Source: Niveispirillum irakense DSM 11586 | GTDB taxonomy: Bacteria; Pseudomonadota; Alphaproteobacteria; Azospirillales; Azospirillaceae | Direction: 5' to 3' | NCBI RefSeq assembly: GCF_000429645.1 | Contig: NZ_AUCG01000021.1 | Location: 310,001 to 374,000, forward strand | Length of the DNA: 64,000 nt | Shown: one piece after another, positions 1-64,000 of the stretch | Layout of the letters: each line of letters begins with the position of its first letter | Position numbering within the stretch: the stretch's first letter is position 1 | Notes under the pieces: generated by a model | The model's input: only the letters and a program-made list of their open reading frames with translations | The model's database searches: none | Told to the model about the DNA's origin: nothing | Made by a program: the position numbers and the translations under genes

Positions 1-970
1 GACGGCTCTCGACACCGCCGGCGCCTTGTTGCTGGACCGGCTGATCCGCCGCCTGCGGGGGCAGGGGCACAAGGTTGCCATCGTCGGCGCGCGGAGCGAT
101 CTCTGCCAGCTTCTGATGGATGTGCAGCGTATCACCAATGGGGAGCCGCGACCGGAGATACCGGAAGGCCCCCGTTTTCCCGCCCTCTATCAGCTCGGTT
201 TCGTAACGGTCAGCCTTTGGCATGGGGTCTTGTCCATGCTGAACTTTCTCGGGCTGGTCATGGTCACGCTCGGGCGCCTGCTGCTGCAACCCTCGCGTAT
301 CCGGTGGAAACCCTTCATTTTCCATCTCCAGCAGACGGGGCTGAATTCGCTTCCGATCATCGGGCTGCTCTCTTTCCTCATCGGCATTGTTTTGGCCTAT
401 CAGGGCGCGGATCAGCTTCGTCGTTTCGGTGCCGAAATCTATGTCGTCAATCTGCTGGGGATCGGCGTTCTGCGCGAAATCGGCATCCTGATGACGTCGA
501 TCATCGTGGCCGGGCGATCGGGATCGGCCTTCACGGCCCAGATCGGGACGATGAAGGTCAATCAGGAGATTGATGCCATGCGGACCCTGGGCCTGGACCC
601 GTTGGAACTGCTGGTATTGCCGCGCATGATTGCCCTGTTGATCGCGCTGCCCCTGGTGGCCTTCTATGCCAATATCGTTGCCCTGACGGGGGGGGCGGTG
701 ATGGCCTACTCCTATCTCGATATCGGTTTTGTCCAGTTTACCCGCCAGCTACAGATCGCGGTCACCCCCTCCACCCTGTTCGTGGGGATGGTCAAGGCAC
801 CGGTCTTTGCCGTGGTCATCGCGCTGGTCGGTTGCTATCAGGGCCTGCGGGTCACGGGCAGCGCGGAATCGGTTGGCCTGCTGACAACGAAGTCGGTCGT
901 GCTGTCGATCTTCCTGGTCATTGTGCTTGATGCCGTCTTCTCCATCCTTTTCTCTTATCTCGGGGTGTGA
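1..970 (+). CDS. mlaE: MlaE-family lipid ABC transporter permease with N-terminal STAS domain (5' partial)
   Basis: This is the inner-membrane permease of an Mla-type ABC system that moves phospholipids between the two membranes. The reading frame is open from base 2 to the left edge and reads TALDTAGALLLDRL, which looks like the end of a STAS domain, so the true start lies outside the window. About 100 residues later comes the MlaE domain with several hydrophobic helices and the conserved stretch GILMTSIIVAGRSGSAFTAQ. Its stop lies one base before the GTG of the ATPase gene, so the genes form an operon with the MCE protein and lipoprotein that follow. The gene name is given at family level; the transported lipid and direction are not shown. 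Confidence 0.9.
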   Translation, partial: TALDTAGALLLDRLIRRLRGQGHKVAIVGARSDLCQLLMDVQRITNGEPRPEIPEGPRFPALYQLGFVTVSLWHGVLSMLNFLGLVMVTLGRLLLQPSRIRWKPFIFHLQQTGLNSLPIIGLLSFLIGIVLAYQGADQLRRFGAEIYVVNLLGIGVLREIGILMTSIIVAGRSGSAFTAQIGTMKVNQEIDAMRTLGLDPLELLVLPRMIALLIALPLVAFYANIVALTGGAVMAYSYLDIGFVQFTRQLQIAVTPSTLFVGMVKAPVFAVVIALVGCYQGLRVTGSAESVGLLTTKSVVLSIFLVIVLDAVFSILFSYLGV

Positions 971-971
971 T

Positions 972-1754
972 GTGACGGTGGTCCCCCCGCAACAGCCCCC
1001 AGTCATTCGGATCAAGGGTCTGCGTACGGCCTTCGGTCGACAGATTGTGCATGATGGTGTCGATCTGACGGTGCGGAAGGGCGAAGTCCTGGGTCTTGTC
1101 GGCGGGTCTGGTACGGGCAAGTCCGTTCTGCTGCGCGAAATTGTCGGCCTGATGGAGCCAACTGCGGGGACTGTGGAGGTGCTGGGCAAGGACACGCGCC
1201 GCATCCCTGAGCGGGAGCGTATCGCCCTCCAGGCCCGCTGGGGCATGCTGTTCCAGGATGGGGCGCTGTTCAGCTCGCTGACCGTGCTGGAGAATATCCA
1301 GGTGCCGTTGAAGGAGCATACTGCCCTTCCCCGGGAGATGATTGAGGAGATTGCCCGCATCAAGGTTGCCATGGTGGGGCTGCCGGCCGATGCGGGTGTC
1401 AAATATCCATCCCAGCTTTCCGGCGGCATGCGCAAGCGTGCCGGCTTGGCGCGGGCCCTGGCGATGGACCCGGAAATCCTGTTCCTGGACGAACCCACGG
1501 CCGGGCTGGACCCGATCAGCGCCAATGCTTTTGACGAGTTGATCGGCAACCTGCAGAAAAGCCTGGGTCTGACGGTCGTTATGGTGACCCACGATCTCGA
1601 CAGCCTTTATGCCATCTGCGACCGTGTGGCCGTGCTGGTGGATAAAAAAGTTGTCGTCGGTACGATCAATGATTTGCTGGGCCAGGATCATCCCTGGATC
1701 CGGGATTATTTCCATGGACCGCGCGGCCGCGCGGCCAGCGCGGCGAAGGGATGA
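972..1754 (+). CDS. mlaF: MlaF-family ABC transporter ATP-binding protein
   Basis: Cytoplasmic ATPase that should drive the adjacent MlaE permease. The Walker A motif GGSGTGKS is near residues 44-51, the signature LSGGMRKRAGLARA near 149, and Walker B ILFLDEPTAGLDP near 169. I chose the GTG at 972 because it follows the permease stop directly and gives the usual MlaF N-terminus; an ATG at 921 would overlap the permease by 50 bases and add residues that do not resemble the family. Length is about 260 residues, normal for MlaF. The stop is three bases from the MCE gene. Confidence 0.92.
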   Translation: MTVVPPQQPPVIRIKGLRTAFGRQIVHDGVDLTVRKGEVLGLVGGSGTGKSVLLREIVGLMEPTAGTVEVLGKDTRRIPERERIALQARWGMLFQDGALFSSLTVLENIQVPLKEHTALPREMIEEIARIKVAMVGLPADAGVKYPSQLSGGMRKRAGLARALAMDPEILFLDEPTAGLDPISANAFDELIGNLQKSLGLTVVMVTHDLDSLYAICDRVAVLVDKKVVVGTINDLLGQDHPWIRDYFHGPRGRAASAAKG

Positions 1755-1757
1755 GGC

Positions 1758-2696
1758 ATGGAAACGAAGGCCAACTATACGGCGGTCGGCGCCTTTGTGC
1801 TGGCCCTGGCGGCCGGGGTCATGTTCTTCGTGATCTGGCTGGCAAAAATCCAGTTCGATAAGGATGTGCAGCCCTATTACATCATGATGTCGGGTACCGT
1901 GACCGGCCTGCTGGAAGGCAGCCCTGTGCGTTATCGCGGAGTCAGTGTGGGCAGCGTCACCGATATCCGCATCAATCCGGAGAATGTGGAGCAGGTGCGG
2001 GTGACGGTGGAAGTGCCGCAGGATACCCCGATCAAGACCGATGCGGTCGCCTCGCTGGAGCCGGTGGGCGTGACCGGTGGCGTTTATATCGAGATTGCCG
2101 GCGGCAGCAATGATGCGCCGCTGCTGCGGGATCAGACATCGGATATTCCTGTCATTCCCTCCCGGATCAGCGCCATTGCCTCCATGCTGCAAAAAGCTCC
2201 GGAAATGCTGGACAAGCTGGTCGACCTGTCAGCGCGTCTTTCGACCCTGCTGAATGAGGAGAACCAGCAGGCCATCGGCACCGTGCTTGCCAACCTGGCT
2301 GAAACCAGCGGGGAGGCCAATCAGACAATGCGCAATGCCAATCTGCTGATTTCCGATCTGCGTCGGCAGGTTGATGTGTTGGGCGCCCAGACCCGCACGC
2401 TGCTGGCCACCACCAATGATACGATGGGCAAGGTTGGGGCCGATGCGAGTGTCATCACCCGTGAACTGGCCCAGACAACGCGGGAGGTCAACAAGCTCTC
2501 CGCCTCGCTTGCCGGGATGATCGAGGAAAACCGGGAACCGATCCGCGATTTCACGGCCACAGGTCTTTATGATCTGAGCCAGCTTCTGATCCATCTTCAG
2601 GATCTGACATCCAATTTGAGCCGCGTTGCGCGGCGTCTGGAACGTGACCCGGCCGATCTGCTGTTCGGCGGCAACTCGGGAGTGAATGCAGAATGA
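1758..2696 (+). CDS. mlaD: MlaD-like MCE-domain lipid transport protein
   Basis: Periplasmic, membrane-anchored substrate-binding subunit of the Mla-type transporter. One N-terminal transmembrane helix (about residues 11-30) is followed by a single MCE domain (about 40-120) with the typical stretch VRYRGVSVGSVTDIRI. The remaining half is rich in predicted helix, in keeping with the helical extension seen in longer MCE proteins. It has 312 residues, longer than E. coli MlaD (about 180), so it is closer to the single-MCE proteins paired with ABC_trans_aux lipoproteins. It overlaps the next gene by four bases (ATGA), indicating translational coupling. Confidence 0.9.
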   Translation: METKANYTAVGAFVLALAAGVMFFVIWLAKIQFDKDVQPYYIMMSGTVTGLLEGSPVRYRGVSVGSVTDIRINPENVEQVRVTVEVPQDTPIKTDAVASLEPVGVTGGVYIEIAGGSNDAPLLRDQTSDIPVIPSRISAIASMLQKAPEMLDKLVDLSARLSTLLNEENQQAIGTVLANLAETSGEANQTMRNANLLISDLRRQVDVLGAQTRTLLATTNDTMGKVGADASVITRELAQTTREVNKLSASLAGMIEENREPIRDFTATGLYDLSQLLIHLQDLTSNLSRVARRLERDPADLLFGGNSGVNAE

Positions 2697-3388
2697 AGAC
2701 CCTCCGATCCGGTTCGATGATCGCCCGTCGGGGCGTGCTGGCAGCGGTCGGCACAGGTCTTCTGACGCTGGGCGCCTGCTCCCCGGCAAGGCTGTTTAAT
2801 GCTGGCCCTCCGCCGCGCCTCTATATGCTGACCCCGGCGCGTGAATTCACCGCCGGGTTGGAGCGCGCGCAGTGGCAATTGCTGGTGGAGACGCCACTGG
2901 CGAATAACGGCATCGACACGCCCCGCATCGCCCTGGGCGAGACCAGTAACCGGATGACCTATTATGCCGCGGCCAATTGGGTGGATACGGCCCCGGACAT
3001 GATGCAGACCCTGCTGGTTGAGAGCTTCGAGAATAGCCGCCGCATTGTGGCGGTTGGGGTGGAGCGCTCAGGCCTGCGTGCCGACTTCATTTTGAAAACC
3101 GATCTTCGCGACTTCCAGGCCAATTACGCTGGCGCGGATCCCACGGTGACGGCACCGGAAGCGGTGGTAAGGATCAATGCAAAGCTGGTCCGTATGCCAC
3201 GGCGCAACATCGTCGCCAGTGACACTTTCGAGGCGCGGGTGACCGCCTCCAGCCCGGCCTTGACGGATATTGTCGCGGCCATGGACAATGCGACCGGCGC
3301 AGTGCTGCGGCGGATTGTGGAATGGACGCTGCAGCAGGGCATGACCAATGTGAGCATGGACCCGCTGCCCCGCTCCATCGGGCGGTGA
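2693..3388 (+). CDS. ABC transporter auxiliary lipoprotein (ABC_trans_aux/PqiC-like)
   Basis: Probable outer-membrane lipoprotein partner of the MCE transporter. The N-terminus has a basic region, a hydrophobic segment and a lipobox LTLGAC with the modifiable Cys near residue 29. The following PPRLYMLTPA-type stretch is characteristic of the ABC_trans_aux family, which includes PqiC. It starts inside the stop of the MCE gene and is the last gene of the operon. MlaA, MlaB and MlaC homologues are not present here; the STAS domain needed instead of MlaB appears fused to the permease. Family membership is from recognition of the pattern, not a search. Confidence 0.85.
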   Translation: MKTLRSGSMIARRGVLAAVGTGLLTLGACSPARLFNAGPPPRLYMLTPAREFTAGLERAQWQLLVETPLANNGIDTPRIALGETSNRMTYYAAANWVDTAPDMMQTLLVESFENSRRIVAVGVERSGLRADFILKTDLRDFQANYAGADPTVTAPEAVVRINAKLVRMPRRNIVASDTFEARVTASSPALTDIVAAMDNATGAVLRRIVEWTLQQGMTNVSMDPLPRSIGR

Positions 3389-3429
3389 CCTGCGCCTTTC
3401 TTCTACCTTGCTGACGGGAATTACGGCTT

Positions 3430-4455
3430 TTGTCTTTCCGGAAAATCCGCTTATCCATTGGCCGGGTGACGGTCGCCCTGGCCATCGCCCCGCTTATGCT
3501 CGCCGGTATTGCGTTGCCTGCCAGCGCCCAGCAACCAGCGGCGGACCCCGCCCCGTCACGGGGGCGTCCGCTTGTCATCGCCACGGGGGCCGTTACTGGA
3601 CTTTATTATCCAGCCGCCGGGGCAATCTGCCGGATCATGAATCAGGAACGGGTGCGCCACGGTTACCGCTGTCTGGTAGAGGCGACCTCCGGCCCCGTTT
3701 ATAACCTGAATGCCCTGCGCTCGGGCGAGGCGGATATGGCCCTGGTCCAGTCCGACTGGCAGCGCATGGCTTATAAGGGAGAGGGGCGTTTTGCCGCCGC
3801 GGGTCCTTTTGGTGAATTGCGGGCCGTGGCAAGCCTGCATATGGAAACCCTGGTTCTGCTGGCGCGCCCGGAAGCCGGTATCGTTGCGCTGGCGGACCTG
3901 AAGGGCAAGCGGGTCAATCATGGCCCTCGTGGTTCCGCCCTGCGCAATCTGGCAGATATGGCGATCATGGCCGCCGGATTGAAGGAAAAGGACGACGAGG
4001 CGGAGGAGATGGGACCGGATCAGTCGGTCAAGGCTCTCTGCGATGGTGGTCTTGATGCTGCTTTCCTGGCCGTTGGCCATCCCAACAGCGCTGTTGATCA
4101 GGCAATCACATCATGTGGGGCCGTGCCGGTTCCACTGTCCGGCCCGGCGATGGATACGCTGCTGGCTGAACATCCCGAACTGGCGGTGGCAACCGTCCCA
4201 GCGGCGCTCTATAAAGGCCTGGAAAATGATGTCGCCACCATTGGCGTGGTGGCAACGCTGGTGGCGCGTGCCGATGCCGATGATGCGGCAGTGGCTGAGA
4301 TTGTCCGGGTGCTGACGCGGGAAACGGAAGATCTGGCTGCCCAGCATCCGCTTTTCTCCAGCATTGATCAGTCGCGCCTGCCCACAGCCGGCCGCACGGC
4401 ACCGCTTCACCCCGCGGCGGAGAAGGCCACTGCCACCCCGCCTAAATCGAAATAG
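3430..4455 (+). CDS. TAXI-family TRAP transporter solute-binding protein
   Basis: Periplasmic binding protein of the TAXI type. A Sec signal peptide covers about residues 1-33 and ends at PASAQQ. The mature start LVIATGAVTGLYYPAAGAIC and the stretch VEATSGPVYNLNALRSGEADMALVQSD are hallmarks of the family. It begins at a TTG; no better in-frame start lies nearby. No TRAP membrane subunits (4TM/12TM) are adjacent, so it either works with a distant transporter or has another sensing role. The substrate cannot be read from the sequence. Confidence 0.88.
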   Translation: MSFRKIRLSIGRVTVALAIAPLMLAGIALPASAQQPAADPAPSRGRPLVIATGAVTGLYYPAAGAICRIMNQERVRHGYRCLVEATSGPVYNLNALRSGEADMALVQSDWQRMAYKGEGRFAAAGPFGELRAVASLHMETLVLLARPEAGIVALADLKGKRVNHGPRGSALRNLADMAIMAAGLKEKDDEAEEMGPDQSVKALCDGGLDAAFLAVGHPNSAVDQAITSCGAVPVPLSGPAMDTLLAEHPELAVATVPAALYKGLENDVATIGVVATLVARADADDAAVAEIVRVLTRETEDLAAQHPLFSSIDQSRLPTAGRTAPLHPAAEKATATPPKSK

Positions 4456-4550
4456 AATGCAGCCGTGTGTGGTCAGGTCGTGCTAGGCTTGTGCACAGGG
4501 TTGACCGGATGGGTATGTAATTCATCCATCTTGCAGCAGGTTCGGTGTCT

Positions 4551-5318
4551 ATGAAAGACGTGGCGCGGCTGGACGATGACCAACTGAGTGATTTATTGGC
4601 CGTCGCCCGTGAACTTGTTGAATGTGAAAGAATATTGTCAAAGACCAAGGACAATATTTTAACCCTTCTTCTGAACGGGTTGCCTGAAAACGACATGCGG
4701 CATTATCCGGAAACGGATGTTTATGATGCCGAACACCATGCTCAATATTATTTTCACGCCCATCCTGTGGGCAGTCAGCCCCTGGGCGAGGTGGGGCATT
4801 TCCATACATTCCTGCGACCCCTGGGGATGCCGGAAGGGGTTGCCCCGCTGGCCGCGGCGGAGCCGGCCCCCGATCTTGATGGGAATAGTGCCCTGTCGCA
4901 TTTGGTCGGCGTGGCGCTGGATGGGCTGGGCCGGCCTGTCCGGCTTTTTACGACCAATCGCTGGGTGACGGGGGAAACCTGGTATCCGGCAAGCGATGTG
5001 GTGCGCATGTTAGATGGGTTTGTCATTGATCATGCAAGGCCGAACTGGGTGATCAATCGCTGGCTTACGGCGCTGGTCCGCTTTTACCATCAGCCGATCC
5101 GGGAGCTTTTGGCGCAAAGGGATGCGGCGCTGGCCGTTTTCCGGGAGAATAACCCCGAGTCTTTCGCGTATGACGACCGGATGCTCGAAGTGCTATCGGA
5201 ATTACGGATCGACATGGTTGATCGTGTCCGCTTGGTCGAGCGGGAGGCGCAGGAAAGGCGTCGAAAACGCCGCCGCCAGCCGGAGACAGGTCTGCATGTC
5301 GCAAACATTGGCGGTTAA
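4551..5318 (+). CDS. Conserved hypothetical protein (DUF6969-like)
   Basis: A soluble protein of about 255 residues without signal peptide or membrane segment. A His-rich segment, AEHHAQYYFHAHP followed by GEVGHFHTFLR, lies near residues 60-87 and could bind a metal; WYPASDVVRML and a basic C-terminus (ERRRKRRRQ) follow. It resembles proteins I remember as DUF6969, but this was not searched. The ATG is preferred because an AGG lies ten bases upstream; a GTG two codons earlier is possible. It stands alone between the TAXI protein and the DUF2336 gene. No function is proposed. Confidence 0.75.
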   Translation: MKDVARLDDDQLSDLLAVARELVECERILSKTKDNILTLLLNGLPENDMRHYPETDVYDAEHHAQYYFHAHPVGSQPLGEVGHFHTFLRPLGMPEGVAPLAAAEPAPDLDGNSALSHLVGVALDGLGRPVRLFTTNRWVTGETWYPASDVVRMLDGFVIDHARPNWVINRWLTALVRFYHQPIRELLAQRDAALAVFRENNPESFAYDDRMLEVLSELRIDMVDRVRLVEREAQERRRKRRRQPETGLHVANIGG

Positions 5319-5468
5319 TGCGGAAATCATATCCCCCTTGTGGTCAGTGTCTTCATTTTGGCGTTCGCAATTATGCCCGCCCTGCACTAAATTTAATCGG
5401 TAAGAAACCCGGTTAGGCATTTGCAATGCCGCGCCATCTGATCCGTTCACGGGGAGGCTTCAAGCCCG

Positions 5469-6578
5469 ATGTCCGATATGCTGACCCAGCAGGATGTGCA
5501 GCGGCTGCTGACCGACCCTTCGCCCAATACCCGTGCGGAAATGGCGGAGAAGGTGGCGGCACAGTTTTCCGCAACCGCCATCACAGCTTCTGAACGGGCC
5601 CTGGCGGAGGATATCGTTCGTCTCATGGCGCGTGATGTTGCGACGCGCGTCCGCGTCGCGCTCGCCGACAGCCTGAAACGCAATGCCTCCATTCCCCATG
5701 ATGTCGCGCTTTCTCTGGCACGTGATGTTGAGGAAGTGGCGCTGCCGTTCATTGAAGTATCGACTGTGCTGACGGATTCCGATCTGGTGGAGATCGTCCG
5801 TAGCGGTTCGTCTGAAAAACAGACAGCCGTGGCGCGTCGTCCGGAGGTCAGCGCTCATGTCGCGGGCGAACTGGTGGAGCGGGGCAGCGAGAAGGTCGTG
5901 GCCACCCTGATGGCCAATGACACGGCGGAGATTGATGAACAGGTCTTCAGCCGCGCCTTGGACCGGTTCCCGGATAGCAAGGACGTTGCGGAGCCGATGG
6001 TTGGCCGTTCCCGCCTGCCTGCGACCGTGGCAGAACGGCTGGTGGCGCTGGTTTCCGAACAATTGCGGGAACGGCTGGTGGCCAAACATGATTTGTCGGC
6101 TAATCTTGCTGCCGATGTCGTGCTGCAATCCCGTGAGCGCGCCACCTATGGGCTGGTTGGCGGCATGGGCGATGCCGAGTTGGAGCGGCTGGTGGCGCAA
6201 CTGCGCCGCAGCAACCGCCTGACCCCGTCGCTGCTGCTGCGGGCCCTGTGCATGGGCGATGTGCCGTTCCTGGAAATGGCCATGGCACAGTTGGGTCAGG
6301 TGCCGGTCAGCAACGCGCGTCTTTTGATCCATGATGCGGGCCGTCTGGGCCTTAAATCCCTGTTCGATCGCACGGGCCTGCCGCCCAAGCTCTATCCGGC
6401 GTTGCGGATTGCCATGGATGTGGCGAACGAGACCGAATTTGACGGGCTGGACCATGATCTGGAACGCCACCGCCGCCGGATGCTGGAGCGGATACTGACC
6501 CAGTTCGAGGAATTGGCCAGTGAGGATGTGGATTACCTGCTGACCAAACTGAGTGATCTGCGGGTCGCGGCGGCCTGA
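5469..6578 (+). CDS. DUF2336 domain-containing protein
   Basis: A 369-residue soluble, mostly helical protein with HEAT-like repeats typical of DUF2336, a family common in alphaproteobacteria and often found near signalling proteins. The N-terminal pattern LTQQDVQRLLTDPSPNTRAE and later repeats of SR.RLPATVAERL type support this. A GGGGAGG ribosome-binding site lies ten bases before the ATG. The gene is followed by the BrkB-family membrane protein with a gap of about 60 bases. The molecular role of the family is not established. Confidence 0.85.
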   Translation: MSDMLTQQDVQRLLTDPSPNTRAEMAEKVAAQFSATAITASERALAEDIVRLMARDVATRVRVALADSLKRNASIPHDVALSLARDVEEVALPFIEVSTVLTDSDLVEIVRSGSSEKQTAVARRPEVSAHVAGELVERGSEKVVATLMANDTAEIDEQVFSRALDRFPDSKDVAEPMVGRSRLPATVAERLVALVSEQLRERLVAKHDLSANLAADVVLQSRERATYGLVGGMGDAELERLVAQLRRSNRLTPSLLLRALCMGDVPFLEMAMAQLGQVPVSNARLLIHDAGRLGLKSLFDRTGLPPKLYPALRIAMDVANETEFDGLDHDLERHRRRMLERILTQFEELASEDVDYLLTKLSDLRVAAA

Positions 6579-6640
6579 CAGGGAACCGGCACCCATTCCA
6601 TCCTGTTGCCTGTAGGACAGGGTGGAAAAGGGGCGTTACT

Positions 6641-7597
6641 TTGGCTGTGACAGATGGACGGGATCCGACGGTAACGGGTGAGGAACAGGTGTTACAGCCG
6701 CCCGGCGGCTGGCTTTTAACCTTGCGTCGGTGCTGGGACCAGGCAGACCGTGATAATATCAGTGTGGTGGCCGCCGGTGTCGCGTTCCTGACCTTGCTGG
6801 CCCTGTTTCCGGCCATGGTTGCCGGAACGGCCCTGTACGGGCTGGTGGCTGATCCCCAATCCATCGACGATCATCTAAGACCGGTGACGGCCTTCCTGCC
6901 GCCGTCAGGGCGTGATCTGCTGCTGACACAGTTGGATAGCCTGACCCGGCAGAAGCCGGGGGCGCTTGGTCTCGGCCTTCTCACCAGTCTGGCGGTGGCC
7001 CTGTGGAGTGCAGGGGGTGGGGTGCGCGCCTTGATGCGCGCGTTGAACATTGCCTATGACCGGAAGGAGAAACGGGGATTTGTCGCGTTTTCCCTGACCG
7101 GGCTGGTATTGACACTCGGTTTGATGCTGCTGCTGGTCGTGGCGCTGGCCATTGTTGTGGCCGTGCCGACAATTTTGAATTTTGTCGGTCTGGGCATGGC
7201 GGTGGAATGGATTGTCCGCATTCTGCGCTGGCCGATCCTGGCCCTGGCCGTCATCACCGCTTTGTCCGTGCTGTATCAGTTCGGCCCTTGCCGTCCGCAT
7301 GTCGCATGGCGCTGGATCACACCGGGCGCGGTGGCTGCCACCGCCCTCTGGCTGCTCGGCTCCATCGGCTTCTCGATCTATATTTCCAATTTCGCTGATT
7401 ACAACGCTACTTATGGCTCGCTTGGCGCTGGTATGGCGTTATTGATGTGGATGTATCTCGGGTCCTACGCGGTCCTGCTGGGGGCAGAACTGGATGCGCA
7501 GTTGGAACGCCAGCATGGCCGCGTGGTAGCAGATCAGGACCCGCGCCGTTTGGCCCGTGCCGTCGGTTCCGCCACCAGCGGATCATCAGGCCAGTAA
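6641..7597 (+). CDS. YihY/BrkB-family inner membrane protein
   Basis: A 318-residue polytopic membrane protein with about six transmembrane helices. Family signatures are VAAGVAFLTLLALFPA near residue 46, the YDRKEKRGF loop, and the C-terminal GSLGAGMALLMWMYLGSYAVLLGAELDAQ region. It starts at TTG with an AGGGG seven bases upstream. The last 64 bases overlap, in the opposite direction, the 3' end of the hrpB gene. The biochemical role of the YihY family is not settled; a link to envelope or transport has been suggested. Confidence 0.9.
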   Translation: MAVTDGRDPTVTGEEQVLQPPGGWLLTLRRCWDQADRDNISVVAAGVAFLTLLALFPAMVAGTALYGLVADPQSIDDHLRPVTAFLPPSGRDLLLTQLDSLTRQKPGALGLGLLTSLAVALWSAGGGVRALMRALNIAYDRKEKRGFVAFSLTGLVLTLGLMLLLVVALAIVVAVPTILNFVGLGMAVEWIVRILRWPILALAVITALSVLYQFGPCRPHVAWRWITPGAVAATALWLLGSIGFSIYISNFADYNATYGSLGAGMALLMWMYLGSYAVLLGAELDAQLERQHGRVVADQDPRRLARAVGSATSGSSGQ

Positions 7598-10029
7598 TGA
7601 CGCGGGTAACGCCCTGCCAGATCTTTTTTTACATCGCGATAACTGCCTGTCCAGAAACCAGCGAGGTCACGCGTGACCTGCACCGGCCGGTGGGCGGGTG
7701 ACAGCAGATGCAGCAGGACCAGCACCCGCCCGCCGCCGAGCCGTGGTGTCTCCGCCAAGCCGAACAGTTCCTGCAGGCGTACGGCCAGCACCGGCTCGTC
7801 CCCGCTATAGTCGATCGGTATGCGGTTGCCGGTGGGCACGGTCAGGTGGGTGGGGGCTTCATGATCCAAGGCTTGCCGGCTGTTCCAGTCCAGCATGCCC
7901 GTGACGGCGGCGTGTAGATCAATCCGGTCCAGATGCGCGCGGCGGCGCACCCCGTCCAGATAGGGCGCCAGCCATTCCTCAAGGCTTGCCAGCAGGCCGT
8001 CATCCGAGATGTCCGGCCAGCGGTCTGGCGCGGTGCGCCGCAGGAAGCCGACACGAAGCCGCCATTGCTCCAGTTCCTTGGTCCAGGGCAGGCAGCCCAG
8101 GCCCATTTCCCGGACGCCCTGCAGCATGGCGGGCAGTAAGGCATCGCTCGGGGGATCGGTCAGCGCCTCGTCCCGCAGGGACAGCTCAAACAGTCGCCGT
8201 CGGCGCCGTGCCTGAACAATCTGTTCCCGACCATCCCAGGCGACCTGGGTTTCAGTATGAATTTGGTCTGCAAACGCCTCTTCCAGTTCCGCCTGCGTGA
8301 CGGGGGCTGCGAGGAAGATGCGTGCATCGCGGCCTTGACCATCCAGATCGGCAACGGCCAGAAATTCGCGGGTGGCCAGCGGGTCCGTGCTGTCCAGTGT
8401 CGCCCCGCGCCCGCCGGAAAGCCGGTACTGCCCGGCAGTTCCAGCCCGGCGTTGGGCGATCCGGTCGGGATAGGCCAGGGCAAGTAGAAGCCCGGCATCG
8501 TCATGGTCGATGGTGCCGGCGTCACCGCCGACTTGCCGTTCCAGTTGCCGGGCGACTTCCCGCACCTGCTGCAACGCGCCGCGATCCACATCACCCAGGC
8601 GACCGCGTTCGGCCATATGGTCCAGGCGGGTGCGCAGATCGGCATCGCGGATGCCCCCCCGCAGAATATCCCGTTCCCCGATCAGGGCGGCGACGCGGCA
8701 TGCCAGACGGGTGCGCCCCAAGCTGCGCCCGCGCAGCACCAGATGGGACAGGCGGGGATGCAGGCCCAGCCGGGCCATCGCCTTGCCGTGAGGGGTTATC
8801 CTGTCCTTCTCATCCAGTGCCCCCAACTGCCGCAAAAGATGGCGTGCCTGTGCCAGCATTGGTGCCGGTGGCAGGTCAGGCCAGGACAGTTCGGTGATAT
8901 CGGTGATGCCCCACTGGGCAAGCTCCAGCGCCAGGGGCGCCAGATCGGCCCGGGTGATTTCTGGCGCGGTGAACCCGATCAGCGCCCGGTCCGCCGCTTC
9001 CGACCAGAGACGGTAACAGATGCCGGGCATGGTGCGGCCGGCACGGCCGCGTCGCTGATCGGCGGAGGCGCGGGATACCCGGATGGTTTCCAGCCGGCTC
9101 ATCCCGCTGCGGGGGTCAAAGCGGGCGAGGCGGGAATAGCCGCTGTCAACCACCACCCGCACACCATCAATGGTCAGGCTTGTCTCGGCAATTGCCGTGG
9201 CGAGCACCACTTTGCGCCGGCCGGCTGGTGCGGGGCGGATGGCCGCATCCTGTGCCTCCAGGCTCAAATCGCCATAGAGCGGTGTCACCAGCACGTCGGG
9301 CGGCAAGCTCGCCTCCGCCAACAACCTTTCCACCCGACGGATTTCACCGGTTCCCGGCAGGAAGACCAGCAGACTGCCTTCCTCCTCCACCAGGATGCGG
9401 CGGATGGTTCGGGCCGTCCATTCTTCGATCCGGTCACCGGGCGGCGGTTCGGCCCAGCGCGTTTCCACGGGGAAGGCCCGCCCTTCAGAGGTGATGAGCG
9501 GTGCATCGCCCAGCAGCTTTGCCACCGGTGCCCCATCCAGGGTCGCGGACATGGCGATCAGCCGAAGGTCGTCGCGCAGCAGGGTCTGGCTTTGCAGAGA
9601 GAATGCCAGCGACAGGTCACTATCCAGATTGCGCTCGTGGAACTCGTCGAACAGCACGGCGGCTACACCGTCCAACGAAGGGTCGGCCTGAAGCTGGCGC
9701 AGGAAAATCCCTTCTGTCACCACCTCGACTCGGGTTCGGGCCGATACGCGGTTATCCAGCCGGACGCGATATCCGACCGTTTCGCCCACATCCTCACCCA
9801 ACATTGCCGCCATGCGCCGTGCAGCACCCCGTGCGGCGAGCCGCCGCGGCTCCAGCATGATGATCCGCCGTCCATCGACCCAGGCCTCATCCAACAGGGC
9901 CAGGGGAACTCGTGTGGTTTTGCCAGCCCCAGGGGGAGCCTGGAGAACCGCATTCCCCCCTTGGCTTAATGCCGACAGAAGGGCGGGCAGGGCATCATCG
10001 ACGGGCAGGGGAGCGAATGGCTGTGACAT
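7534..10029 (-). CDS. hrpB: ATP-dependent RNA helicase HrpB
   Basis: A DEAH-box helicase of 831 residues, the normal HrpB length. The Walker A motif GAGKT is at residues 34-38, the DEFH box at 128-131, SAT at 161-163, and the motif VI region RRGRAGRTMPG follows. The C-terminus RYPRHYWPDDPLVAEPTARAK is the usual HrpB tail, so the 64-base convergent overlap with the BrkB gene is real rather than a mis-called end. HrpB is widespread in proteobacteria; its physiological target is poorly defined. Confidence 0.95.
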   Translation of the reverse strand: MSQPFAPLPVDDALPALLSALSQGGNAVLQAPPGAGKTTRVPLALLDEAWVDGRRIIMLEPRRLAARGAARRMAAMLGEDVGETVGYRVRLDNRVSARTRVEVVTEGIFLRQLQADPSLDGVAAVLFDEFHERNLDSDLSLAFSLQSQTLLRDDLRLIAMSATLDGAPVAKLLGDAPLITSEGRAFPVETRWAEPPPGDRIEEWTARTIRRILVEEEGSLLVFLPGTGEIRRVERLLAEASLPPDVLVTPLYGDLSLEAQDAAIRPAPAGRRKVVLATAIAETSLTIDGVRVVVDSGYSRLARFDPRSGMSRLETIRVSRASADQRRGRAGRTMPGICYRLWSEAADRALIGFTAPEITRADLAPLALELAQWGITDITELSWPDLPPAPMLAQARHLLRQLGALDEKDRITPHGKAMARLGLHPRLSHLVLRGRSLGRTRLACRVAALIGERDILRGGIRDADLRTRLDHMAERGRLGDVDRGALQQVREVARQLERQVGGDAGTIDHDDAGLLLALAYPDRIAQRRAGTAGQYRLSGGRGATLDSTDPLATREFLAVADLDGQGRDARIFLAAPVTQAELEEAFADQIHTETQVAWDGREQIVQARRRRRLFELSLRDEALTDPPSDALLPAMLQGVREMGLGCLPWTKELEQWRLRVGFLRRTAPDRWPDISDDGLLASLEEWLAPYLDGVRRRAHLDRIDLHAAVTGMLDWNSRQALDHEAPTHLTVPTGNRIPIDYSGDEPVLAVRLQELFGLAETPRLGGGRVLVLLHLLSPAHRPVQVTRDLAGFWTGSYRDVKKDLAGRYPRHYWPDDPLVAEPTARAKRRGS

Positions 10030-10075
10030 GGCCCCGGTTTAGCGCAAGCAGCGCCCACCCGCCATATGCGACACT

Positions 10076-10453
10076 TCACCCCAGCCGCGCCAGGCATCCC
10101 AGCAGATCGTTCGGACTGTAGGGCTTCGGGATAAAGCCGATCGCCTGGATTTCCGTGAGCCGGTCGCGCAGCAATGCCGGATCATTCGCGCTCATCATCA
10201 GGCAGGGTATGTCGAGGCGGCGGCGAATCTCGGCCGCCGCATCCAGCCCATCGCGCGTTCCCCGCAGCATGATGTCCATCAGCACAAGGTCAGGGCGCTG
10301 CTCTGCGGCTGCATCCACAGCATCATCGGCTGTTCCGCAAATACCACAAACTTCGTGACCACCATCTTCCAGTACGGCCGCGAGGCCGAGAGCGATCAGG
10401 GTTTCATCTTCACAAATGAGTATTTTCAACGATGTCGGCGTTTGCTGCTGCAC
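10076..10453 (-). CDS. Single-domain response regulator (CheY-like receiver)
   Basis: A stand-alone receiver domain of about 125 residues. It has the acidic pair in ICEDETL, the phospho-acceptor Asp in LVLMDIML, the Ser in MMSAND and the Lys in FIPKPYS. The GTG start is chosen because GGGGA lies ten bases upstream; the reading frame continues open far upstream but that part shows no receiver homology. No output domain is present, so it must act by protein contact or phosphotransfer. No histidine kinase is adjacent. It is transcribed away from psd. Confidence 0.88.
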   Translation of the reverse strand: MQQQTPTSLKILICEDETLIALGLAAVLEDGGHEVCGICGTADDAVDAAAEQRPDLVLMDIMLRGTRDGLDAAAEIRRRLDIPCLMMSANDPALLRDRLTEIQAIGFIPKPYSPNDLLGCLARLG

Positions 10454-10685
10454 TTTTAAACATCCCCGATCCTTGACGTAAGGCCACACCCGTTTCTGAT
10501 AATGATGCGCTGCGCGGAAAAAGACAGTCCGACTTGGGGCCGATGCCGGGAACAGCCGCCGCCCTATGACGTTGGCTATAGAAATCCCGGCAATATGACG
10601 GGATGCGCGAATTGGCTTAATTTCCCATCGCCGACTGTCTAGTATGGTCATTCGTTCCCACCACAAGCGGGTAGCCGCTCCGCCC

Positions 10686-11378
10686 ATGTCTGCACTGAAA
10701 ACCGTAATCGTTCCGATCAACAAGGCCGGTTGGCCGTTCATCGCCCTGTTCGCCATCGTCTCGGTCCTGCTGTTCACCTGGTCAACGGTGTTGGGCTGGG
10801 TTGGTCTGGTGCTGACCGCGTGGTGTGTCTATTTCTTCCGCGATCCTGATCGCGTCACCCCGACCCGTCCCGGTCTGGTGGTCAGCCCTGCCGATGGCCG
10901 GGTGATCATGATCACCAAGGCTTCGCCGCCGCCGGAACTGGGGATGGGCGATGTCAAGCTGACCCGCGTCTCCATTTTCCTCAATGTGTTCGATGTCCAC
11001 GTTAATCGCGTGCCGACCGATGGCGTTGTTCACAGCGCGGAATATCATCCCGGTAAGTTCCTCAACGCCTCGCTGGACAAGGCGAGCGATGATAATGAGC
11101 GCATGTCCATCCGCATGACCCTGCCCGATGGGCGGGACATGGTGTTTGTGCAGATCGCCGGTCTGGTTGCGCGTCGTATCGTGTGGTGGGTGGCGCCCGG
11201 CCAGCCCCTGCGTGCCGGTGAGCGCTATGGCCTGATCCGCTTCGGCAGTCGCTGCGATGTCTATCTGCCGGATGGTGTGGCGCCGCTGGTGGCGGTCGGT
11301 CAGAAGATGATCGCCGGTGAAAGCATCCTGGCCGATCTTGTCGGCGTGGAAGCCCAGCGCGAGGGTGAGGTCCGCTGA
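10686..11378 (+). CDS. psd: Phosphatidylserine decarboxylase
   Basis: Makes phosphatidylethanolamine from phosphatidylserine at the inner membrane. It has two hydrophobic segments near the N-terminus, the conserved FFRDPDR and VSPADGRV stretches, and the FDVHVNRVP motif. The self-cleavage site is the Gly-Ser pair in [13 protein letters not shown], where cleavage makes the pyruvoyl group. The short form (about 230 residues) is typical of alphaproteobacteria. I chose the ATG giving MSALKTV; an in-frame ATG at 10644 would add 14 residues. The stop overlaps the start of pssA. Confidence 0.94.
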
Positions 11379-12256
11379 TGCCCGGTGTGCCGCGCCCTGC
11401 CATCCGGGTCCGTTCCCGGCGGTTGCGGCCGCCCCGCCTCCGGGGTCTGTCCATCAATCATCTGCTGCCCAATATGCTGACGATGCTCAATCTGGCATCC
11501 GGCATGACGGGTATCCGATTCGCGATGGAAGGGCAGTGGAAGCAGGCGGTGCTTGCTATCGCTGTTGCGGCTGTCTTCGACCTTCTGGATGGCCGTATCG
11601 CCCGGATGCTGAACGCGCAGAGCAAGTTTGGCGAGGAACTGGACAGCCTGTCCGATGTCGTCAGCTTCGGCGTGGCCCCGGCCATGATCCTCTATCTCTG
11701 GACCCTTTCCGATGCCAATACCATTGGCTGGATGGCGGCTCTCCTGATGGGGATTTGCGCGGCATTGCGGCTGGCGCGCTTCAACACCATGCTGGGGGCG
11801 GCGGCAGAGAAGCCGCCCTTCGCCTATAATTATTTTACCGGTGTTCCGGCGCCGGCGGGGGCTTTCCTGGCGTTGCTGCCATTGATCGCCACGCTGGAGG
11901 TCGGCCCCGGTTGGGTGGATAGCCCTTGGCTGGTCATCCCTTGGACAGTGGGGACGGCCGTGTTGATGATCAGCGCGGTTCCCACCTTCTCTGCCAAAGG
12001 GCTGCATGTACCCCAGCGCTATGTGGTGTTCGTGCTGCTGGGTGTGGGTCTCGCGGCTGCCGCCCTGGTCAGTTCCCCATGGGCCACCTTGGCATTTGTC
12101 GGTCTTGGCTATATCGCCACCATTCCGTTCTCTGCCCGTCGCTATCGCGCCCTGGCGGAAGAAGCGGCCCGCCTGATGGGCGAGGATACGGTGCAGGGCG
12201 CCAGCCCGGCGCCCGATGGTGGGGCACCCAAACCTTCCGACATCAAGGCGGATTGA
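11378..12256 (+). CDS. pssA: CDP-diacylglycerol-serine O-phosphatidyltransferase
   Basis: Makes phosphatidylserine, the substrate of the upstream psd product, so the two genes form a complete phosphatidylethanolamine operon. The CDP-alcohol phosphotransferase motif reads DGRIARML followed by FGEELDSLSD, retaining the conserved Asp and Gly residues. Several transmembrane helices follow. The start codon overlaps the psd stop (TGATG). An intrinsic terminator follows closely. Confidence 0.95.
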   Translation: MPGVPRPAIRVRSRRLRPPRLRGLSINHLLPNMLTMLNLASGMTGIRFAMEGQWKQAVLAIAVAAVFDLLDGRIARMLNAQSKFGEELDSLSDVVSFGVAPAMILYLWTLSDANTIGWMAALLMGICAALRLARFNTMLGAAAEKPPFAYNYFTGVPAPAGAFLALLPLIATLEVGPGWVDSPWLVIPWTVGTAVLMISAVPTFSAKGLHVPQRYVVFVLLGVGLAAAALVSSPWATLAFVGLGYIATIPFSARRYRALAEEAARLMGEDTVQGASPAPDGGAPKPSDIKAD

Positions 12257-12276
12257 TACAGGATTGATGGTTCCGA

Positions 12277-12311
12277 CCCTGTGCCCGGCGATCCCTGGCA
12301 CAGGGTTTTTT
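12277..12311 (+). terminator. Intrinsic terminator after psd-pssA
   Basis: A nine-base perfect stem, CCCTGTGCC at 12277-12285 and GGCACAGGG at 12297-12305, is followed at once by six T. It ends the psd-pssA transcript. The T-run touches the last codon of the opposite-strand gene ending at 12310. Confidence 0.9.
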
Positions 12312-12753
12312 ATGTCTTGAAGGTCAAGGCCCAGACTAGAATCGTCAACGCCCCGAACAGAAAGGCGACGATATAGGTGCGCACCGGCAGGGCGACCTTC
12401 TCGTCCGCGCCAGACGATCCCGGTCTGGCCCGTGTCCCCTTGGATTTACCGGAACTTGCCGGTTTCGTTTCCTTCGGCGTGGCCCTTTCCTTGCCGGCAA
12501 TCAATGTCGGCCGGGGCCGGTCGCCCTTGTTCGGATCATGCAGTTCGATCAGGTGCCAGTCGAAATCGGACAAGGCCTCGTCGCTGGTATAATCGATCTG
12601 GATCAGTCGGATCGGCGCACGCCCATGGAGCTGGACCGCGAGTTTGAATTCCGCTTTGCCGCTGCGGAGGTCATCCACGAGCGACAATGTCTCCCAGGCT
12701 TTGCCTTTGGGCTTCTGTACGGCGAATTGCCGCCGGTTGCTGGCACTGGACAC
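12310..12753 (-). CDS. Hypothetical protein with C-terminal membrane anchor
   Basis: A 147-residue protein of unknown function. The N-terminal part is a compact acidic/hydrophobic domain (residues about 15-80), the middle is a low-complexity Lys/Pro/Ser linker (about 85-120), and one transmembrane helix sits at the C-terminus (VRTYIVAFLFGALTILVWAL). The layout suggests a cytoplasmic domain tethered to the inner membrane. It follows the ABC-2 permease on the same strand with 17 bases between, so the two may be co-transcribed. Confidence 0.7.
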   Translation of the reverse strand: MSSASNRRQFAVQKPKGKAWETLSLVDDLRSGKAEFKLAVQLHGRAPIRLIQIDYTSDEALSDFDWHLIELHDPNKGDRPRPTLIAGKERATPKETKPASSGKSKGTRARPGSSGADEKVALPVRTYIVAFLFGALTILVWALTFKT

Positions 12754-12770
12754 CCTTTTAACCTTCCCCC

Positions 12771-13673
12771 TTACTCACCCGCCTGTAAAAGAGCGCCCTG
12801 CCGGCGGGCATGCTGGAACGCCTTGAGGAAGTATAGGCTGCCCAGCAGGAGATAGAGAAGATTAAGAAGTGCCGCGGCGGCCATATGGCCCCAGGGTACA
12901 CCGGCCCCGCCGATCACCGACCGCATGCCCTCGAACACATGGGCCGTGGGCAAAGCCAGCGCCACATAGTGCAGGGAGGGGGGCAGAGCTGACACCGGAT
13001 AATAGACGGCGGATAAAGGTGCCAGGATAAAGACGGCCATCCAGGCCAGCATTTCCGCCCCCAGCCCATGGCGTAAGATGATGCCTGATGTGACCAGTCC
13101 GATGGACACGCCCAGCATCATCAAATTGGCGAAGAACAGGGCCAGCGGCAAGCCCAGGCCGAGAAGATTGAAATCAAACACCAATGCTGCGATCACCACA
13201 GGCGGGGCCAGTCCGATGACGACACGGATGATGCCCATCAACACCAGGGACACAACCCATTCCCATGCTCGAAGCGGACTGACGAACAGATTGCCGAGGT
13301 TACGGCTCCATAATTCCTCAAGGAAGGTGACGCTCATCCCGATCTGTGTGCGAACCAGGATTTCCCAAAGAAGAACAGCGCCGATCAGGATGCCGGCGGT
13401 GTTGCCGACCCAGCCGCCGCTGCCGCGAAGATACTGGGCCATGAAGCCCCAGATCAGCAACTGGACCGTGGGCCAGTAACAAAGTTCCAGCAGTCGTGGC
13501 CAGGACCGGCGGATGAGATACCAGTTCCGCCCCAGCATCGCGCCGATCCGCCGGACGGACCCGCCCCGCGGCGCTGGCCTTTGATAAGGTGCAACCACTG
13601 CGGGGTGCGGTGCCAAGCGGTAGGCATTGCCAGAGCCGGCACTTGCGCGTGAGGGGGCGAGATCATCCTGCAT
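12771..13673 (-). CDS. ABC-2 type transporter permease
   Basis: A 300-residue membrane protein with about six transmembrane helices in the second two thirds. The stretch TFLEELWSRNLGNLFVSPLRAWEW is typical of ABC-2 permeases of the NodJ/drug-export type. The first 40 residues are a soluble Pro/Arg-rich extension. No ATP-binding gene is found on either side; the neighbours are a PadR regulator upstream and a small anchored protein downstream. The cargo is unknown. Confidence 0.87.
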   Translation of the reverse strand: MQDDLAPSRASAGSGNAYRLAPHPAVVAPYQRPAPRGGSVRRIGAMLGRNWYLIRRSWPRLLELCYWPTVQLLIWGFMAQYLRGSGGWVGNTAGILIGAVLLWEILVRTQIGMSVTFLEELWSRNLGNLFVSPLRAWEWVVSLVLMGIIRVVIGLAPPVVIAALVFDFNLLGLGLPLALFFANLMMLGVSIGLVTSGIILRHGLGAEMLAWMAVFILAPLSAVYYPVSALPPSLHYVALALPTAHVFEGMRSVIGGAGVPWGHMAAAALLNLLYLLLGSLYFLKAFQHARRQGALLQAGE

Positions 13674-13796
13674 AAGGGTGACTTACCTTCGGTTAAGCAC
13701 CCGCTGCAAGCAACAAGTCAGAATCATGCCAATCTCCCTTGATCTTGACCGATCACGGGAGATTTCGTGCTCCCTCACTCGCCCAGCGCCGCCCTC

Positions 13797-13830
13797 CAAT
13801 CCGCCTAAAGGTCAAGCTTCAGGCGGATTG
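13797..13830. repeat. Ten-base inverted repeat between padR and the ABC permease
   Basis: CAATCCGCCT (13797-13806) and AGGCGGATTG (13821-13830) form a perfect hairpin with a 14-base loop. No T-run follows on either strand, so it is not a standard terminator. It could be an operator or a processing site. Confidence 0.55.
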
Positions 13831-13846
13831 ATATCAGACGAGGATT

Positions 13847-13864
13847 AGTGCCGACGACGGCACT
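13847..13864 (-). terminator. Weak hairpin just after the padR-type gene
   Basis: AGTGCCG and CGGCACT form a seven-base stem with a four-base loop, four bases past the stop of the PadR gene in its direction of transcription. No clear T-run follows, so termination is uncertain. Confidence 0.4.
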
Positions 13865-13867
13865 CTC

Positions 13868-14416
13868 TCACTCGGCCACCTGGCTTTCCATCAGGGCGGC
13901 CGCCACCAGTTCGTGCCGGTGTTCTTCCAGATAGGTCGCTACAGCGCGATAAATCGCCAAGCCCATCCCTTCAACAAAGCGATCACCGGGGGTGTGCTGT
14001 GCCGTCTTTTCCTGCGCCTCCAGCGTCGCGATCATCCGCCGGTAATCGGTGATGCGGTCATTGATGATCCGGTCGAGATGACGCGGCGGCAACAGATGGC
14101 CGAAGGAAAGAATGAACATCAGGTCAGAACGGAGCTTGTCCGGCGCCGGCGCGCGCGTCAGCGCCTGATACAGGACATGACGACCGGCGGGGGTGATCCG
14201 GTACAGCTTCTTATCGGGCCGACCATCGCCGCTATGCGGCAGCATCGTGATCATGCCGTCATCCAGCAGTCGCTTCAGCGCCGGATAGATGGAACCAAAG
14301 CCGGCATCACTGAAATGGCTGAGGGGACCTTCCTCGAACTCCTTGCGGATCTCGTATCCAGAGGCATCGCCCCGGCTGAGAACGCCAAGGCACAAGGTTT
14401 TAACATCAATCATCAT
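13868..14416 (-). CDS. PadR-family transcriptional regulator
   Basis: A winged-helix repressor with a PadR N-terminal domain (residues about 5-85, including LCLGVLSRGDASGYEIRKEFEEG) and a C-terminal helical Vir_act_alpha_C-type domain for dimerisation. GGAAGG lies just upstream of two adjacent ATG codons at 14416 and 14413; the second is equally plausible. PadR proteins usually control the neighbouring transporter gene; here that would be the ABC-2 permease downstream on the same strand. The inducer is unknown. Confidence 0.88.
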   Translation of the reverse strand: MMIDVKTLCLGVLSRGDASGYEIRKEFEEGPLSHFSDAGFGSIYPALKRLLDDGMITMLPHSGDGRPDKKLYRITPAGRHVLYQALTRAPAPDKLRSDLMFILSFGHLLPPRHLDRIINDRITDYRRMIATLEAQEKTAQHTPGDRFVEGMGLAIYRAVATYLEEHRHELVAAALMESQVAE

Positions 14417-14455
14417 GAACCCTTCCGAAACTGGGCGCACGATAGAACACACACA

Positions 14456-14491
14456 TGACTAGTCAAGATATATAACGAACCAATATATAAC
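14456..14491. promoter_or_regulatory. Candidate PadR operator and promoter region
   Basis: The palindrome TGACTAGTCA (14456-14465) is followed by two copies of ATATATAAC (14468-14476 and 14483-14491), 15 bases apart. They lie 40-75 bases upstream of the PadR start in strongly AT-rich DNA unlike the surroundings. Autoregulation is likely for this family, but binding is inferred. Confidence 0.5.
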
Positions 14492-14596
14492 ATTTCGTTA
14501 ATACCGAATAAGACCGCGTGTTTCTGTACGGATTTGACCTGTTGGCAACAGATGTCGGTCGTCAGCCGCGGCGGGCACGTACCATGACCAGCCGAC

Positions 14597-14917
14597 TCAT
14601 CCCAGAGTCACAAGATGGTCCCCAATCCGACGGAGCGTCGACAGGGCCGATGCCCGCTGCTCTGGCGTCACATGTGCGTCGGCCTGCAGAATGATGCTGG
14701 GCGCCGCAGCCATCAGCCGTTCGGTACGGAACGGACCGATCTGCTCATCCAGGAACATGGTGAGCCCCATCAATATACCAAGATGGGCGTCGTCTTTCTC
14801 GGCATTATCCTGAACGGCCAGCAAGGGGCGCATTTCCTCCAGCAAGCAATAAACGACCAGCGCGGTCTGTTCGATCCGTCCGGATTCCGCATTACGCTGT
14901 TGATCAGTCCTCGCCAT
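14597..14917 (-). CDS. Small hypothetical protein, helical
   Basis: A protein of about 106 residues without membrane segments, predicted mostly helical. The start is set by a strong AGGAGG seven bases before the ATG. It shares an intergenic region with the divergent CheY-like regulator gene. I do not recognise the family, and nothing in it points to a function. Confidence 0.7.
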   Translation of the reverse strand: MARTDQQRNAESGRIEQTALVVYCLLEEMRPLLAVQDNAEKDDAHLGILMGLTMFLDEQIGPFRTERLMAAAPSIILQADAHVTPEQRASALSTLRRIGDHLVTLG

Positions 14918-15169
14918 CGATAAGCCTCCTGTCACCACACAAGTCCATTATTTGTCCAAGGGTGATGACCAAGTGGTTAATCGCTTGTCGATATGTCGGT
15001 TTGTGCGTGGTTTCCTGTTAACGAAATGTAAATATCAACTGCGCGCCGCCCTGAAAGATTGATACTATGCTTTGCGGTGGGCCAAGCGGGCTTGCATAAC
15101 GGCACTTGACGGGACTAACACTGTTGCCGCCCATCGCCCTTGCCTGTTCCCGGACATTCGGCTCCCTTC

Positions 15170-15838
15170 ATGTCAAAGACCAGTTCGAGCGGGAAATATT
15201 ATCGGTTCGATGGTCTCTCCATCCTGGTCGTGGACGATAATCGTTTCGTCCGCTCTATTCTTGTCACCATCCTGAAAGGGCTTGGCATTGGCAAAGTGAT
15301 GCAGGCCGACAATGGTGAGGAAGCGATGGCGATCCTGGATGTGTCGGCCCAGATGGACAGCATGGGCGGTCGGGATGTCGACATTGTCTTCGCGGATCAC
15401 TTGATGGAGCCGCTGGACGGCATTGGCCTGTTGAAATGGATACGGGGTCATGAGAGCGACAGGGTGCGCTTTCTGCCTTATGTGATGATGAGCGGTGAAG
15501 CCGATGAGACGGCTGTGCGGCTGGCCCGCGATGCCGGGGTAACGGAATACCTGGCCAAGCCCATGTCGGTCATGAACGTAGTGACCCGTCTGCTTGCCAT
15601 CATCGACCGGCCGCGGCCCTTTGTCCGCGCACCCAGTTATTTTGGTCCCGACAGGCGCCGGCAGTCCATTCCCTACGGGGAGGCGGATCGGCGTCAACTT
15701 GGCCCTGATGATATCCGGGTGGTGGAGGACGGACAGCACATGGTGATCGAAAGCGCTGCCGATGCGGTGGCGCAGAAAGAAGGAAATGTGGATAATGAGG
15801 GCGGCGGGGCAGAAGTCGGCCATAGGATACAGGCATGA
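15170..15838 (+). CDS. Response regulator with receiver domain and disordered C-terminus
   Basis: A CheY-type receiver occupies about residues 15-145: acidic pair in ILVVDDNRF, likely phospho-acceptor in IVFADHLMEPLDG, then MMSGEAD and the Lys in YLAKP. The last 75 residues contain FGPDRRRQS, a motif often seen in alphaproteobacterial receivers, and appear unstructured. It overlaps the next gene by four bases (ATGA), suggesting that the two proteins work together. An upstream TTG at 15140 is possible but weaker. Confidence 0.88.
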   Translation: MSKTSSSGKYYRFDGLSILVVDDNRFVRSILVTILKGLGIGKVMQADNGEEAMAILDVSAQMDSMGGRDVDIVFADHLMEPLDGIGLLKWIRGHESDRVRFLPYVMMSGEADETAVRLARDAGVTEYLAKPMSVMNVVTRLLAIIDRPRPFVRAPSYFGPDRRRQSIPYGEADRRQLGPDDIRVVEDGQHMVIESAADAVAQKEGNVDNEGGGAEVGHRIQA

Positions 15839-16392
15839 ACGACATTACCAAGCCGGTTGGGCCTGAGACGTCGGAGTCAGGTGCCGCATCCGGGCCAAAG
15901 GTTGAAATCATCAAGTTGCCCAATCGGCTGCGCGCCAAGGTCGGCGGCTCCGAGGATGGGCGGCCCGGTTTGATTGATCCCGCAGCCATTATGCGGGCGA
16001 CAACGCATGTGGCCCGCCTGTCGGATGCGCATGTGACCCAAACACGGATCGACTTGCAGGAATTGCAGGAAAGTTACCGGCTTGCCCTTGCTGACCAGCA
16101 GAACCGCGCCGTGCACCTGCGCCGTGTCATCAAGATCAGCGATGATATACTGACCCTGGGAAAGACGTTCGGTTACGATTTGCTATCTGATTTTGCCAAT
16201 GCCCTTAACCATTTCCTTGTACCGCTGACCGCGCCAAGCCCGGCGCAGCTCCAAGTGGTTGGGCTGCATATTGACGCCATGCATGCCATCGTCCGTGATG
16301 AGATCAAAGGCGACGGGGGAGATTTGGGCAAGGCTTTGTCCACGTCCCTTTCCCTGGCGCGCGCCAAACTGGGAGGTAAGCGGATGGCATAA
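15835..16392 (+). CDS. Hypothetical protein coupled to a response regulator
   Basis: A 185-residue soluble protein. The first 45 residues look disordered, with KVEIIKLPNRLRAKVGG. The rest is largely helical (residues 50-175), which would suit a coiled-coil or four-helix partner of the receiver. It has no His-phosphotransfer motif that I can point to. The four-base overlap with the response regulator implies stoichiometric production. I do not know the family. Confidence 0.72.
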   Translation: MNDITKPVGPETSESGAASGPKVEIIKLPNRLRAKVGGSEDGRPGLIDPAAIMRATTHVARLSDAHVTQTRIDLQELQESYRLALADQQNRAVHLRRVIKISDDILTLGKTFGYDLLSDFANALNHFLVPLTAPSPAQLQVVGLHIDAMHAIVRDEIKGDGGDLGKALSTSLSLARAKLGGKRMA

Positions 16393-16542
16393 CCATTTTG
16401 GACGGAAAACTCAGAAGCATTCCTTTTATCCCGGAAAGAGCAATTCCTGGCATCTTAATCAATTTGCTTTTAACCTGATCCATAATGATATTATTCCGAC
16501 ATTGTTGGGGCGCCAGTTGTGGTATGGAGATGCGCCCACGTT

Positions 16543-16581
16543 CCGCTGCTCCGGATAGTCCGGCATAGCGGTCGATTTTTT
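16543..16581 (+). terminator. Hairpin with T-run in the leader of the LdtR-like gene
   Basis: CCGCT (16543-16547) pairs with AGCGG (16567-16571) and CCGGA with TCCGG inside it, separated by a symmetric 3x3 internal loop. Six T follow at 16576-16581. It sits just before the ribosome-binding site of the MarR-like gene and could end upstream transcripts or attenuate this one. Confidence 0.5.
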
Positions 16582-16602
16582 CAGGGGCGATGGAGAAGGG
16601 CT

Positions 16603-17067
16603 TTGCAACAACCTTATTATGAAAGCATTCTGCTTATAGAGCGGCTGCATCGCCATTTTCTGGAAGTTCTGAAGGTCGAGCTCGACCGTCTCGGCATGCA
16701 GGACATTAACAATGTCCAGAGCCTGATTCTCTATAATATTGGTGACGACGAGCTGACTGTCGGCGAGTTGACGGCAAGGGGCTATTATCTGGGCTCCAAT
16801 GTTTCGTATAATGTGAAGAAAATGCACGAGAACGGGTACCTGACACAGGAGCGTTCGGCTCACGACCGTCGCTCCGTCCGGGTACGCCTTTCGGAAAAAG
16901 GCCTGGCACTGCGTGACCGGATCAGTGCCTTATTCGCCAAACAGGTGGAGATGCTGGATCGCGGTGGCTTGTCCTCCGATGAACTGGCGCGCGCCAATGA
17001 GACGATGCGCCGCCTGGAGCGGTTCTGGACCACATCTCTTTCCTACGGCACCTATTCCAGCATCTGA
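16603..17067 (+). CDS. LdtR-like MarR-family transcriptional regulator
   Basis: A 154-residue winged-helix protein. The stretches DINNVQSLILYNIGDDELTV and ARGYYLGSNVSYNVKKM, then AHDRRSVRVRLSEKGLALRD, match what I remember of LdtR from rhizobia and Liberibacter, which controls L,D-transpeptidase and stress genes. I chose the TTG at 16603 because GGAG lies seven bases upstream and homologues begin near this residue; the frame is open further upstream without homology. No L,D-transpeptidase gene is next to it. A small DUF6898-like gene follows. Confidence 0.83.
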   Translation: MQQPYYESILLIERLHRHFLEVLKVELDRLGMQDINNVQSLILYNIGDDELTVGELTARGYYLGSNVSYNVKKMHENGYLTQERSAHDRRSVRVRLSEKGLALRDRISALFAKQVEMLDRGGLSSDELARANETMRRLERFWTTSLSYGTYSSI

Positions 17068-17081
17068 GATGGAGGCTGACG

Positions 17082-17282
17082 GTGCCATCTCCCCGTGCCC
17101 CCCTGACTGAAAAAGATATCCTGCTTGAATTTCAGCAGGTGGGCACGATTGTCCGTGTAAACGCGATTGATCCGCGCACCAACACAGAAGTGACAATACA
17201 GGGACCAGCCTCGGCCGGGCGTGCCATTCTATCCCATAATGCAATTAACAAATTAAATTATGTATTGCGTAACAAAGGCTGA
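17082..17282 (+). CDS. Small conserved protein (DUF6898-like)
   Basis: A 66-residue soluble protein starting at GTG with GGAGG six bases upstream. The pattern VRVNAIDPRTNTEVTIQGPAS followed by a basic C-terminal helix resembles a short alphaproteobacterial family remembered as DUF6898. It lies 14 bases after the LdtR-like regulator and is probably co-transcribed. Function unknown. Confidence 0.72.
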   Translation: MPSPRAPLTEKDILLEFQQVGTIVRVNAIDPRTNTEVTIQGPASAGRAILSHNAINKLNYVLRNKG

Positions 17283-17383
17283 GGCACTCGTATTATTGTA
17301 GCGCCCAGGCGCGGCCTGTTTCTTAACGGAAAGAATTGGAAACACCATCGCGGGTGACGTTTCCATCTCTGTGGATGGGGCAT

Positions 17384-17416
17384 AAAAAAAGCCGCCAGAA
17401 CCGGGTCTGGCGGCTT
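17384..17416 (-). terminator. Intrinsic terminator of the mucR-type gene
   Basis: Read on the minus strand, a GCCGCCAGA/TCTGGCGGC stem (17391-17399 with 17406-17414) is followed by seven T (17390-17384). It begins about 20 bases past the MucR stop. Confidence 0.92.
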
Positions 17417-17434
17417 CCGAAGCTGTCCTGCTTA

Positions 17435-17878
17435 TCAGCCCCGACGGCGACCGGTGCGCACGGACGAACCCCGGCCCAGGCCGATCTTCTTAGCGAACTC
17501 GGAACGCTGCGCGGCGTAATTCGGCGCGACCATGGGATAATCCGCCGGAAGGCCCCATTTCACCCGGTATTCATCCGGTGTCATGTCATAGGTCGATCGA
17601 AGGTGCCGCTTCAGCATCTTCAGCTTTTTACCATCTTCCAGGCAGATAATATATTCAGGCGTGACTGATCTTTTGATCGGCACAGCCGGTCGTGCGGGCT
17701 CGGCCGCCGCTTCCTGAGGCGATGCTTGAAGCCCTGTCAGGGTAGAGTAGACCGCGTTTATGAGCTCCGGCAGCTGCTGTGTCTGCAACGTATTCTTTCC
17801 GACATAAGCGGAAACGATCTCTGCTGTCATGCGCAGCAGATCGCCGGATTCCACGTCGTTGCCCTGTTGTTCGGTCAT
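17435..17878 (-). CDS. MucR/Ros-family transcriptional regulator
   Basis: A 147-residue regulator with a helical N-terminal oligomerisation region (residues 10-50), a Pro/Ala linker and the Ros-type DNA-binding domain (about 75-140) containing LKMLKRHLRSTYDMTPDEYR and WGLPADYPMVAPNYAAQRS. The usual Cys-x2-Cys pair is Cys79-x2-Asp82, and the second His position after His92 is not His, so classic zinc binding may be absent or altered. MucR proteins bind AT-rich DNA and control surface and stress genes in alphaproteobacteria. The 570-base upstream region is AT-rich. Confidence 0.92.
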   Translation of the reverse strand: MTEQQGNDVESGDLLRMTAEIVSAYVGKNTLQTQQLPELINAVYSTLTGLQASPQEAAAEPARPAVPIKRSVTPEYIICLEDGKKLKMLKRHLRSTYDMTPDEYRVKWGLPADYPMVAPNYAAQRSEFAKKIGLGRGSSVRTGRRRG

Positions 17879-18451
17879 TGTCCCAGTTTCCCGAAGTTCG
17901 TCCTAGCTGTGGTTTCGCTTCGCATGCCTTAGAAAAACTGTCAATGAAAAACATATTCAGAGACAGATGTTATTACTTGGAGATGCTGTGCCATTTAAGT
18001 TGTCTTATGGCGGTGATGCTAAAAATTCCCGATAAAAACACGGGCTATTCGCCTGATGATCCAACTGTAGTCGCTCTATCACCAACGTTATAGATATGCC
18101 GATCACGGCAACTTGTCTCTTATCATCGCGCCGATCTCTTGACCGATATCAATTTCCCGACTCGATGGCTTGTGATCAAGGTGCCAGTGGCAACTATTCA
18201 TGTGTTTAACGCGGATGATTGTGGTCGGTTCCCATTTTCTTCGTCCGTCCGCGCGAAGGGGGTTTCCGATGCGGCGCCGGGCCAGGGGCGCGTGGCGGAC
18301 AAGGCCGGGCTGCTTTTGCTGGGCTGGGCGGGAACTGGAGAAAGACGGGTGCTTCTGCTAGGGTCGCGGCAATCGCTGACCTACAAGCGGTTGGGGCCGG
18401 CCTGGCGCCGACGCGGCATCCGCCCCGACCGGAACAGAAGCAGGTGGTACG
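17879..18451. other. Long intergenic region between mucR and rpiB
   Basis: About 570 bases without a convincing gene. The first 260 bases are AT-rich and should hold the mucR promoter and likely MucR sites. A TGCCAGTGGCA palindrome lies at 18182-18192. Short reading frames exist here, but none has a good ribosome-binding site plus protein-like composition. No riboswitch fold was recognised. Confidence 0.5.
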
Positions 18452-18916
18452 ATGAGCGCCAGTGCAACGCATGCACCGAGCGAAGGTAAGGCGACGGTTG
18501 CGATCGCTTCCGATCACGCCGGTCCGGAACTGAAGGCGGTGATTGCCGCTCAGTTGCGGGAAGCGGGATTTCCCGTCCTGGACCTTGGCACCGACGGTGC
18601 CGCTTCGGTTGACTATCCGACATTCGCCGACGCCGTTGCCGCCGCCTTGGCTGATGGTCGCGCTGGTTTGGGTGTGCTGATCTGCGGCACTGGTATCGGT
18701 ATTTCCATCGCTGCCAATCGCCATCGCCATGTGCGGGCAGCCTTATGCCATAGCCCGACCGATGCGCGGCTGACCCGTCTGCATAATGATGCCAATGTGC
18801 TGGTGCTGGGCGCCCGTACGACAGGGATCGAGGTTGCCAAGGATTGCGTGGCCACCTTCTTCTCAACTGAATTTGAAGGCGGGCGCCATGCGCGCCGCGT
18901 CGCGATGCTGGGGTAA
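18452..18916 (+). CDS. rpiB: Ribose-5-phosphate isomerase B
   Basis: Interconverts ribose-5-phosphate and ribulose-5-phosphate. The protein has 154 residues. Diagnostic stretches are VAIASDHAGPELK near residue 16, the VDYPTFADAV region, and ICGTGIGISIAANR with the catalytic Cys near 77. It is followed 31 bases later by glyA, an order common in Rhodospirillales. The first ten residues are an N-terminal extension. Confidence 0.95.
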   Translation: MSASATHAPSEGKATVAIASDHAGPELKAVIAAQLREAGFPVLDLGTDGAASVDYPTFADAVAAALADGRAGLGVLICGTGIGISIAANRHRHVRAALCHSPTDARLTRLHNDANVLVLGARTTGIEVAKDCVATFFSTEFEGGRHARRVAMLG

Positions 18917-18947
18917 TTCCCCGTTGGTACAATAAGGACAAGACATC

Positions 18948-20237
18948 ATGAGCAGCGTCAAGGGTTCCCCCTTCTTCACCGATAGCTTGGCTGATACCGA
19001 TCCCGAGCTTTACCAGGGTATCCGCAAGGAGTTGGCCCGCCAGCAGGACCAGATCGAGCTGATCGCGTCGGAGAATATCGTTTCGGCCGCTGTGCTGGAG
19101 GCTCAAGGCTCCGTTCTGACCAACAAGTATGCTGAGGGCTATCCCGGCAAGCGCTATTATGGCGGTTGCGAATATGTTGATATCGCTGAGCATCTGGCCA
19201 TCGAGCGCGCGAAGAAGCTGTTCGGCTGTGAATATGCCAATGTCCAGCCGCATTCCGGCGCCCAGGCCAACCAGGCCGTGTTCATGGCGCTGCTGCAGCC
19301 GGGCGACACGTTCATGGGTATGGATCTGGCCGCCGGTGGTCACCTGACCCATGGCGCCCCTGCCAACCAGTCTGGCAAATGGTTCAAGGTCGTCTCTTAC
19401 GGTGTGACCCGTGACACCAACCTGATCGATTATGATGATCTGGAAGCCAAGGCGCGTGAGCATAAGCCGAAGCTGATCATTGCTGGTGGTTCCGCCTATC
19501 CGCGCGCTATCGATTTTGCCCGCTTCCGCAAGGTCGCGGATGAAATCGGCGCCTTCTTCATGGTCGACATGGCCCATTATGCAGGTCTCGTCGCCGCCGG
19601 CGTTTATCCCAACCCGCTGCCCCATGCCCATGTGGTGACCACCACCACCCACAAGACCCTGCGCGGCCCGCGCGGTGGCATGATCCTGTCCAACGACCTG
19701 GATTTGGGCAAGAAGATCAATTCCGCCGTGTTCCCCGGTCTGCAGGGTGGGCCGCTGATGCATGTCATCGCCGCCAAGGCTGTGGCTTTCGGTGAGGCGC
19801 TGAAGCCGGAATTCAAGACCTATGCCCAGAATGTGGTGGCCAACGCCAAGGTTCTGGCTGAACGGCTGATCGCCGGTGGTCTGGATATCGTTTCCGGTGG
19901 CACCGACAGCCATATCGTGCTGGTCGATCTGCGTCCGAAGAAGCTGACTGGCAAGGCCGCCGAGCATGCGTTGGAAAATGCCGGCATGACCTGCAACAAG
20001 AATGGCGTTCCGTTCGATCCGGAAAAGCCGTTCGTCACCTCCGGCGTGCGTCTGGGCAGCCCCGCCGCTACCACGCGCGGCTTCGGCACAGCCGAATTTG
20101 CGCAGATCGGTGACATGATTGTGGAAGTGCTGGACGCGCTGGCGATCAGCAATGGCGATAACAGCGCTGCTGAAGCCCGCGTGCGGGAACAGGTTCAGGC
20201 GCTTTGCCGTCGCTTCCCGATCTATTCCGGGATGTGA
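18948..20237 (+). CDS. glyA: Serine hydroxymethyltransferase
   Basis: PLP enzyme that converts serine and tetrahydrofolate to glycine and methylene-tetrahydrofolate. It is 429 residues, as usual. The PLP lysine lies in [15 protein letters not shown]. Other conserved stretches are LIASENIVS and [21 protein letters not shown] lies upstream of the ATG. It belongs to the rpiB-glyA unit and ends at a strong terminator. Confidence 0.97.
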
Positions 20238-20249
20238 TGAATGCAGCAC

Positions 20250-20287
20250 CGCGCCTTGGCGTTTTTGCCAAGGCGCGGCTTTGCTTT
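20250..20287 (+). terminator. Intrinsic terminator after glyA
   Basis: CGCGCCTTGGC (20250-20260) pairs with GCCAAGGCGCG (20267-20277) across a six-base loop, followed by a T-rich stretch. It should separate rpiB-glyA from nrdR-ribD, at least partly. Confidence 0.88.
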
Positions 20288-20333
20288 CCGGCCCGGATAA
20301 GTCAAAAAGAACAGGGATGGATGGAGGCTTTGC

Positions 20334-20801
20334 ATGCGCTGCCCCTTTTGCGGGAACGATGATACCCAGGTGAAAGACAGCCGCCCGACGGAAGATAATT
20401 CCGCGATCCGGCGGCGGCGTTTCTGTTCCGCCTGCGGTGCCCGGTTCACGACCTTCGAACGGGTGCAGTTGCGTGAATTGACTGTGGTCAAAAGCTCTGG
20501 CTCGCGGGAGCCGTTTGACCGCGAAAAGCTCCTCCGCTCCATGCGGATTGCCCTGCGTAAACGCCCCGTGGATGCTGATCGCATTGACCGGGTGGTCAAT
20601 TCCATCGTCCGCCAGTTGGAGAGTTCCGGCGAAACGGAAATCCCGGCGACCCAGATCGGCGGTATGGTGATGGACAGTCTCAAGGCCCTGGATAAGGTGG
20701 CGTATATTCGCTACGCCTCGGTCTATAAGGACTTCCGTGAGGCGACCGATTTCAACCAGTTCGTCGAGACCTTGCGCACCGACGTGCTCGACGCCGATTA
20801 A
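20334..20801 (+). CDS. nrdR: Transcriptional repressor NrdR
   Basis: Represses ribonucleotide reductase genes. It has 155 residues: an N-terminal zinc ribbon with MRCPFCG and FCSACGARF (four Cys), then an ATP-cone (about residues 49-139) that senses ATP/dATP. It sits 16 bases before ribD, a common pairing in bacteria. Confidence 0.97.
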
Positions 20802-20817
20802 AGTGGATTGCTAACCG

Positions 20818-21936
20818 ATGCCGGCATCCGGTTATTCGCCGGCGGATTATGCCCATATGGCATCCGCCCTGGCCCTGGCCGAACGCGGACTGGGCCGGGT
20901 CTGGCCCAACCCGTCGGTAGGCTGCGTTATCGTCAAGGACGGGATTGTTGTTGGTCGGGCCGTTACCGCCCCCGGCGGTCGGCCTCATGGGGAGACGCAG
21001 GCCCTGGCCCAGGCAGGTACGGCGGCGCGGGGTGCAACGGTCTATGTCAGCCTTGAACCTTGCAACCATCATGGCAAGACGCCCCCCTGTTCGGAAGCGT
21101 TGATCGCGGCCGGTGTGGGGCGGGTTGTGGTGGCCTGTGAAGATCCCGATCCGCGCGTCTGTGGCGGCGGCATCAAGCGGCTGCGGGCGGCTGGCATTCA
21201 GGTCGATGTGGGCCTGATGGCAACAGAAGCGGCGATGTTGAACGAAGGGTTCTTCAAGCGAATCCGCGAAGCCCTGCCCATGGTCACGCTGAAAATGGCG
21301 ACCAGCCTGGATGGCCGCATCGCCACCCGCACCGGGCAGAGCCAGTGGATCACGGGGGCGCAGGCCCGCGCCCACGGTCATATGCTGCGCGCCCGGTATG
21401 ATGCCATCATGGTGGGGATCGGCACGGCACTGGCGGATGATCCGGAACTGACCTGCCGTCTGCCGGGGTTGGAGGGGCGCTCCCCCGTGCGGATTGTGAT
21501 GGATAGCCGGTTGCGCCTGCCTTTGACGTCCAGGCTGGTCCGGACAGCGCGGGACGTACCCACCTGGGTGGTAACCTTGGCGGAAGGGGCACAGCAGGCC
21601 CGGGCCCAGGCCTTCGCCGATTGCGGGGTGCAGGTGATTGCCATCGACCCCAACCCGCCGGGTGAAATCCCGGTTATGGCCGCCGTGAAGGCGCTGGCAG
21701 CGCGGGGGATCACCCGCGTTCTGGCAGAGGGCGGGGCCCGGCTGGCGGCATCCTTGCTGCGGGCCGATGCGGTGGATCGTGCAGAATGGTTCCGGGCGCC
21801 GATGGTGATTGGCGGGGATGGGCTGGGGGCGGCAGCCGCGTTCGGCGCGGATCGGCTGGCCGACGCAAAACGGTTCCGCCGCGTGGAGACACTGCCCCTG
21901 GGCGATGATCTGCTGGAGCGGTACCGGCGCGCTTAA
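20818..21936 (+). CDS. ribD: Bifunctional diaminohydroxyphosphoribosylaminopyrimidine deaminase/reductase RibD
   Basis: Catalyses the second and third steps of riboflavin synthesis. The N-terminal deaminase domain has the zinc site PHGETQAL and LEPCNHHGKTPPCSEAL; the C-terminal reductase domain begins near TLKMATSLDGRIATR and includes VLAEGGARLAASLL. Length 372 is normal. In related genomes ribE, ribBA and ribH usually follow, but here the malate synthase gene comes next on the opposite strand. The stop codon lies inside a long inverted repeat. Confidence 0.95.
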   Translation: MPASGYSPADYAHMASALALAERGLGRVWPNPSVGCVIVKDGIVVGRAVTAPGGRPHGETQALAQAGTAARGATVYVSLEPCNHHGKTPPCSEALIAAGVGRVVVACEDPDPRVCGGGIKRLRAAGIQVDVGLMATEAAMLNEGFFKRIREALPMVTLKMATSLDGRIATRTGQSQWITGAQARAHGHMLRARYDAIMVGIGTALADDPELTCRLPGLEGRSPVRIVMDSRLRLPLTSRLVRTARDVPTWVVTLAEGAQQARAQAFADCGVQVIAIDPNPPGEIPVMAAVKALAARGITRVLAEGGARLAASLLRADAVDRAEWFRAPMVIGGDGLGAAAAFGADRLADAKRFRRVETLPLGDDLLERYRRA

Positions 21937-21964
21937 GGGTGGGGCACCCCTCACCCTTAAGCGC
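21929..21964. terminator. Thirteen-base perfect inverted repeat between convergent ribD and glcB
   Basis: GCGCTTAAGGGTG (21929-21941) and CACCCTTAAGCGC (21952-21964) are exact complements with a ten-base loop that is itself partly self-complementary. It lies exactly between two converging genes and contains the ribD stop. There is no T-run on either side, so a bidirectional terminator is likely but not proven. Confidence 0.65.
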
Positions 21965-21974
21965 TTCTGCCGGT

Positions 21975-24149
21975 TCAGCCGGCCAGTTTGGCCTTCAGCG
22001 CGCGGCGATGCTGGTGCAGCAGCGGTTCGGTATAGCCGTTGGGCTGCTCCACCCCCTTGAAGACCAGATCGCACGCGGCCTGGAAGGCGATGGAATTGTC
22101 GAAATCCGCGGCCATGGGCTGATAGGCAGGATCGCCCGCATTCTGCTGGTCGACCACGGCGGCCATCCGCTTCATCACCGCCAACACCTGCTCCTTGTCG
22201 CAAACCCCGTGCAGCAGCCAGTTGGCGATATGCTGGCTGGAGATGCGCAGCGTGGCGCGGTCTTCCATCAGCCCGACATCATGGATATCGGGCACCTTGG
22301 AGCAGCCGACCCCCTGGTCAACCCAGCGCACCACATAGCCCAGGATGCCCTGGGCGTTATTCTCCAGCTCCTGGCGGATTTCATCCGGTGACCAGTTGAT
22401 GCCCCTGGCCAGTGGCACGGTCAGAATATCGCGGAGCGAGGCGCGGGGCCGGGAGGACAGTTCTGCCTGCCGCGCCGCCACGTCCACCTGATGATAATGC
22501 AGCGCGTGCAGCGTGGCGGCGGTGGGGGAGGGCACCCAGGCGGTGTTGGCGCCGGCCATCGGGTGGCCGATCTTGGTCTTCAGCATGTCGGCCATCCGGT
22601 CCGGCATCGCCCACATGCCCTTGCCAATCTGGGCCTGGGACCGGAAGCCGCAGGAAAGCCCATTATCGACATTCCAGTTCTCATAGGCGCTGATCCAGGC
22701 GGCGGCCTTCATGTCGCCCTTGCGGATCATCGGTCCGGCCTGCATGGAAGTGTGGATCTCATCCCCCGTCCGGTCCAGGAAGCCGGTATTGATGAAGCAG
22801 ACCCGATCCTTGGCAGCGCGGATACATTCCTTCAGATTCACCGTGGTGCGGCGTTCCTCATCCATGATGCCGATTTTCAGCGTATGGCGGTCCAGCCCCA
22901 GTACATCCTCGATCCGGTCGAAAAGCGTGTTGGCAAAGGCCACTTCCTCCGGCCCGTGCATCTTCGGCTTCACGATATAGATGCTGCCGGCCCGGCTGTT
23001 GGACAGGCCGCCGGTGCGCCGCAGGTCATGCAGGGCGATCAGGCTGGTGACGATCCCGTCCAATATGCCTTCCGGCGCCCAGCTTCCGTCAGCGAAGGTC
23101 ACCGCATCGTTGGTCATCAGGTGGCCGACATTGCGGATGAACATCAAGGACCGGCCATGCAGGGTCAGCGGCGCGCCGGTTGGGCTTGTATAGGTCCGGT
23201 CCGGGTTGAGCGCCCGCTGCATGACACGACCGCCCTTCTCGAAGCTGGCGGTCAGGTCACCCTTCATCAGCCCCAGCCAGTTGCGATAGATGACCAGCTT
23301 GTCAGCAGCATCGACAGCCGCGACGCTATCCTCGCAATCCATGATCGTTGTCAGGGCGGATTCCAGCACGATATCGGCCACGCCCGCTGCATCTCCCTGC
23401 CCGATCGGGTGGGTGGGGTCGATGATGATATCCAGATGCAGCCCATGATGGGCCAGCAGTACGGAGGTGGGTTGCGCCTCTTCCCCCTGCCAGCCTTTGA
23501 ACTGGGCGCTGTCCCGCAGCGCGGTTTCCGTACCGCCGGCCAGCGTTACCACCAACTGCCCGTGGCGGATGCCGTAGGCCGTGGCATCGGTGTGGCTGCC
23601 CTGGGCCAGGGGGGCCGCCTGATCCATCAATTCCCGCCCTTTGGCGATGACGGCGGCACCGCGCACGGGATCATAGCTTTTGGTCGCCGCTGTGCCGATA
23701 TCCCCCAGCGCGTCAGTCCCATAAAGCGCATCATACAGGCTGCCCCAGCGCGCATTGGCGGCATTCAGCGCGAAGCGCGTATTCATCACCGGCACCACAA
23801 GCTGCGGCCCGGCGACCTGCGCCACCTCCGGATCGACATTGGCGGTGGTGATGGTGAAATCCGGCCCTTCCGGCAGCAGATAGCCGATCTCCCGCAGAAA
23901 GCCCTCATAGGCATCCGGATTGAGCGGCTGAACCCGGTGGGCCTGATGCCATTCATCAATCCGCGCCTGCATCGCATCCCGCTTGGCCAGCAGCCCGCGG
24001 TTGATGGGCGTCAGGTCGTGGAACAGGTCCGCGAAGCCCAGCCAGAAGCGATCCGCCGCCAGCCCGGTACCGGGCAGCACGTCCGCGTCGATGAAATGGT
24101 GAAGGTCAGCATCGACATTCAGGCCGTGGATCGTAACCATCTTGGACAT
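21975..24149 (-). CDS. glcB: Malate synthase G
   Basis: Condenses glyoxylate with acetyl-CoA to malate. About 724 residues, the size of the G isoform. Conserved stretches include [44 protein letters not shown] and [17 protein letters not shown] start it at MSKMVTIHG; the frame is open for 21 more codons but these show no homology. It is divergent from an IclR regulator, with an IclR-type operator between, so glyoxylate-responsive control is probable. Confidence 0.96.
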
Positions 24150-24224
24150 GGGGTGGCGTCCTCTGTTGGGCATTTCCTCTGACCTGAACGATAAAGCCGA
24201 CGCCCCCGGCACTGCAATATGTTA

Positions 24225-24238
24225 TGGAAGTCTTTCCA
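24225..24238. promoter_or_regulatory. Candidate IclR-family operator
   Basis: TGGAA-GTCT-TTCCA is a perfect five-base inverted repeat in the region shared by glcB and the IclR gene. E. coli IclR binds a site with the same arms, TGGAAATNATTTCCA. A further CGGAAA half lies at 24244-24249. The site is 21 bases before the IclR ATG and 76 before glcB. Confidence 0.7.
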
Positions 24239-24258
24239 CGATACGGAAAAGGTGCGGC

Positions 24259-25053
24259 ATGGCCAAGATGCGGGAGGAGAGCGAACGTGGCGGGCAGGTG
24301 CAGGCCCTGGGGCGTGCCCTGGCGATCCTCAACCGTTTGGCGCAAAGCGACGGTGGCGCCACGCTGACAGAGTTGGCGACGGAAGTAGGCCTGGCCGCCT
24401 CCACCGCCCACCGGCTGCTGACATCACTGGAGACGGAACGCTATGTGCGGTTTGATCCGGAAACCAAACTCTGGGCTGTTGGTGTTCAGGCCTTCATCGC
24501 CGGCAATGGTTTCCTGCGCACCCGTGACGTGGTGCGCATGGCCCGGCCCCATATGCGCTGGCTGATGGAGCGCAGCGGGGAGACAGTCAATCTCGCCATT
24601 GAGGATCAGGGCATGGCAGTTTATCTGTCCCAGGTAGAGTGTCGGGAGATGATGCGCACCTTCGCCCGGCTGGGTGCCCGCGTGCCGCTGCATTGTTCGG
24701 GCGTCGGCAAGGCCCTGATGGCGGCGATGGATCAAAGCGCGCTGGACCGCCATATCGACCGCCATGGCCTGTCCCGGATGACCGCGCGAACGGTAACGGA
24801 CCCGGCTGCCCTTGCGGCTGACCTGGGTGGCATCCGTCAGCGTGGTTATGCCATTGACGATGAGGAGCATGCCGTCGGTCTGCGCTGTGTTGCGGCGACC
24901 GTGTTCAATGAACATGGTGACCCGGCCTGCGCTGTTTCCCTTTCTGGGCCTATGGCGCGTATAACAGATACCCGGATTGCCAGTTTGGGTGAAATGGTAC
25001 GGGAAACAGCCATGCGGGTGATGGCGGAAATAGGCGGCAAATCACCTCTATAA
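24259..25053 (+). CDS. IclR-family transcriptional regulator
   Basis: A 264-residue regulator with an N-terminal winged helix-turn-helix ([10 protein letters not shown] ... [24 protein letters not shown]) and a C-terminal GAF-like effector domain ending in [21 protein letters not shown]. The start MAKMREES is chosen because upstream codons lie in the operator region. Its position opposite malate synthase G and the IclR-type operator suggest that it senses glyoxylate or a related two-carbon acid, as IclR and AllR do. That effector is inferred. Confidence 0.92.
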
Positions 25054-25085
25054 TCCCCGTAAATGAATGTAATGGAGATGTTGCC

Positions 25086-26078
25086 ATGCGTGTCGCCGTG
25101 TTTTCGACCAAGCCCTATGATCGTCGGTTTTTTCAGGCGGCAAACCTGCAGCATGGCCATGAGGTTGAGTATTTCGAAACGCGCTTGGGAAAGAAATCTG
25201 CCCTGCTGGCCAAGGGGTTTTCTGCGGTCTGCGTTTTTGTGAATGATCGGCTGGACGGACCAACGCTGGAGGTGCTGGCCACCGGTGGCGTGCAGACGAT
25301 CGCGTTGCGTTGTGCAGGCTACAACAATGTCGATCTGGAGGTTGCGCGCCGGCTTGGCATGCAGGTGGTGAATGTCCCGGCCTATTCACCGGAGGCGGTT
25401 GCGGAATTCACAGTCGGGTTGATCTTATCCCTTGATCGGCATATTCATCGGGCCTGGATGCGCGTGCGGGAGAATAATTTTTCTCTTGTCGGTTTGACCG
25501 GGCGAAACCTTATCGGCCGGACGGTGGGTGTTGTCGGTACCGGGCGCATTGGGGGGCATGTTGCCCGTATTCTGAAGCTGGGTTTCGGCTGCCGGGTGCT
25601 GGCCAGCGATGCCTTTCCCGACCCGGCGCTGATGGCGTTGGGGATTGACTATCTGGATTTTCCGGACCTGTTGGCACAGTCGGATATTCTCACCCTTCAT
25701 TGTCCTTTAACGCCAGATAACCGCCATTTAGTTGATGAAGACGCAATCGCTGCGGCCAAACCCGGTCTGATGCTGATCAATACCAGCCGTGGTGGCCTGA
25801 TCGACAGTGCGGCCCTGATCAAAGGGTTGAAATCTCGCAAACTGGGTGGTGTGGCACTGGACGTCTATGAGGATGAGCGCGACCTGTTTTTTGAGGATCT
25901 GTCCAACGAGATCGTGCAGGACGATGTTTTCCAGCGTCTTCTGACCTTCCCGAATGTCCTGGTCACAGGCCATCAAGCCTTCCTGACGGAAGAAGCCCTG
26001 ACGGCGATAGCGGAAACCACGCTCAAGAATCTCACGGCCATAGAGGCGGGTGAAGCCCCGCCGCATGTCGTGGCATGA
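25086..26078 (+). CDS. D-2-hydroxyacid dehydrogenase (D-lactate dehydrogenase type)
   Basis: A 330-residue NAD-dependent enzyme. The cofactor motif [13 protein letters not shown] is near residue 150, the catalytic Arg lies in NTSRGGLID, and the Glu/His pair lies in DVYEDERD and VTGHQAFLT. It closely resembles fermentative D-lactate dehydrogenase LdhA, which interconverts pyruvate and D-lactate. It follows the IclR gene by 32 bases and could be in its regulon. Other 2-ketoacids cannot be excluded. Confidence 0.9.
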
Positions 26079-26091
26079 TTTGTCCTGCCGC

Positions 26092-26577
26092 CTACTTCAC
26101 GACGGTGATCGGCGCCAGTTTTGCAGACAGGACCTCCACGATATCGGCCGGGGCGGCCACGATCTGCAGGCCCCGACGACCACCATTCACGATCATTTCC
26201 GACAAGGTGCCCGCACTGGCATCAATAAGGGTGGGCAGCCGCCGCTTCATGCCCAGCGGGCTGATCCCGCCAATCACATAGCCGGAAATCCGCTCCGCCA
26301 CCTTGGGCTCGGCCAGTTGGGCCCGCTTGCCACCAGCCGCCGCCGCTAGCGCTTTCAAATCCAGGCGGGCGGGGGAGGGGATGACGGCACAGACAAGGCC
26401 CACCCCGTCCACATCGCTGACCAGGGTTTTGAACAGCATTGCGGGATCGACCCCCAGCGCTGCTGCCGCGGCCATACCAATGGCATCGGCATCGGGGTCA
26501 TAATCATACTCCAGCAACCGGTGGGTGATACCGGCCTGTTTCAGCGCATTGACGGCAGGCGTGGCCTTGGCGGACAT
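26092..26577 (-). CDS. ybaK: Cys-tRNA(Pro)/Cys-tRNA(Cys) deacylase YbaK/EbsC
   Basis: Trans-editing enzyme that hydrolyses mischarged Cys-tRNA(Pro). It has 161 residues with the YbaK fold: the substrate Lys in AMLFKTLV, then VIPSPARLDLKALAAAAG and the GYVIGGISPLGMKRRLPT motif. It converges on the dehydrogenase gene with a gap of 13 bases. Confidence 0.93.
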   Translation of the reverse strand: MSAKATPAVNALKQAGITHRLLEYDYDPDADAIGMAAAAALGVDPAMLFKTLVSDVDGVGLVCAVIPSPARLDLKALAAAAGGKRAQLAEPKVAERISGYVIGGISPLGMKRRLPTLIDASAGTLSEMIVNGGRRGLQIVAAPADIVEVLSAKLAPITVVK

Positions 26578-26715
26578 CTTCCGGCTTTTCCCAATTCAAG
26601 GCAGGCGTGAGGCGATACGGTTTCGGTCAGTCTTGCACGAGATTATCAGTTAATTTTCAGTCAGGTAGCTTATTATTTCGTAATTGCCTTTGACAATGGA
26701 ATTTAAGTTCCGCGC

Positions 26716-27348
26716 TCAGGCACTGCGCCGAAGACCGCGCATCTTGTGCCACACGAAAAGGCCGCCAAGAACCAGCAGCGTCAGCACGATCACAAAATCG
26801 AACCGGTGCAGCCATGTGCGCAGTACCGGGTTCTCGTGCCATTCGGTACCCAGCTTCATGCCGACATAAGCCAAGCCGTAGCACCAGATCCAGGAGCCGA
26901 CGAAGGTATAAAGATGGAAAGGCACGCGCGGCATGGCGGAAATGCCCGCCGGCAGCGCAATGAAGGTGCGGATCACAGGCAGTAGCCGGGCGATGAACAT
27001 TGCCGGTGCCCCGAACCGGGCAAAGAACCGGTCCGCCATATCCAGGTCATGGGCGTCCAGCAGCACATAGCGACCCCAGCGGAGAATGGCCGTCCGGCCA
27101 CCGCGCTTGCCGATGACATAGGCCACTTCTGATCCCAGATTGCAGCCGATTGCACCCGCCGTGGCGACCAGGATCAGGTTCAATTCCGCCGTGGAAACCA
27201 GATAGCCGGCAAAGGGCATGATGATTTCCGAAGGCAGCGGGATACAGGCCGATTCAATCGCCATCAGCAAGGAGACACCGGCATAGCCCATGGCACTGAT
27301 GACTGCGACAATGCCGGAGGCCAAAATATCAAGAATATGTCCAATCAC
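26716..27348 (-). CDS. DedA-family membrane protein
   Basis: A 210-residue inner-membrane protein of the DedA/SNARE-associated family. Family stretches are ESACIPLPSEIIMPFAGYL near residue 32, the Gly-rich GCNLGSEVAYVIGKRGG, and FIARLLPVIRTFIALPAG. DedA proteins support membrane homeostasis, and some act as undecaprenyl-phosphate or phosphatidylethanolamine scramblases; which role applies here is not known. It is divergent from kynA. Confidence 0.93.
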   Translation of the reverse strand: MIGHILDILASGIVAVISAMGYAGVSLLMAIESACIPLPSEIIMPFAGYLVSTAELNLILVATAGAIGCNLGSEVAYVIGKRGGRTAILRWGRYVLLDAHDLDMADRFFARFGAPAMFIARLLPVIRTFIALPAGISAMPRVPFHLYTFVGSWIWCYGLAYVGMKLGTEWHENPVLRTWLHRFDFVIVLTLLVLGGLFVWHKMRGLRRSA

Positions 27349-27464
27349 GGCGAAAGATACCCATCTTCTGTCAGCGGCTGAAGCCGGCCATGCTATGCCA
27401 GCAGCCCTTTATGGTTGGCTTTTAGCGTCCAAAAGAGGCTAAATATAGAATATTTTTGAAAGCC

Positions 27465-27494
27465 AAAACCGTTGAACGTTACCGATAACGGTTT
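27465..27494. promoter_or_regulatory. Inverted repeats upstream of kynA
   Basis: AAACCGTT (27466-27473) and AACGGTTT (27487-27494) flank an inner ACCG-N4-CGGT repeat (27481-27492), about 65 bases before the kynA ATG. It may be the operator of a kynurenine or tryptophan regulator not encoded nearby. Confidence 0.4.
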
Positions 27495-27556
27495 GCCCGT
27501 CGATCTGCCTGGCATGGTACAGTGAGCGCCGGGAGTGATTTCGATCATAGGGCTTC

Positions 27557-28390
27557 ATGAAAAAGACCAGCGTCGATCTGTCTTCGGAGGGTATCCATCA
27601 GGCCCCGCCGATGAGCTATGGCGCCTATCTGGGGCTGCCTTCGCTTTTATCCTGCCAGCATACGCTGTCTGGGGAGCATGATGAGCTGTTGTTCATCATC
27701 ATCCATCAATCCTCCGAACTCTGGATGAAGCTCTGCCTGCATGAACTGGCAGCGGCGCGGGACCATGTAAGGCGGGATGATCTGGGGCCGGCTTTCAAGA
27801 TGATTGCGCGCGTTGCCCGCATCCAAACCCAGTTGATCCAGGGCTGGGACGTGTTGTCCACCATGACGCCAGCGGATTACAGCAAGGTACGCCCCCATCT
27901 GGGCCAGAGTTCCGGTTTCCAGTCCTGGCAATACCGGTTGCTGGAATTCATGCTGGGCAACAAGAATGCCGCCATGATCCCGGTGCATCAAAGCGATCCT
28001 CTGGTGCATGAACGGCTTCTATCCGCGCTGGCGGAACCATCGCTTTATGATGAATGTCTAGGCCTGCTGGCCCGGCGTGGTTTTGCTATCCCCGAAAGCC
28101 ATCTGTCCCGCGACTGGACGCAGCCCTACCGGTCCGACAGGACGGTGGAGGCGGCGTGGCTGGCCGTTTACCGGGATACAGCCGCGCATTGGGACCTGTA
28201 TGAATTGGCGGAAAAGCTGGTGGATCTGGAATACCGGTTTCAGCAATGGCGTTTCAGCCATATGAAAACGGTTGAACGCATCATCGGCTATAAGCCGGGG
28301 ACGGGCGGCAGCGGCGGCGTGTCCTATCTGGTCAAGGCGTTGGACCTTTCCTTTTTCCCTGAACTGCTCAGCCTCAGGACATCGCTATGA
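27557..28390 (+). CDS. kynA: Tryptophan 2,3-dioxygenase
   Basis: Haem enzyme that opens the tryptophan ring to N-formylkynurenine. It has 277 residues with the conserved [17 protein letters not shown] and [20 protein letters not shown]. The proximal haem His is probably the one in [13 protein letters not shown], and the C-terminus has the substrate loop GTGGSGG. It overlaps kynB by four bases. Kynureninase (kynU) is not present in the window. Confidence 0.97.
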
Positions 28391-29013
28391 GCCGTAAAAT
28401 CTGGGACATCAGCCAGAAGGTGCGGGTCGGTATCCCTGTCTGGCCAGGCGACAGCCCTTATCAGGAAGAACGGACCTGGAGCATCGGCCCCGGATGTCCG
28501 GTCAACGTTTGCCAGATCAGCCTCTCTACCCATACCGGCACCCACACGGATGCTCCGCTGCATTATGATGCCGATGGTGCCCCGATGGGGGAGGTGCCGC
28601 TCGACCTGTATCTTGGCCCCTGTCAGGTTCTGACCATTCCGCAGGGCGTGGCGCTGATTGAACCCGGCCACGTCATGCCCTTCCTGCGGCCGGACATGAC
28701 CCGCCTGCTGGTGCGCACATTCACCCGCTTCCCCGATCAATGGCAGGCTGATTTCGCGGCTTGGTCGCCTTTGCTGATCATGGCCCTGGCAGAACAGGGC
28801 GTGCGGCTGATCGGCACCGACGCACCGTCTGTTGATCCGCAGGACAGCAAGACCCTGGACGCCCATATGTGTGTCCGCCGGCATGGGTTGGCCATTCTGG
28901 AAGGGCTGGTGCTGGACGATGTGCCGGACGGGGTTTACGAGTTGATTGCCTTGCCGCTGAAATTGGCCACCGCCGATGCCTCGCCGGTCCGCGCGGTGTT
29001 GAGGCAGATATGA
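28387..29013 (+). CDS. kynB: Kynurenine formamidase
   Basis: Hydrolyses N-formylkynurenine, the product of the preceding enzyme, to kynurenine. It has 208 residues of the cyclase-like metal-dependent family, with the metal motif [12 protein letters not shown] near residue 50 and [12 protein letters not shown] later. Translation is coupled to kynA through an ATGA overlap. Confidence 0.96.
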
Positions 29014-29168
29014 GCCTTCAGATGCGAGGTGCGGCCGCCATCCTGTCAAGAATGGACGGGCGCGGGGCTGTCTGAGCGGGCGCGGCAGCGTCTGGCTATC
29101 TTCTCATGCAGTGGACGTACGTCATGGCTGGGGTCCCGCATGTTTTCGCATGCGCGGTAACAATCCCC

Positions 29169-29212
29169 TTGATCGGCTACATTTATCGGTATAATGACTG
29201 ACCGTCAGTCAT
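29169..29212 (+). promoter_or_regulatory. Promoter and self-operator of the TetR gene
   Basis: A perfect TATAAT -10 box (29190-29195) follows a TTGATC -35 (29169-29174) with a 15-base spacer. The palindrome ATGACTGAC-C-GTCAGTCAT (29194-29212) overlaps the end of the -10 and the expected start of transcription. This is the classic layout for repression by a TetR-family protein. Confidence 0.85.
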
Positions 29213-29224
29213 ATGGAGATTGCC

Positions 29225-29872
29225 GTGCCGCCACGTCGTAAAGAGAACCCGGACAAGGCCGATATCATCATTGCCAGCGCTGCCCGGCTTTTCCGGGAAA
29301 AGGGGGTCAGGGCCGTTTCAATCGACGAGATTGTTCAAGCGTCCGGTATCGCAAAGGGCACCTTCTATCTTTATTTCAAGACCAAGGATGATCTGCTTGA
29401 AAAGCTGGCAATCGCGGTGGTCCGGCAAATGGCGCGGTCGGTCGCGGCGGAGGGGCTGAAGGAGGGCAGCAGCGCGATTGATCGCTTTATCGGTGCGGTC
29501 CTTGCTATGCAGCATGTTGACCGGCACCAGCAATATCTGGTGGATGCCCTCAACCACCCGGAAAATTACGCCCTGCATGAATTGACCAATGTGCAGCTTG
29601 TGCGCCAAGTGGCCCCTGTCCTCGCGGTGATTGTCACGCAGGGCAAGAAGGAAGGCGTTTTCGATGTCGAAGACGCCCAGGCGACGCTTGAATTTCTGCT
29701 CGCCGGTCAGGCCATGCTGCTTGGCGGCGGGCGTTTCAACTGGTCACCCCAGGAATATGCAGCGCGGTTACGCGCGACCTTCATCATCATTGAACGCTCC
29801 CTGGGCACAGCACCAGGAGCGCTGGTCGGGCTTTTTGCAGCGCTTGGAAGCGCCAGCAATGAGGCGGCATGA
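29225..29872 (+). CDS. TetR/AcrR-family transcriptional regulator
   Basis: A repressor of about 215 residues. The helix-turn-helix lies near residues 30-55 (SIDEIVQASGIAKGTFYLYFKTKDDLLEKL). An ATG at 29213 directly abuts the operator and has no ribosome-binding site; the GTG at 29225 has GGAG six bases upstream and gives MPPRRKENPDKAD, so I prefer it. The C-terminal ligand domain gives no clue to the inducer. A small gene of unknown function follows on the same strand and may be the target. Confidence 0.9.
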   Translation: MPPRRKENPDKADIIIASAARLFREKGVRAVSIDEIVQASGIAKGTFYLYFKTKDDLLEKLAIAVVRQMARSVAAEGLKEGSSAIDRFIGAVLAMQHVDRHQQYLVDALNHPENYALHELTNVQLVRQVAPVLAVIVTQGKKEGVFDVEDAQATLEFLLAGQAMLLGGGRFNWSPQEYAARLRATFIIIERSLGTAPGALVGLFAALGSASNEAA

Positions 29873-29992
29873 ACCCGTGATCATCTCCCGCTTCCGCCGG
29901 CCCGGGCCTTATTGCCTGTCTTGATCTGTCGCGCCGCCGTTTTTACCTCTGCCGGGTTCCGGCCCGGCACGACCAACCTGAAAGGTCGTTCC

Positions 29993-30235
29993 ATGAGCAC
30001 CATCATTATTGAAAAATATGTCGATGGGATCCGCGAAGAGCAACTGCGCCTGCCGGCTGCGCCGGTGCGGTTCCTGGCTCGCTTTTTGCCGGGTTCCGCG
30101 CGGCGAAGCCTTTTGGGTCAAGGCCTTGACCTTGATACCCTGTTGAAAGGCCCGGCATCATCCAGCGAGCCGCAATGGATGGATATCGAGGAAAAGAAGG
30201 TCAAGAAACGCATCCGGATTTTCCGGTGCGATTGA
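29993..30235 (+). CDS. Small protein of unknown function downstream of tetR
   Basis: An 80-residue protein beginning STIIIEKYVDG, with a short amphipathic centre (VRFLARFLPGSARRSL) and a basic C-terminus (IEEKKVKKRIRIFRCD). No signal peptide. I remember similar short proteins in other bacteria without known function. It starts at an ATG 120 bases after the TetR gene on the same strand, so shared control is possible. Confidence 0.65.
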   Translation: MSTIIIEKYVDGIREEQLRLPAAPVRFLARFLPGSARRSLLGQGLDLDTLLKGPASSSEPQWMDIEEKKVKKRIRIFRCD

Positions 30236-30278
30236 CCTTCCAATGTGCCTTCTGTGCCCTGTGGCTGCCAGCCTTCGC

Positions 30279-31439
30279 CTATTCAGGGCGCAGGTAAAGC
30301 GCGACCATGGCGCCGCCACCGGAGCGGTTCTTGAACTCAAGATGCCCGCCATGGGCGGCTGCTATGGCCTGGACAACGGAGAGGCCCAGCCCGGTACCGC
30401 CTGTGGCGCGTGATCGCGAAGGGTCCCCCCTCCAGAAAGGATTGATGGCGACGGCATCCATGTCCTCTGGAAATCCGGGCCCGCGATCAAGCAGGCGGAT
30501 CACGACGCTTCCATCCGGCAGCCCCTCCGTCTCGCACCGCAGCCAACCGCCGCTGGCGGCGTACCGGCTGGCATTTTCCAGAAGCGCCAGGACGGCTTGA
30601 CGAACCCGGGATGGATCGGCGGATATCCGGGCGGGCCGAAGGTTGGTTTCAATATCCATCCCGCTGCCATCAAGCAGGGGTTTGGAGGTGGACAGAACGG
30701 CTTCCACAATGTCGGCGATGTCGAGCTGCTGGCGCTGCATGACGAGCTTCTGGCCGATCGCCAGCGACAGGGTTCGCAGATCCTCGACAATCCGGCTCAG
30801 ACCTTCGACCTGGAGCAGAAGATCCGGGATGGTTTTTCGATCCAGGGGGAAAACCCCGTCATGTATCGCCTGGAGCGCCCCCTGCAGAACGGTGAGGGGG
30901 GTGCGCAATTCATGCGCAATCGCCATATTGTTGAATCGCAACCTCTTTTCCATCCGGTCAAGGCTTGTCGCCAGCGCGTTGAAAGTCTCCACCAGGCTTG
31001 CGACTTCCCGCGTGCTGCTGGGGGCCGCGGCGACGCGGGCTGAAAAGTCGCCCGACTTCAGTGTTTCGGCAGCGACGGTCAGGTCTTCCAGGGGGCGGGC
31101 GATCCGTCGGGCCAGATAAATGCCGATAAGGGCGCAAACCAGCGCCGACAGCAGCCCGCATACCAACACGGCGATCTGGGTCTTGAAATCCGCCGGTTCT
31201 GACTGCGCGTCCAGATGCTCAATAAGGGTTTTCAGAGAGGTCTCATCGGGCACCCGGCCGGCATATATCATTTCGTAGGCGGCCGCTGCCTCCGGCGGGA
31301 GGCTGCTGTTGATATCATCTTCCAGATAGGAAGAATACCATGTCACGCCGATATAGGCCATGCCGACGCTTAATAAAAGCATCGTTGCGATGACAGCGGC
31401 TGTAAGTGTAGCCAGCGGTAGCGCGCGATGTTTATTCAT
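30279..31439 (-). CDS. Sensor histidine kinase (BaeS/CpxA-like)
   Basis: A 386-residue inner-membrane kinase. Transmembrane helices lie near residues 8-30 and 85-108, with a short periplasmic sensor between them. A HAMP domain (ARRIARPLEDL) is followed by HisKA with the phospho-His in AIAHELRTPLTVL and by HATPase_c with LENASRYAAS, DRGPGFPE and GTGLGLSVV. It is two bases downstream of its response regulator on the same strand. The signal is unknown; the PAP2 gene opposite suggests an envelope cue. Confidence 0.93.
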   Translation of the reverse strand: MNKHRALPLATLTAAVIATMLLLSVGMAYIGVTWYSSYLEDDINSSLPPEAAAAYEMIYAGRVPDETSLKTLIEHLDAQSEPADFKTQIAVLVCGLLSALVCALIGIYLARRIARPLEDLTVAAETLKSGDFSARVAAAPSSTREVASLVETFNALATSLDRMEKRLRFNNMAIAHELRTPLTVLQGALQAIHDGVFPLDRKTIPDLLLQVEGLSRIVEDLRTLSLAIGQKLVMQRQQLDIADIVEAVLSTSKPLLDGSGMDIETNLRPARISADPSRVRQAVLALLENASRYAASGGWLRCETEGLPDGSVVIRLLDRGPGFPEDMDAVAINPFWRGDPSRSRATGGTGLGLSVVQAIAAAHGGHLEFKNRSGGGAMVALYLRPE

Positions 31440-31441
31440 TT

Positions 31442-32134
31442 TTATTGCGGATCATATAAGCGATAGCCAACGCCGCGGATGGCGGGGAAGAAACCGGTTT
31501 CCCCTATTTCTTCCAACTTGCGGCGAAGATTTGAAATATGGGTGTCCACTGTCCGCGCCAGCGCGTCGCTTTCAGGCATACAGGCATCCAGAATGTCGGC
31601 GCGGGCGAATGCCTGGGTCGGATGACGGATCATATGAGCCAGAATCCGGAATTCGCTGAGCGTCAGGGAAAGGGCTATCCGTTGCCCGTCGCGATTGACG
31701 AAGGCCGCATAGCTGGTGCAGTCCACCTCTATGGTACGGAAGCGGCGAACAGCGTCGTTTCGCTCCCCCAAGGTCCGCCGCAGGACGGCCTTGACCCTGG
31801 CGACGACTTCCTGCGGGTTGAACGGCTTCACAACATAGTCATCAGCACCCAGGTGCAGGCCGCTCAACCGGTCAATATCGTCGGCAAGCGCCGTCACCAT
31901 GATGACCGGCGTTGAGCTGGTTTGCCGAAGGTGGGCCAGCACGCCAAAACCGTCAATCTTGGGAATGCGTACATCCAGAAGCACGATATCCGGCTTCAGA
32001 AGCGCGTGATGCTGAAGGGCAGTTTCCCCATCAGACGCCTGGACAGTCCGGAAGCCGTCCCGCAGCAGATATCCCTCAAGAACCCGCGCAATTGTCGGCT
32101 CATCCTCAACGATGAGAACAAGATTGTTATCCAT
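31442..32134 (-). CDS. OmpR-family response regulator
   Basis: A 230-residue regulator with an N-terminal receiver (acidic pair in IVEDEPT, phospho-acceptor in IVLLDVRIP near residue 53, Lys in YVVKPFNP) and a C-terminal winged helix (ARTVDTHISNLRRKLEEIG). It is first in the operon with the sensor kinase and divergent from the PAP2 phosphatase gene, a probable target. Confidence 0.95.
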   Translation of the reverse strand: MDNNLVLIVEDEPTIARVLEGYLLRDGFRTVQASDGETALQHHALLKPDIVLLDVRIPKIDGFGVLAHLRQTSSTPVIMVTALADDIDRLSGLHLGADDYVVKPFNPQEVVARVKAVLRRTLGERNDAVRRFRTIEVDCTSYAAFVNRDGQRIALSLTLSEFRILAHMIRHPTQAFARADILDACMPESDALARTVDTHISNLRRKLEEIGETGFFPAIRGVGYRLYDPQ

Positions 32135-32293
32135 TTCAACGCCTTGTCGCCATCACCCAGTTTCTCGCTGCCCGGTCCCGATATCAGACAATACAGGTTT
32201 CCACACCTGCGGACAGGCTCTTGATCCGGTCTTCGCCATTTCTTGACACTCCCGTTCTAAGGGACCGGTGATGTGTTGTCAGGAGAGACCGGA

Positions 32294-33052
32294 ATGCGAA
32301 GGACTGCACCGAGTTACGTGCCCAAAGCCCTTATCGATGTGGCGGGGCATGACACCGGAACCGGTGTTGACAGAATGCTGGTTGTCATTGGCAGGTCGAT
32401 AATATTGATCAGCTTCATTTTCATGATTTTCCCGGTAATCGATCTGGCCGTATCGCGCTGGTTTGCGGAGGGGCAGGTCTTTGTCCTGGTGCATCAGCCT
32501 GTCTTGAAGGGACTTCGGGAATTCGGTCTTAAAAGCCCGGCCTATATTATCAGTGCAATGCTGTTGCTTATCGGCATGTCCATCTTGCTGCCTCAAAGGT
32601 ACAGGCTTTGTGAGCCGCACAAACCTCTCTTCGTTCTCTTGAGCTTTGCTGCCGGCCCGCTTCTTATTGTGGAGACCTTGAAGCCCCTGATCGGTCGCGC
32701 CCGTCCCCGTCAATTGCTTGAATTTGGTGGGAGCGCTGATTTTACACCCGTCTGGCAATTTGCCGGCGCATGCGCACGCAACTGCTCCTTTCCATCCGGC
32801 GAGGCATCAGGGGCAGCGGCGGCCCTTTCCCTGCTGGTCCTTGTGCCGACAAGGCTGCGGCGGAAGGCCGCCTTCATCCTGATCCCTTTGTTGATGCTGA
32901 TCGCGCTTAACCGTGTGCTTTTTGGTGCCCATTTTCTGTCCGACGTCACCCTGGCCTGGCTTTTCACGATGCTGGCCATGGCATGGATATGGAAATGGAT
33001 GGAGGCACACTCGAACCGTATCGACCAGTTCTTGACCAGGAAGCGGATTTGA
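32294..33052 (+). CDS. PAP2-superfamily phosphatase, LpxE-like
   Basis: A 252-residue membrane phosphatase with about five or six helices. The three PAP2 motifs are KPLIGRARP, CSFPSGEAS and RVLFGAHFLSDV; the His and Asp of the third are intact, while the usual PSGH second motif reads PSGE. The context GACARNCSFPSGEA resembles lipid A 1-phosphatases (LpxE) as I remember them from rhizobia. I chose the ATG with AGGAGAG six bases upstream over a GTG at 32273. The adjacent two-component system probably controls it. The substrate may instead be another membrane phospholipid or undecaprenyl pyrophosphate. Confidence 0.85.
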   Translation: MRRTAPSYVPKALIDVAGHDTGTGVDRMLVVIGRSIILISFIFMIFPVIDLAVSRWFAEGQVFVLVHQPVLKGLREFGLKSPAYIISAMLLLIGMSILLPQRYRLCEPHKPLFVLLSFAAGPLLIVETLKPLIGRARPRQLLEFGGSADFTPVWQFAGACARNCSFPSGEASGAAAALSLLVLVPTRLRRKAAFILIPLLMLIALNRVLFGAHFLSDVTLAWLFTMLAMAWIWKWMEAHSNRIDQFLTRKRI

Positions 33053-33149
33053 ACCGCTGAGGGCGGAGGTGGAGGTTTGGGGGGCGGAGATGACCGCCGA
33101 CGCCTTGGGGTGTGGCAAGGGCAAAAGTATCGCCCTTGCCACCATTCAC

Positions 33150-36059
33150 TTACCCCACCACCCGCACCGCCCCCAGCAATCCGGATGGGCGACCCGCGCC
33201 CGCTTCCACCAGCAGCACGACCCGCCGGGCGTTCACCCCGGCGGGAAGGGGGGCTTCCAGCGGGCCGGCAGCGGGATCCCGCTTTTCTGCCATCTTCACC
33301 CCATCTACCCAAAGCTCCGCCCGGCCGCCAATGTCTTCGAAACGCAGGGTGCCGCCTTCGGTAGCCACGCGGCGCCAGGGGATGAAGCGGGTGCGGTAGA
33401 GGCGCCAGCCGACCGTATCTTCCGCCCTTGTCGGCACCCCGGCACGCACAAAGGCCCAACTGTTATTATCGCCATCGGCCGGGGCCAAACCCGGATCGGG
33501 GCGGATGGGGAAGGCGGGGGAGCGGCGCCATTCCCGCAGATCCATCCAGGGCGGGGTCACCGCCACCTGGTTGCGCGGTGTCGCTGCCACGCGCGGCAGG
33601 GTGAGGCGGGCGGGCGTCAGCCCATCGGCTTCCGCCACCAGCCGGATGCTGCCGGCACCTTGGTCAGCACGCAGGATGATCTGGGCCAGGCCGTTGAACA
33701 GGGACCGGCTGTTGCCCTGTTCCGGCTCATGGCTGTTGGGGTCGCCATTGCCGACACCGATGATGGCCGCCCCTTCCACCTGGAAGCGGGTCATCAGGTT
33801 AGCTGTGGGGACATGGCGGCCCTTGGCATCCACGGCATCCAGGGTGACGGGCTGCGCATCCTCCCCATCACCTGCCATGGCAGCGAAGGTGGGGGTAAGG
33901 CGCAGGGCTACCGGCGGGCCGGCGGTTTCTTGCACCGCGCGGGCGACAACCTTACCCCCGGTCAGGGCCAGCGCCTCAATCCGACCGGGTTCATAGGGCA
34001 CCTGCCATTCATTGCCCATGATGCGGTCGGCCTTCTGGGTGCCGATCTCCCGCCCGTTCAGGCGCAGGGTGATCTCCTCGGCATTGGTGATGGCGAAGAC
34101 CTGCACATTCTCCCCTTCACGACCGGGCCAGGTCCAGTGCGGGCTGAGGCTGATGGTGGGGGCATCATCGATCCAATGGGCGGCATGGATGCCAAAGGCG
34201 GTCTTGGGGAAGCCGCAGAGATCGAGAATGCCGAAGAAGCTGGCTATGGTTGGCCATTCATGGGGCGTGGGCTCACCATGATAATCAAACCCGGTCCAGA
34301 CGAAACCACCCGCCACAAAGGGACGGTCGGCAATATTCTTCCAGCTTTGCCGATGGTTGGCCCCCCAGCTTGTCGCCTCCGTATCGTAAGAGGTGATGAT
34401 GTGGCGTTCCGGATCGGTGTGGAAGGCGCCGCGCGTCTGATAGGCGCTGGTATCTTCTGAACTGGTGATCGGCTTGTCGGGGTTGGCCGCGTGAAACCGG
34501 TCGTAATGCTCCTGGTAGTAGTTGAAGCCCATCACATCTACGACGGTGGAGACATTCACCGGGTCGTAGAAGGAACCATTCATCGCCGCCGTCACCGGGC
34601 GGCTGTCATCCAGCCGCTTCACGGCGGCGGACATGCGGCGCACCATCTCCACGCCCGCTTCGGTCCCCTGCATCGGCTCCTCGTTGAAGACCGACCAGAG
34701 GATGACGGACGGGTGGTTGCGGTCGCGCCGGACCAGCCATTCCAACTGCGCCATGTAGTCGGGCGCGGGATTGAACTGCCGGTTCTCATCCATGACCAGA
34801 AAGCCCAGCCGGTCGCACCAATGCAGCATCTCTGCATTAGGGGCATTGTGCGACATGCGGATGGCGTTGCAGCCCATGGCTTTCAGCCGCTGCAAGCGCC
34901 AGAGGATCAGGCTGTCCGGCACGGCGACACCGACGCCGGCATGGTCCTGGTGCAGGCAGACACCCTTCAGCTTTACCGGCTGGTCGTTGAGGAAGAAGCC
35001 CTGGTTGGCATCGAAACGGATGGTGCGGAAGCCGATGAAGGTCGTGCGCTCATCCACCGTGCGGCCATCGCGCAGTACGCGGGTGCGCACGGAATAGAGG
35101 GTGGGGCTTGCCACCGACCAGAGGCGGGGGGAGGGGCCTGGCTCCAGCACCAAAGCCGCCGCGCCGTCCGCCAGCACCGGTACGGTGAGGCCGATGCGGC
35201 CCGTGGTGATCTCCCGCCCATCCGGGTCGAGCAGGGTGGCTTCCAGGGTGACGGGAACGGGAGAATTCTCGATATTCGTCAAGGTGGCGGTGACGGGCAC
35301 GCGCCAGGTGCCGTCCGCGCCCTTGCGCGGGTCGCAATGGATGCCATCGGTGATGATCGATACCGGCGACCGTCTTGCCAGCCAGACATGGCGATAGAGC
35401 CCAGCCCCCTCGTACCACCAGCCTTCCATGGCGGTGGCGTCGGCGCGGATGGCGATGATGTTCAATTCATCGCCATAGCGCGCAAAGGGCGTCAGGTCGA
35501 TATAGAGGCTGTTATAGCCGGACCAGTTATGGGCGACGATGGAGCCATTGACCCAGACGGTGGCATGGGTGGCGATGGCGCCGATCTGCAGCTCGATCCG
35601 CTTGCCACGGTCTGCCGGGTCCAGTCGCAGGGCGCGGCGATACCAGCCCACACCGCGGGGGCGATAGCCTTGGGAGATGTTGGCCGTTTCGACAAAGGGT
35701 TGCTCGGCCGCCCAGTCATGGGGCAGGCGTACCTCCCGCCAGTCGCTGTCATCATAGGTGATGGCAGCAGCACCAGGGGCGTTGCCAGCTTTCACCGACA
35801 GATATGTTGCGTGATGGCCCACCGGTTCCGGCATGGGGATGTCCCCTTCATGGAACCGCCAGCCCAGATCCAGCAGGATACGGGTCGGGTCCGTCTCTGG
35901 CAGGGTGGGGGCGGTGCCGGGCACGGGCGCCGGCATGGGGAAATTTGCATCCAGTGATATGGTGCTGGCCTTACCGGCCCCAAGGGCACTCGCCCACGGG
36001 CCGGTTGTCAGCAGGGCGGCGGTGCCGCTGGTGGCGAGCAGGAAATTGCGGCGGTCCAT
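33150..36059 (-). CDS. GH2 beta-galactosidase with Tat signal
   Basis: A 969-residue exported glycosidase. The N-terminus MDRRNFLLATSG has a twin-arginine signal. The jelly-roll, immunoglobulin-like and TIM-barrel domains of GH2 follow, with acid/base Glu460 in VFNEEP and probable nucleophile Glu535 in TSSEDTSAY, then C-terminal beta domains. The layout resembles the long GalB-type enzymes found in Bacteroides and Xanthomonas glycan loci. In this locus it would remove terminal galactose from N-glycan antennae. It is downstream of the gntR gene on the same strand with a 140-base gap. Confidence 0.88.
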   Translation of the reverse strand: MDRRNFLLATSGTAALLTTGPWASALGAGKASTISLDANFPMPAPVPGTAPTLPETDPTRILLDLGWRFHEGDIPMPEPVGHHATYLSVKAGNAPGAAAITYDDSDWREVRLPHDWAAEQPFVETANISQGYRPRGVGWYRRALRLDPADRGKRIELQIGAIATHATVWVNGSIVAHNWSGYNSLYIDLTPFARYGDELNIIAIRADATAMEGWWYEGAGLYRHVWLARRSPVSIITDGIHCDPRKGADGTWRVPVTATLTNIENSPVPVTLEATLLDPDGREITTGRIGLTVPVLADGAAALVLEPGPSPRLWSVASPTLYSVRTRVLRDGRTVDERTTFIGFRTIRFDANQGFFLNDQPVKLKGVCLHQDHAGVGVAVPDSLILWRLQRLKAMGCNAIRMSHNAPNAEMLHWCDRLGFLVMDENRQFNPAPDYMAQLEWLVRRDRNHPSVILWSVFNEEPMQGTEAGVEMVRRMSAAVKRLDDSRPVTAAMNGSFYDPVNVSTVVDVMGFNYYQEHYDRFHAANPDKPITSSEDTSAYQTRGAFHTDPERHIITSYDTEATSWGANHRQSWKNIADRPFVAGGFVWTGFDYHGEPTPHEWPTIASFFGILDLCGFPKTAFGIHAAHWIDDAPTISLSPHWTWPGREGENVQVFAITNAEEITLRLNGREIGTQKADRIMGNEWQVPYEPGRIEALALTGGKVVARAVQETAGPPVALRLTPTFAAMAGDGEDAQPVTLDAVDAKGRHVPTANLMTRFQVEGAAIIGVGNGDPNSHEPEQGNSRSLFNGLAQIILRADQGAGSIRLVAEADGLTPARLTLPRVAATPRNQVAVTPPWMDLREWRRSPAFPIRPDPGLAPADGDNNSWAFVRAGVPTRAEDTVGWRLYRTRFIPWRRVATEGGTLRFEDIGGRAELWVDGVKMAEKRDPAAGPLEAPLPAGVNARRVVLLVEAGAGRPSGLLGAVRVVG

Positions 36060-36077
36060 AGGACAAGCTCCATCGCC

Positions 36078-36099
36078 AGCGCCCGGCCTTGCGGGCGCT
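36078..36099 (-). repeat. Hairpin in the leader of the GH2 beta-galactosidase gene
   Basis: AGCGCCCG and CGGGCGCT form a perfect eight-base stem with a six-base loop, ending 18 bases before the start codon. There is no T-run. It could slow termination, protect the message or act as a weak attenuator. Confidence 0.45.
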
Positions 36100-36199
36100 C
36101 TGGATTGGGGAGGGATGGAAGGGACGGCAAGCGTAAGCCTGCCCCTGTCATCATCCGGGGAGATGTCCGGATCCAGACGCCGCGACGGCGCCCGACCGG

Positions 36200-36937
36200 T
36201 CAGATGTCGCTCAACTCCGCGACGAAATCATAAGCGTCACCGCGATAGTAGGAGCGGGTAAATTCAGCGGCACGCCCGTCGCGCAGGAAGGCGCGCCGTT
36301 CAATCAACAGCCCGGCATGGCCGGCATCAACGCCCAGCATCTTGGCATGTTCGCCCAGGAAGGGCACAGCGCGCAGGCGCTGCAGCGCGCGCACGGGGCG
36401 GCTGCCGGCTTTTTCCAGGGCGGCATACAGGCTGTCGCCGACGGCATCGGCCGAGGGCAGGCAATAGCCGGCAATGGTGGAGAATTCCAGCGCCATCGGG
36501 ATGTCGTCGGCATAGCGGATTCGGGCAAAGCGCAGCACTGGCGCGCCCGGCGACAGGCCAAGCGCCATTGCCTCTTCCGGGTTCACCTGTCCGGGCCCGC
36601 GGGAAATCCACTCGCTGCTGGCCTTGCGTCCGCGCGCGGCCATGTCCTCGGAGAAGGAAGAGAGTTTGGAGAAGCTTTTTTCCACCCGGCCAGCGACGAA
36701 AGTGCCGGCACCGCGGCGGCGCGTCAGCAGCCCTTCTTCCACCAGTCCGGCGATGGCTTTGCGCACGGTGATGCGGGAAATGTCATATTCGATGGCCAAG
36801 TCACGCTCGGGGGGAATCGCGTCACCCTGGGCCAGCACATTGTCGCTGATCGCGTCGCGGATGAGTTGCTGGAGCTGGATATAGAGCGGCGAGTGGTTAT
36901 CCGCCCGGAAATGCCCCACCTGATCCGAAAACGCCAT
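36200..36937 (-). CDS. GntR-family (HutC/NagR-type) transcriptional regulator
   Basis: A 245-residue regulator. The N-terminal GntR winged helix contains PLYIQLQQLIRDAI and ERDLAIEYDISRITVRKAIAGL; the C-terminal UTRA ligand domain spans about residues 95-240. The start is set by a GAGAGG six bases before the ATG. HutC-type members such as NagR and DasR sense N-acetylglucosamine phosphates, which suits a GlcNAc-releasing locus. It is divergent from the TonB-dependent receptor and candidate operators lie between them. Confidence 0.92.
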   Translation of the reverse strand: MAFSDQVGHFRADNHSPLYIQLQQLIRDAISDNVLAQGDAIPPERDLAIEYDISRITVRKAIAGLVEEGLLTRRRGAGTFVAGRVEKSFSKLSSFSEDMAARGRKASSEWISRGPGQVNPEEAMALGLSPGAPVLRFARIRYADDIPMALEFSTIAGYCLPSADAVGDSLYAALEKAGSRPVRALQRLRAVPFLGEHAKMLGVDAGHAGLLIERRAFLRDGRAAEFTRSYYRGDAYDFVAELSDI

Positions 36938-37511
36938 CTGTCCCTCTCTCCGGCGGCAATGGACGCCGCTTCTTCCCATATCCATCAGCAATATCCGATG
37001 CTTGGGCCAAGGGCAACCGGTATAGGTATAGATCCATATTGGTATGCTCGCTTTCGGAAGCCAAAAATCTGGCCCGGACGTGTTTCTCCCCTCCCGGGAC
37101 CCCCTCAAAAGCCAATTGGGTCGCTGTTGGTATTGTTTGTAACGATCTGTGACTTTTCTGCCGCATGCATATGTAAGCACATGAAAATGTGACAGTTTTT
37201 GGTCCTTGGGACCGATAACAGAGTGTTGGCGGGTGAAAAGCCAGTATTGGGGCGAAAGCCAAGGAAATCCCTGCGACAAACTATATTCTGGCCTGTTTTC
37301 CGGAAGCGGCTATAGGACGGCAGCGTCCGGTGTTGGACGTAACAAACCCGTAATTCAGGTAGCACGTTTGGTATGGATTGGTTATGTTCGCTCTCGACAC
37401 TGAAGGTGATCGGAACAACCGACTAAGACAGTGCGGAACGTGACCGGCCGGTCGGTACATCTCGCGAGGCGGGGTGACTTTCGCGGTCGATGCAGATCAT
37501 GAACAGGGGAC
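36938..37511. promoter_or_regulatory. Regulatory region between gntR and the TonB receptor
   Basis: About 570 bases without a gene. TGGTAT occurs at 37040-37045, 37128-37133 and 37369-37374. AGGTATAGATCC at 37024-37035 resembles the NagR/DasR operator core TGGTNTAGACCA. The part before the receptor gene gives it a leader of 100 bases or more; no known riboswitch was recognised. Confidence 0.55.
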
Positions 37512-40256
37512 ATGACTATGCGCTTGCGGCATCTCATTCTCATTACTTCGGCGCTGGCGGGTTTTGCTGGTGCTGCCCAGGCACAGGACGCCACCCAGGG
37601 TGGCGGCGAAGTGCTGGAAGAAATCATTGTTACCGGTATTCGCGGCAGCCTGCGCCAGGCCATTGAGGTCAAGCGTCAGGCCAATTCCGTCGTCGATGTG
37701 ATTTCCGCTGAGGATGTCGGCAAGTTCCCGGACCGCAACGTTGCGGAATCGCTGTCCCACATTCCTGGCGTGTCCATCGACCGCCGTTTCGGTGAAGGCG
37801 AGAAGGTTGCCATCCATGGCACCGATCCGGCCCTGAACCGCATGCTGCTGAACGGCCATGCGCTGGCTTCGGCCGACTGGGGTGGCAACGATAACGACCC
37901 GTCCAGCCGTACCTTCAACTACTCCCTGCTGGCGCCGGAACTGGTGGACCGTCTTGAGGTCTACAAGTCTCCCGAGGCGCGCATCGAGGAAGGTTCGATC
38001 GGCGGCACGGTTATCGTCCGTACCCGCAAGCCGCTGGATATGGAAGCCAACTCCGTTTTCGGCTCGGCCGGTTATTCCTATAACGACCGTTCCGAGAAGG
38101 GCAATGTCCGCGCTTCCGGTCTTTATAGCTGGAAGAACGAGAACGAGACCCTGGGCATCCTCGGCGCGGTCACCTATGACCGCCAGCAGCTTGTCCGTTC
38201 CGGTGTCGAATTCTTCGGCTATGACAACACCAATGGCGGCAACAGCCCCTTCCTGACCACCAATGCGAATGGTCAGCGCGTGTTGAAGAACCCGAACGCT
38301 GTGATCACGGGTGGCACCGTCGCCGATCTGGATCAGGCTGTTTCGCCGTTCGGCATCAACTACGCCTATTTCCAGCAGGAACGTGAGCGCACCAGCGTTT
38401 CCGGTACCGTGCAGCTGCGCCCCACCGATGGGCTGACCCTGACGCTGAACGGCTTGCATATTGAAGGCGATTACAACAACTACAGCCAGTCCATGTACAC
38501 CATTCCGGGTGCCTGGACCGGCGACAAGCTGACTGCCGCCACCATCGAAAATGGTGTCGTCACCGCCGCCAGCTTCGACCGGGCTTCCAGCCAGAGCGCC
38601 CAGTTGGATACCAATGTTCGCAGCACCACGCTGAAGACGAACATGATCAACCTGGACACCGAGTTCGAAGGAACCAGTGGTGTCAAGCTGACGCTCTCCT
38701 CCGGCTGGAGCAAGGCGACCGGCGGCCGTAACCCCGAATATCTGTTCAACACCCAGGTTGCGCTGCCCTTCAGCTATGCCTTCGCCAACAAGTCGGCGGA
38801 TGTGAACTTTGTTGGCGATCTGACCGATCCGGCCAACTACTTCACCAACCGTGGTGTTGTGGCGCAGACCTATGATGGTCAGCCGCTGCTGGTTAATGGT
38901 CAGCAGCTTGTGGCCGCCCAGATCGGTGGCATCGATTACAGCCGCACCACCGACCGCGACATGTACACGGGCTTCGACATTGAATACCCGGTTGAGTTCG
39001 GTCCCTTCACCAAGATCCTGCTCGGCGGTCGTTACACCGATCACCTGAACAAGGTCGACAGCTCCGGCTCCAACGTTTACCTGCGTCAGTCGGCCCTGGC
39101 CTCGGCTTTGGGTGTTGAGACGGGCGTCACCCCGGGCGGCGTGTTCTCCGGCACCGGCGCCGGTGGCAATGCCACGCAGTACATGAACCTGTCGCGTGAC
39201 GCCGTGCAGACCATTCTGGCGAACGCGATCAATGTTGACCTGGGCCGTCGTATCGGTGGTTCCAACCGCGTGGAAGAAACCACCACCGCCGGTTATATTC
39301 AGGCCAATTTTGAGCAGGGTGACTTCCGCGGTAACGTCGGTGGCCGTCTGATCCATACCGAAGATGTTGCCTCCTTCGGTCTGACCCGCATCGAGCCGAA
39401 CGCGACCACGCCGCCGCGTCCGGTCTGGACGACGGAAAAGCAGGAATATACGAAGTTCCTGCCGGCCTTCAACATCGCCTACGACCTGCAGGAAGACGTG
39501 GTTCTGCGCGGTGCTGTTGCCAAGGTGCTCTCGCGTCCGCGTTATGGCGATCTGGCTGGCGCCACCTCGCAGAACGACACGACCAAGGATGCCAATGGCG
39601 GCAACCCGCAACTGAAGCCCTATGAGTCGACCAACTTCGAACTCTCGGCAGAATGGTATCCGCAGCAGGGCACCCTGCTGTCCTTGGAGCTGTTCCGCCG
39701 CGAGATCTCCAACTATGTCCTGAACTCCACCTCCCGGGTCCGTCTGTTCAACGGCCTGACCCAGCAATATGAGGATGGTTACAACCTGTCGGCGCCGGTC
39801 AATGCCGGTGATGCGGATGTGAATGGTATCCTGATTGCCGGTCAGACGGAAATCTGGAATGGCTTTGGTATTCAGGCCAACTACACCTTCTCCGACAGCT
39901 CGACCTCCAACAGCGATGCCAGCGGTGCGGCTCTGAACCTGCCGTACCTGTCCAAGCACACCGTGTCGCTGATCCCGTACTATGAGGAAGGTCCGTTCCA
40001 GGCCCGCCTCAGCTACAATTACCGGTCGGCCTATTTCCGTACCATCGGCCGCCTGGGCTCGCGTGAAATGGTGGCTCCGTACCACCAGCTCGACTTCTCC
40101 TCCAGCTATGAGCTGACCGACAATGTGTCCTTGACGGTCAATGCCCAGAACCTGCTGGACGAAGCCTATGTGCAGTATAATGGCAGCCGTGACCGTCCGA
40201 CCGCCTTCTACAAGAATGGCCGGACCTTTGCGGCCAGCGTTTCCTACCGCATGTAA
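37512..40256 (+). CDS. TonB-dependent receptor (Caulobacter/Xanthomonas type)
   Basis: A 914-residue outer-membrane receptor for energised uptake of glycans. A Sec signal peptide (residues 1-24, ending AAQA) is followed by a TonB box-like EIIVTGIRGSL, the plug domain (VVDVISAEDVGKFPDRNVAESLSHIPG) and a 22-strand-type barrel ending in aromatic SVSYRM. No SusD partner is present, as expected for proteobacteria. Its place inside the glycosidase locus indicates import of N-glycans or glycopeptides. AGGGGA precedes the ATG and a strong terminator follows. Confidence 0.94.
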   Translation: MTMRLRHLILITSALAGFAGAAQAQDATQGGGEVLEEIIVTGIRGSLRQAIEVKRQANSVVDVISAEDVGKFPDRNVAESLSHIPGVSIDRRFGEGEKVAIHGTDPALNRMLLNGHALASADWGGNDNDPSSRTFNYSLLAPELVDRLEVYKSPEARIEEGSIGGTVIVRTRKPLDMEANSVFGSAGYSYNDRSEKGNVRASGLYSWKNENETLGILGAVTYDRQQLVRSGVEFFGYDNTNGGNSPFLTTNANGQRVLKNPNAVITGGTVADLDQAVSPFGINYAYFQQERERTSVSGTVQLRPTDGLTLTLNGLHIEGDYNNYSQSMYTIPGAWTGDKLTAATIENGVVTAASFDRASSQSAQLDTNVRSTTLKTNMINLDTEFEGTSGVKLTLSSGWSKATGGRNPEYLFNTQVALPFSYAFANKSADVNFVGDLTDPANYFTNRGVVAQTYDGQPLLVNGQQLVAAQIGGIDYSRTTDRDMYTGFDIEYPVEFGPFTKILLGGRYTDHLNKVDSSGSNVYLRQSALASALGVETGVTPGGVFSGTGAGGNATQYMNLSRDAVQTILANAINVDLGRRIGGSNRVEETTTAGYIQANFEQGDFRGNVGGRLIHTEDVASFGLTRIEPNATTPPRPVWTTEKQEYTKFLPAFNIAYDLQEDVVLRGAVAKVLSRPRYGDLAGATSQNDTTKDANGGNPQLKPYESTNFELSAEWYPQQGTLLSLELFRREISNYVLNSTSRVRLFNGLTQQYEDGYNLSAPVNAGDADVNGILIAGQTEIWNGFGIQANYTFSDSSTSNSDASGAALNLPYLSKHTVSLIPYYEEGPFQARLSYNYRSAYFRTIGRLGSREMVAPYHQLDFSSSYELTDNVSLTVNAQNLLDEAYVQYNGSRDRPTAFYKNGRTFAASVSYRM

Positions 40257-40287
40257 CCTTCCCGACTTTCGGGATTGAGCGTACCGG

Positions 40288-40319
40288 ATGCCCGGCCAGC
40301 AATGGCCGGGCATTTTTTT
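40288..40319 (+). terminator. Intrinsic terminator after the TonB receptor gene
   Basis: ATGCCCGGCC (40288-40297) pairs with GGCCGGGCAT (40304-40313) around a six-base loop and is followed by a run of seven T. It separates the receptor transcript from the glycosidase operon. Confidence 0.93.
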
Positions 40320-40377
40320 GTCTTTTTTGGTAACAAACGTCCTTTCTGCATGGACGTCGTGCGCTGCATTTGGCACG

Positions 40378-40495
40378 ATACCATTTAGATATCAAATCGG
40401 ACCTGAAGCGGACCGGAGACGATCTCACTTTCACCACGAAGCCCAAGATTCACGCGGATTTGGCAGTTTCCGCCATTGAGGCTTCGATAATACCA
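40378..40495. promoter_or_regulatory. Upstream region of the glycosidase operon with ATACCA half-sites
   Basis: ATACCA occurs at 40378-40383 and 40490-40495, the reverse complement of the TGGTAT motifs found before the receptor gene. The second copy is 23 bases before the GH20 start codon. A shared regulator, probably the GntR protein, is inferred. Confidence 0.5.
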
Positions 40496-40517
40496 ATACC
40501 TATCCAATGAGGCAGGG

Positions 40518-42839
40518 ATGATACGAGCTGCATTGAGCATATCAATCGGGCTGGCGACGATGGTCGCCTCCACCGCGATAGCGCAAACATTACCGCCGCT
40601 CGTTCCTCTCCCGCAGAAAGTGGCTCCCGCATCCGGTAATTTTACGGTTTCCAACGGCGCCACCATCGCGGTCCCGCCGGGTGACGTGGGGGCGGCATCG
40701 GCTGCCCGTCTGCTTGTTACCCATGTCAAGACGGGACGCGGGCTGACGCTGGTGTTGGCGGAAACCGCCGGGTCCATCACGCTTGTCCGTGATGCCGCGG
40801 TCGTGGGGGAAGAAGCCTATAAGCTCACGGTTGATGGCAATGGCATCAAGGTTGTCGCCTCCGGTGATCGCGGCCTGATCTATGGCGCCATGACCGTGGC
40901 GCAGCTTTTGAGCCCTGACCACAATATCGGCAAGCCGGTGGTTGTACCGGCCCTGTCCATCGAGGATGCGCCGCGTTTCGGCTGGCGTGGTCTGATGGTC
41001 GACGTGGCGCGCCATTTCCAGCCCATCGAATTCCTGTACGGCATCGTCGATCAGATGGTGGCGGTGAAGCTGAACACGCTCCATATCCACCTGACCGACG
41101 ACCAGGGCTGGCGCTTTGAGGTAAAGCAGTACCCGAAGCTGACCGAGCTTGGCGCCTGGCGCCAGGGCCCCAGCACCGGTGGCCCCGCCCCGACGGAAAA
41201 GGTCGGTGGCTTCTATACCCAGGAACAGTTGAAGGCGCTGGTCGCTTATGCCGCCGAGCGTGGCATCACCATCGTGCCGGAAATCGATCTGCCGGGCCAC
41301 GCCCAGGCGCTGGTCGCCGCCTACCCGGAAATCGGCGTGTTTGGTGATCGCCCCGTTGTTTCCAATAATTGGGGCATCATGCCCTATCTGCTGAACCCGA
41401 ATGAACAGGGCATGCAGTTCATCAAGAATGTGCTGGATGAGCTGATCGCCGTGTTCCCCGGCACCTTCATCCATCTGGGTGGTGACGAGGCCGTTAAGGA
41501 CCAGTGGGAGCGCTCGGCCGAGGTTCAGGCCCAGATCAAGGCCCTGGGCTTGCGGGACGAGAACCACCTGCAGACCTGGGTGATTGACGAGCTGGGCGCC
41601 TATCTGGCCGAGAAGGGCCGCCGCCTGATCGGCTGGGATGAGATCTTGGATGGCGGGCTGCCGCCCTCGGCCTCCGTCATGTCCTGGCGGGGGGAGAAGG
41701 GGGCGGTCGCCGCCGCCAATATGGGCCATGATGTGGTGTTGAGCCCGGCGCCGATCCTCTATCTGGACAGTCTGCAAAGCGACCGCGCGGATGAGCCGCC
41801 GGGCCGCCTCTCCATCCAGACCCTGGCCGATGTCTATAAATACGATCCCATGCCGGCAGGCATCGCGGCGGACAAGGCCAAGCATGTCATGGGCGCCCAG
41901 GCCAATGCCTGGAGCGAGTATCTGGCCACCCCCTATCAGGTGCAGCATGTGATGTTCCCCCGCGCGGCGGCGGTGGCGGAAATCGTCTGGTCGGATAAGT
42001 ACAAGCGCGATTTCGTCAGCTTCCTGGACCGGGTGCGGCCGCAGATGCAGCGCTGGGAGCGGGCCGGCGTGCAGGTTGCCGACAGTGCCTTCGCGGTCGA
42101 TTTCAAACTGGATGGCACCCGTGGGGAAGCCCTGCGCGACAATAAGGTGAAGGTGAACCTGACCACCCAGGCCGGTTATGGCACCATCCGCTATACGCTG
42201 GATGGCAAGGAGCCGACGGCCAAGTCCAAGGCCTTCAAGGATACGCTGACGGTGAAGCCGGGCACCACCGTGCGCGCCGTTGCCTTCGACAAGGCGGGCC
42301 AGCCCACAGCATCCCCGCGCAGCTTTGACACCAGCCGGCAGGCGCTGTTGACCCGCAACGCGTCCGACATGGTGGCCTGCCCGCGCGGTTCCCTGGGTCT
42401 GCGCGTGCCGGCGACGGCTGGTGCCAAGGAAAATGCGCCCGCCTATAACATCAATATCTTTGATACCTGCACCGCCTATCCGGCGGCCCCGCTGGATGTG
42501 GCCAAGGGCTTCACCGTGGATGTCGTCCGTCTGGCCCGCCATTACGGTCTGGCGCATGAGGAAAAGGCCCTGCGCCGCCATTATGCCGTCACCACCCATG
42601 GCGAGCTGGTGATCAGCGCCAACTGCATTGAGGCCGCCAAGAGCGAAGGCAAGGTGAAGCCGACGGTCGTCGCCACCTTCCCGCTGCCGGACCCAAATAC
42701 CGCACCCACCCGCTTCAGCTTCAGCGGCACTCTGCCGAAGATGGATGGCGATACCGATATGTGCTTCCAGTTCACCTCGTCCCTGCAAGACCCGCATTAC
42801 GCGGTCCATAGCGTTACGCTGACGGAGAAGGCCCAATGA
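40518..42839 (+). CDS. GH20 beta-N-acetylhexosaminidase
   Basis: A 773-residue secreted enzyme that removes terminal GlcNAc (or GalNAc). The signal peptide ends near residue 23 (STAIAQ). The GH20b domain is followed by the TIM barrel with HIHLTDDQGWRFE and the catalytic pair Asp323-Glu324 in HLGGDEA. A chitobiase-like C-terminal domain (GTIRYTLDGKEPTAKSKAF) and another beta domain follow. It is first of five overlapping glycosidase genes. Here it probably trims antennal GlcNAc and perhaps the chitobiose core. Confidence 0.95.
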   Translation: MIRAALSISIGLATMVASTAIAQTLPPLVPLPQKVAPASGNFTVSNGATIAVPPGDVGAASAARLLVTHVKTGRGLTLVLAETAGSITLVRDAAVVGEEAYKLTVDGNGIKVVASGDRGLIYGAMTVAQLLSPDHNIGKPVVVPALSIEDAPRFGWRGLMVDVARHFQPIEFLYGIVDQMVAVKLNTLHIHLTDDQGWRFEVKQYPKLTELGAWRQGPSTGGPAPTEKVGGFYTQEQLKALVAYAAERGITIVPEIDLPGHAQALVAAYPEIGVFGDRPVVSNNWGIMPYLLNPNEQGMQFIKNVLDELIAVFPGTFIHLGGDEAVKDQWERSAEVQAQIKALGLRDENHLQTWVIDELGAYLAEKGRRLIGWDEILDGGLPPSASVMSWRGEKGAVAAANMGHDVVLSPAPILYLDSLQSDRADEPPGRLSIQTLADVYKYDPMPAGIAADKAKHVMGAQANAWSEYLATPYQVQHVMFPRAAAVAEIVWSDKYKRDFVSFLDRVRPQMQRWERAGVQVADSAFAVDFKLDGTRGEALRDNKVKVNLTTQAGYGTIRYTLDGKEPTAKSKAFKDTLTVKPGTTVRAVAFDKAGQPTASPRSFDTSRQALLTRNASDMVACPRGSLGLRVPATAGAKENAPAYNINIFDTCTAYPAAPLDVAKGFTVDVVRLARHYGLAHEEKALRRHYAVTTHGELVISANCIEAAKSEGKVKPTVVATFPLPDPNTAPTRFSFSGTLPKMDGDTDMCFQFTSSLQDPHYAVHSVTLTEKAQ

Positions 42840-45424
42840 AAATCCGCGCCGCTCTCCTTTCCGTCCTGCTGCTGACCAGTTCCGCGCTGGCAGCGCCCAA
42901 GGATATCGTCTCCCTGGATGGTGCATGGCAGGTCCGTATCGACCCCGCCGATGCCGATGCCGCGAAGTCGCACCCCAAGGAAGCCAAGTGGTTCAAGGCG
43001 CAGGTGCCGGGTTCGGTGCAGCAGGATCTGCTGGCCGCTGGTCGCGTGCCCGACCCGTTCATGGGCATCAATGAGGCGCCGATCCAATGGGCCGGCCTGA
43101 CCAACTGGCAGTTCCGCCGCACCATCGACGTGACGCCTGCCATGCTGGCGCGCGACAATCTGGAACTGGTGTTCGAGGGGCTGGACACGTTCGCCACCGT
43201 TACCGTCAATGGCAAGGCGCTGCTGTCCACCGACAATGCCCATCGCCGCTGGCGGGTGCCGGTGAAGCAGGCGCTCAAGGCGGGGGAGAACGAGATCATC
43301 GTCTCCATCGCCTCCCCCATCCGCACGCTGCAGCCCAAGGTGCTGGCGGAAGCCTTCCCGCTGCCCGGTGAATATGACAGTGCCTTCGGCGATGAGCCGA
43401 AGGGCAAGCAGACCAGCCCCTATATCCGCAAGCCGAAATACCAGTATGGCTGGGACTGGGGTCCCCGTCTGGTCAATATCGGCGTCTGGCAGCCGGTGAA
43501 TCTTGAGGTCTGGGATGATGCCCGCGTCGATACGCTGCTGGTGCATCAGGAAGCGCTGAACGATGCGGAAGCGCGGCTGCTGGCCCGCTATCGCGTCGTG
43601 GCCGACAAGGAAACCACGGTCACGCTGACCACCAGCATCACTGCGCCCGATGGTTCAGTGCAGCAGGTGGAGCGCACGGCCAAGGTGGCCGCCGGCGTGA
43701 ATGAGATCGCCGTGCCGGTGACCATCGACAAGCCGCAGCGCTGGTGGCCGGCAGGCTATGGTGCCCAGCCGCTTTACAAAGTTTCCGGCCAGTTGGGTGA
43801 CGGGCAGGGGACCGCCGACAAGGTGGAACGCCGCATCGGCCTGCGCACCAGCGAGTTCATCCGCGAGAAGGGCAGCTTCGGCTTCAAGATCAACGGGGTG
43901 GAGATTTTCGCCAAAGGGGCCAACCTGATCCCGTTCGACAATTTCCCCGCCCGCGTGACGGAAGCCCAGATGCGCGACGTGCTGGAAAGCGCCCGCGACG
44001 CCAACATGAACATGATCCGCGTCTGGGGCGGCGGTTATTACCTGCACAAGCCCTTCTATGACATGGCGGACGAGCTGGGCATCATGATCTGGCAGGACTT
44101 CATGTTCGGTGGGGCTGTTACCCCGCCGGATGCGGAATTCCGCCATAGCGTGAAGGCCGAGGCTGAGGAGCAGGTGGAACGCCTGCAGGCCCATGCCTCC
44201 ATCGTCGGCTGGGCTGGTAATAATGAGGTTCTGTCCGGCTGGGAGAACTGGTCCGACCGCAAGGCCTTCAAGAAGAAGGTCGGCCCGGATGAGCAGGAGC
44301 GCGTCGGCGTCGGCATGGCCGTGCTGTTCGACCGCGTGCTGCGCGATGCGGTGTTGAGCCGCTCGCCGGGTATTCCCTATTGGCCGGGTTCGCCGTCCAC
44401 CGATTTCGAGGGGCCGACCGACACGGATGCCGATGGCGACCGCCATTTCTGGGATGTCTGGTCCGGGTCCAAGCCGGTGGAGAAGTACCTGGAATCCTGC
44501 CCGCGCTTCATGTCGGAATATGGCTTCCAGTCCATGCCGGACATGGCGACCATCCGCCAGTTCGCCGGTAAGGGTGATCTTGCCATCGACAGCCCGGTGC
44601 TGAAGGCGCACCAGAAGTTCCTGGCTGGTGAAGGCAATGCCCGCCTGCAGATGTATCTGGATCAGCGGCTGCGCCCGGCGAAGGATTTCGCTGATCTGGT
44701 TTATCTGACCCAGGCCAACCAGGCCCTGGCGATCGAGATGGCGGCCCGCCATCACCGCGCCTGCCGCCCGGTGACCTTGGGCTCCCTCTATTGGCAGATC
44801 AACGATACCTGGCCGGCCATTTCCTGGGCCAGCATGGATTATTACGGTCGCTGGAAGCTGCTGCATTACGCGGCCCGCCGCTTCTTCGCGCCGCAGGCCA
44901 TCGCCACCCAGTATGGTGAGGGAACGACACGGGTTTCTGTGGTGTCTGACGCCACGCAGCCGATGGAGGGTACATGGCGTATCCGGTCCTTCGATATGGC
45001 TGGCAATGTCCTTGCCACTTATCAGGAGGCCGTCACCCTGGCGCCGCTGAGTGCCACCGAAGTCGCCAAGATTGCTGATGCCGACTTGTTCCGGGACAGC
45101 GATGCCAAGGCCAGCTATGCCGTGGCGGAACTGATCATCGACGGCAAAACCGTTTCCCGCACCGTTGTGGAACGCGCCCTGCCCAAGGACATGGCCTATC
45201 CCGCCCCCGGCCTGAAGGCTGAATGGGAGGGCAAGAAGGTGACGATCACGGCCGGCGCCCTGGCGCGTGTGGTCATGCTGGATTTCGGCGCCACCGCCGC
45301 CCAGCCGTCCGATGACGGGTTCGACCTGTTGCCGGGTGAAAGCATCACCATTGATGTCCGCTCCGATGCCTCCGCCGCCGCGCTGAAGCGCGCGCTGACC
45401 CTCCGGACCCTGGGACCGCAATAA
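42836..45424 (+). CDS. GH2 beta-mannosidase
   Basis: An 862-residue exported enzyme with a Sec signal peptide (first 19 residues). The GH2 layout with PKYQYGWDWGPRL and MIRVWGGGYY is typical of beta-mannosidases. Acid/base Glu464 lies in VGWAGNNE and nucleophile Glu561 in FMSEYGFQ. It would split the Man-beta-1,4-GlcNAc bond at the N-glycan core after the alpha-mannoses are gone. It overlaps the GH20 gene by four bases and the GH3 gene by one. Confidence 0.94.
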   Translation: MKIRAALLSVLLLTSSALAAPKDIVSLDGAWQVRIDPADADAAKSHPKEAKWFKAQVPGSVQQDLLAAGRVPDPFMGINEAPIQWAGLTNWQFRRTIDVTPAMLARDNLELVFEGLDTFATVTVNGKALLSTDNAHRRWRVPVKQALKAGENEIIVSIASPIRTLQPKVLAEAFPLPGEYDSAFGDEPKGKQTSPYIRKPKYQYGWDWGPRLVNIGVWQPVNLEVWDDARVDTLLVHQEALNDAEARLLARYRVVADKETTVTLTTSITAPDGSVQQVERTAKVAAGVNEIAVPVTIDKPQRWWPAGYGAQPLYKVSGQLGDGQGTADKVERRIGLRTSEFIREKGSFGFKINGVEIFAKGANLIPFDNFPARVTEAQMRDVLESARDANMNMIRVWGGGYYLHKPFYDMADELGIMIWQDFMFGGAVTPPDAEFRHSVKAEAEEQVERLQAHASIVGWAGNNEVLSGWENWSDRKAFKKKVGPDEQERVGVGMAVLFDRVLRDAVLSRSPGIPYWPGSPSTDFEGPTDTDADGDRHFWDVWSGSKPVEKYLESCPRFMSEYGFQSMPDMATIRQFAGKGDLAIDSPVLKAHQKFLAGEGNARLQMYLDQRLRPAKDFADLVYLTQANQALAIEMAARHHRACRPVTLGSLYWQINDTWPAISWASMDYYGRWKLLHYAARRFFAPQAIATQYGEGTTRVSVVSDATQPMEGTWRIRSFDMAGNVLATYQEAVTLAPLSATEVAKIADADLFRDSDAKASYAVAELIIDGKTVSRTVVERALPKDMAYPAPGLKAEWEGKKVTITAGALARVVMLDFGATAAQPSDDGFDLLPGESITIDVRSDASAAALKRALTLRTLGPQ

Positions 45425-48018
45425 TGATCCGCCGTTTATTGCTGCTTGCTGCCACCGCGCTGTCCACCAGCGCGGTTGCGGCCCCCGTGGATGACACGGT
45501 CGCCAAGGCCATCGCCACGATGACTTTGGAAGAAAAGGCTGCCCAGTTGCAAAGCACGGCGCCGGCCAACCCCAAGGTCGGTATCCCCGCCTTCGACTGG
45601 TGGAATGAGGGGCTGCATGGGCTGGCCCGCAACGGCTATGCCACCGTGTTCCCCCAGGCGGTCGGCCTTGCCGCCACCTGGGATACCGCGTTGATGCAGA
45701 AGGTGGGCGATGTTGTCGCCACCGAGGCGCGGGCGAAATACAATGCCAAGCCCGCCGATGCCGACCGCCGCATCTTTGAAGGGCTGACCATCTGGTCGCC
45801 CAATATCAACATCTTCCGTGATCCGCGCTGGGGTCGGGGGCAGGAGACTTATGGCGAAGACCCGCATTTGACCGGTGCCATGGGTGTCGCCTTCATCAAG
45901 GGTTTGCAGGGGCCGGACCCCAGCCAGCCCAAAGTGATCGCCACGCCCAAGCATCTGGCCGTGCATAGCGGGCCAGAGGCTGGGCGCGACAGTTTCAGTG
46001 TCGATGTCAGCCCGCAGGATCTGGAATCCACATATCTGCCGGCCTTCCGCCAGACCATCATTGAGGGCGAAGCCCAGTCCCTGATGTGCGCCTACAACGC
46101 CATCCATGGCGTGCCGGTCTGCGCCATGCCGGCGCTGATGGTGGACCGTCTGCGCAAGGATTGGGGCTTCAAGGGTCTTACCGTGTCGGATTGCGACGCG
46201 GTGGCCAATGTCCATATGTTCCACCATTACCGTCTTGATGCGGCGGCTGCCTCTGCCGTCAGCCTGAAGGGCGGCACGGACCTGAATTGTGGCAACACCT
46301 ATGCCGCCTTGCCGGAGGCGGTGAAGCGCGGTCTGGTGACGGAAGCGGAAATCGACACCGTCCTGGCCCGCGCCCTGGAAGCGCGCCGGGTGCTGGGCAC
46401 GGCCTTCGGCGCGCCCAGCAAATGGTCCAGCATCACACCCGATCAGGTGAATACGCCCGCCCACCGCGCGCTCGCGCTGGAAGCGGCGCGCAAGGCCATC
46501 GTTCTGCTGAAGAACGATAACAATATCCTGCCGCTGAAGCCGGGTACGCGCATCGCCGTGATCGGCCCCAATGCCGATGATCTGGGCGTGCTGGAGGCCA
46601 GCTATAAGGGCGCGGCGCTGAACGGGGTGACCCCGCTGGACGGCCTGCGCCGCCAGTTCGGCCCGCAGAATGTCCGCTACGCTCAGGGCTCCGTCCTGGT
46701 GGATACGGCGTCCGTCACCATGCCGGAAACTGCCTTCCAGGCCGATGGCAAGCCGGGGCTGAAGGCTGAGTATTTCAACAGCTCCACCGTCACTGGCACA
46801 CCGGTGCTGACCCGTCAGGATCGGCGGGTGGATTACAATTTCGCCCGCACTTCCCCGTTGCCGCAACTGGACCCGAAGTCGTTTGCGGTGCGCTGGACCG
46901 GCCAGTTCGTGCCGCCCGGTCCGGGCCGCTATGTGCTGGCGCTGGATGTCCCGTTGTGCTGGAAGGACTGCAAACGCCATGATGAGGTGCGGCTGTGGAT
47001 CGACGGCAAGCAACTGCATGACGGTGTGCTGAGCAAGAACCGGATCGAAATCCCCTATGTCAGCGATGGCAAGCCGGTCGATCTGCGCCTGGAGCTGGAC
47101 CATTATGGCGAGGATGAAGGGCTGCGCCTGATGTGGCAGGCCCCGGCCGAGCCGCTGCTGGCCCAGGCCTTGACGGCGGCGGCCGATGCCGATGTCATCG
47201 TCGCCATGGTCGGCCTGACCGCCGATCTGGAGGGCGAGGCCCTGCAGGTGACGGTGCCCGGCTTTGTCGGCGGCGACCGCACGGAAATTGAACTGCCGCT
47301 GATCCAGCGCCGGCTGTTGCAGGCCCTGCGCGACACGGGCAAGCCCATGGTTGTGGTGCTGGCCAGTGGCAGTGCGGTGACCATCGACCCGGCCCTGGCC
47401 GATGCCATGCTGGCCGCCTGGTATCCGGGGGAAGAGGGTGGTACCGCCATCGCCGAGACGCTGGTGGGCCTGAATAACCCGTCCGGCCGCCTGCCGGTGA
47501 CCATCTATCAGAAGACCAGCGACCTGCCGGCCTTTGTCGATTACGGCATGAAGGAGCGCACCTATCGCTTCTTCACCGGCACACCGCTTTATGGCTTCGG
47601 CCATGGCCTGTCCTATACCAGCTTCGGCTATGACCGGATCAAGGCCAAGGCGGGCGATACCAAGTCCAATGTCACCGTGTCGGTGCGTGTCAGCAACAAG
47701 GGCACGCTGGCAGGGGACGAGGTGGTGCAGGCCTATATCGTGCCGCCCGCCGTCAAGGGTCCGCGCACCATGACGACGCCGGTGCTGCAACGCCAACTGG
47801 TGGGCTTCACCCGCGCCAACCTGAAGCCCGGCAAGGGCACGGAAGTGTCCTTCACGCTCGACCCGCGCAGCCTGTCCGTTGTGGCACGGGATGGTACCCG
47901 CACGGTGCAGCCGGGAACCTACAAGCTGTGGATCGGCGGCGGCCAGCCGGGCGGCACCGCCCCTGGCGTCTGGACCGAATTCACCCTGCAAGGCGAAAGC
48001 TGGGAGCTGCCGAAATGA
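45424..48018 (+). CDS. GH3 beta-xylosidase-type glycosidase with PA14 domain
   Basis: An 864-residue secreted enzyme (signal peptide of about 20 residues). [37 protein letters not shown] and VSDCDAV with nucleophile Asp256 match plant-type beta-xylosidases better than simple beta-glucosidases. A PA14 domain (from about residue 437, LKAEYFNSS) interrupts the second catalytic domain, and a fibronectin-like domain ends the protein. Within this locus the expected substrate is the core beta-1,2-xylose of plant N-glycans. A beta-glucosidase role is the alternative. Confidence 0.88.
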
Positions 48019-49451
48019 TCGATCGTCGTTCTTTTATCGCCTCGGGCATCGCCGCCAGCACCGTCCTGGCTGCCGGCCCTGTCCTTGCCCGCACCGAGGG
48101 TGGCTTCAAGAGCAATCGCCCCGCTGTTGGGGACCGCCTGTTTACCAGTAAGGCGGTGGAGCAGGAGATCAAGCGCGTCTCGTCCAAGATCGCTGATCCC
48201 AAGCTGCGCTGGATGTTCACCAACTGCTATCCCAATACGCTGGATACGACGGTGAAGATGGGCACGGTGGATGGCAAGCCGGACAGCTTCGTCATCACCG
48301 GCGATATTCCCTGCCTGTGGCTGCGCGATTCCGCCGCCCAGGTGAAGCCATACCTGCATCTGGCGCGCCAGGATAAGGAGTTGCAGCGTCTGTTCCAGGG
48401 GCTGATCAACCGGCAGGCCCGGTCCATCCTGATCGACCCGTATGCCAATGCCTTCATGGAAGACCCGTCGGCGCCGACGAACCTGAAATGGGCGCTGGAA
48501 GACCAGACTGACATGAAGCCCGGCGTGGCGGAGCGGAAATGGGAGATCGACAGTCTCTGCTATTTCCTGCGCCTCTCCTACAGCTATTGGAAGGAAATGG
48601 GGGACAAGACCCCCTATGACGCGGCCTGGGTGGAAGCCGCCAAGGCCGTGATCCGTACCTTCCGCGAACAACAGCGCAAGGATGGGCCGGGGCCCTACCG
48701 CTTCCTGCGGGCCAGCAATCGCCCGACCGAAACCATGATGCTGTATGGTTATGGTGCGCCGTCGCGGCCGGTGGGGATGATCCATTGCGGTTTCCGTCCC
48801 TCGGATGATGCCTGCGTCTACCCCTTCTTCGTTCCGGCCAATTTCTTCGCGGTCACCACGCTGCGCGAACTGGCGGTGCTGGCCAATGATGTGGTTGGCG
48901 ATGCCAATCTGGCCAATGAGGCCAAGGCATTGGCGGATGAGGTGGAGAAGGCCCTGCACCAGTACGGCAAGACCCGTCTGCTGGATGGCAGCGAGGTCTG
49001 GGCCTTTGAGGTGGATGGCTACGGCAATGCCCTGTTCATGGACGATGCCAACACGCCGTCGCTTTCGTCGATGGCCTATCTGGGCAGTGTCGATTTCGCT
49101 GATCCGCTGTGGCAGCGCACCCGCGATGCCTGCTGGAGCGAGAACAATCCCTATTTCTCCCGCGGCAAGGCGGTCGAAGGGATCGGCGGCCCGCATGTGG
49201 GGTTGGGCCAAGTCTGGCCCATGTCGCTGACCATGCGGGCACTGTCCAGCAATGATGACGCTACCATCCGTACCTGCCTCAAGATGCTGCGCGACAGCGA
49301 TGCCGGCACCGGCTTCATGCATGAGGCGGTGGATCATGATGATCCGACCAAATTCACCCGCGACTGGTTCGCCTGGGCCAATGGGCTGTTCGGCGAGATG
49401 ATCCTGCATCTGGCCGACACAAAGCCGCATCTGCTGAAAGAGGTGCTGTGA
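48015..49451 (+). CDS. GH125 exo-alpha-1,6-mannosidase with Tat signal
   Basis: A 478-residue metal-independent alpha-mannosidase. The N-terminus [11 protein letters not shown] carries a twin-arginine signal cleaved near ALA-RTEGG. Family stretches are [49 protein letters not shown] and the C-terminal [19 protein letters not shown]. It overlaps GH3 by four bases and GH92 by one. It should trim alpha-1,6-linked mannose from the N-glycan core. Confidence 0.93.
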
Positions 49452-51787
49452 TGGCTATCAGCCGCCGCCAACTCCTGATTTCGACCGCCCTTGGCGGGGC
49501 CGCTATGGGCTTGGGCTTGCCGCGGCTCGCCTGGGCTGCCACGTCCGCCGCCGCGCCCAACCTGTTCATCGGTACTGGCGGGGATGGGCACACCTATCCC
49601 GGTCCGACCTTGCCGTTCGGCATGGTGCAGTTGGGTCCGGATACGGATGTGGAGCGCTGGGACACCTGCTCCGGTTATCATCGCGACGACACGTCCATCC
49701 TGGGCTTCTCCCACACCCATCTGTCGGGCACCGGCATTGGCGACATGCTGGATGTGCTGGTGGTGCCGACGGCGGGTGACAAGGTGCAGCTCACCCCCGG
49801 CACCATGGCCGATCCGGATTCAGGATACCGCCAGCGCTTCAAGGATGAGGTGGCGGAACCGGGTTATTATGCCGTATCGCTGGAAAGCGGCGTGCGTGCC
49901 GAACTGACAGTGACGGCCCGCACCGGCTATCACCGTTACCAGTTCCCGCAAGGGCCGGGCCATCTGCTGATTGACCTGTCGCATCTGGTGCTGGACAAGA
50001 CTGACCAGCCGCCGCTGATCCAGGATGCCGGCATGGAACTGGCCGCCGATGGCACGCTGACGGGTCACCGCACGGTGAACCGTTGGGCCAAAAGGCGGCG
50101 CATTTACTTCGCCATGCAGTTCTCCCGCGCGCCGGATCGGGTCGGCTTTTATGCCGATGAGGATGCGGCCCAGCCCGCCGGTTCCACCAAGGTGGAAGGC
50201 CGTCGGCTGAAGGCGCTGGTCCAGTTCGGGCAAGCCGGTGGGGAGCCGATCCTGATCCGTTGCGGCATTTCGGGTGTGGACCGCGATGGCGCGCTGGCCA
50301 ACCTGAAGGCCGAAGCGACACACTGGGATTTTGATGCCGTGCGCCGGGCGGCGGCATCTGTTTGGGCCGACACGCTGGGCACCATCCAGGTTGAAGGCGG
50401 CAGCGAAGACCAGCGCACCATCATGACCACCGCGCTGTATCATGCGCAACTGGCACCCACCCTGTTCTCCGACGTGGATGGGCGCTATCTGGGCATGGAT
50501 GGCAAGGTGCATCATGTGCCGGCGGGTGGTGCCGCCCACAGCACCTGGTCGCTGTGGGATACCTACCGTGCCGTGCATCCGCTGTTCACCCTGGTGGCCC
50601 CGGACAAAACCAAGCAACTGATCGATGATCTGATCCGCCAGACGGCGCAATCGCCGTTCGGCCCGCTGGTCTGGCAGTTGCAGGCCAAGGAAACCGGCAC
50701 CATGATCGGCTGGCATGGCGTGGTGCCACTGGCTGAGGCGCACGCCAAGGGGATCGAGGCGGATTATGCCGCTGCCTGGCCCGCCATCCGCCGCCGCAGC
50801 TTCGACTTCACGGCGCCGGACAAGGATAACAGCCTGGGGCGCGACCTTTATGACCGCATGGGCTTTGTGCCGGCGGACAAGGTGTTTGAAAGCGTCAGCC
50901 GCACCCAGGAATATGCCTATGATGATTGGGCCAGTTCCCGCCTTGCCCGCGCCATCGGGGAGACGGCGGACGCCCAGCGCCTGACGCGCCGATCCGCCAA
51001 CTGGATCAACACCATTGATCCATCCATCGGTTTCGCGCGCCCGCGCTTTGCCGATGGTTCCTGGTGGGAACCCTATGATCCCATCCAGTTGGGCCATATG
51101 CCCAAACCCTGGTGGCGGGATTATACGGAGGCCAATGGCTGGCAGGCGACCTTCCTGCACCAGCATGATATATATAACTTCATCGCCCATCTGGGCGGCG
51201 ACGCGAAGTTTGAGGCCAAGCTGGACGCTTTGTTCAATGCGCCGTCGACCCTGCCCGACAATGCGCCGCCGGATATTGCCGGGCTGGTTGGGCAATATGC
51301 CCATGGCAATGAGCCGGACCAGCACGCGCCCTATCTCTATGCCTATGTCGGTGCACCCTGGAAGACCCAGGCGATGGTGCGGCGGCTGTGCGTGGAGATG
51401 TATCACAACGCGCCCAAGGGCATTATCGGCAACGATGATTGCGGCCAGATGAGCGCATGGTTCGTCTTCTCCGCCCTTGGCTTCTATCCGGTTGATCCGG
51501 TGGAGGCCGTCTATGTCTTCGGCTCGCCCTTGTTCGAGCGGGCAGCGGTAAAGGTCGGGAATGGTCGTACGCTGGTGGTGGAAGCCCCCGGCAACAGCGC
51601 CGACACGCCTTATGTCCGTGCGGTGGAATGGAACGGCCAGCCCTGGAGCAAGAGCTGGATCGCGCATAAGGATCTGGTTCAGGGCGGTACGCTGCGCTTC
51701 ACCATGTCCAAGGAACCGAACCCCAATTTTGGCGCCAAGATCGCCGACCGGCCGCCTTCGGGTGGCCGTGGCGCCGGCCAGAGCTAA
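49451..51787 (+). CDS. GH92 exo-alpha-mannosidase
   Basis: A 778-residue calcium-dependent alpha-mannosidase. The N-terminus has SRRQLLIST, a Tat-like signal. Family signatures are NLFIGTGGDGHTYPG, GFSHTHLSGTGIGD, HSTWSLWDTYRAVHPL and IIGNDDCGQMSAWFVFSALGFYPVDP. I chose the ATG that overlaps the GH125 stop (TGATG). GH92 enzymes remove alpha-1,2, -1,3 or -1,6 mannose; with GH125 it would cover both arms of the N-glycan. Confidence 0.95.
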   Translation: MAISRRQLLISTALGGAAMGLGLPRLAWAATSAAAPNLFIGTGGDGHTYPGPTLPFGMVQLGPDTDVERWDTCSGYHRDDTSILGFSHTHLSGTGIGDMLDVLVVPTAGDKVQLTPGTMADPDSGYRQRFKDEVAEPGYYAVSLESGVRAELTVTARTGYHRYQFPQGPGHLLIDLSHLVLDKTDQPPLIQDAGMELAADGTLTGHRTVNRWAKRRRIYFAMQFSRAPDRVGFYADEDAAQPAGSTKVEGRRLKALVQFGQAGGEPILIRCGISGVDRDGALANLKAEATHWDFDAVRRAAASVWADTLGTIQVEGGSEDQRTIMTTALYHAQLAPTLFSDVDGRYLGMDGKVHHVPAGGAAHSTWSLWDTYRAVHPLFTLVAPDKTKQLIDDLIRQTAQSPFGPLVWQLQAKETGTMIGWHGVVPLAEAHAKGIEADYAAAWPAIRRRSFDFTAPDKDNSLGRDLYDRMGFVPADKVFESVSRTQEYAYDDWASSRLARAIGETADAQRLTRRSANWINTIDPSIGFARPRFADGSWWEPYDPIQLGHMPKPWWRDYTEANGWQATFLHQHDIYNFIAHLGGDAKFEAKLDALFNAPSTLPDNAPPDIAGLVGQYAHGNEPDQHAPYLYAYVGAPWKTQAMVRRLCVEMYHNAPKGIIGNDDCGQMSAWFVFSALGFYPVDPVEAVYVFGSPLFERAAVKVGNGRTLVVEAPGNSADTPYVRAVEWNGQPWSKSWIAHKDLVQGGTLRFTMSKEPNPNFGAKIADRPPSGGRGAGQS

Positions 51788-51803
51788 AGAAGGAAGCCCC
51801 GAG

Positions 51804-53726
51804 ATGACCGCCTTTTCCCGGCGTACCCTGCTTGCCACCAGCCTGGCCGCTGGCACGCTTCCGGCCCTGTCGGCTGTTGCGGCCCCGCGCATGAACGCGC
51901 CCAAACCCTATGGCGCCACGCCCAGCCCGCGCCAATGGCGCTGGCATGGCATCGGCAGCTATGCCTTCATCCATTTCTCCATCAATACCTTCACCGACAA
52001 GGAATGGGGCTATGGGGATGAAGATCCCAGCCTGTTCAACCCCACCGATTTCGATGCCGACCAGATCGTCGGCGCGGCGAAGGCGGGTGGATTGCGCGGC
52101 ATCCTGCTGACGGCAAAGCACCATGACGGCTTCTGCCTCTGGCCGACCAAACTGACGGAACATTGTATCCGCAACAGCCCCTACAAGAACGGGCAGGGCG
52201 ATATCGTCCGCGAATTTGCCGATGCGTGTAAGCGGGCTGGCATGCTGTTCGGGCTCTATCTGTCGCCCTGGGACCGCAACCATGCTGAATATGGCCGCCC
52301 GGCTTATGTCGACTATTTCCGCGCCACGCTGACCGAGCTTTGCACCCAGTATGGTGAGCTGTTCGAGGTCTGGTTCGACGGGGCCAATGGCGGCGACGGT
52401 TATTATGGCGGTGCGCGGGAAGCCCGCAAGATCGACGCGCCGAAATATTACAACTGGCCCGACATGGTGGCCCTGGTCCATAAGCTGCAGCCCAACGCCT
52501 GCACCTTCGACCCGCTGGGCGCCGATATCCGCTGGGTGGGCAATGAGGACGGCGTGGCCGGTGACCCCTGCTGGCCGACCATGCCCAACAAGCCCTATGA
52601 CCAGGAAGAGGGTAATTCCGGCGTGCGCGGTGGCGAGCTTTGGTGGCCGACGGAAACCAACGTCTCCATCCGGCCCGGCTGGTTCTACCACGCGGATGAG
52701 GATTCCAAGGTCAAGAGCCCGGAACGGCTGGTAAAGCTGTTCGACGAAAGCATCGCCCGCGGCACCAACCTGAACCTGAACCTGCCGCCGGACCGGCGCG
52801 GCCACATCCCCGATCAGGATGTGAAGATCCTGAAATCCTTCGGTGATGCGATGCGCGCCACCTTTGCCAAGGATCTGGCGCAGGGTGCTGTCGCCTATGC
52901 CAGCCATAGCCGGGGACCGGGGTTTGAGCCGTCGCTGGTGCTGGATGGCGACCGCGAGACCTACTGGTCCACACCGGACGACGTGACCAAGCCGGCTTTG
53001 ACGCTGGAACTGAAGCCCGGCACGACCTTCGACCTGATCCGCATTGCCGAATATCTGCCGTTGGGCGTGCGCGTCACCCGCTTTGCACTGGATGCGGAGA
53101 TTGATGGCCAGTGGCAGGTGCTGGCGGAGCATGAATGTATCTCCCAGCAGCGTGTCGTTCGGCTGAAGGCACCGATCACGCCGACCAAGGTGCGGCTGCG
53201 CATCGTGGACGCGCCGGTGTGCCCGGCGATCACCGAATTCGCTCTGTTCCGCGCCGTTGCCCCGGTGTCGGTGCCGGCCATCGTTTCCACCGATCCGACC
53301 GTGCTGGATGTGACAAAGTGGAAGGTGGTGGAGGCAACGGCGCCGAAGGCGGAAAAGCTGTTGGATAATGATGCCCAGACCATCTGGATCATGGAAGCGC
53401 CGCAGCCGGGCGCGCCGGCCAGCGTGACGGTCGATCTGGGGGCGGATACCAATCTGGCCGGCTTCAGCCTGACACCCTCGCGTCAGGTGATGACCGGTGC
53501 GGCCCCGCCGAAGGGCTATGTCGCGGAAACCAGCCTGGACGGCAAGTCCTGGCAGGCCGGTGCGGCGGGCGAGTTCTCCAACATCGCTTATGCCCTGGCA
53601 ACCCAGCGCATCCCGTTCGACGCCCCGCGCAAGACCCGCTTCCTGCGGCTGCGCTTCGCGGAAACGGCGGTAGCGATGCCGCGCATGGCTATCGCCGGGA
53701 TCGGCGGCTTCACGCCACGGTCGTAA
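51804..53726 (+). CDS. GH29 alpha-L-fucosidase with discoidin-like modules
   Basis: A 640-residue exported enzyme. The N-terminus AFSRRTLLATS is Tat-like. The GH29 barrel includes TAKHHDGFCLWPT and the nucleophile Asp192 in VWFDGANG. Two beta-sandwich modules follow (from about residues 365 and 510), resembling F5/8-type C carbohydrate-binding domains. The gene is open further upstream, but AGGAAG eight bases before this ATG and the signal peptide fix the start. It would remove the core alpha-1,3- or antennal fucose of plant N-glycans. It ends at a terminator. Confidence 0.93.
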   Translation: MTAFSRRTLLATSLAAGTLPALSAVAAPRMNAPKPYGATPSPRQWRWHGIGSYAFIHFSINTFTDKEWGYGDEDPSLFNPTDFDADQIVGAAKAGGLRGILLTAKHHDGFCLWPTKLTEHCIRNSPYKNGQGDIVREFADACKRAGMLFGLYLSPWDRNHAEYGRPAYVDYFRATLTELCTQYGELFEVWFDGANGGDGYYGGAREARKIDAPKYYNWPDMVALVHKLQPNACTFDPLGADIRWVGNEDGVAGDPCWPTMPNKPYDQEEGNSGVRGGELWWPTETNVSIRPGWFYHADEDSKVKSPERLVKLFDESIARGTNLNLNLPPDRRGHIPDQDVKILKSFGDAMRATFAKDLAQGAVAYASHSRGPGFEPSLVLDGDRETYWSTPDDVTKPALTLELKPGTTFDLIRIAEYLPLGVRVTRFALDAEIDGQWQVLAEHECISQQRVVRLKAPITPTKVRLRIVDAPVCPAITEFALFRAVAPVSVPAIVSTDPTVLDVTKWKVVEATAPKAEKLLDNDAQTIWIMEAPQPGAPASVTVDLGADTNLAGFSLTPSRQVMTGAAPPKGYVAETSLDGKSWQAGAAGEFSNIAYALATQRIPFDAPRKTRFLRLRFAETAVAMPRMAIAGIGGFTPRS

Positions 53727-53742
53727 AGTCCGGATGATGCTG

Positions 53743-53778
53743 AAGGCGCGGGGGGAGACTTCCGCGCCTTTTTCTTTT
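53743..53778 (+). terminator. Intrinsic terminator after the GH29 gene
   Basis: AAGGCGCGG (53743-53751) pairs with CCGCGCCTT (53762-53770), followed by a T-rich tail (TTTTTCTTTT). It ends the main glycosidase operon just before the last, unclassified enzyme, leaving that gene dependent on read-through or its own promoter. Confidence 0.85.
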
Positions 53779-53801
53779 GTTGTTCCAGAAGATAAATTGC
53801 C

Positions 53802-56192
53802 ATGCGCCTGCTGCTTCTGTTCGCCCTGCTCTGGCTGTTGCCCCTAACGTCGGCACAAGCCCAAAGCCTGGATCTGACCCACGCTACCCTGGTCACCGCC
53901 CCGGCCAGCGGGCCGGAAAAAGCGGCGGTCGCGCTGCTGGTGGAGGAGGTGGCCAAGCGCACAGGCATTGCCTGGAAACAGGGGGAACCGGGCGCCGGGC
54001 CGCTGGTGGTGGTGGGGCAGGGCGCGCAGATGGGCACCCTGCTGCCGGCGTCATTGCGTGATGACTGGACGGCCCCGGCGGCGTGGGGGCGGGAAGGGTA
54101 TGCCGTGCGCACCTTCACCCACCAGGGCCGCCCGGTAATCGCCATCGCCGGGCATGATGCGCGCGGCGTGCTGTATGGTATCGGCCATCTGCTGCGCGCG
54201 CTGGCGATGGAGCCCGGTCGGGCAGTGCTGGCGGCGCCCTTGAATGTCACCGCCACGCCGGAAAAGACGGTGCGCAGCCATCAGATCGGCTATCGTTTCA
54301 AGAACAATACCTATGACGCCTGGACTCTGGCGCAGTTTGAACAGGAAATCCGCGATCTGGCGGTGTTCGGCACCAATGCCATCCAGGTGATTGCGCCTGT
54401 TTCCGATGATGAGAAGGAAAGCCCGCTTTTCCCCGCCCCGGCGGATGAAACCATCATCGGCATTGCCGGCATCCTGGCGAAATATGGTCTGGATTTTGAT
54501 CTCTATTACCCGGTCATCCGTGCTGATTATAGTGACCCGGCGCAGGTGGCGGCGGAACTGAAGGATTTTGAAGCGCTGATCCAGCGCTTTCCCGCCATCC
54601 AGCGTCTCTATGTCCCCGGCGGCGATCCCGGCCATACACCGCCGGACCTTCTTTTTCCCCTGCTGGAGAAGATGGCGGCGATCCTGCGCCAGTATCACTC
54701 AGAGGCTGAGTTTTGGGTTTCCACCCAGGGCTTCGACCAAGCCGGTTATGAAGGTTTTTACCGCCAGTTGGACCGTAATCCCCCCTGGCTGACAGGCATT
54801 TTCATCGGCCCGCAATCGCGGGACCCGATGGCGGAGCAGCGGGCGCGCATCCCCGCCCGCTACCCGATCCAGGCCTATCCCGATATCGGCCATACGCTGC
54901 ACGCCCAGTTCCCGGTGGCGGATTGGGACCCGGCTTTTGCGCTGTTGCAAGGGCGGGAGCCGATCAGCCCGCGCCCGGTGGATATGGGCGTGATCTATCG
55001 CCATTTTCAGCCGCTTTTCACCGGCTTTGTCACCTATTCCGAAGGGGTGACGGATGATGTGAACAAGATGCTGTGGTCGCAATGGGGCTGGTCGACGGCC
55101 ACCGGTGCGGATTCCATCCTGCGCGACTATGCTCGCTACTTCCTCGGGCCCCGCATTGGTCAGGACCATATGGACCGTGCCGCCGCCCTGATCCTGGACC
55201 TGGAGCGCAACTGGCGGGGGCCGATCCGGGACAATGCCGGCATCAATGCCACGCTTCAGGGCTTTCAGGCACTGGATAAGGGGGGGGCGCCCGGCAACTG
55301 GCGTTGGGAAAGCCTGCTCTATCGCGCGACATATGACGCCTATGCCCGTCGTCGCGCCGTGGCAGAGGCGGAACGGGAAGCGACTTCCCTGGATATCTTG
55401 AGAAAAGCCGCCACTATCGGCACCCAGCCCGCGTTGAAGGCTGCGCGTGCCGCCCTGGCTGCACCGGATGATCGCGAAACCCTGGCCTTGCGGGATCGCT
55501 TGTTCGCCCTGGCGCAGCGCCTGTTCGATCATGTTGGCCTGCAACTCAGTGTTTCCCGTTTCGGCGCTTCGCATTGGGAGCGGGGGGCCAATCTGGATCG
55601 GGTGGATACATCCTTGAACAACCGGGTCTGGCTGGAACGGTGGTTTAATGCCATCGAAGCGAAACCGGATGAGCCGGCGCGGCGGACGATGCTGGATGAG
55701 ATTTTACACTGGGAGCAGCCGGTTGCCGGCACGCGCTATGATGATTTGGGTGACCCCGCCCGATCACCGCATCTGGTTCGCGGCGTGGGAGCCGAGGGCG
55801 ACCCGCAATTCTTCGCAACGGCGGTGCATTCCATTGCCGATGTGACGCCGGATAGTGGCTGGCGCCTGTCCTGGGTCACCTATGGGGAGACCCTGTATGA
55901 CAGTCCGCTGACCCTGTCCTATCAGGATCTGGATCCGACCATCCCTTATCGTCTGCGCGTGACCTATGGCGGGGAGGATTATCATCTGCCGATCCGGCTG
56001 GTCGCGAATGGCGTAACCGAGATCCACACTCCCCTGTCCCGCCCAGGCAATCCCTCCACGCTGGAATTCGACATTCCGGCTTCTGCCACGCGGGACGGCC
56101 GTCTGACCCTGCAATGGACCCGGCCCCCTGGCATGGGGGGCAGTGGCCGGGGTAAGCAGGTGGCGGAGGTCTGGCTGATCCCCCTTCGCTGA
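53802..56192 (+). CDS. Secreted unclassified glycoside-hydrolase-like protein (GH20b/GH67N-type N-terminus)
   Basis: A 796-residue protein with a Sec signal peptide (first 21 residues, ending AQA). Residues about 25-145 look like the alpha/beta domain that precedes the barrel in GH20, GH67 and GH84 enzymes, with AGHDARGVLYGIGHLLRAL. A TIM-barrel-like region (about 155-470) includes QRLYVPGGDPGHTPP, EFWVSTQGFD and FVTYSEGVTDDVNKMLW; the Glu there is a candidate catalytic residue. A helical part and a C-terminal beta domain follow. I cannot place it in a known family. Its position at the end of the N-glycan locus suggests that it handles a linkage the other enzymes do not. Its stop directly abuts that of the opposite gene. 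Confidence 0.72.
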   Translation: MRLLLLFALLWLLPLTSAQAQSLDLTHATLVTAPASGPEKAAVALLVEEVAKRTGIAWKQGEPGAGPLVVVGQGAQMGTLLPASLRDDWTAPAAWGREGYAVRTFTHQGRPVIAIAGHDARGVLYGIGHLLRALAMEPGRAVLAAPLNVTATPEKTVRSHQIGYRFKNNTYDAWTLAQFEQEIRDLAVFGTNAIQVIAPVSDDEKESPLFPAPADETIIGIAGILAKYGLDFDLYYPVIRADYSDPAQVAAELKDFEALIQRFPAIQRLYVPGGDPGHTPPDLLFPLLEKMAAILRQYHSEAEFWVSTQGFDQAGYEGFYRQLDRNPPWLTGIFIGPQSRDPMAEQRARIPARYPIQAYPDIGHTLHAQFPVADWDPAFALLQGREPISPRPVDMGVIYRHFQPLFTGFVTYSEGVTDDVNKMLWSQWGWSTATGADSILRDYARYFLGPRIGQDHMDRAAALILDLERNWRGPIRDNAGINATLQGFQALDKGGAPGNWRWESLLYRATYDAYARRRAVAEAEREATSLDILRKAATIGTQPALKAARAALAAPDDRETLALRDRLFALAQRLFDHVGLQLSVSRFGASHWERGANLDRVDTSLNNRVWLERWFNAIEAKPDEPARRTMLDEILHWEQPVAGTRYDDLGDPARSPHLVRGVGAEGDPQFFATAVHSIADVTPDSGWRLSWVTYGETLYDSPLTLSYQDLDPTIPYRLRVTYGGEDYHLPIRLVANGVTEIHTPLSRPGNPSTLEFDIPASATRDGRLTLQWTRPPGMGGSGRGKQVAEVWLIPLR

Positions 56193-57893
56193 CTATAGCC
56201 GCAAACCCAGCCGGACCGGCGGGTCGTATGGGTTGAACTGGTAATGCAGGCCCAGTGTCACATGGGCCTGGAACCGGTCGGGGCCGGTATCACCGTCAGT
56301 GATCATCTCGATCCGGCCTGAATGGAGCGGCCGTGCCGCCCGCATGTCGGGTGAGGCATTGTCTGGATGGGCGATATATTGTTGCAGCCAGCGGTTCAGT
56401 TCATTCTCCACCCGCTCGATTGTCCAGGACTTGCCAATTAATTCTCGCAGAATATGTTTGATCAGATGGCCGAACCGTCCGGCACACAGGATGTGCGGGA
56501 CGGTAGAGGCACTGCCGGCCAGACTGGGGGCGGACAGGAAGGCCAGATGCGGGTCCAGATGGCAATCCACCAGCACGGCAAGCCCCATTGCTGAAAGGGC
56601 TTGGGCCTGTTCTGGTGTCACCACCAGTTCCAAAGGTGGACGCGGTGTGCCAAGCCCGCCTTCATGATGCAATGACACGGGTGGTGGCAGTCGCCCGCCG
56701 GGCCCCAGCCCGGTCATGGCGGCGCACCAGCCATAGCGGCGGAAAGCGGTGATGGCGCGTGCAGCCAGGGGGAAGGCCGCCGACATCCAAAGCCAATCTT
56801 CCAGTACGGCACAGGTTTCCGCGTAAAAGCAGGAGGCAGGCTCGGCACCAGGCAGGCCATAAGGCGCGCGTAAAACCACGCGCGGCAGGGCCAGGGCCAG
56901 ATTTTGCGCGTGAGGTTGCATGCGGAGCCTGGCCCAGGCCTCAAAGTGCTCCCCCGTCGGGCTGGCGGGGAGACCGCCTTGATCACCGATCTCCGCAAAA
57001 TTATCGCAGCCCAGCAGGGAGGGGGCGGCGGAAGCGGCGAAAAGGGTGAAAGTCTGGGATGCGACCCGCCCGATCTGGTCAAGCAGCAGCATATCCGCAT
57101 CACCAGGGCCGAACGGGTGATCGCAGATCAGTAATCCATAGCTGTCGCCGCCGGACTGGCCCAACCCGGTCTCGTACAACGCTTTATAAAGATAGCTCTG
57201 GCGCAGGTGTCTTTCCCGCTCATTGGCAGAGATGGCATCAGCATGCGTGGGCCCCTGATAGGGCCCGCAGAGATCGACCTGCAAATCATCCACATGGCAA
57301 TCCATGCAATGGATGCGCACGCTGCCATCCCGCCCCGCAGCCTGGAGCAGATAGGCCAGACTGCGCCATGCCGCTTCCAGTTTCTGGAACGCGGGATGGT
57401 GCAGGATCGCTTCCAGCCAATATCCCAACTCCTGATCCAGCCTGCCAATTTCAAAATCCATTTCTGTCGTGCTGGCGGTGAGCGCTGTTCCTTCACGCAA
57501 GTGACAAAGTGCGGCCCGCCTTTCTGCCAGTGGTCGCAGCGGCTCCACTGTTGCGGCGATGCGCTGGGGGTGGAAATCCGCCAGCCGTTCCGGCGCAAAG
57601 ATCAGCGATTGCGCTTTTTCCAGATGCGGGGGCTGGAGCGTCAGCGTCAGCCGGGGGGCAATATGCGCCATCCAGCCATCAAGGTCGCGATATGCCGCCA
57701 GATCGTCAAAGCACAGTTGCTGCGCACCGCCATCGGCCGGTCGGGCAGAGAAATTGGCAATCACCCCGATCACCAAGGGCATGTTGGCCCGTGTCGCCGG
57801 CAATTCCGGGACACCGTGGGTGGAAAGACGTACCCGGTCGCCGATAAAGGCTTCTCCCGGCAAGGTGGATTGGGTGAAGGGGTAAGCGGTCAT
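56193..57893 (-). CDS. TssB-TssC fusion-like sheath paralogue
   Basis: A 566-residue protein. Residues about 35-150 resemble TssB: a PLVIGVIANFSARP start, the ...LTLQPPHLEKA strand region, then ADFHPQRIAATVEPLRPLAERRAAL. Residues about 165-566 resemble TssC: DFEIGRLDQELGYWLEAILHHPAFQKLEAAWRSL early and ILRELIGKSWTIERVENELNRWLQQYI late. Both halves differ strongly from the TssB and TssC encoded nearby. It is divergent from the T6SS genes across an AT-rich region. I infer a minor or terminal sheath component; a degenerate duplicate is the alternative. Confidence 0.75.
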   Translation of the reverse strand: MTAYPFTQSTLPGEAFIGDRVRLSTHGVPELPATRANMPLVIGVIANFSARPADGGAQQLCFDDLAAYRDLDGWMAHIAPRLTLTLQPPHLEKAQSLIFAPERLADFHPQRIAATVEPLRPLAERRAALCHLREGTALTASTTEMDFEIGRLDQELGYWLEAILHHPAFQKLEAAWRSLAYLLQAAGRDGSVRIHCMDCHVDDLQVDLCGPYQGPTHADAISANERERHLRQSYLYKALYETGLGQSGGDSYGLLICDHPFGPGDADMLLLDQIGRVASQTFTLFAASAAPSLLGCDNFAEIGDQGGLPASPTGEHFEAWARLRMQPHAQNLALALPRVVLRAPYGLPGAEPASCFYAETCAVLEDWLWMSAAFPLAARAITAFRRYGWCAAMTGLGPGGRLPPPVSLHHEGGLGTPRPPLELVVTPEQAQALSAMGLAVLVDCHLDPHLAFLSAPSLAGSASTVPHILCAGRFGHLIKHILRELIGKSWTIERVENELNRWLQQYIAHPDNASPDMRAARPLHSGRIEMITDGDTGPDRFQAHVTLGLHYQFNPYDPPVRLGLRL

Positions 57894-58080
57894 CTCGTCC
57901 CCATTTTTAGTGCCGCATTATTATTGTTTATATGGATTTTTTAAATCAAAAAGATCGTTTAATAGAGTATTCGAAAATGAATACTAGTATAAATTTTATT
58001 AAAGTTGAATTAATACCCTTGTTCATGACCATTGGTTTGCTATGTTTTCGAGGTAAGTCGAATGGTTGTGGGAGAGTGGA
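57894..58080. promoter_or_regulatory. AT-rich divergent control region of the T6SS locus
   Basis: This 187-base region is much richer in A and T than the flanking genes. It contains the inverted repeat AGTATTC-N6-GAATACT at 57966-57985 and several TTTAAT-like stretches. It should hold the promoters for both the fusion gene and the OmpA-tssBC genes. Silencing by a MucR- or H-NS-like protein is a reasonable guess. Confidence 0.6.
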
Positions 58081-58746
58081 ATGTTTCCCATGCTTTGCAG
58101 GGCGTTGCCCCGCATGCTGCTGGGCGCCCCGATGGGGCTGCTGATGCTCTCGCTGCCGGTAATGGCTGGAGCCCAAACGCGGGCAGATGGCGAGGCCATT
58201 CCCATGCTGAATGGGACTGAAAGTGCGGAGGAAATCCTCCGTCTGGCCAGCAAGCCCAAGGCCCAACTCCCCCCGGGGCTGGCAGATGTGAATCTGGGGC
58301 AGGCCCATTCCATGGCGCCGGTCGGCAATGTCGGCAAGCCTCCTGTCCCGTCCGGTGTTACACCGGTTGTGGCGGAAAAAGCAGAATGCAGCGCTACCGC
58401 CTTTTCCACCATTCTTGTCTTCGCGACGAAGATCACGGCGTTGAATGACGATCAGCGGCGGTTCGCCCAGGATCTGGCGAAGGCGATGCAGTCGCCCGGA
58501 TGGCGGAATTGCCGCTGGGTACTGGAAGGCCATGCGGATTCACGCGGGCCCGCCGAGGCCAACATGATCCTGTCGGAACGTCGCGCCGCTGGCGTTGTGG
58601 AGGTGCTGGCGGCTGCCGGCGTACCCAAAGAGCATATGGTGGTGAAAGCCATGGGGGAAACCCGGCAGGCTTTCCCGGATGATCCGACGCGCGCGGAAAA
58701 TCGCCGTGTCGTTTTCCGTCCGCAATCCCCGGACACGTCTTCCTGA
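58081..58746 (+). CDS. OmpA-domain periplasmic/outer-membrane protein of the T6SS locus
   Basis: A protein of about 221 residues with a signal peptide (cleavage near MAGAQ, residue about 31), a Pro-rich linker, and a C-terminal OmpA-like peptidoglycan-binding domain: VLEGHADSRGPAEANMILSERRA and RAENRRVVF. GGAGAG precedes the ATG. It is 59 bases before tssB and probably anchors part of the secretion apparatus to the cell wall, as TagL or the TssL extension do. The exact T6SS role is inferred. Confidence 0.8.
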   Translation: MFPMLCRALPRMLLGAPMGLLMLSLPVMAGAQTRADGEAIPMLNGTESAEEILRLASKPKAQLPPGLADVNLGQAHSMAPVGNVGKPPVPSGVTPVVAEKAECSATAFSTILVFATKITALNDDQRRFAQDLAKAMQSPGWRNCRWVLEGHADSRGPAEANMILSERRAAGVVEVLAAAGVPKEHMVVKAMGETRQAFPDDPTRAENRRVVFRPQSPDTSS

Positions 58747-58805
58747 CCGGCGGAAAAACATTTTCCCGATGCTGTCCCCTCCCTGGCTGACAGGAGCCTT
58801 GTGCC

Positions 58806-59291
58806 ATGTCCGATGTTTCCGTCGCACCGCGCGAGCGTATCAACATCAAATATACGACTGAAACCAACGGTCAGAAGGCGGAGCAGGAACTGCCGCTGCT
58901 GCTGGTGCCCGTGGGTTGCTTTACCCCCCGTCAGGAAGGGGAAGTGCGGGATATCCCCGAGATGGTCGAGATCAACCCCGACACGTTCGACGCGGTGATG
59001 GAGAGCCAGAATATTGAGCTGTCCCTTTCCGTGCCCGACGCGCTGCGTGGGGACGGTAGCAACCACGATGTCACCCTCAATATCCAGAAGCTGGAAGATT
59101 TTACGCCCGACCGACTGGTCGCGCAGTTGAGCCCGCAGATCGAACCGCTGCGCAAACTGCTGGAATTGCGGGCGGCGCTGGGTGCTTTGCGCGGCCCGCT
59201 GGCGAACAAGGAGAGCTTCCGCAAGGTCATCCAGGGCATCGTGAATGATCCCGACCTGTGCGACCGCATCCTTTCTGAAATGGATATGTGA
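58806..59291 (+). CDS. tssB: Type VI secretion sheath subunit TssB (VipA)
   Basis: Small subunit of the contractile sheath; 161 residues, as usual. Family stretches are APRERINIKYTTE near the N-terminus, ELPLLLVPVGCFTP, VPDALRG and LSPQIEPLRKLLELRAALGALRGPLAN. It pairs with the TssC encoded 26 bases downstream. Confidence 0.96.
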   Translation: MSDVSVAPRERINIKYTTETNGQKAEQELPLLLVPVGCFTPRQEGEVRDIPEMVEINPDTFDAVMESQNIELSLSVPDALRGDGSNHDVTLNIQKLEDFTPDRLVAQLSPQIEPLRKLLELRAALGALRGPLANKESFRKVIQGIVNDPDLCDRILSEMDM

Positions 59292-59317
59292 TCCGTCGAT
59301 AGGCGAGAGGATTTTTC

Positions 59318-60784
59318 ATGTACACAATCGATCAGGTTCTGAAGAATTCCAACCAGTCGACCGATGATCTCCAGGATCGCGACCGGAAGAACATCACCCT
59401 TCTGATCAAAACAGTCCTGGAGGACAAGGAAGCAAAGAAGCTGGCGGATGCGCGGGTTGACGTGAATGTCGTCGACCGCCTGATCGGGGAGATCGACAAC
59501 CTGATCGGGGCGCAGATCGACGCGGTGCTGCACCAACCGCAGTTCCAGGAGATTGAGGCGGCCTGGCGTGGCCTCCGCTTCCTGCTGGATCGCACGGATT
59601 TCCGCGCTGCTGGGCGGGTTTTCATCCGGTTCCTGGATGTATCCAAGGATGATCTGATTGCCGATTTTGAGCGTGGCGGCGTTGGTGCGGATGCCGATGT
59701 CACTAAATCGGATTTCTACTATCGGATTTATCGCCAGGGCATTGGTCAGCGCGGTGCCGATCCTGTGGCGGCGATCCTGGGCAATTTCACGTTTGGCAGT
59801 GGTGCGCGTGATTTGAACCTTCTGCGCAACATCGCCAAAGTATCGGCCATGGCGCATGCCCCGTTCATCGCCGCCCCCAGCCCCGATTTGTTGAGCGTCA
59901 AGAGCTTCGACGAATTGCCGGCCCAACGCGATATCCGCGCCATTTTTGATGATGATGTGAAATATGCGGAATGGAACAGTTTCCGCGATAGCGAAGATGC
60001 GCGTTATGTCGGCCTGGCGTTGCCGCGCTTCCTGTTGCGCCGCCCCTATTCCCCGGACCAAATCCCTACCAAATCCTTCCGCTATCGGGAAAATGCCGGA
60101 CCCGACAAAACCCCCTATCTCTGGGGCAATGCTTCTTTCGCGTTTGGTACCCGCCTGACAGACAGTTTCACCCGCTGGGGCTGGTGCCCCAATATCATTG
60201 GCCCCAATAGCGGCGGTGAAGTGGATAAGCTGATCCTGCATCGGTACGAGAAAGGTGGTCGGAAAGAGGTGATGGTCCCGACCGAAATCCTGATCCCCGA
60301 CCGGTTGGACCTGGAATTGTCGGAGGCGGGTTTCATTTCGCTTGTCATGCGCAAAGGGTCGGACAATGCCGCCTTTGTGGCCGCCAATTCCCCGCAGCGG
60401 AACAAGGTTTTCGGCGACACATCCGAAGGGCGGCAGGCGACATTGAACCATAAGCTGGGCGCCCAGCTTCCCTATATGTTCATCGTCAACCGCATTGCCC
60501 ATTACATCAAGGTTCTGCAGCGGGAAAAGCTGGGCGGCTGGGCGGACCGGGTGTCGCTGGAGAAGGAGCTTAACGAGTGGCTCCGCCAGTACATTGCCAA
60601 CATGCCCAACCCGTCGCCTGAAATCCGCAGCCGGAAACCGCTGCGGGATGCGAAGATCACCGTGTCCGAGGTGGAGGATGAACCCGGCTGGTACACGGTT
60701 GGTATGTGGATTACCCCCCATTTCAAATATATGGGGGCGGATTTCACCATTTCCCTGACCGGACGCTTGGAAAAGACCAAATAG
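59318..60784 (+). CDS. tssC: Type VI secretion sheath subunit TssC (VipB)
   Basis: Large sheath subunit of 488 residues. Diagnostic stretches are QIDAVLHQPQFQEIEAAWRGLRFL near residue 65, VSAMAHAPFIAAPSPDLL, RLPYSPDQIPTK-like RRPYSPDQIPTKSFRY, and the C-terminal EWLRQYIANMPNPSPEIRSRKPL. TssB and TssC assemble the sheath that contracts to drive the Hcp tube outwards; ClpV encoded next takes it apart. Confidence 0.97.
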   Translation: MYTIDQVLKNSNQSTDDLQDRDRKNITLLIKTVLEDKEAKKLADARVDVNVVDRLIGEIDNLIGAQIDAVLHQPQFQEIEAAWRGLRFLLDRTDFRAAGRVFIRFLDVSKDDLIADFERGGVGADADVTKSDFYYRIYRQGIGQRGADPVAAILGNFTFGSGARDLNLLRNIAKVSAMAHAPFIAAPSPDLLSVKSFDELPAQRDIRAIFDDDVKYAEWNSFRDSEDARYVGLALPRFLLRRPYSPDQIPTKSFRYRENAGPDKTPYLWGNASFAFGTRLTDSFTRWGWCPNIIGPNSGGEVDKLILHRYEKGGRKEVMVPTEILIPDRLDLELSEAGFISLVMRKGSDNAAFVAANSPQRNKVFGDTSEGRQATLNHKLGAQLPYMFIVNRIAHYIKVLQREKLGGWADRVSLEKELNEWLRQYIANMPNPSPEIRSRKPLRDAKITVSEVEDEPGWYTVGMWITPHFKYMGADFTISLTGRLEKTK

Positions 60785-60816
60785 GCGCGTCCCTCACGCG
60801 CCTTCACCCCTTATTT
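60784..60816 (+). terminator. Possible weak terminator between tssC and clpV
   Basis: GGCGCG (60784-60789) pairs with CGCGCC (60797-60802); a T6 stretch follows only after eleven bases. The distance makes strong termination doubtful; partial attenuation within the operon is possible. Confidence 0.35.
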
Positions 60817-60842
60817 TTTACCCTCTTCCCAGGCGGGGCATC

Positions 60843-63521
60843 ATGCCAACCCAACCGGAGGAGCAGAACGGCGATGCGCTCATCCGTCGATTGAGCCCGC
60901 ATGTCCGCTCCGCTTTGGAAACAGCGATAAGCCTCTGTGTCTCCCGCACCCATTACCGGGTGGAGCCGGAGCATATATTGCTGGCCCTGCTGGAAACGAC
61001 GCAGGGCGATTTCCATACCCTGATCGACCATCTGGGGCTGGACAGGGCGGAAATGCGGCTGGCCTTGCGCCAGGCGGTGGAGGGGCTGCCGACCGGCAAC
61101 CATGGTCGCCCGCCCGTCTTTCCCGGTCGCCTTTATGATTGGCTGCGCCGGGCCGCCCGCGTGTCGGAGATGGTGCTGGGCACGGATATGATCCGGTCCG
61201 GCGCGCTGGTGGCGGGAAGCCTGCTGGACCCGGACCTGATCGGCCCCGGCCCGCACCGCGCCCTGTTCACCCGTTGTGAAGCCGGTGACCTGCTGGTGGA
61301 ATTGCGGGCGGTGCTGGCCACATCGCCGGAACCACCGGCCTTGCCGGCGCAGGAAGAGGGGGCGAGCACGCAGACGCCGCCGTCCGTCGCAGCCGGAGAG
61401 GCACCGGGGCAAGGCGAGGCGGCCCTGGGCCCGTTGCTGGCGAAATACTGCACTGACCTGACAGCCAGGGCGCGGGCTGGCGCTATTGACCCGGTTTTTG
61501 GCCGTGACGCGGAAATCGGCCAGATGATCAATATCCTGGCCCGGCGGCGGCAGAACAACCCGTTATGTGTGGGTGAGCCGGGCGTGGGTAAAACCGCGCT
61601 GGCGGAAGGGCTGGCCCTGCGCATGGCGCGCGGCGATGTGCCCGACTTTCTGAAAGGTCAGGCTTTGTTGAGCCTGGACCTGGGCCAGTTGCAGGCTGGA
61701 GCTGGCATGCGGGGAGAGTTTGAGCGCCGGCTTTACGGTTTGCTGGCGGAGGTCAAGCAATCCCCTGTTCCGATCATCCTGTTCATTGACGAAGCCCATA
61801 TGCTGATCGGGGCCGGCAATGTGCCGGGCGGCGGCGATGCGGCCAATCTGATCAAGCCCGCCCTGGCGCGGGGGGAATTGCGCACCATCGCTGCCACCAC
61901 CTGGGGCGAATATAAGAAATATTTCGAGAAGGATGCCGCCCTGGCCCGGCGGTTTGAACTGGTGCGCCTGGAAGAGCCGTCGCCAGAACAGGCCATCCAG
62001 ATTCTGCGCGGCTTGAAGCCGGTTTTTGAGGCGGCGCACCATGTCCATATCCGCCAGGATGCGCTGGAGGCGGCAGCCCACCTTTCCGCGCGCTACATTG
62101 CCGGTCGCCAGTTGCCCGACAAGGCCATTGGCGTGCTGGATACGGCATGTGCCCGCGTGAAACAGGGGTTGAGTGGTCGCCCGGCGCTGCTGGTGGCCGC
62201 CGAACAGAGGCTGGCCCTGCTGGACCGCACCAGGGCCGATGCGGAGGGCGATCTGCGCCTGGGCATGGCCGATGCGCCGGCGCGGCTGGCCGCCCTTGAT
62301 GGGGAACGGGCGCAGCAGGCCGACCAATGCAAACGGCTGGAAACGCAATGGCAGGCGGAACGGGAGGTGGTGGATGCCATCATCCAGTTGCGTCGCGACA
62401 TGCTGGCCGGCGAAGGGCCGGTCGCGGCTGAGAGTGCGGCGCGGATGGCGGACCTGCTGCGGTCCCTGGCCGAGTTGCAGGGTGACGCCCCCCTGCTGGA
62501 CCATGAAGTGTCGGCCCATTCCATCGGGCAGGTGATTGCCGACTGGACCGGTATCCCCATGGGCCGGCTGTTGCGGGACGATCTGCGCAAGCTTTTGACC
62601 CTGTCAACCGATCTGGGCCGCCGGATCGTCGGTCAGGACCATGCGCTTCAGGTGATCGAGGAAGGGTTGCGCACGGCCAAGGCCGGACTGGCCGACCCGA
62701 CCATGCCGCTGGGCGTCTTCCTGCTGGTGGGACCGAGCGGGGTGGGCAAGACGGAAACCGCGATTGCCATTGCCGATCACCTGTTTGGCGGTGAGCGTTT
62801 CATGGTCACCATCAACATGTCGGAATTCCAGGAACGGCACACGATCTCCCGCCTGATCGGTCCCCCGCCCGGCTATGTCGGCTATGGCGAAGGCGGCGTG
62901 CTGACGGAGGCGGTGCGCCAGCGCCCCTATTCCGTCGTGCTGCTGGACGAGGTGGAGAAGGCGGACCTGAATGTCCTGAACCTGTTCTATCAGGTGTTCG
63001 ACAAGGGGCGGCTGAATGATGGGGAAGGTCGCAGCATCGACTTCCGCAACACGATCCTGTTCCTCACCTCCAACCTCGCCACCGACCTGATCCAGCAGGT
63101 GGCGGATGAGGGCACGCGCCCCAGCCCGGAGGAGCTCACCGAGCTGATCCGCCCTGCGCTCCGCGCCCATTTCAAGCCCGCCCTGCTGGGGCGCATGCGG
63201 GTGGTGCCCTTCTATCCGCTGCGCCCGCAGGACATGGCCCGCATCGTCCGGCTGAAACTGGACAAGGTGGCGGCCCGGCTGGCGGCACGGCATGGCTTGT
63301 CCATGACGGTCAGCGATCGTGCTGTCGATGCCGTTGTGGCGCGCTGTCTGGATGGCCAGTCCGGTGCCCGTAATGCCGACTCCATTCTACAATCCACAAT
63401 CATCTCCCCCCTGTCCCGCCGCTTGCTGGAAATGATGGGGCGGGGGGAGGAACCCGGTCCTCTGCTGATCGACCATGATCGGGAGGATGGCTTTTGCTTC
63501 ACCTTCTCCGCCGCGTCCTGA
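60843..63521 (+). CDS. tssH: Type VI secretion AAA+ ATPase TssH (ClpV)
   Basis: Unfoldase that recycles contracted sheath. It has 892 residues: an N-terminal Clp domain (about 1-160) for TssC binding, a first AAA+ module with Walker A GEPGVGKT at 244-251, a short middle domain, and a second AAA+ module with Walker A GPSGVGKT at 630-637. Length and the short coiled middle domain fit ClpV rather than ClpB. The reading frame of Hcp is open back into its 3' end. Confidence 0.96.
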
Positions 63522-63604
63522 CCTGGCTGCGCCAGGCTTTCACAGGCCGCCGGGCGGAGCCACCCCTCATCCATCCACCATTTGAATTGACTGGAGAAAC
63601 AGAC

Positions 63605-64000
63605 ATGGCCGTTCCCGCCTATATGACGATCCGTGGTGTCAAGCAGGGTGCTATCGCCTCTGGCGCGATGACACCGCAAAGTGTGGGTCGGATGTCGAAA
63701 TCCGATCATCCCGATGAAATCCAGGTTCAGGCTTTCAGTCACAAGTTGTTTGTTCCGGTCGATATCCAGAATGGGCAGCCGACAGGGCTGCGCCAGCATC
63801 CGGGTTTCACCATCACCAAGATTTTCGACCGCACCTCGCCCCTGATCTGTCAGGCGTTGGCGACCAGCGAGAGCATTGAGGAAATCAGCATCAAATGGTT
63901 CCGCACCGGTGAGGATGGCAAGCTGGTGAATTACTTCACCCATACGTTCCATGATGCGCTGGTGGTCGGTTATCACGCCTATATGCTGAACTGCCTGGAT
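63605..64000 (+). CDS. hcp: Type VI secretion tube protein Hcp (TssD), 3' partial
   Basis: Forms the hexameric rings of the secreted inner tube. The visible 132 residues include AVPAYMTIRGVKQGAI, a shared region HPDEIQVQAFSH, GLRQHPGFTITKIFDRTSP and WFRTGEDGKLVNYFTHTFHDALV, all typical of Hcp. GGAG lies eight bases before the ATG. The gene runs off the right edge of the window. It is co-oriented with tssBC-clpV. Confidence 0.92.
   Translation, partial: MAVPAYMTIRGVKQGAIASGAMTPQSVGRMSKSDHPDEIQVQAFSHKLFVPVDIQNGQPTGLRQHPGFTITKIFDRTSPLICQALATSESIEEISIKWFRTGEDGKLVNYFTHTFHDALVVGYHAYMLNCLD

Follow-up and report, generated by a model that had tools for sequence, protein, structure and literature searches.

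The contractile particles Afp and PVC carry several sheath paralogues per particle, each a single chain and some confined to the ends. In the T6SS, TssE is the usual sheath initiator and tssB-tssC-hcp-tssE-F-G is a common gene order. T6SS sheath protomers are linked by two arms (PMC5807055). In V. cholerae, the addition of at least two residues to the N-terminal arm blocks contraction (PMC5797969). ClpV is recruited by the N-terminal helix of TssC (PMC5048182). Agrobacterium possesses a second TssC, TssC40, which is not redundant: Hcp secretion needs TssC40, while the accumulation of TssB–TssC41 does not (PMC3702570).

The window analysed here, a stretch of 64,000 nucleotides from Niveispirillum irakense DSM 11586, contains at positions 56193–57893 of the minus strand an intact open reading frame of 566 codons, with an ATG start and a GGGGA-type ribosome site upstream. 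Its 566-residue product is identified by reading frame, Pfam, AlphaFold2 and homologues as a fused TssB–TssC accessory sheath protein. The parts are all on the same strand. A TssB-type N-terminal arm (residues ~20–37, RVRL...MP; 57783–57836), recognised by alignment and by the comparison of arm lengths, equals that of the partner TssB in length. The TssB/VipA domain (residues 35–134; 57492–57791) matches Pfam T6SS_VipA, PF05591, with an E-value of 1.7e-7 and 31.6 bits against a curated cut-off of 24. The TssB interface helix (residues 119–135; 57489–57539) runs straight into TssC, of which the VipB tail-sheath domain (residues 149–458; 56520–57449; PF05943, E 2.3e-62) and the gpW/gp25-like C-terminal domain, VipB_2 (residues 463–558; 56220–56507; PF18945, E 4.2e-19), are both present. 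The first ~45 residues of TssC, corresponding to the ClpV-binding helix, are missing: the match to TIGR03355 begins at position 46 of 473, and in place of the N-terminal ClpV helix expected of a TssC the TssB helix passes directly into the body.

The protein scores 236.8 bits against the NCBIfam TssC model (equivalog cut-off 271.5) and 27.2 bits against the TssB model (cut-off 97.25), the latter match reaching position 128 of 160. Since both scores fall below the equivalog cut-offs, it is best described as a divergent homologue and not as an equivalog. It has the VipB and VipB_2 domains and the sheath fold of a TssC, as well as the VipA domain of a TssB and a fold match to that protein. The E-values, together with four further homologues of the same architecture, exclude a chance origin.

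AlphaFold2, supplied with a 20-row alignment of the window proteins and the loci fetched by a collection scan, returned one confident protomer (mean pLDDT 82, pTM 0.86), in which the placement of the TssB part relative to the TssC part rests on pTM. Residues 1–35, which include most of the arm, are disordered in this monomer. TssB-type strands lie at residues 40–46, 82–86 and 95–99, and the TssC body starts at residue 141; the intervening helix, 119–135, is the counterpart of the one in TssB for which binding to TssC has been demonstrated (PMC3840085). Foldseek aligned T6SS TssC chains along the body (E ~1e-23 to 1e-15) and TssB 5n8n_A with the N-terminal part (probability 1.00, 1.6 Å over 62 columns), the latter a short match with an E-value of 0.097. 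The fusion is predicted from this model to fold as a sheath protomer. The original prediction, that a TssB-like and a TssC-like domain are joined in one protein lying next to, and divergent from, a normal tssB–tssC pair, is thus upheld by Pfam, AlphaFold2 and Foldseek and by the positions of the neighbouring genes, and the modelling it had called for finds a TssB fold at the N-terminus.

Upstream of the fusion, an AT-rich intergenic region (57894–58065; 30% GC), presumably the promoter region, separates it from the main sheath operon on the plus strand. The first gene of this divergent operon encodes an OmpA-family protein (58066–58746; PF00691, E 1.8e-13). It is followed by the canonical partner genes tssB (58806–59291; PF05591, E 9e-39; TIGR03358 above cut-off) and tssC (59318–60784; PF05943, E 4.5e-104; TIGR03355 above cut-off), by clpV/tssH (60843–63521; TIGR03345, 1081 bits, above cut-off), and by an hcp of class Hcp1 (63602–64000; PF05638, E 1.2e-28), which continues beyond the window (L006:4602-5126). 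On the other side, at 49448–56192, the T6SS locus borders directly on a glycoside hydrolase cluster (GH92, alpha-L-fucosidase and a GH67/GH20b-like protein), the last gene of which ends one base ahead of the fusion stop.

In its own genome the fusion stands alone. The genes hcp2, tssF, tssG, tssK, a short tssM, tssL and a TssE-like gene are more than 20 kb away, past the main sheath operon and on the strand of the fusion. The gene in the TssE position (L006:18158-18634, minus strand) is degenerate, having lost the GLPD-type motif and the Pfam match seen in its relatives. TssM of this fusion-bearing T6SS subtype appears to have shrunk to ~340 residues, with the IcmF-related N-terminal domain only (L006:12886-13917, minus strand; L109:11447-12460). 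No ImpA_N (TssA) gene was found in the fusion locus; the two in this genome sit in its other two T6SS. The three systems contain five TssC genes, one on contig 7, two at the present locus and a tandem ImpC/ImpD-type pair on contig 14 (L008:11584-14534, minus strand), so that both kinds of extra sheath paralogue occur in one genome.

A single-protein search of genome contigs gave no relatives; a profile scan of the collection identified the same fusion in four more loci, beside the same kind of tssB–tssC. These belong to Niveispirillum sp. SYP-B3756 (locus L107, matched to genome G071), an Azospirillum MAG (L103, matched to G074), a Rhodospirillaceae MAG (L108, matched to G055) and an Acetobacteraceae MAG (L109). 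As GC-rich genomes give long open frames, a fusion was called only where the TssB domain sits in the same stop-free frame as tssC. Candidates with one internal stop proved to be ordinary tssB–tssC gene pairs, and the best plasmid matches were rejected as having separate tssB and tssC genes. All five fusions carry the arm motif RVxL, a stretch similar to TssB, and the body of TssC minus its usual N-terminus; the VipA match of L045/L107 and that of L109 are below the Pfam cut-off, and the call in these cases is based on the alignment. Within the family of the window genome, 4 of 82 genomes carry the fusion (the window genome, G071, G074 and G055), and a profile of the four fusions gives them 634–953 bits against at most 377 bits for any other TssC. 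No further accessory fusion was found among sampled genomes of the class (385), the phylum (398) or the family of the Acetobacteraceae MAG (249). Of the features that mark the group, namely a single frame, tssB–tssC of the partner clade and an Hcp2, the fusion was present in five loci and Hcp2 in four.

A careful maximum-likelihood tree of TssC bodies unites the five fusions in one clade (98/96). The canonical TssC proteins of the fusion-bearing systems form another, together with Myxococcota TssC (100/99), and the ImpD-type second TssC proteins a third (100/100). The pairs G074 with G071 and G055 with L109 recur among both the fusions and the partner TssC proteins, as expected if the two had been inherited jointly. 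Branches are long, as the program warned, so that it is unsure exactly where within its clade the window fusion belongs. Judged by these comparisons, the accessory TssB–TssC fusions are a rare, ancient and co-inherited family. The gene had been put forward as an extra sheath paralogue, and this is borne out by its conservation across five lineages. The homologues sought beside other alphaproteobacterial T6SS loci are rare, as the case against that proposal supposed, but they are intact and co-inherited, and do not carry the disrupting mutations it also supposed.

Two other loci were noted in passing. In a deltaproteobacterial MAG T6SS, a very divergent single gene resembles VipA plus VipB (L102:9733-11310; VipB E 4e-22, VipA E 0.001); it diverges too far to be placed and is not included in the trees, and the canonical TssC of its locus falls in the partner clade. 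In G069, of the same genus as the window genome, a related locus without the fusion has shrunk to a tssG-like gene and a tssC that is truncated (L046:8190-9302, 10468-11454).

Gene order in the relatives hints at a role for the fusion. In G071, the genes for VgrG, the fusion, Hcp2, TssE, TssF and TssG are consecutive with short overlaps, and G074 has the same order; the overlap of the fusion with hcp2 is 11 bases in both. G055 shows VgrG, fusion and Hcp2 up to the end of its contig, and in L109 VgrG precedes the fusion, with which the fetched stretch ends. The partner tssB–tssC is on another contig in G074 and G055. Hcp2 is distinct from the Hcp1 encoded beside the main sheath genes, the two being seen together in three systems and assigned by class in the others: identity is 39–63% within Hcp1, 37–45% within Hcp2 and at most 32% between them. 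The arrangement VgrG–fusion–Hcp2–TssE–TssF–TssG would favour a link to the baseplate rather than a cap at the distal end or a regulator of sheath length.

We prefer, at a little less than an even chance, the reading that one T6SS subtype retains the single-chain TssB–TssC protomer as a second sheath subunit with a specialised role, forming a baseplate-proximal ring with Hcp2. Agrobacterium TssC40 is the nearest precedent in function. The first ring or rings, sitting on the VgrG/TssE–TssF–TssG baseplate, would consist of fusion protomers and Hcp2, and the canonical TssB–TssC/Hcp1 sheath would polymerise onto them. The fusion retains both linking arms, and in no case does its N-terminal arm exceed the partner TssB arm in length (fusion/partner 18/18, 18/18, 16/18, 16/17 and 16/17). 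The missing TssC helix would imply resistance to ClpV, although ClpV could use another contact on the fusion. After contraction, ClpV would then strip the main sheath and be unable to pull out the fusion ring, which would stay on the baseplate. It is rather doubtful that this amounts to a dedicated initiator ring, in which a ClpV-resistant single-chain protomer with its own Hcp2 stays on the baseplate for reuse in repeated firing; if true, such a ring would let a T6SS baseplate be reused from one firing to the next. Against the baseplate reading, the series fusion–Hcp–TssE–F–G repeats the common T6SS order and may reflect simple ancestry. Furthermore, TssE is present in the relatives, and in the window genome the fusion no longer adjoins hcp2 or tssE. 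The fusions also evolve fast, at pairwise distances roughly two- to threefold those between partner TssC proteins, which partial relaxation would produce as well.

Single-chain sheath protomers look workable in view of a second set of genes. In 14 small-genome alphaproteobacteria (0.6–1.9 Mb; L122–L128, L130–L136), TssB and TssC lie in one open frame and no separate tssB or tssC match was found, so that the fusion is the only sheath protein detected. Probably the 14 are Holosporales-type endosymbionts of protists; published accounts of that group give tssB-tssC-hcp without mention of a fusion (PMC8163844, PMC11909080). These proteins keep a near-complete TssB and most of the TssC N-terminal region. 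Being nested among canonical TssC proteins, they arose separately.

Their existence counts in favour of the preferred reading, and also lends some weight to the view that the accessory fusion and Hcp2 build an entire alternative sheath and tube on a shared baseplate, for use under other conditions, with TssB–TssC and Hcp1 as the other set. The adjacency and co-conservation of the fusion and Hcp2 and the retention of both handshake arms agree with this. We consider it unlikely nonetheless, as the route known for recycling would be closed to a sheath of subunits without the ClpV-docking helix, the window locus shows a single ClpV and a single baseplate set, and the fusion evolves faster than the partner TssC. 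Alternatively, the fusion might be mixed sparsely into the main sheath, or sit at its distal end, tuning stability, length or access by ClpV. Its arms fit the lattice, it has no ClpV helix, and mutant sheath subunits of V. cholerae are dominant when mixed (PMC5797969). The gene order in the relatives, however, ties the fusion to VgrG, Hcp2 and baseplate genes and not to TssA or ClpV, and this arrangement is likewise thought unlikely, ranking after the alternative sheath.

The fusion is probably not a relaxed duplicate decaying without function, which we regard as quite improbable. The weak TssB score, the longest branch, the degenerate TssE-like gene in the locus and the visible reduction of the related G069 locus could all be read as decay, as could the fact that no more than 51 of the 93 near-invariant positions of TssC are retained. 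The other fusions keep 40–66 of these positions, making the window copy typical. The frames are intact in five lineages, and the topology pairs mirror those of the partner TssC. Least probable of all, orthology to the rhizobial second TssC (ImpD/TssC40) with a TssB domain gained would suit the similar setting, a second TssC just upstream of tagJ-tssE-F-G, and the 33% identity to an ImpD-type TssC that is the highest for the window body, but is rejected because the second TssC forms a separate clade (100/100 against 98/96 for the fusions) and its scanned members have no VipA domain.

The preferred placement of the fusion in a ring at the baseplate bears on how sheaths begin there and on the reason for a second, non-redundant TssC in some systems: a one-chain paralogue that has no known recycling handle and is accompanied by an Hcp of its own gives clean access to both questions. 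The only-sheath fusions of reduced genomes suggest in turn that a sheath need not be built from two chains, mirroring the single-chain sheath of phages. A natural TssB–TssC fusion was not found in the literature searched, which lacked most subscription papers and preprints; the accessory fusion is a real, conserved and apparently new form of the sheath subunit.

A number of parallels can be drawn with known sheath proteins. The accessory fusion resembles the TssB/TssC (VipA/VipB) protomer in its domains and predicted fold. It differs in being one chain instead of two, in being encoded by an additional and not the main sheath gene, and in lacking the last stretch of TssB and the first ~45 residues of TssC. 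The only-sheath fusions likewise unite the two subunits in a single open frame, but they keep the TssC N-terminus, occur without separate tssB and tssC and have an independent origin. Like the second TssC of the imp systems of Agrobacterium and Rhizobium (TssC40/ImpD), the accessory fusion is a second, divergent sheath paralogue near baseplate genes; the imp protein, by contrast, has no TssB domain and belongs to a separate clade. With Afp and PVC it shares the use of several sheath paralogues and of a single chain. Its predicted fold is nevertheless far nearer to T6SS TssC (E 1e-16 to 1e-23) than to the AFP/PVC sheath chains, against which Foldseek matches were weak (E 4e-4 or weaker).
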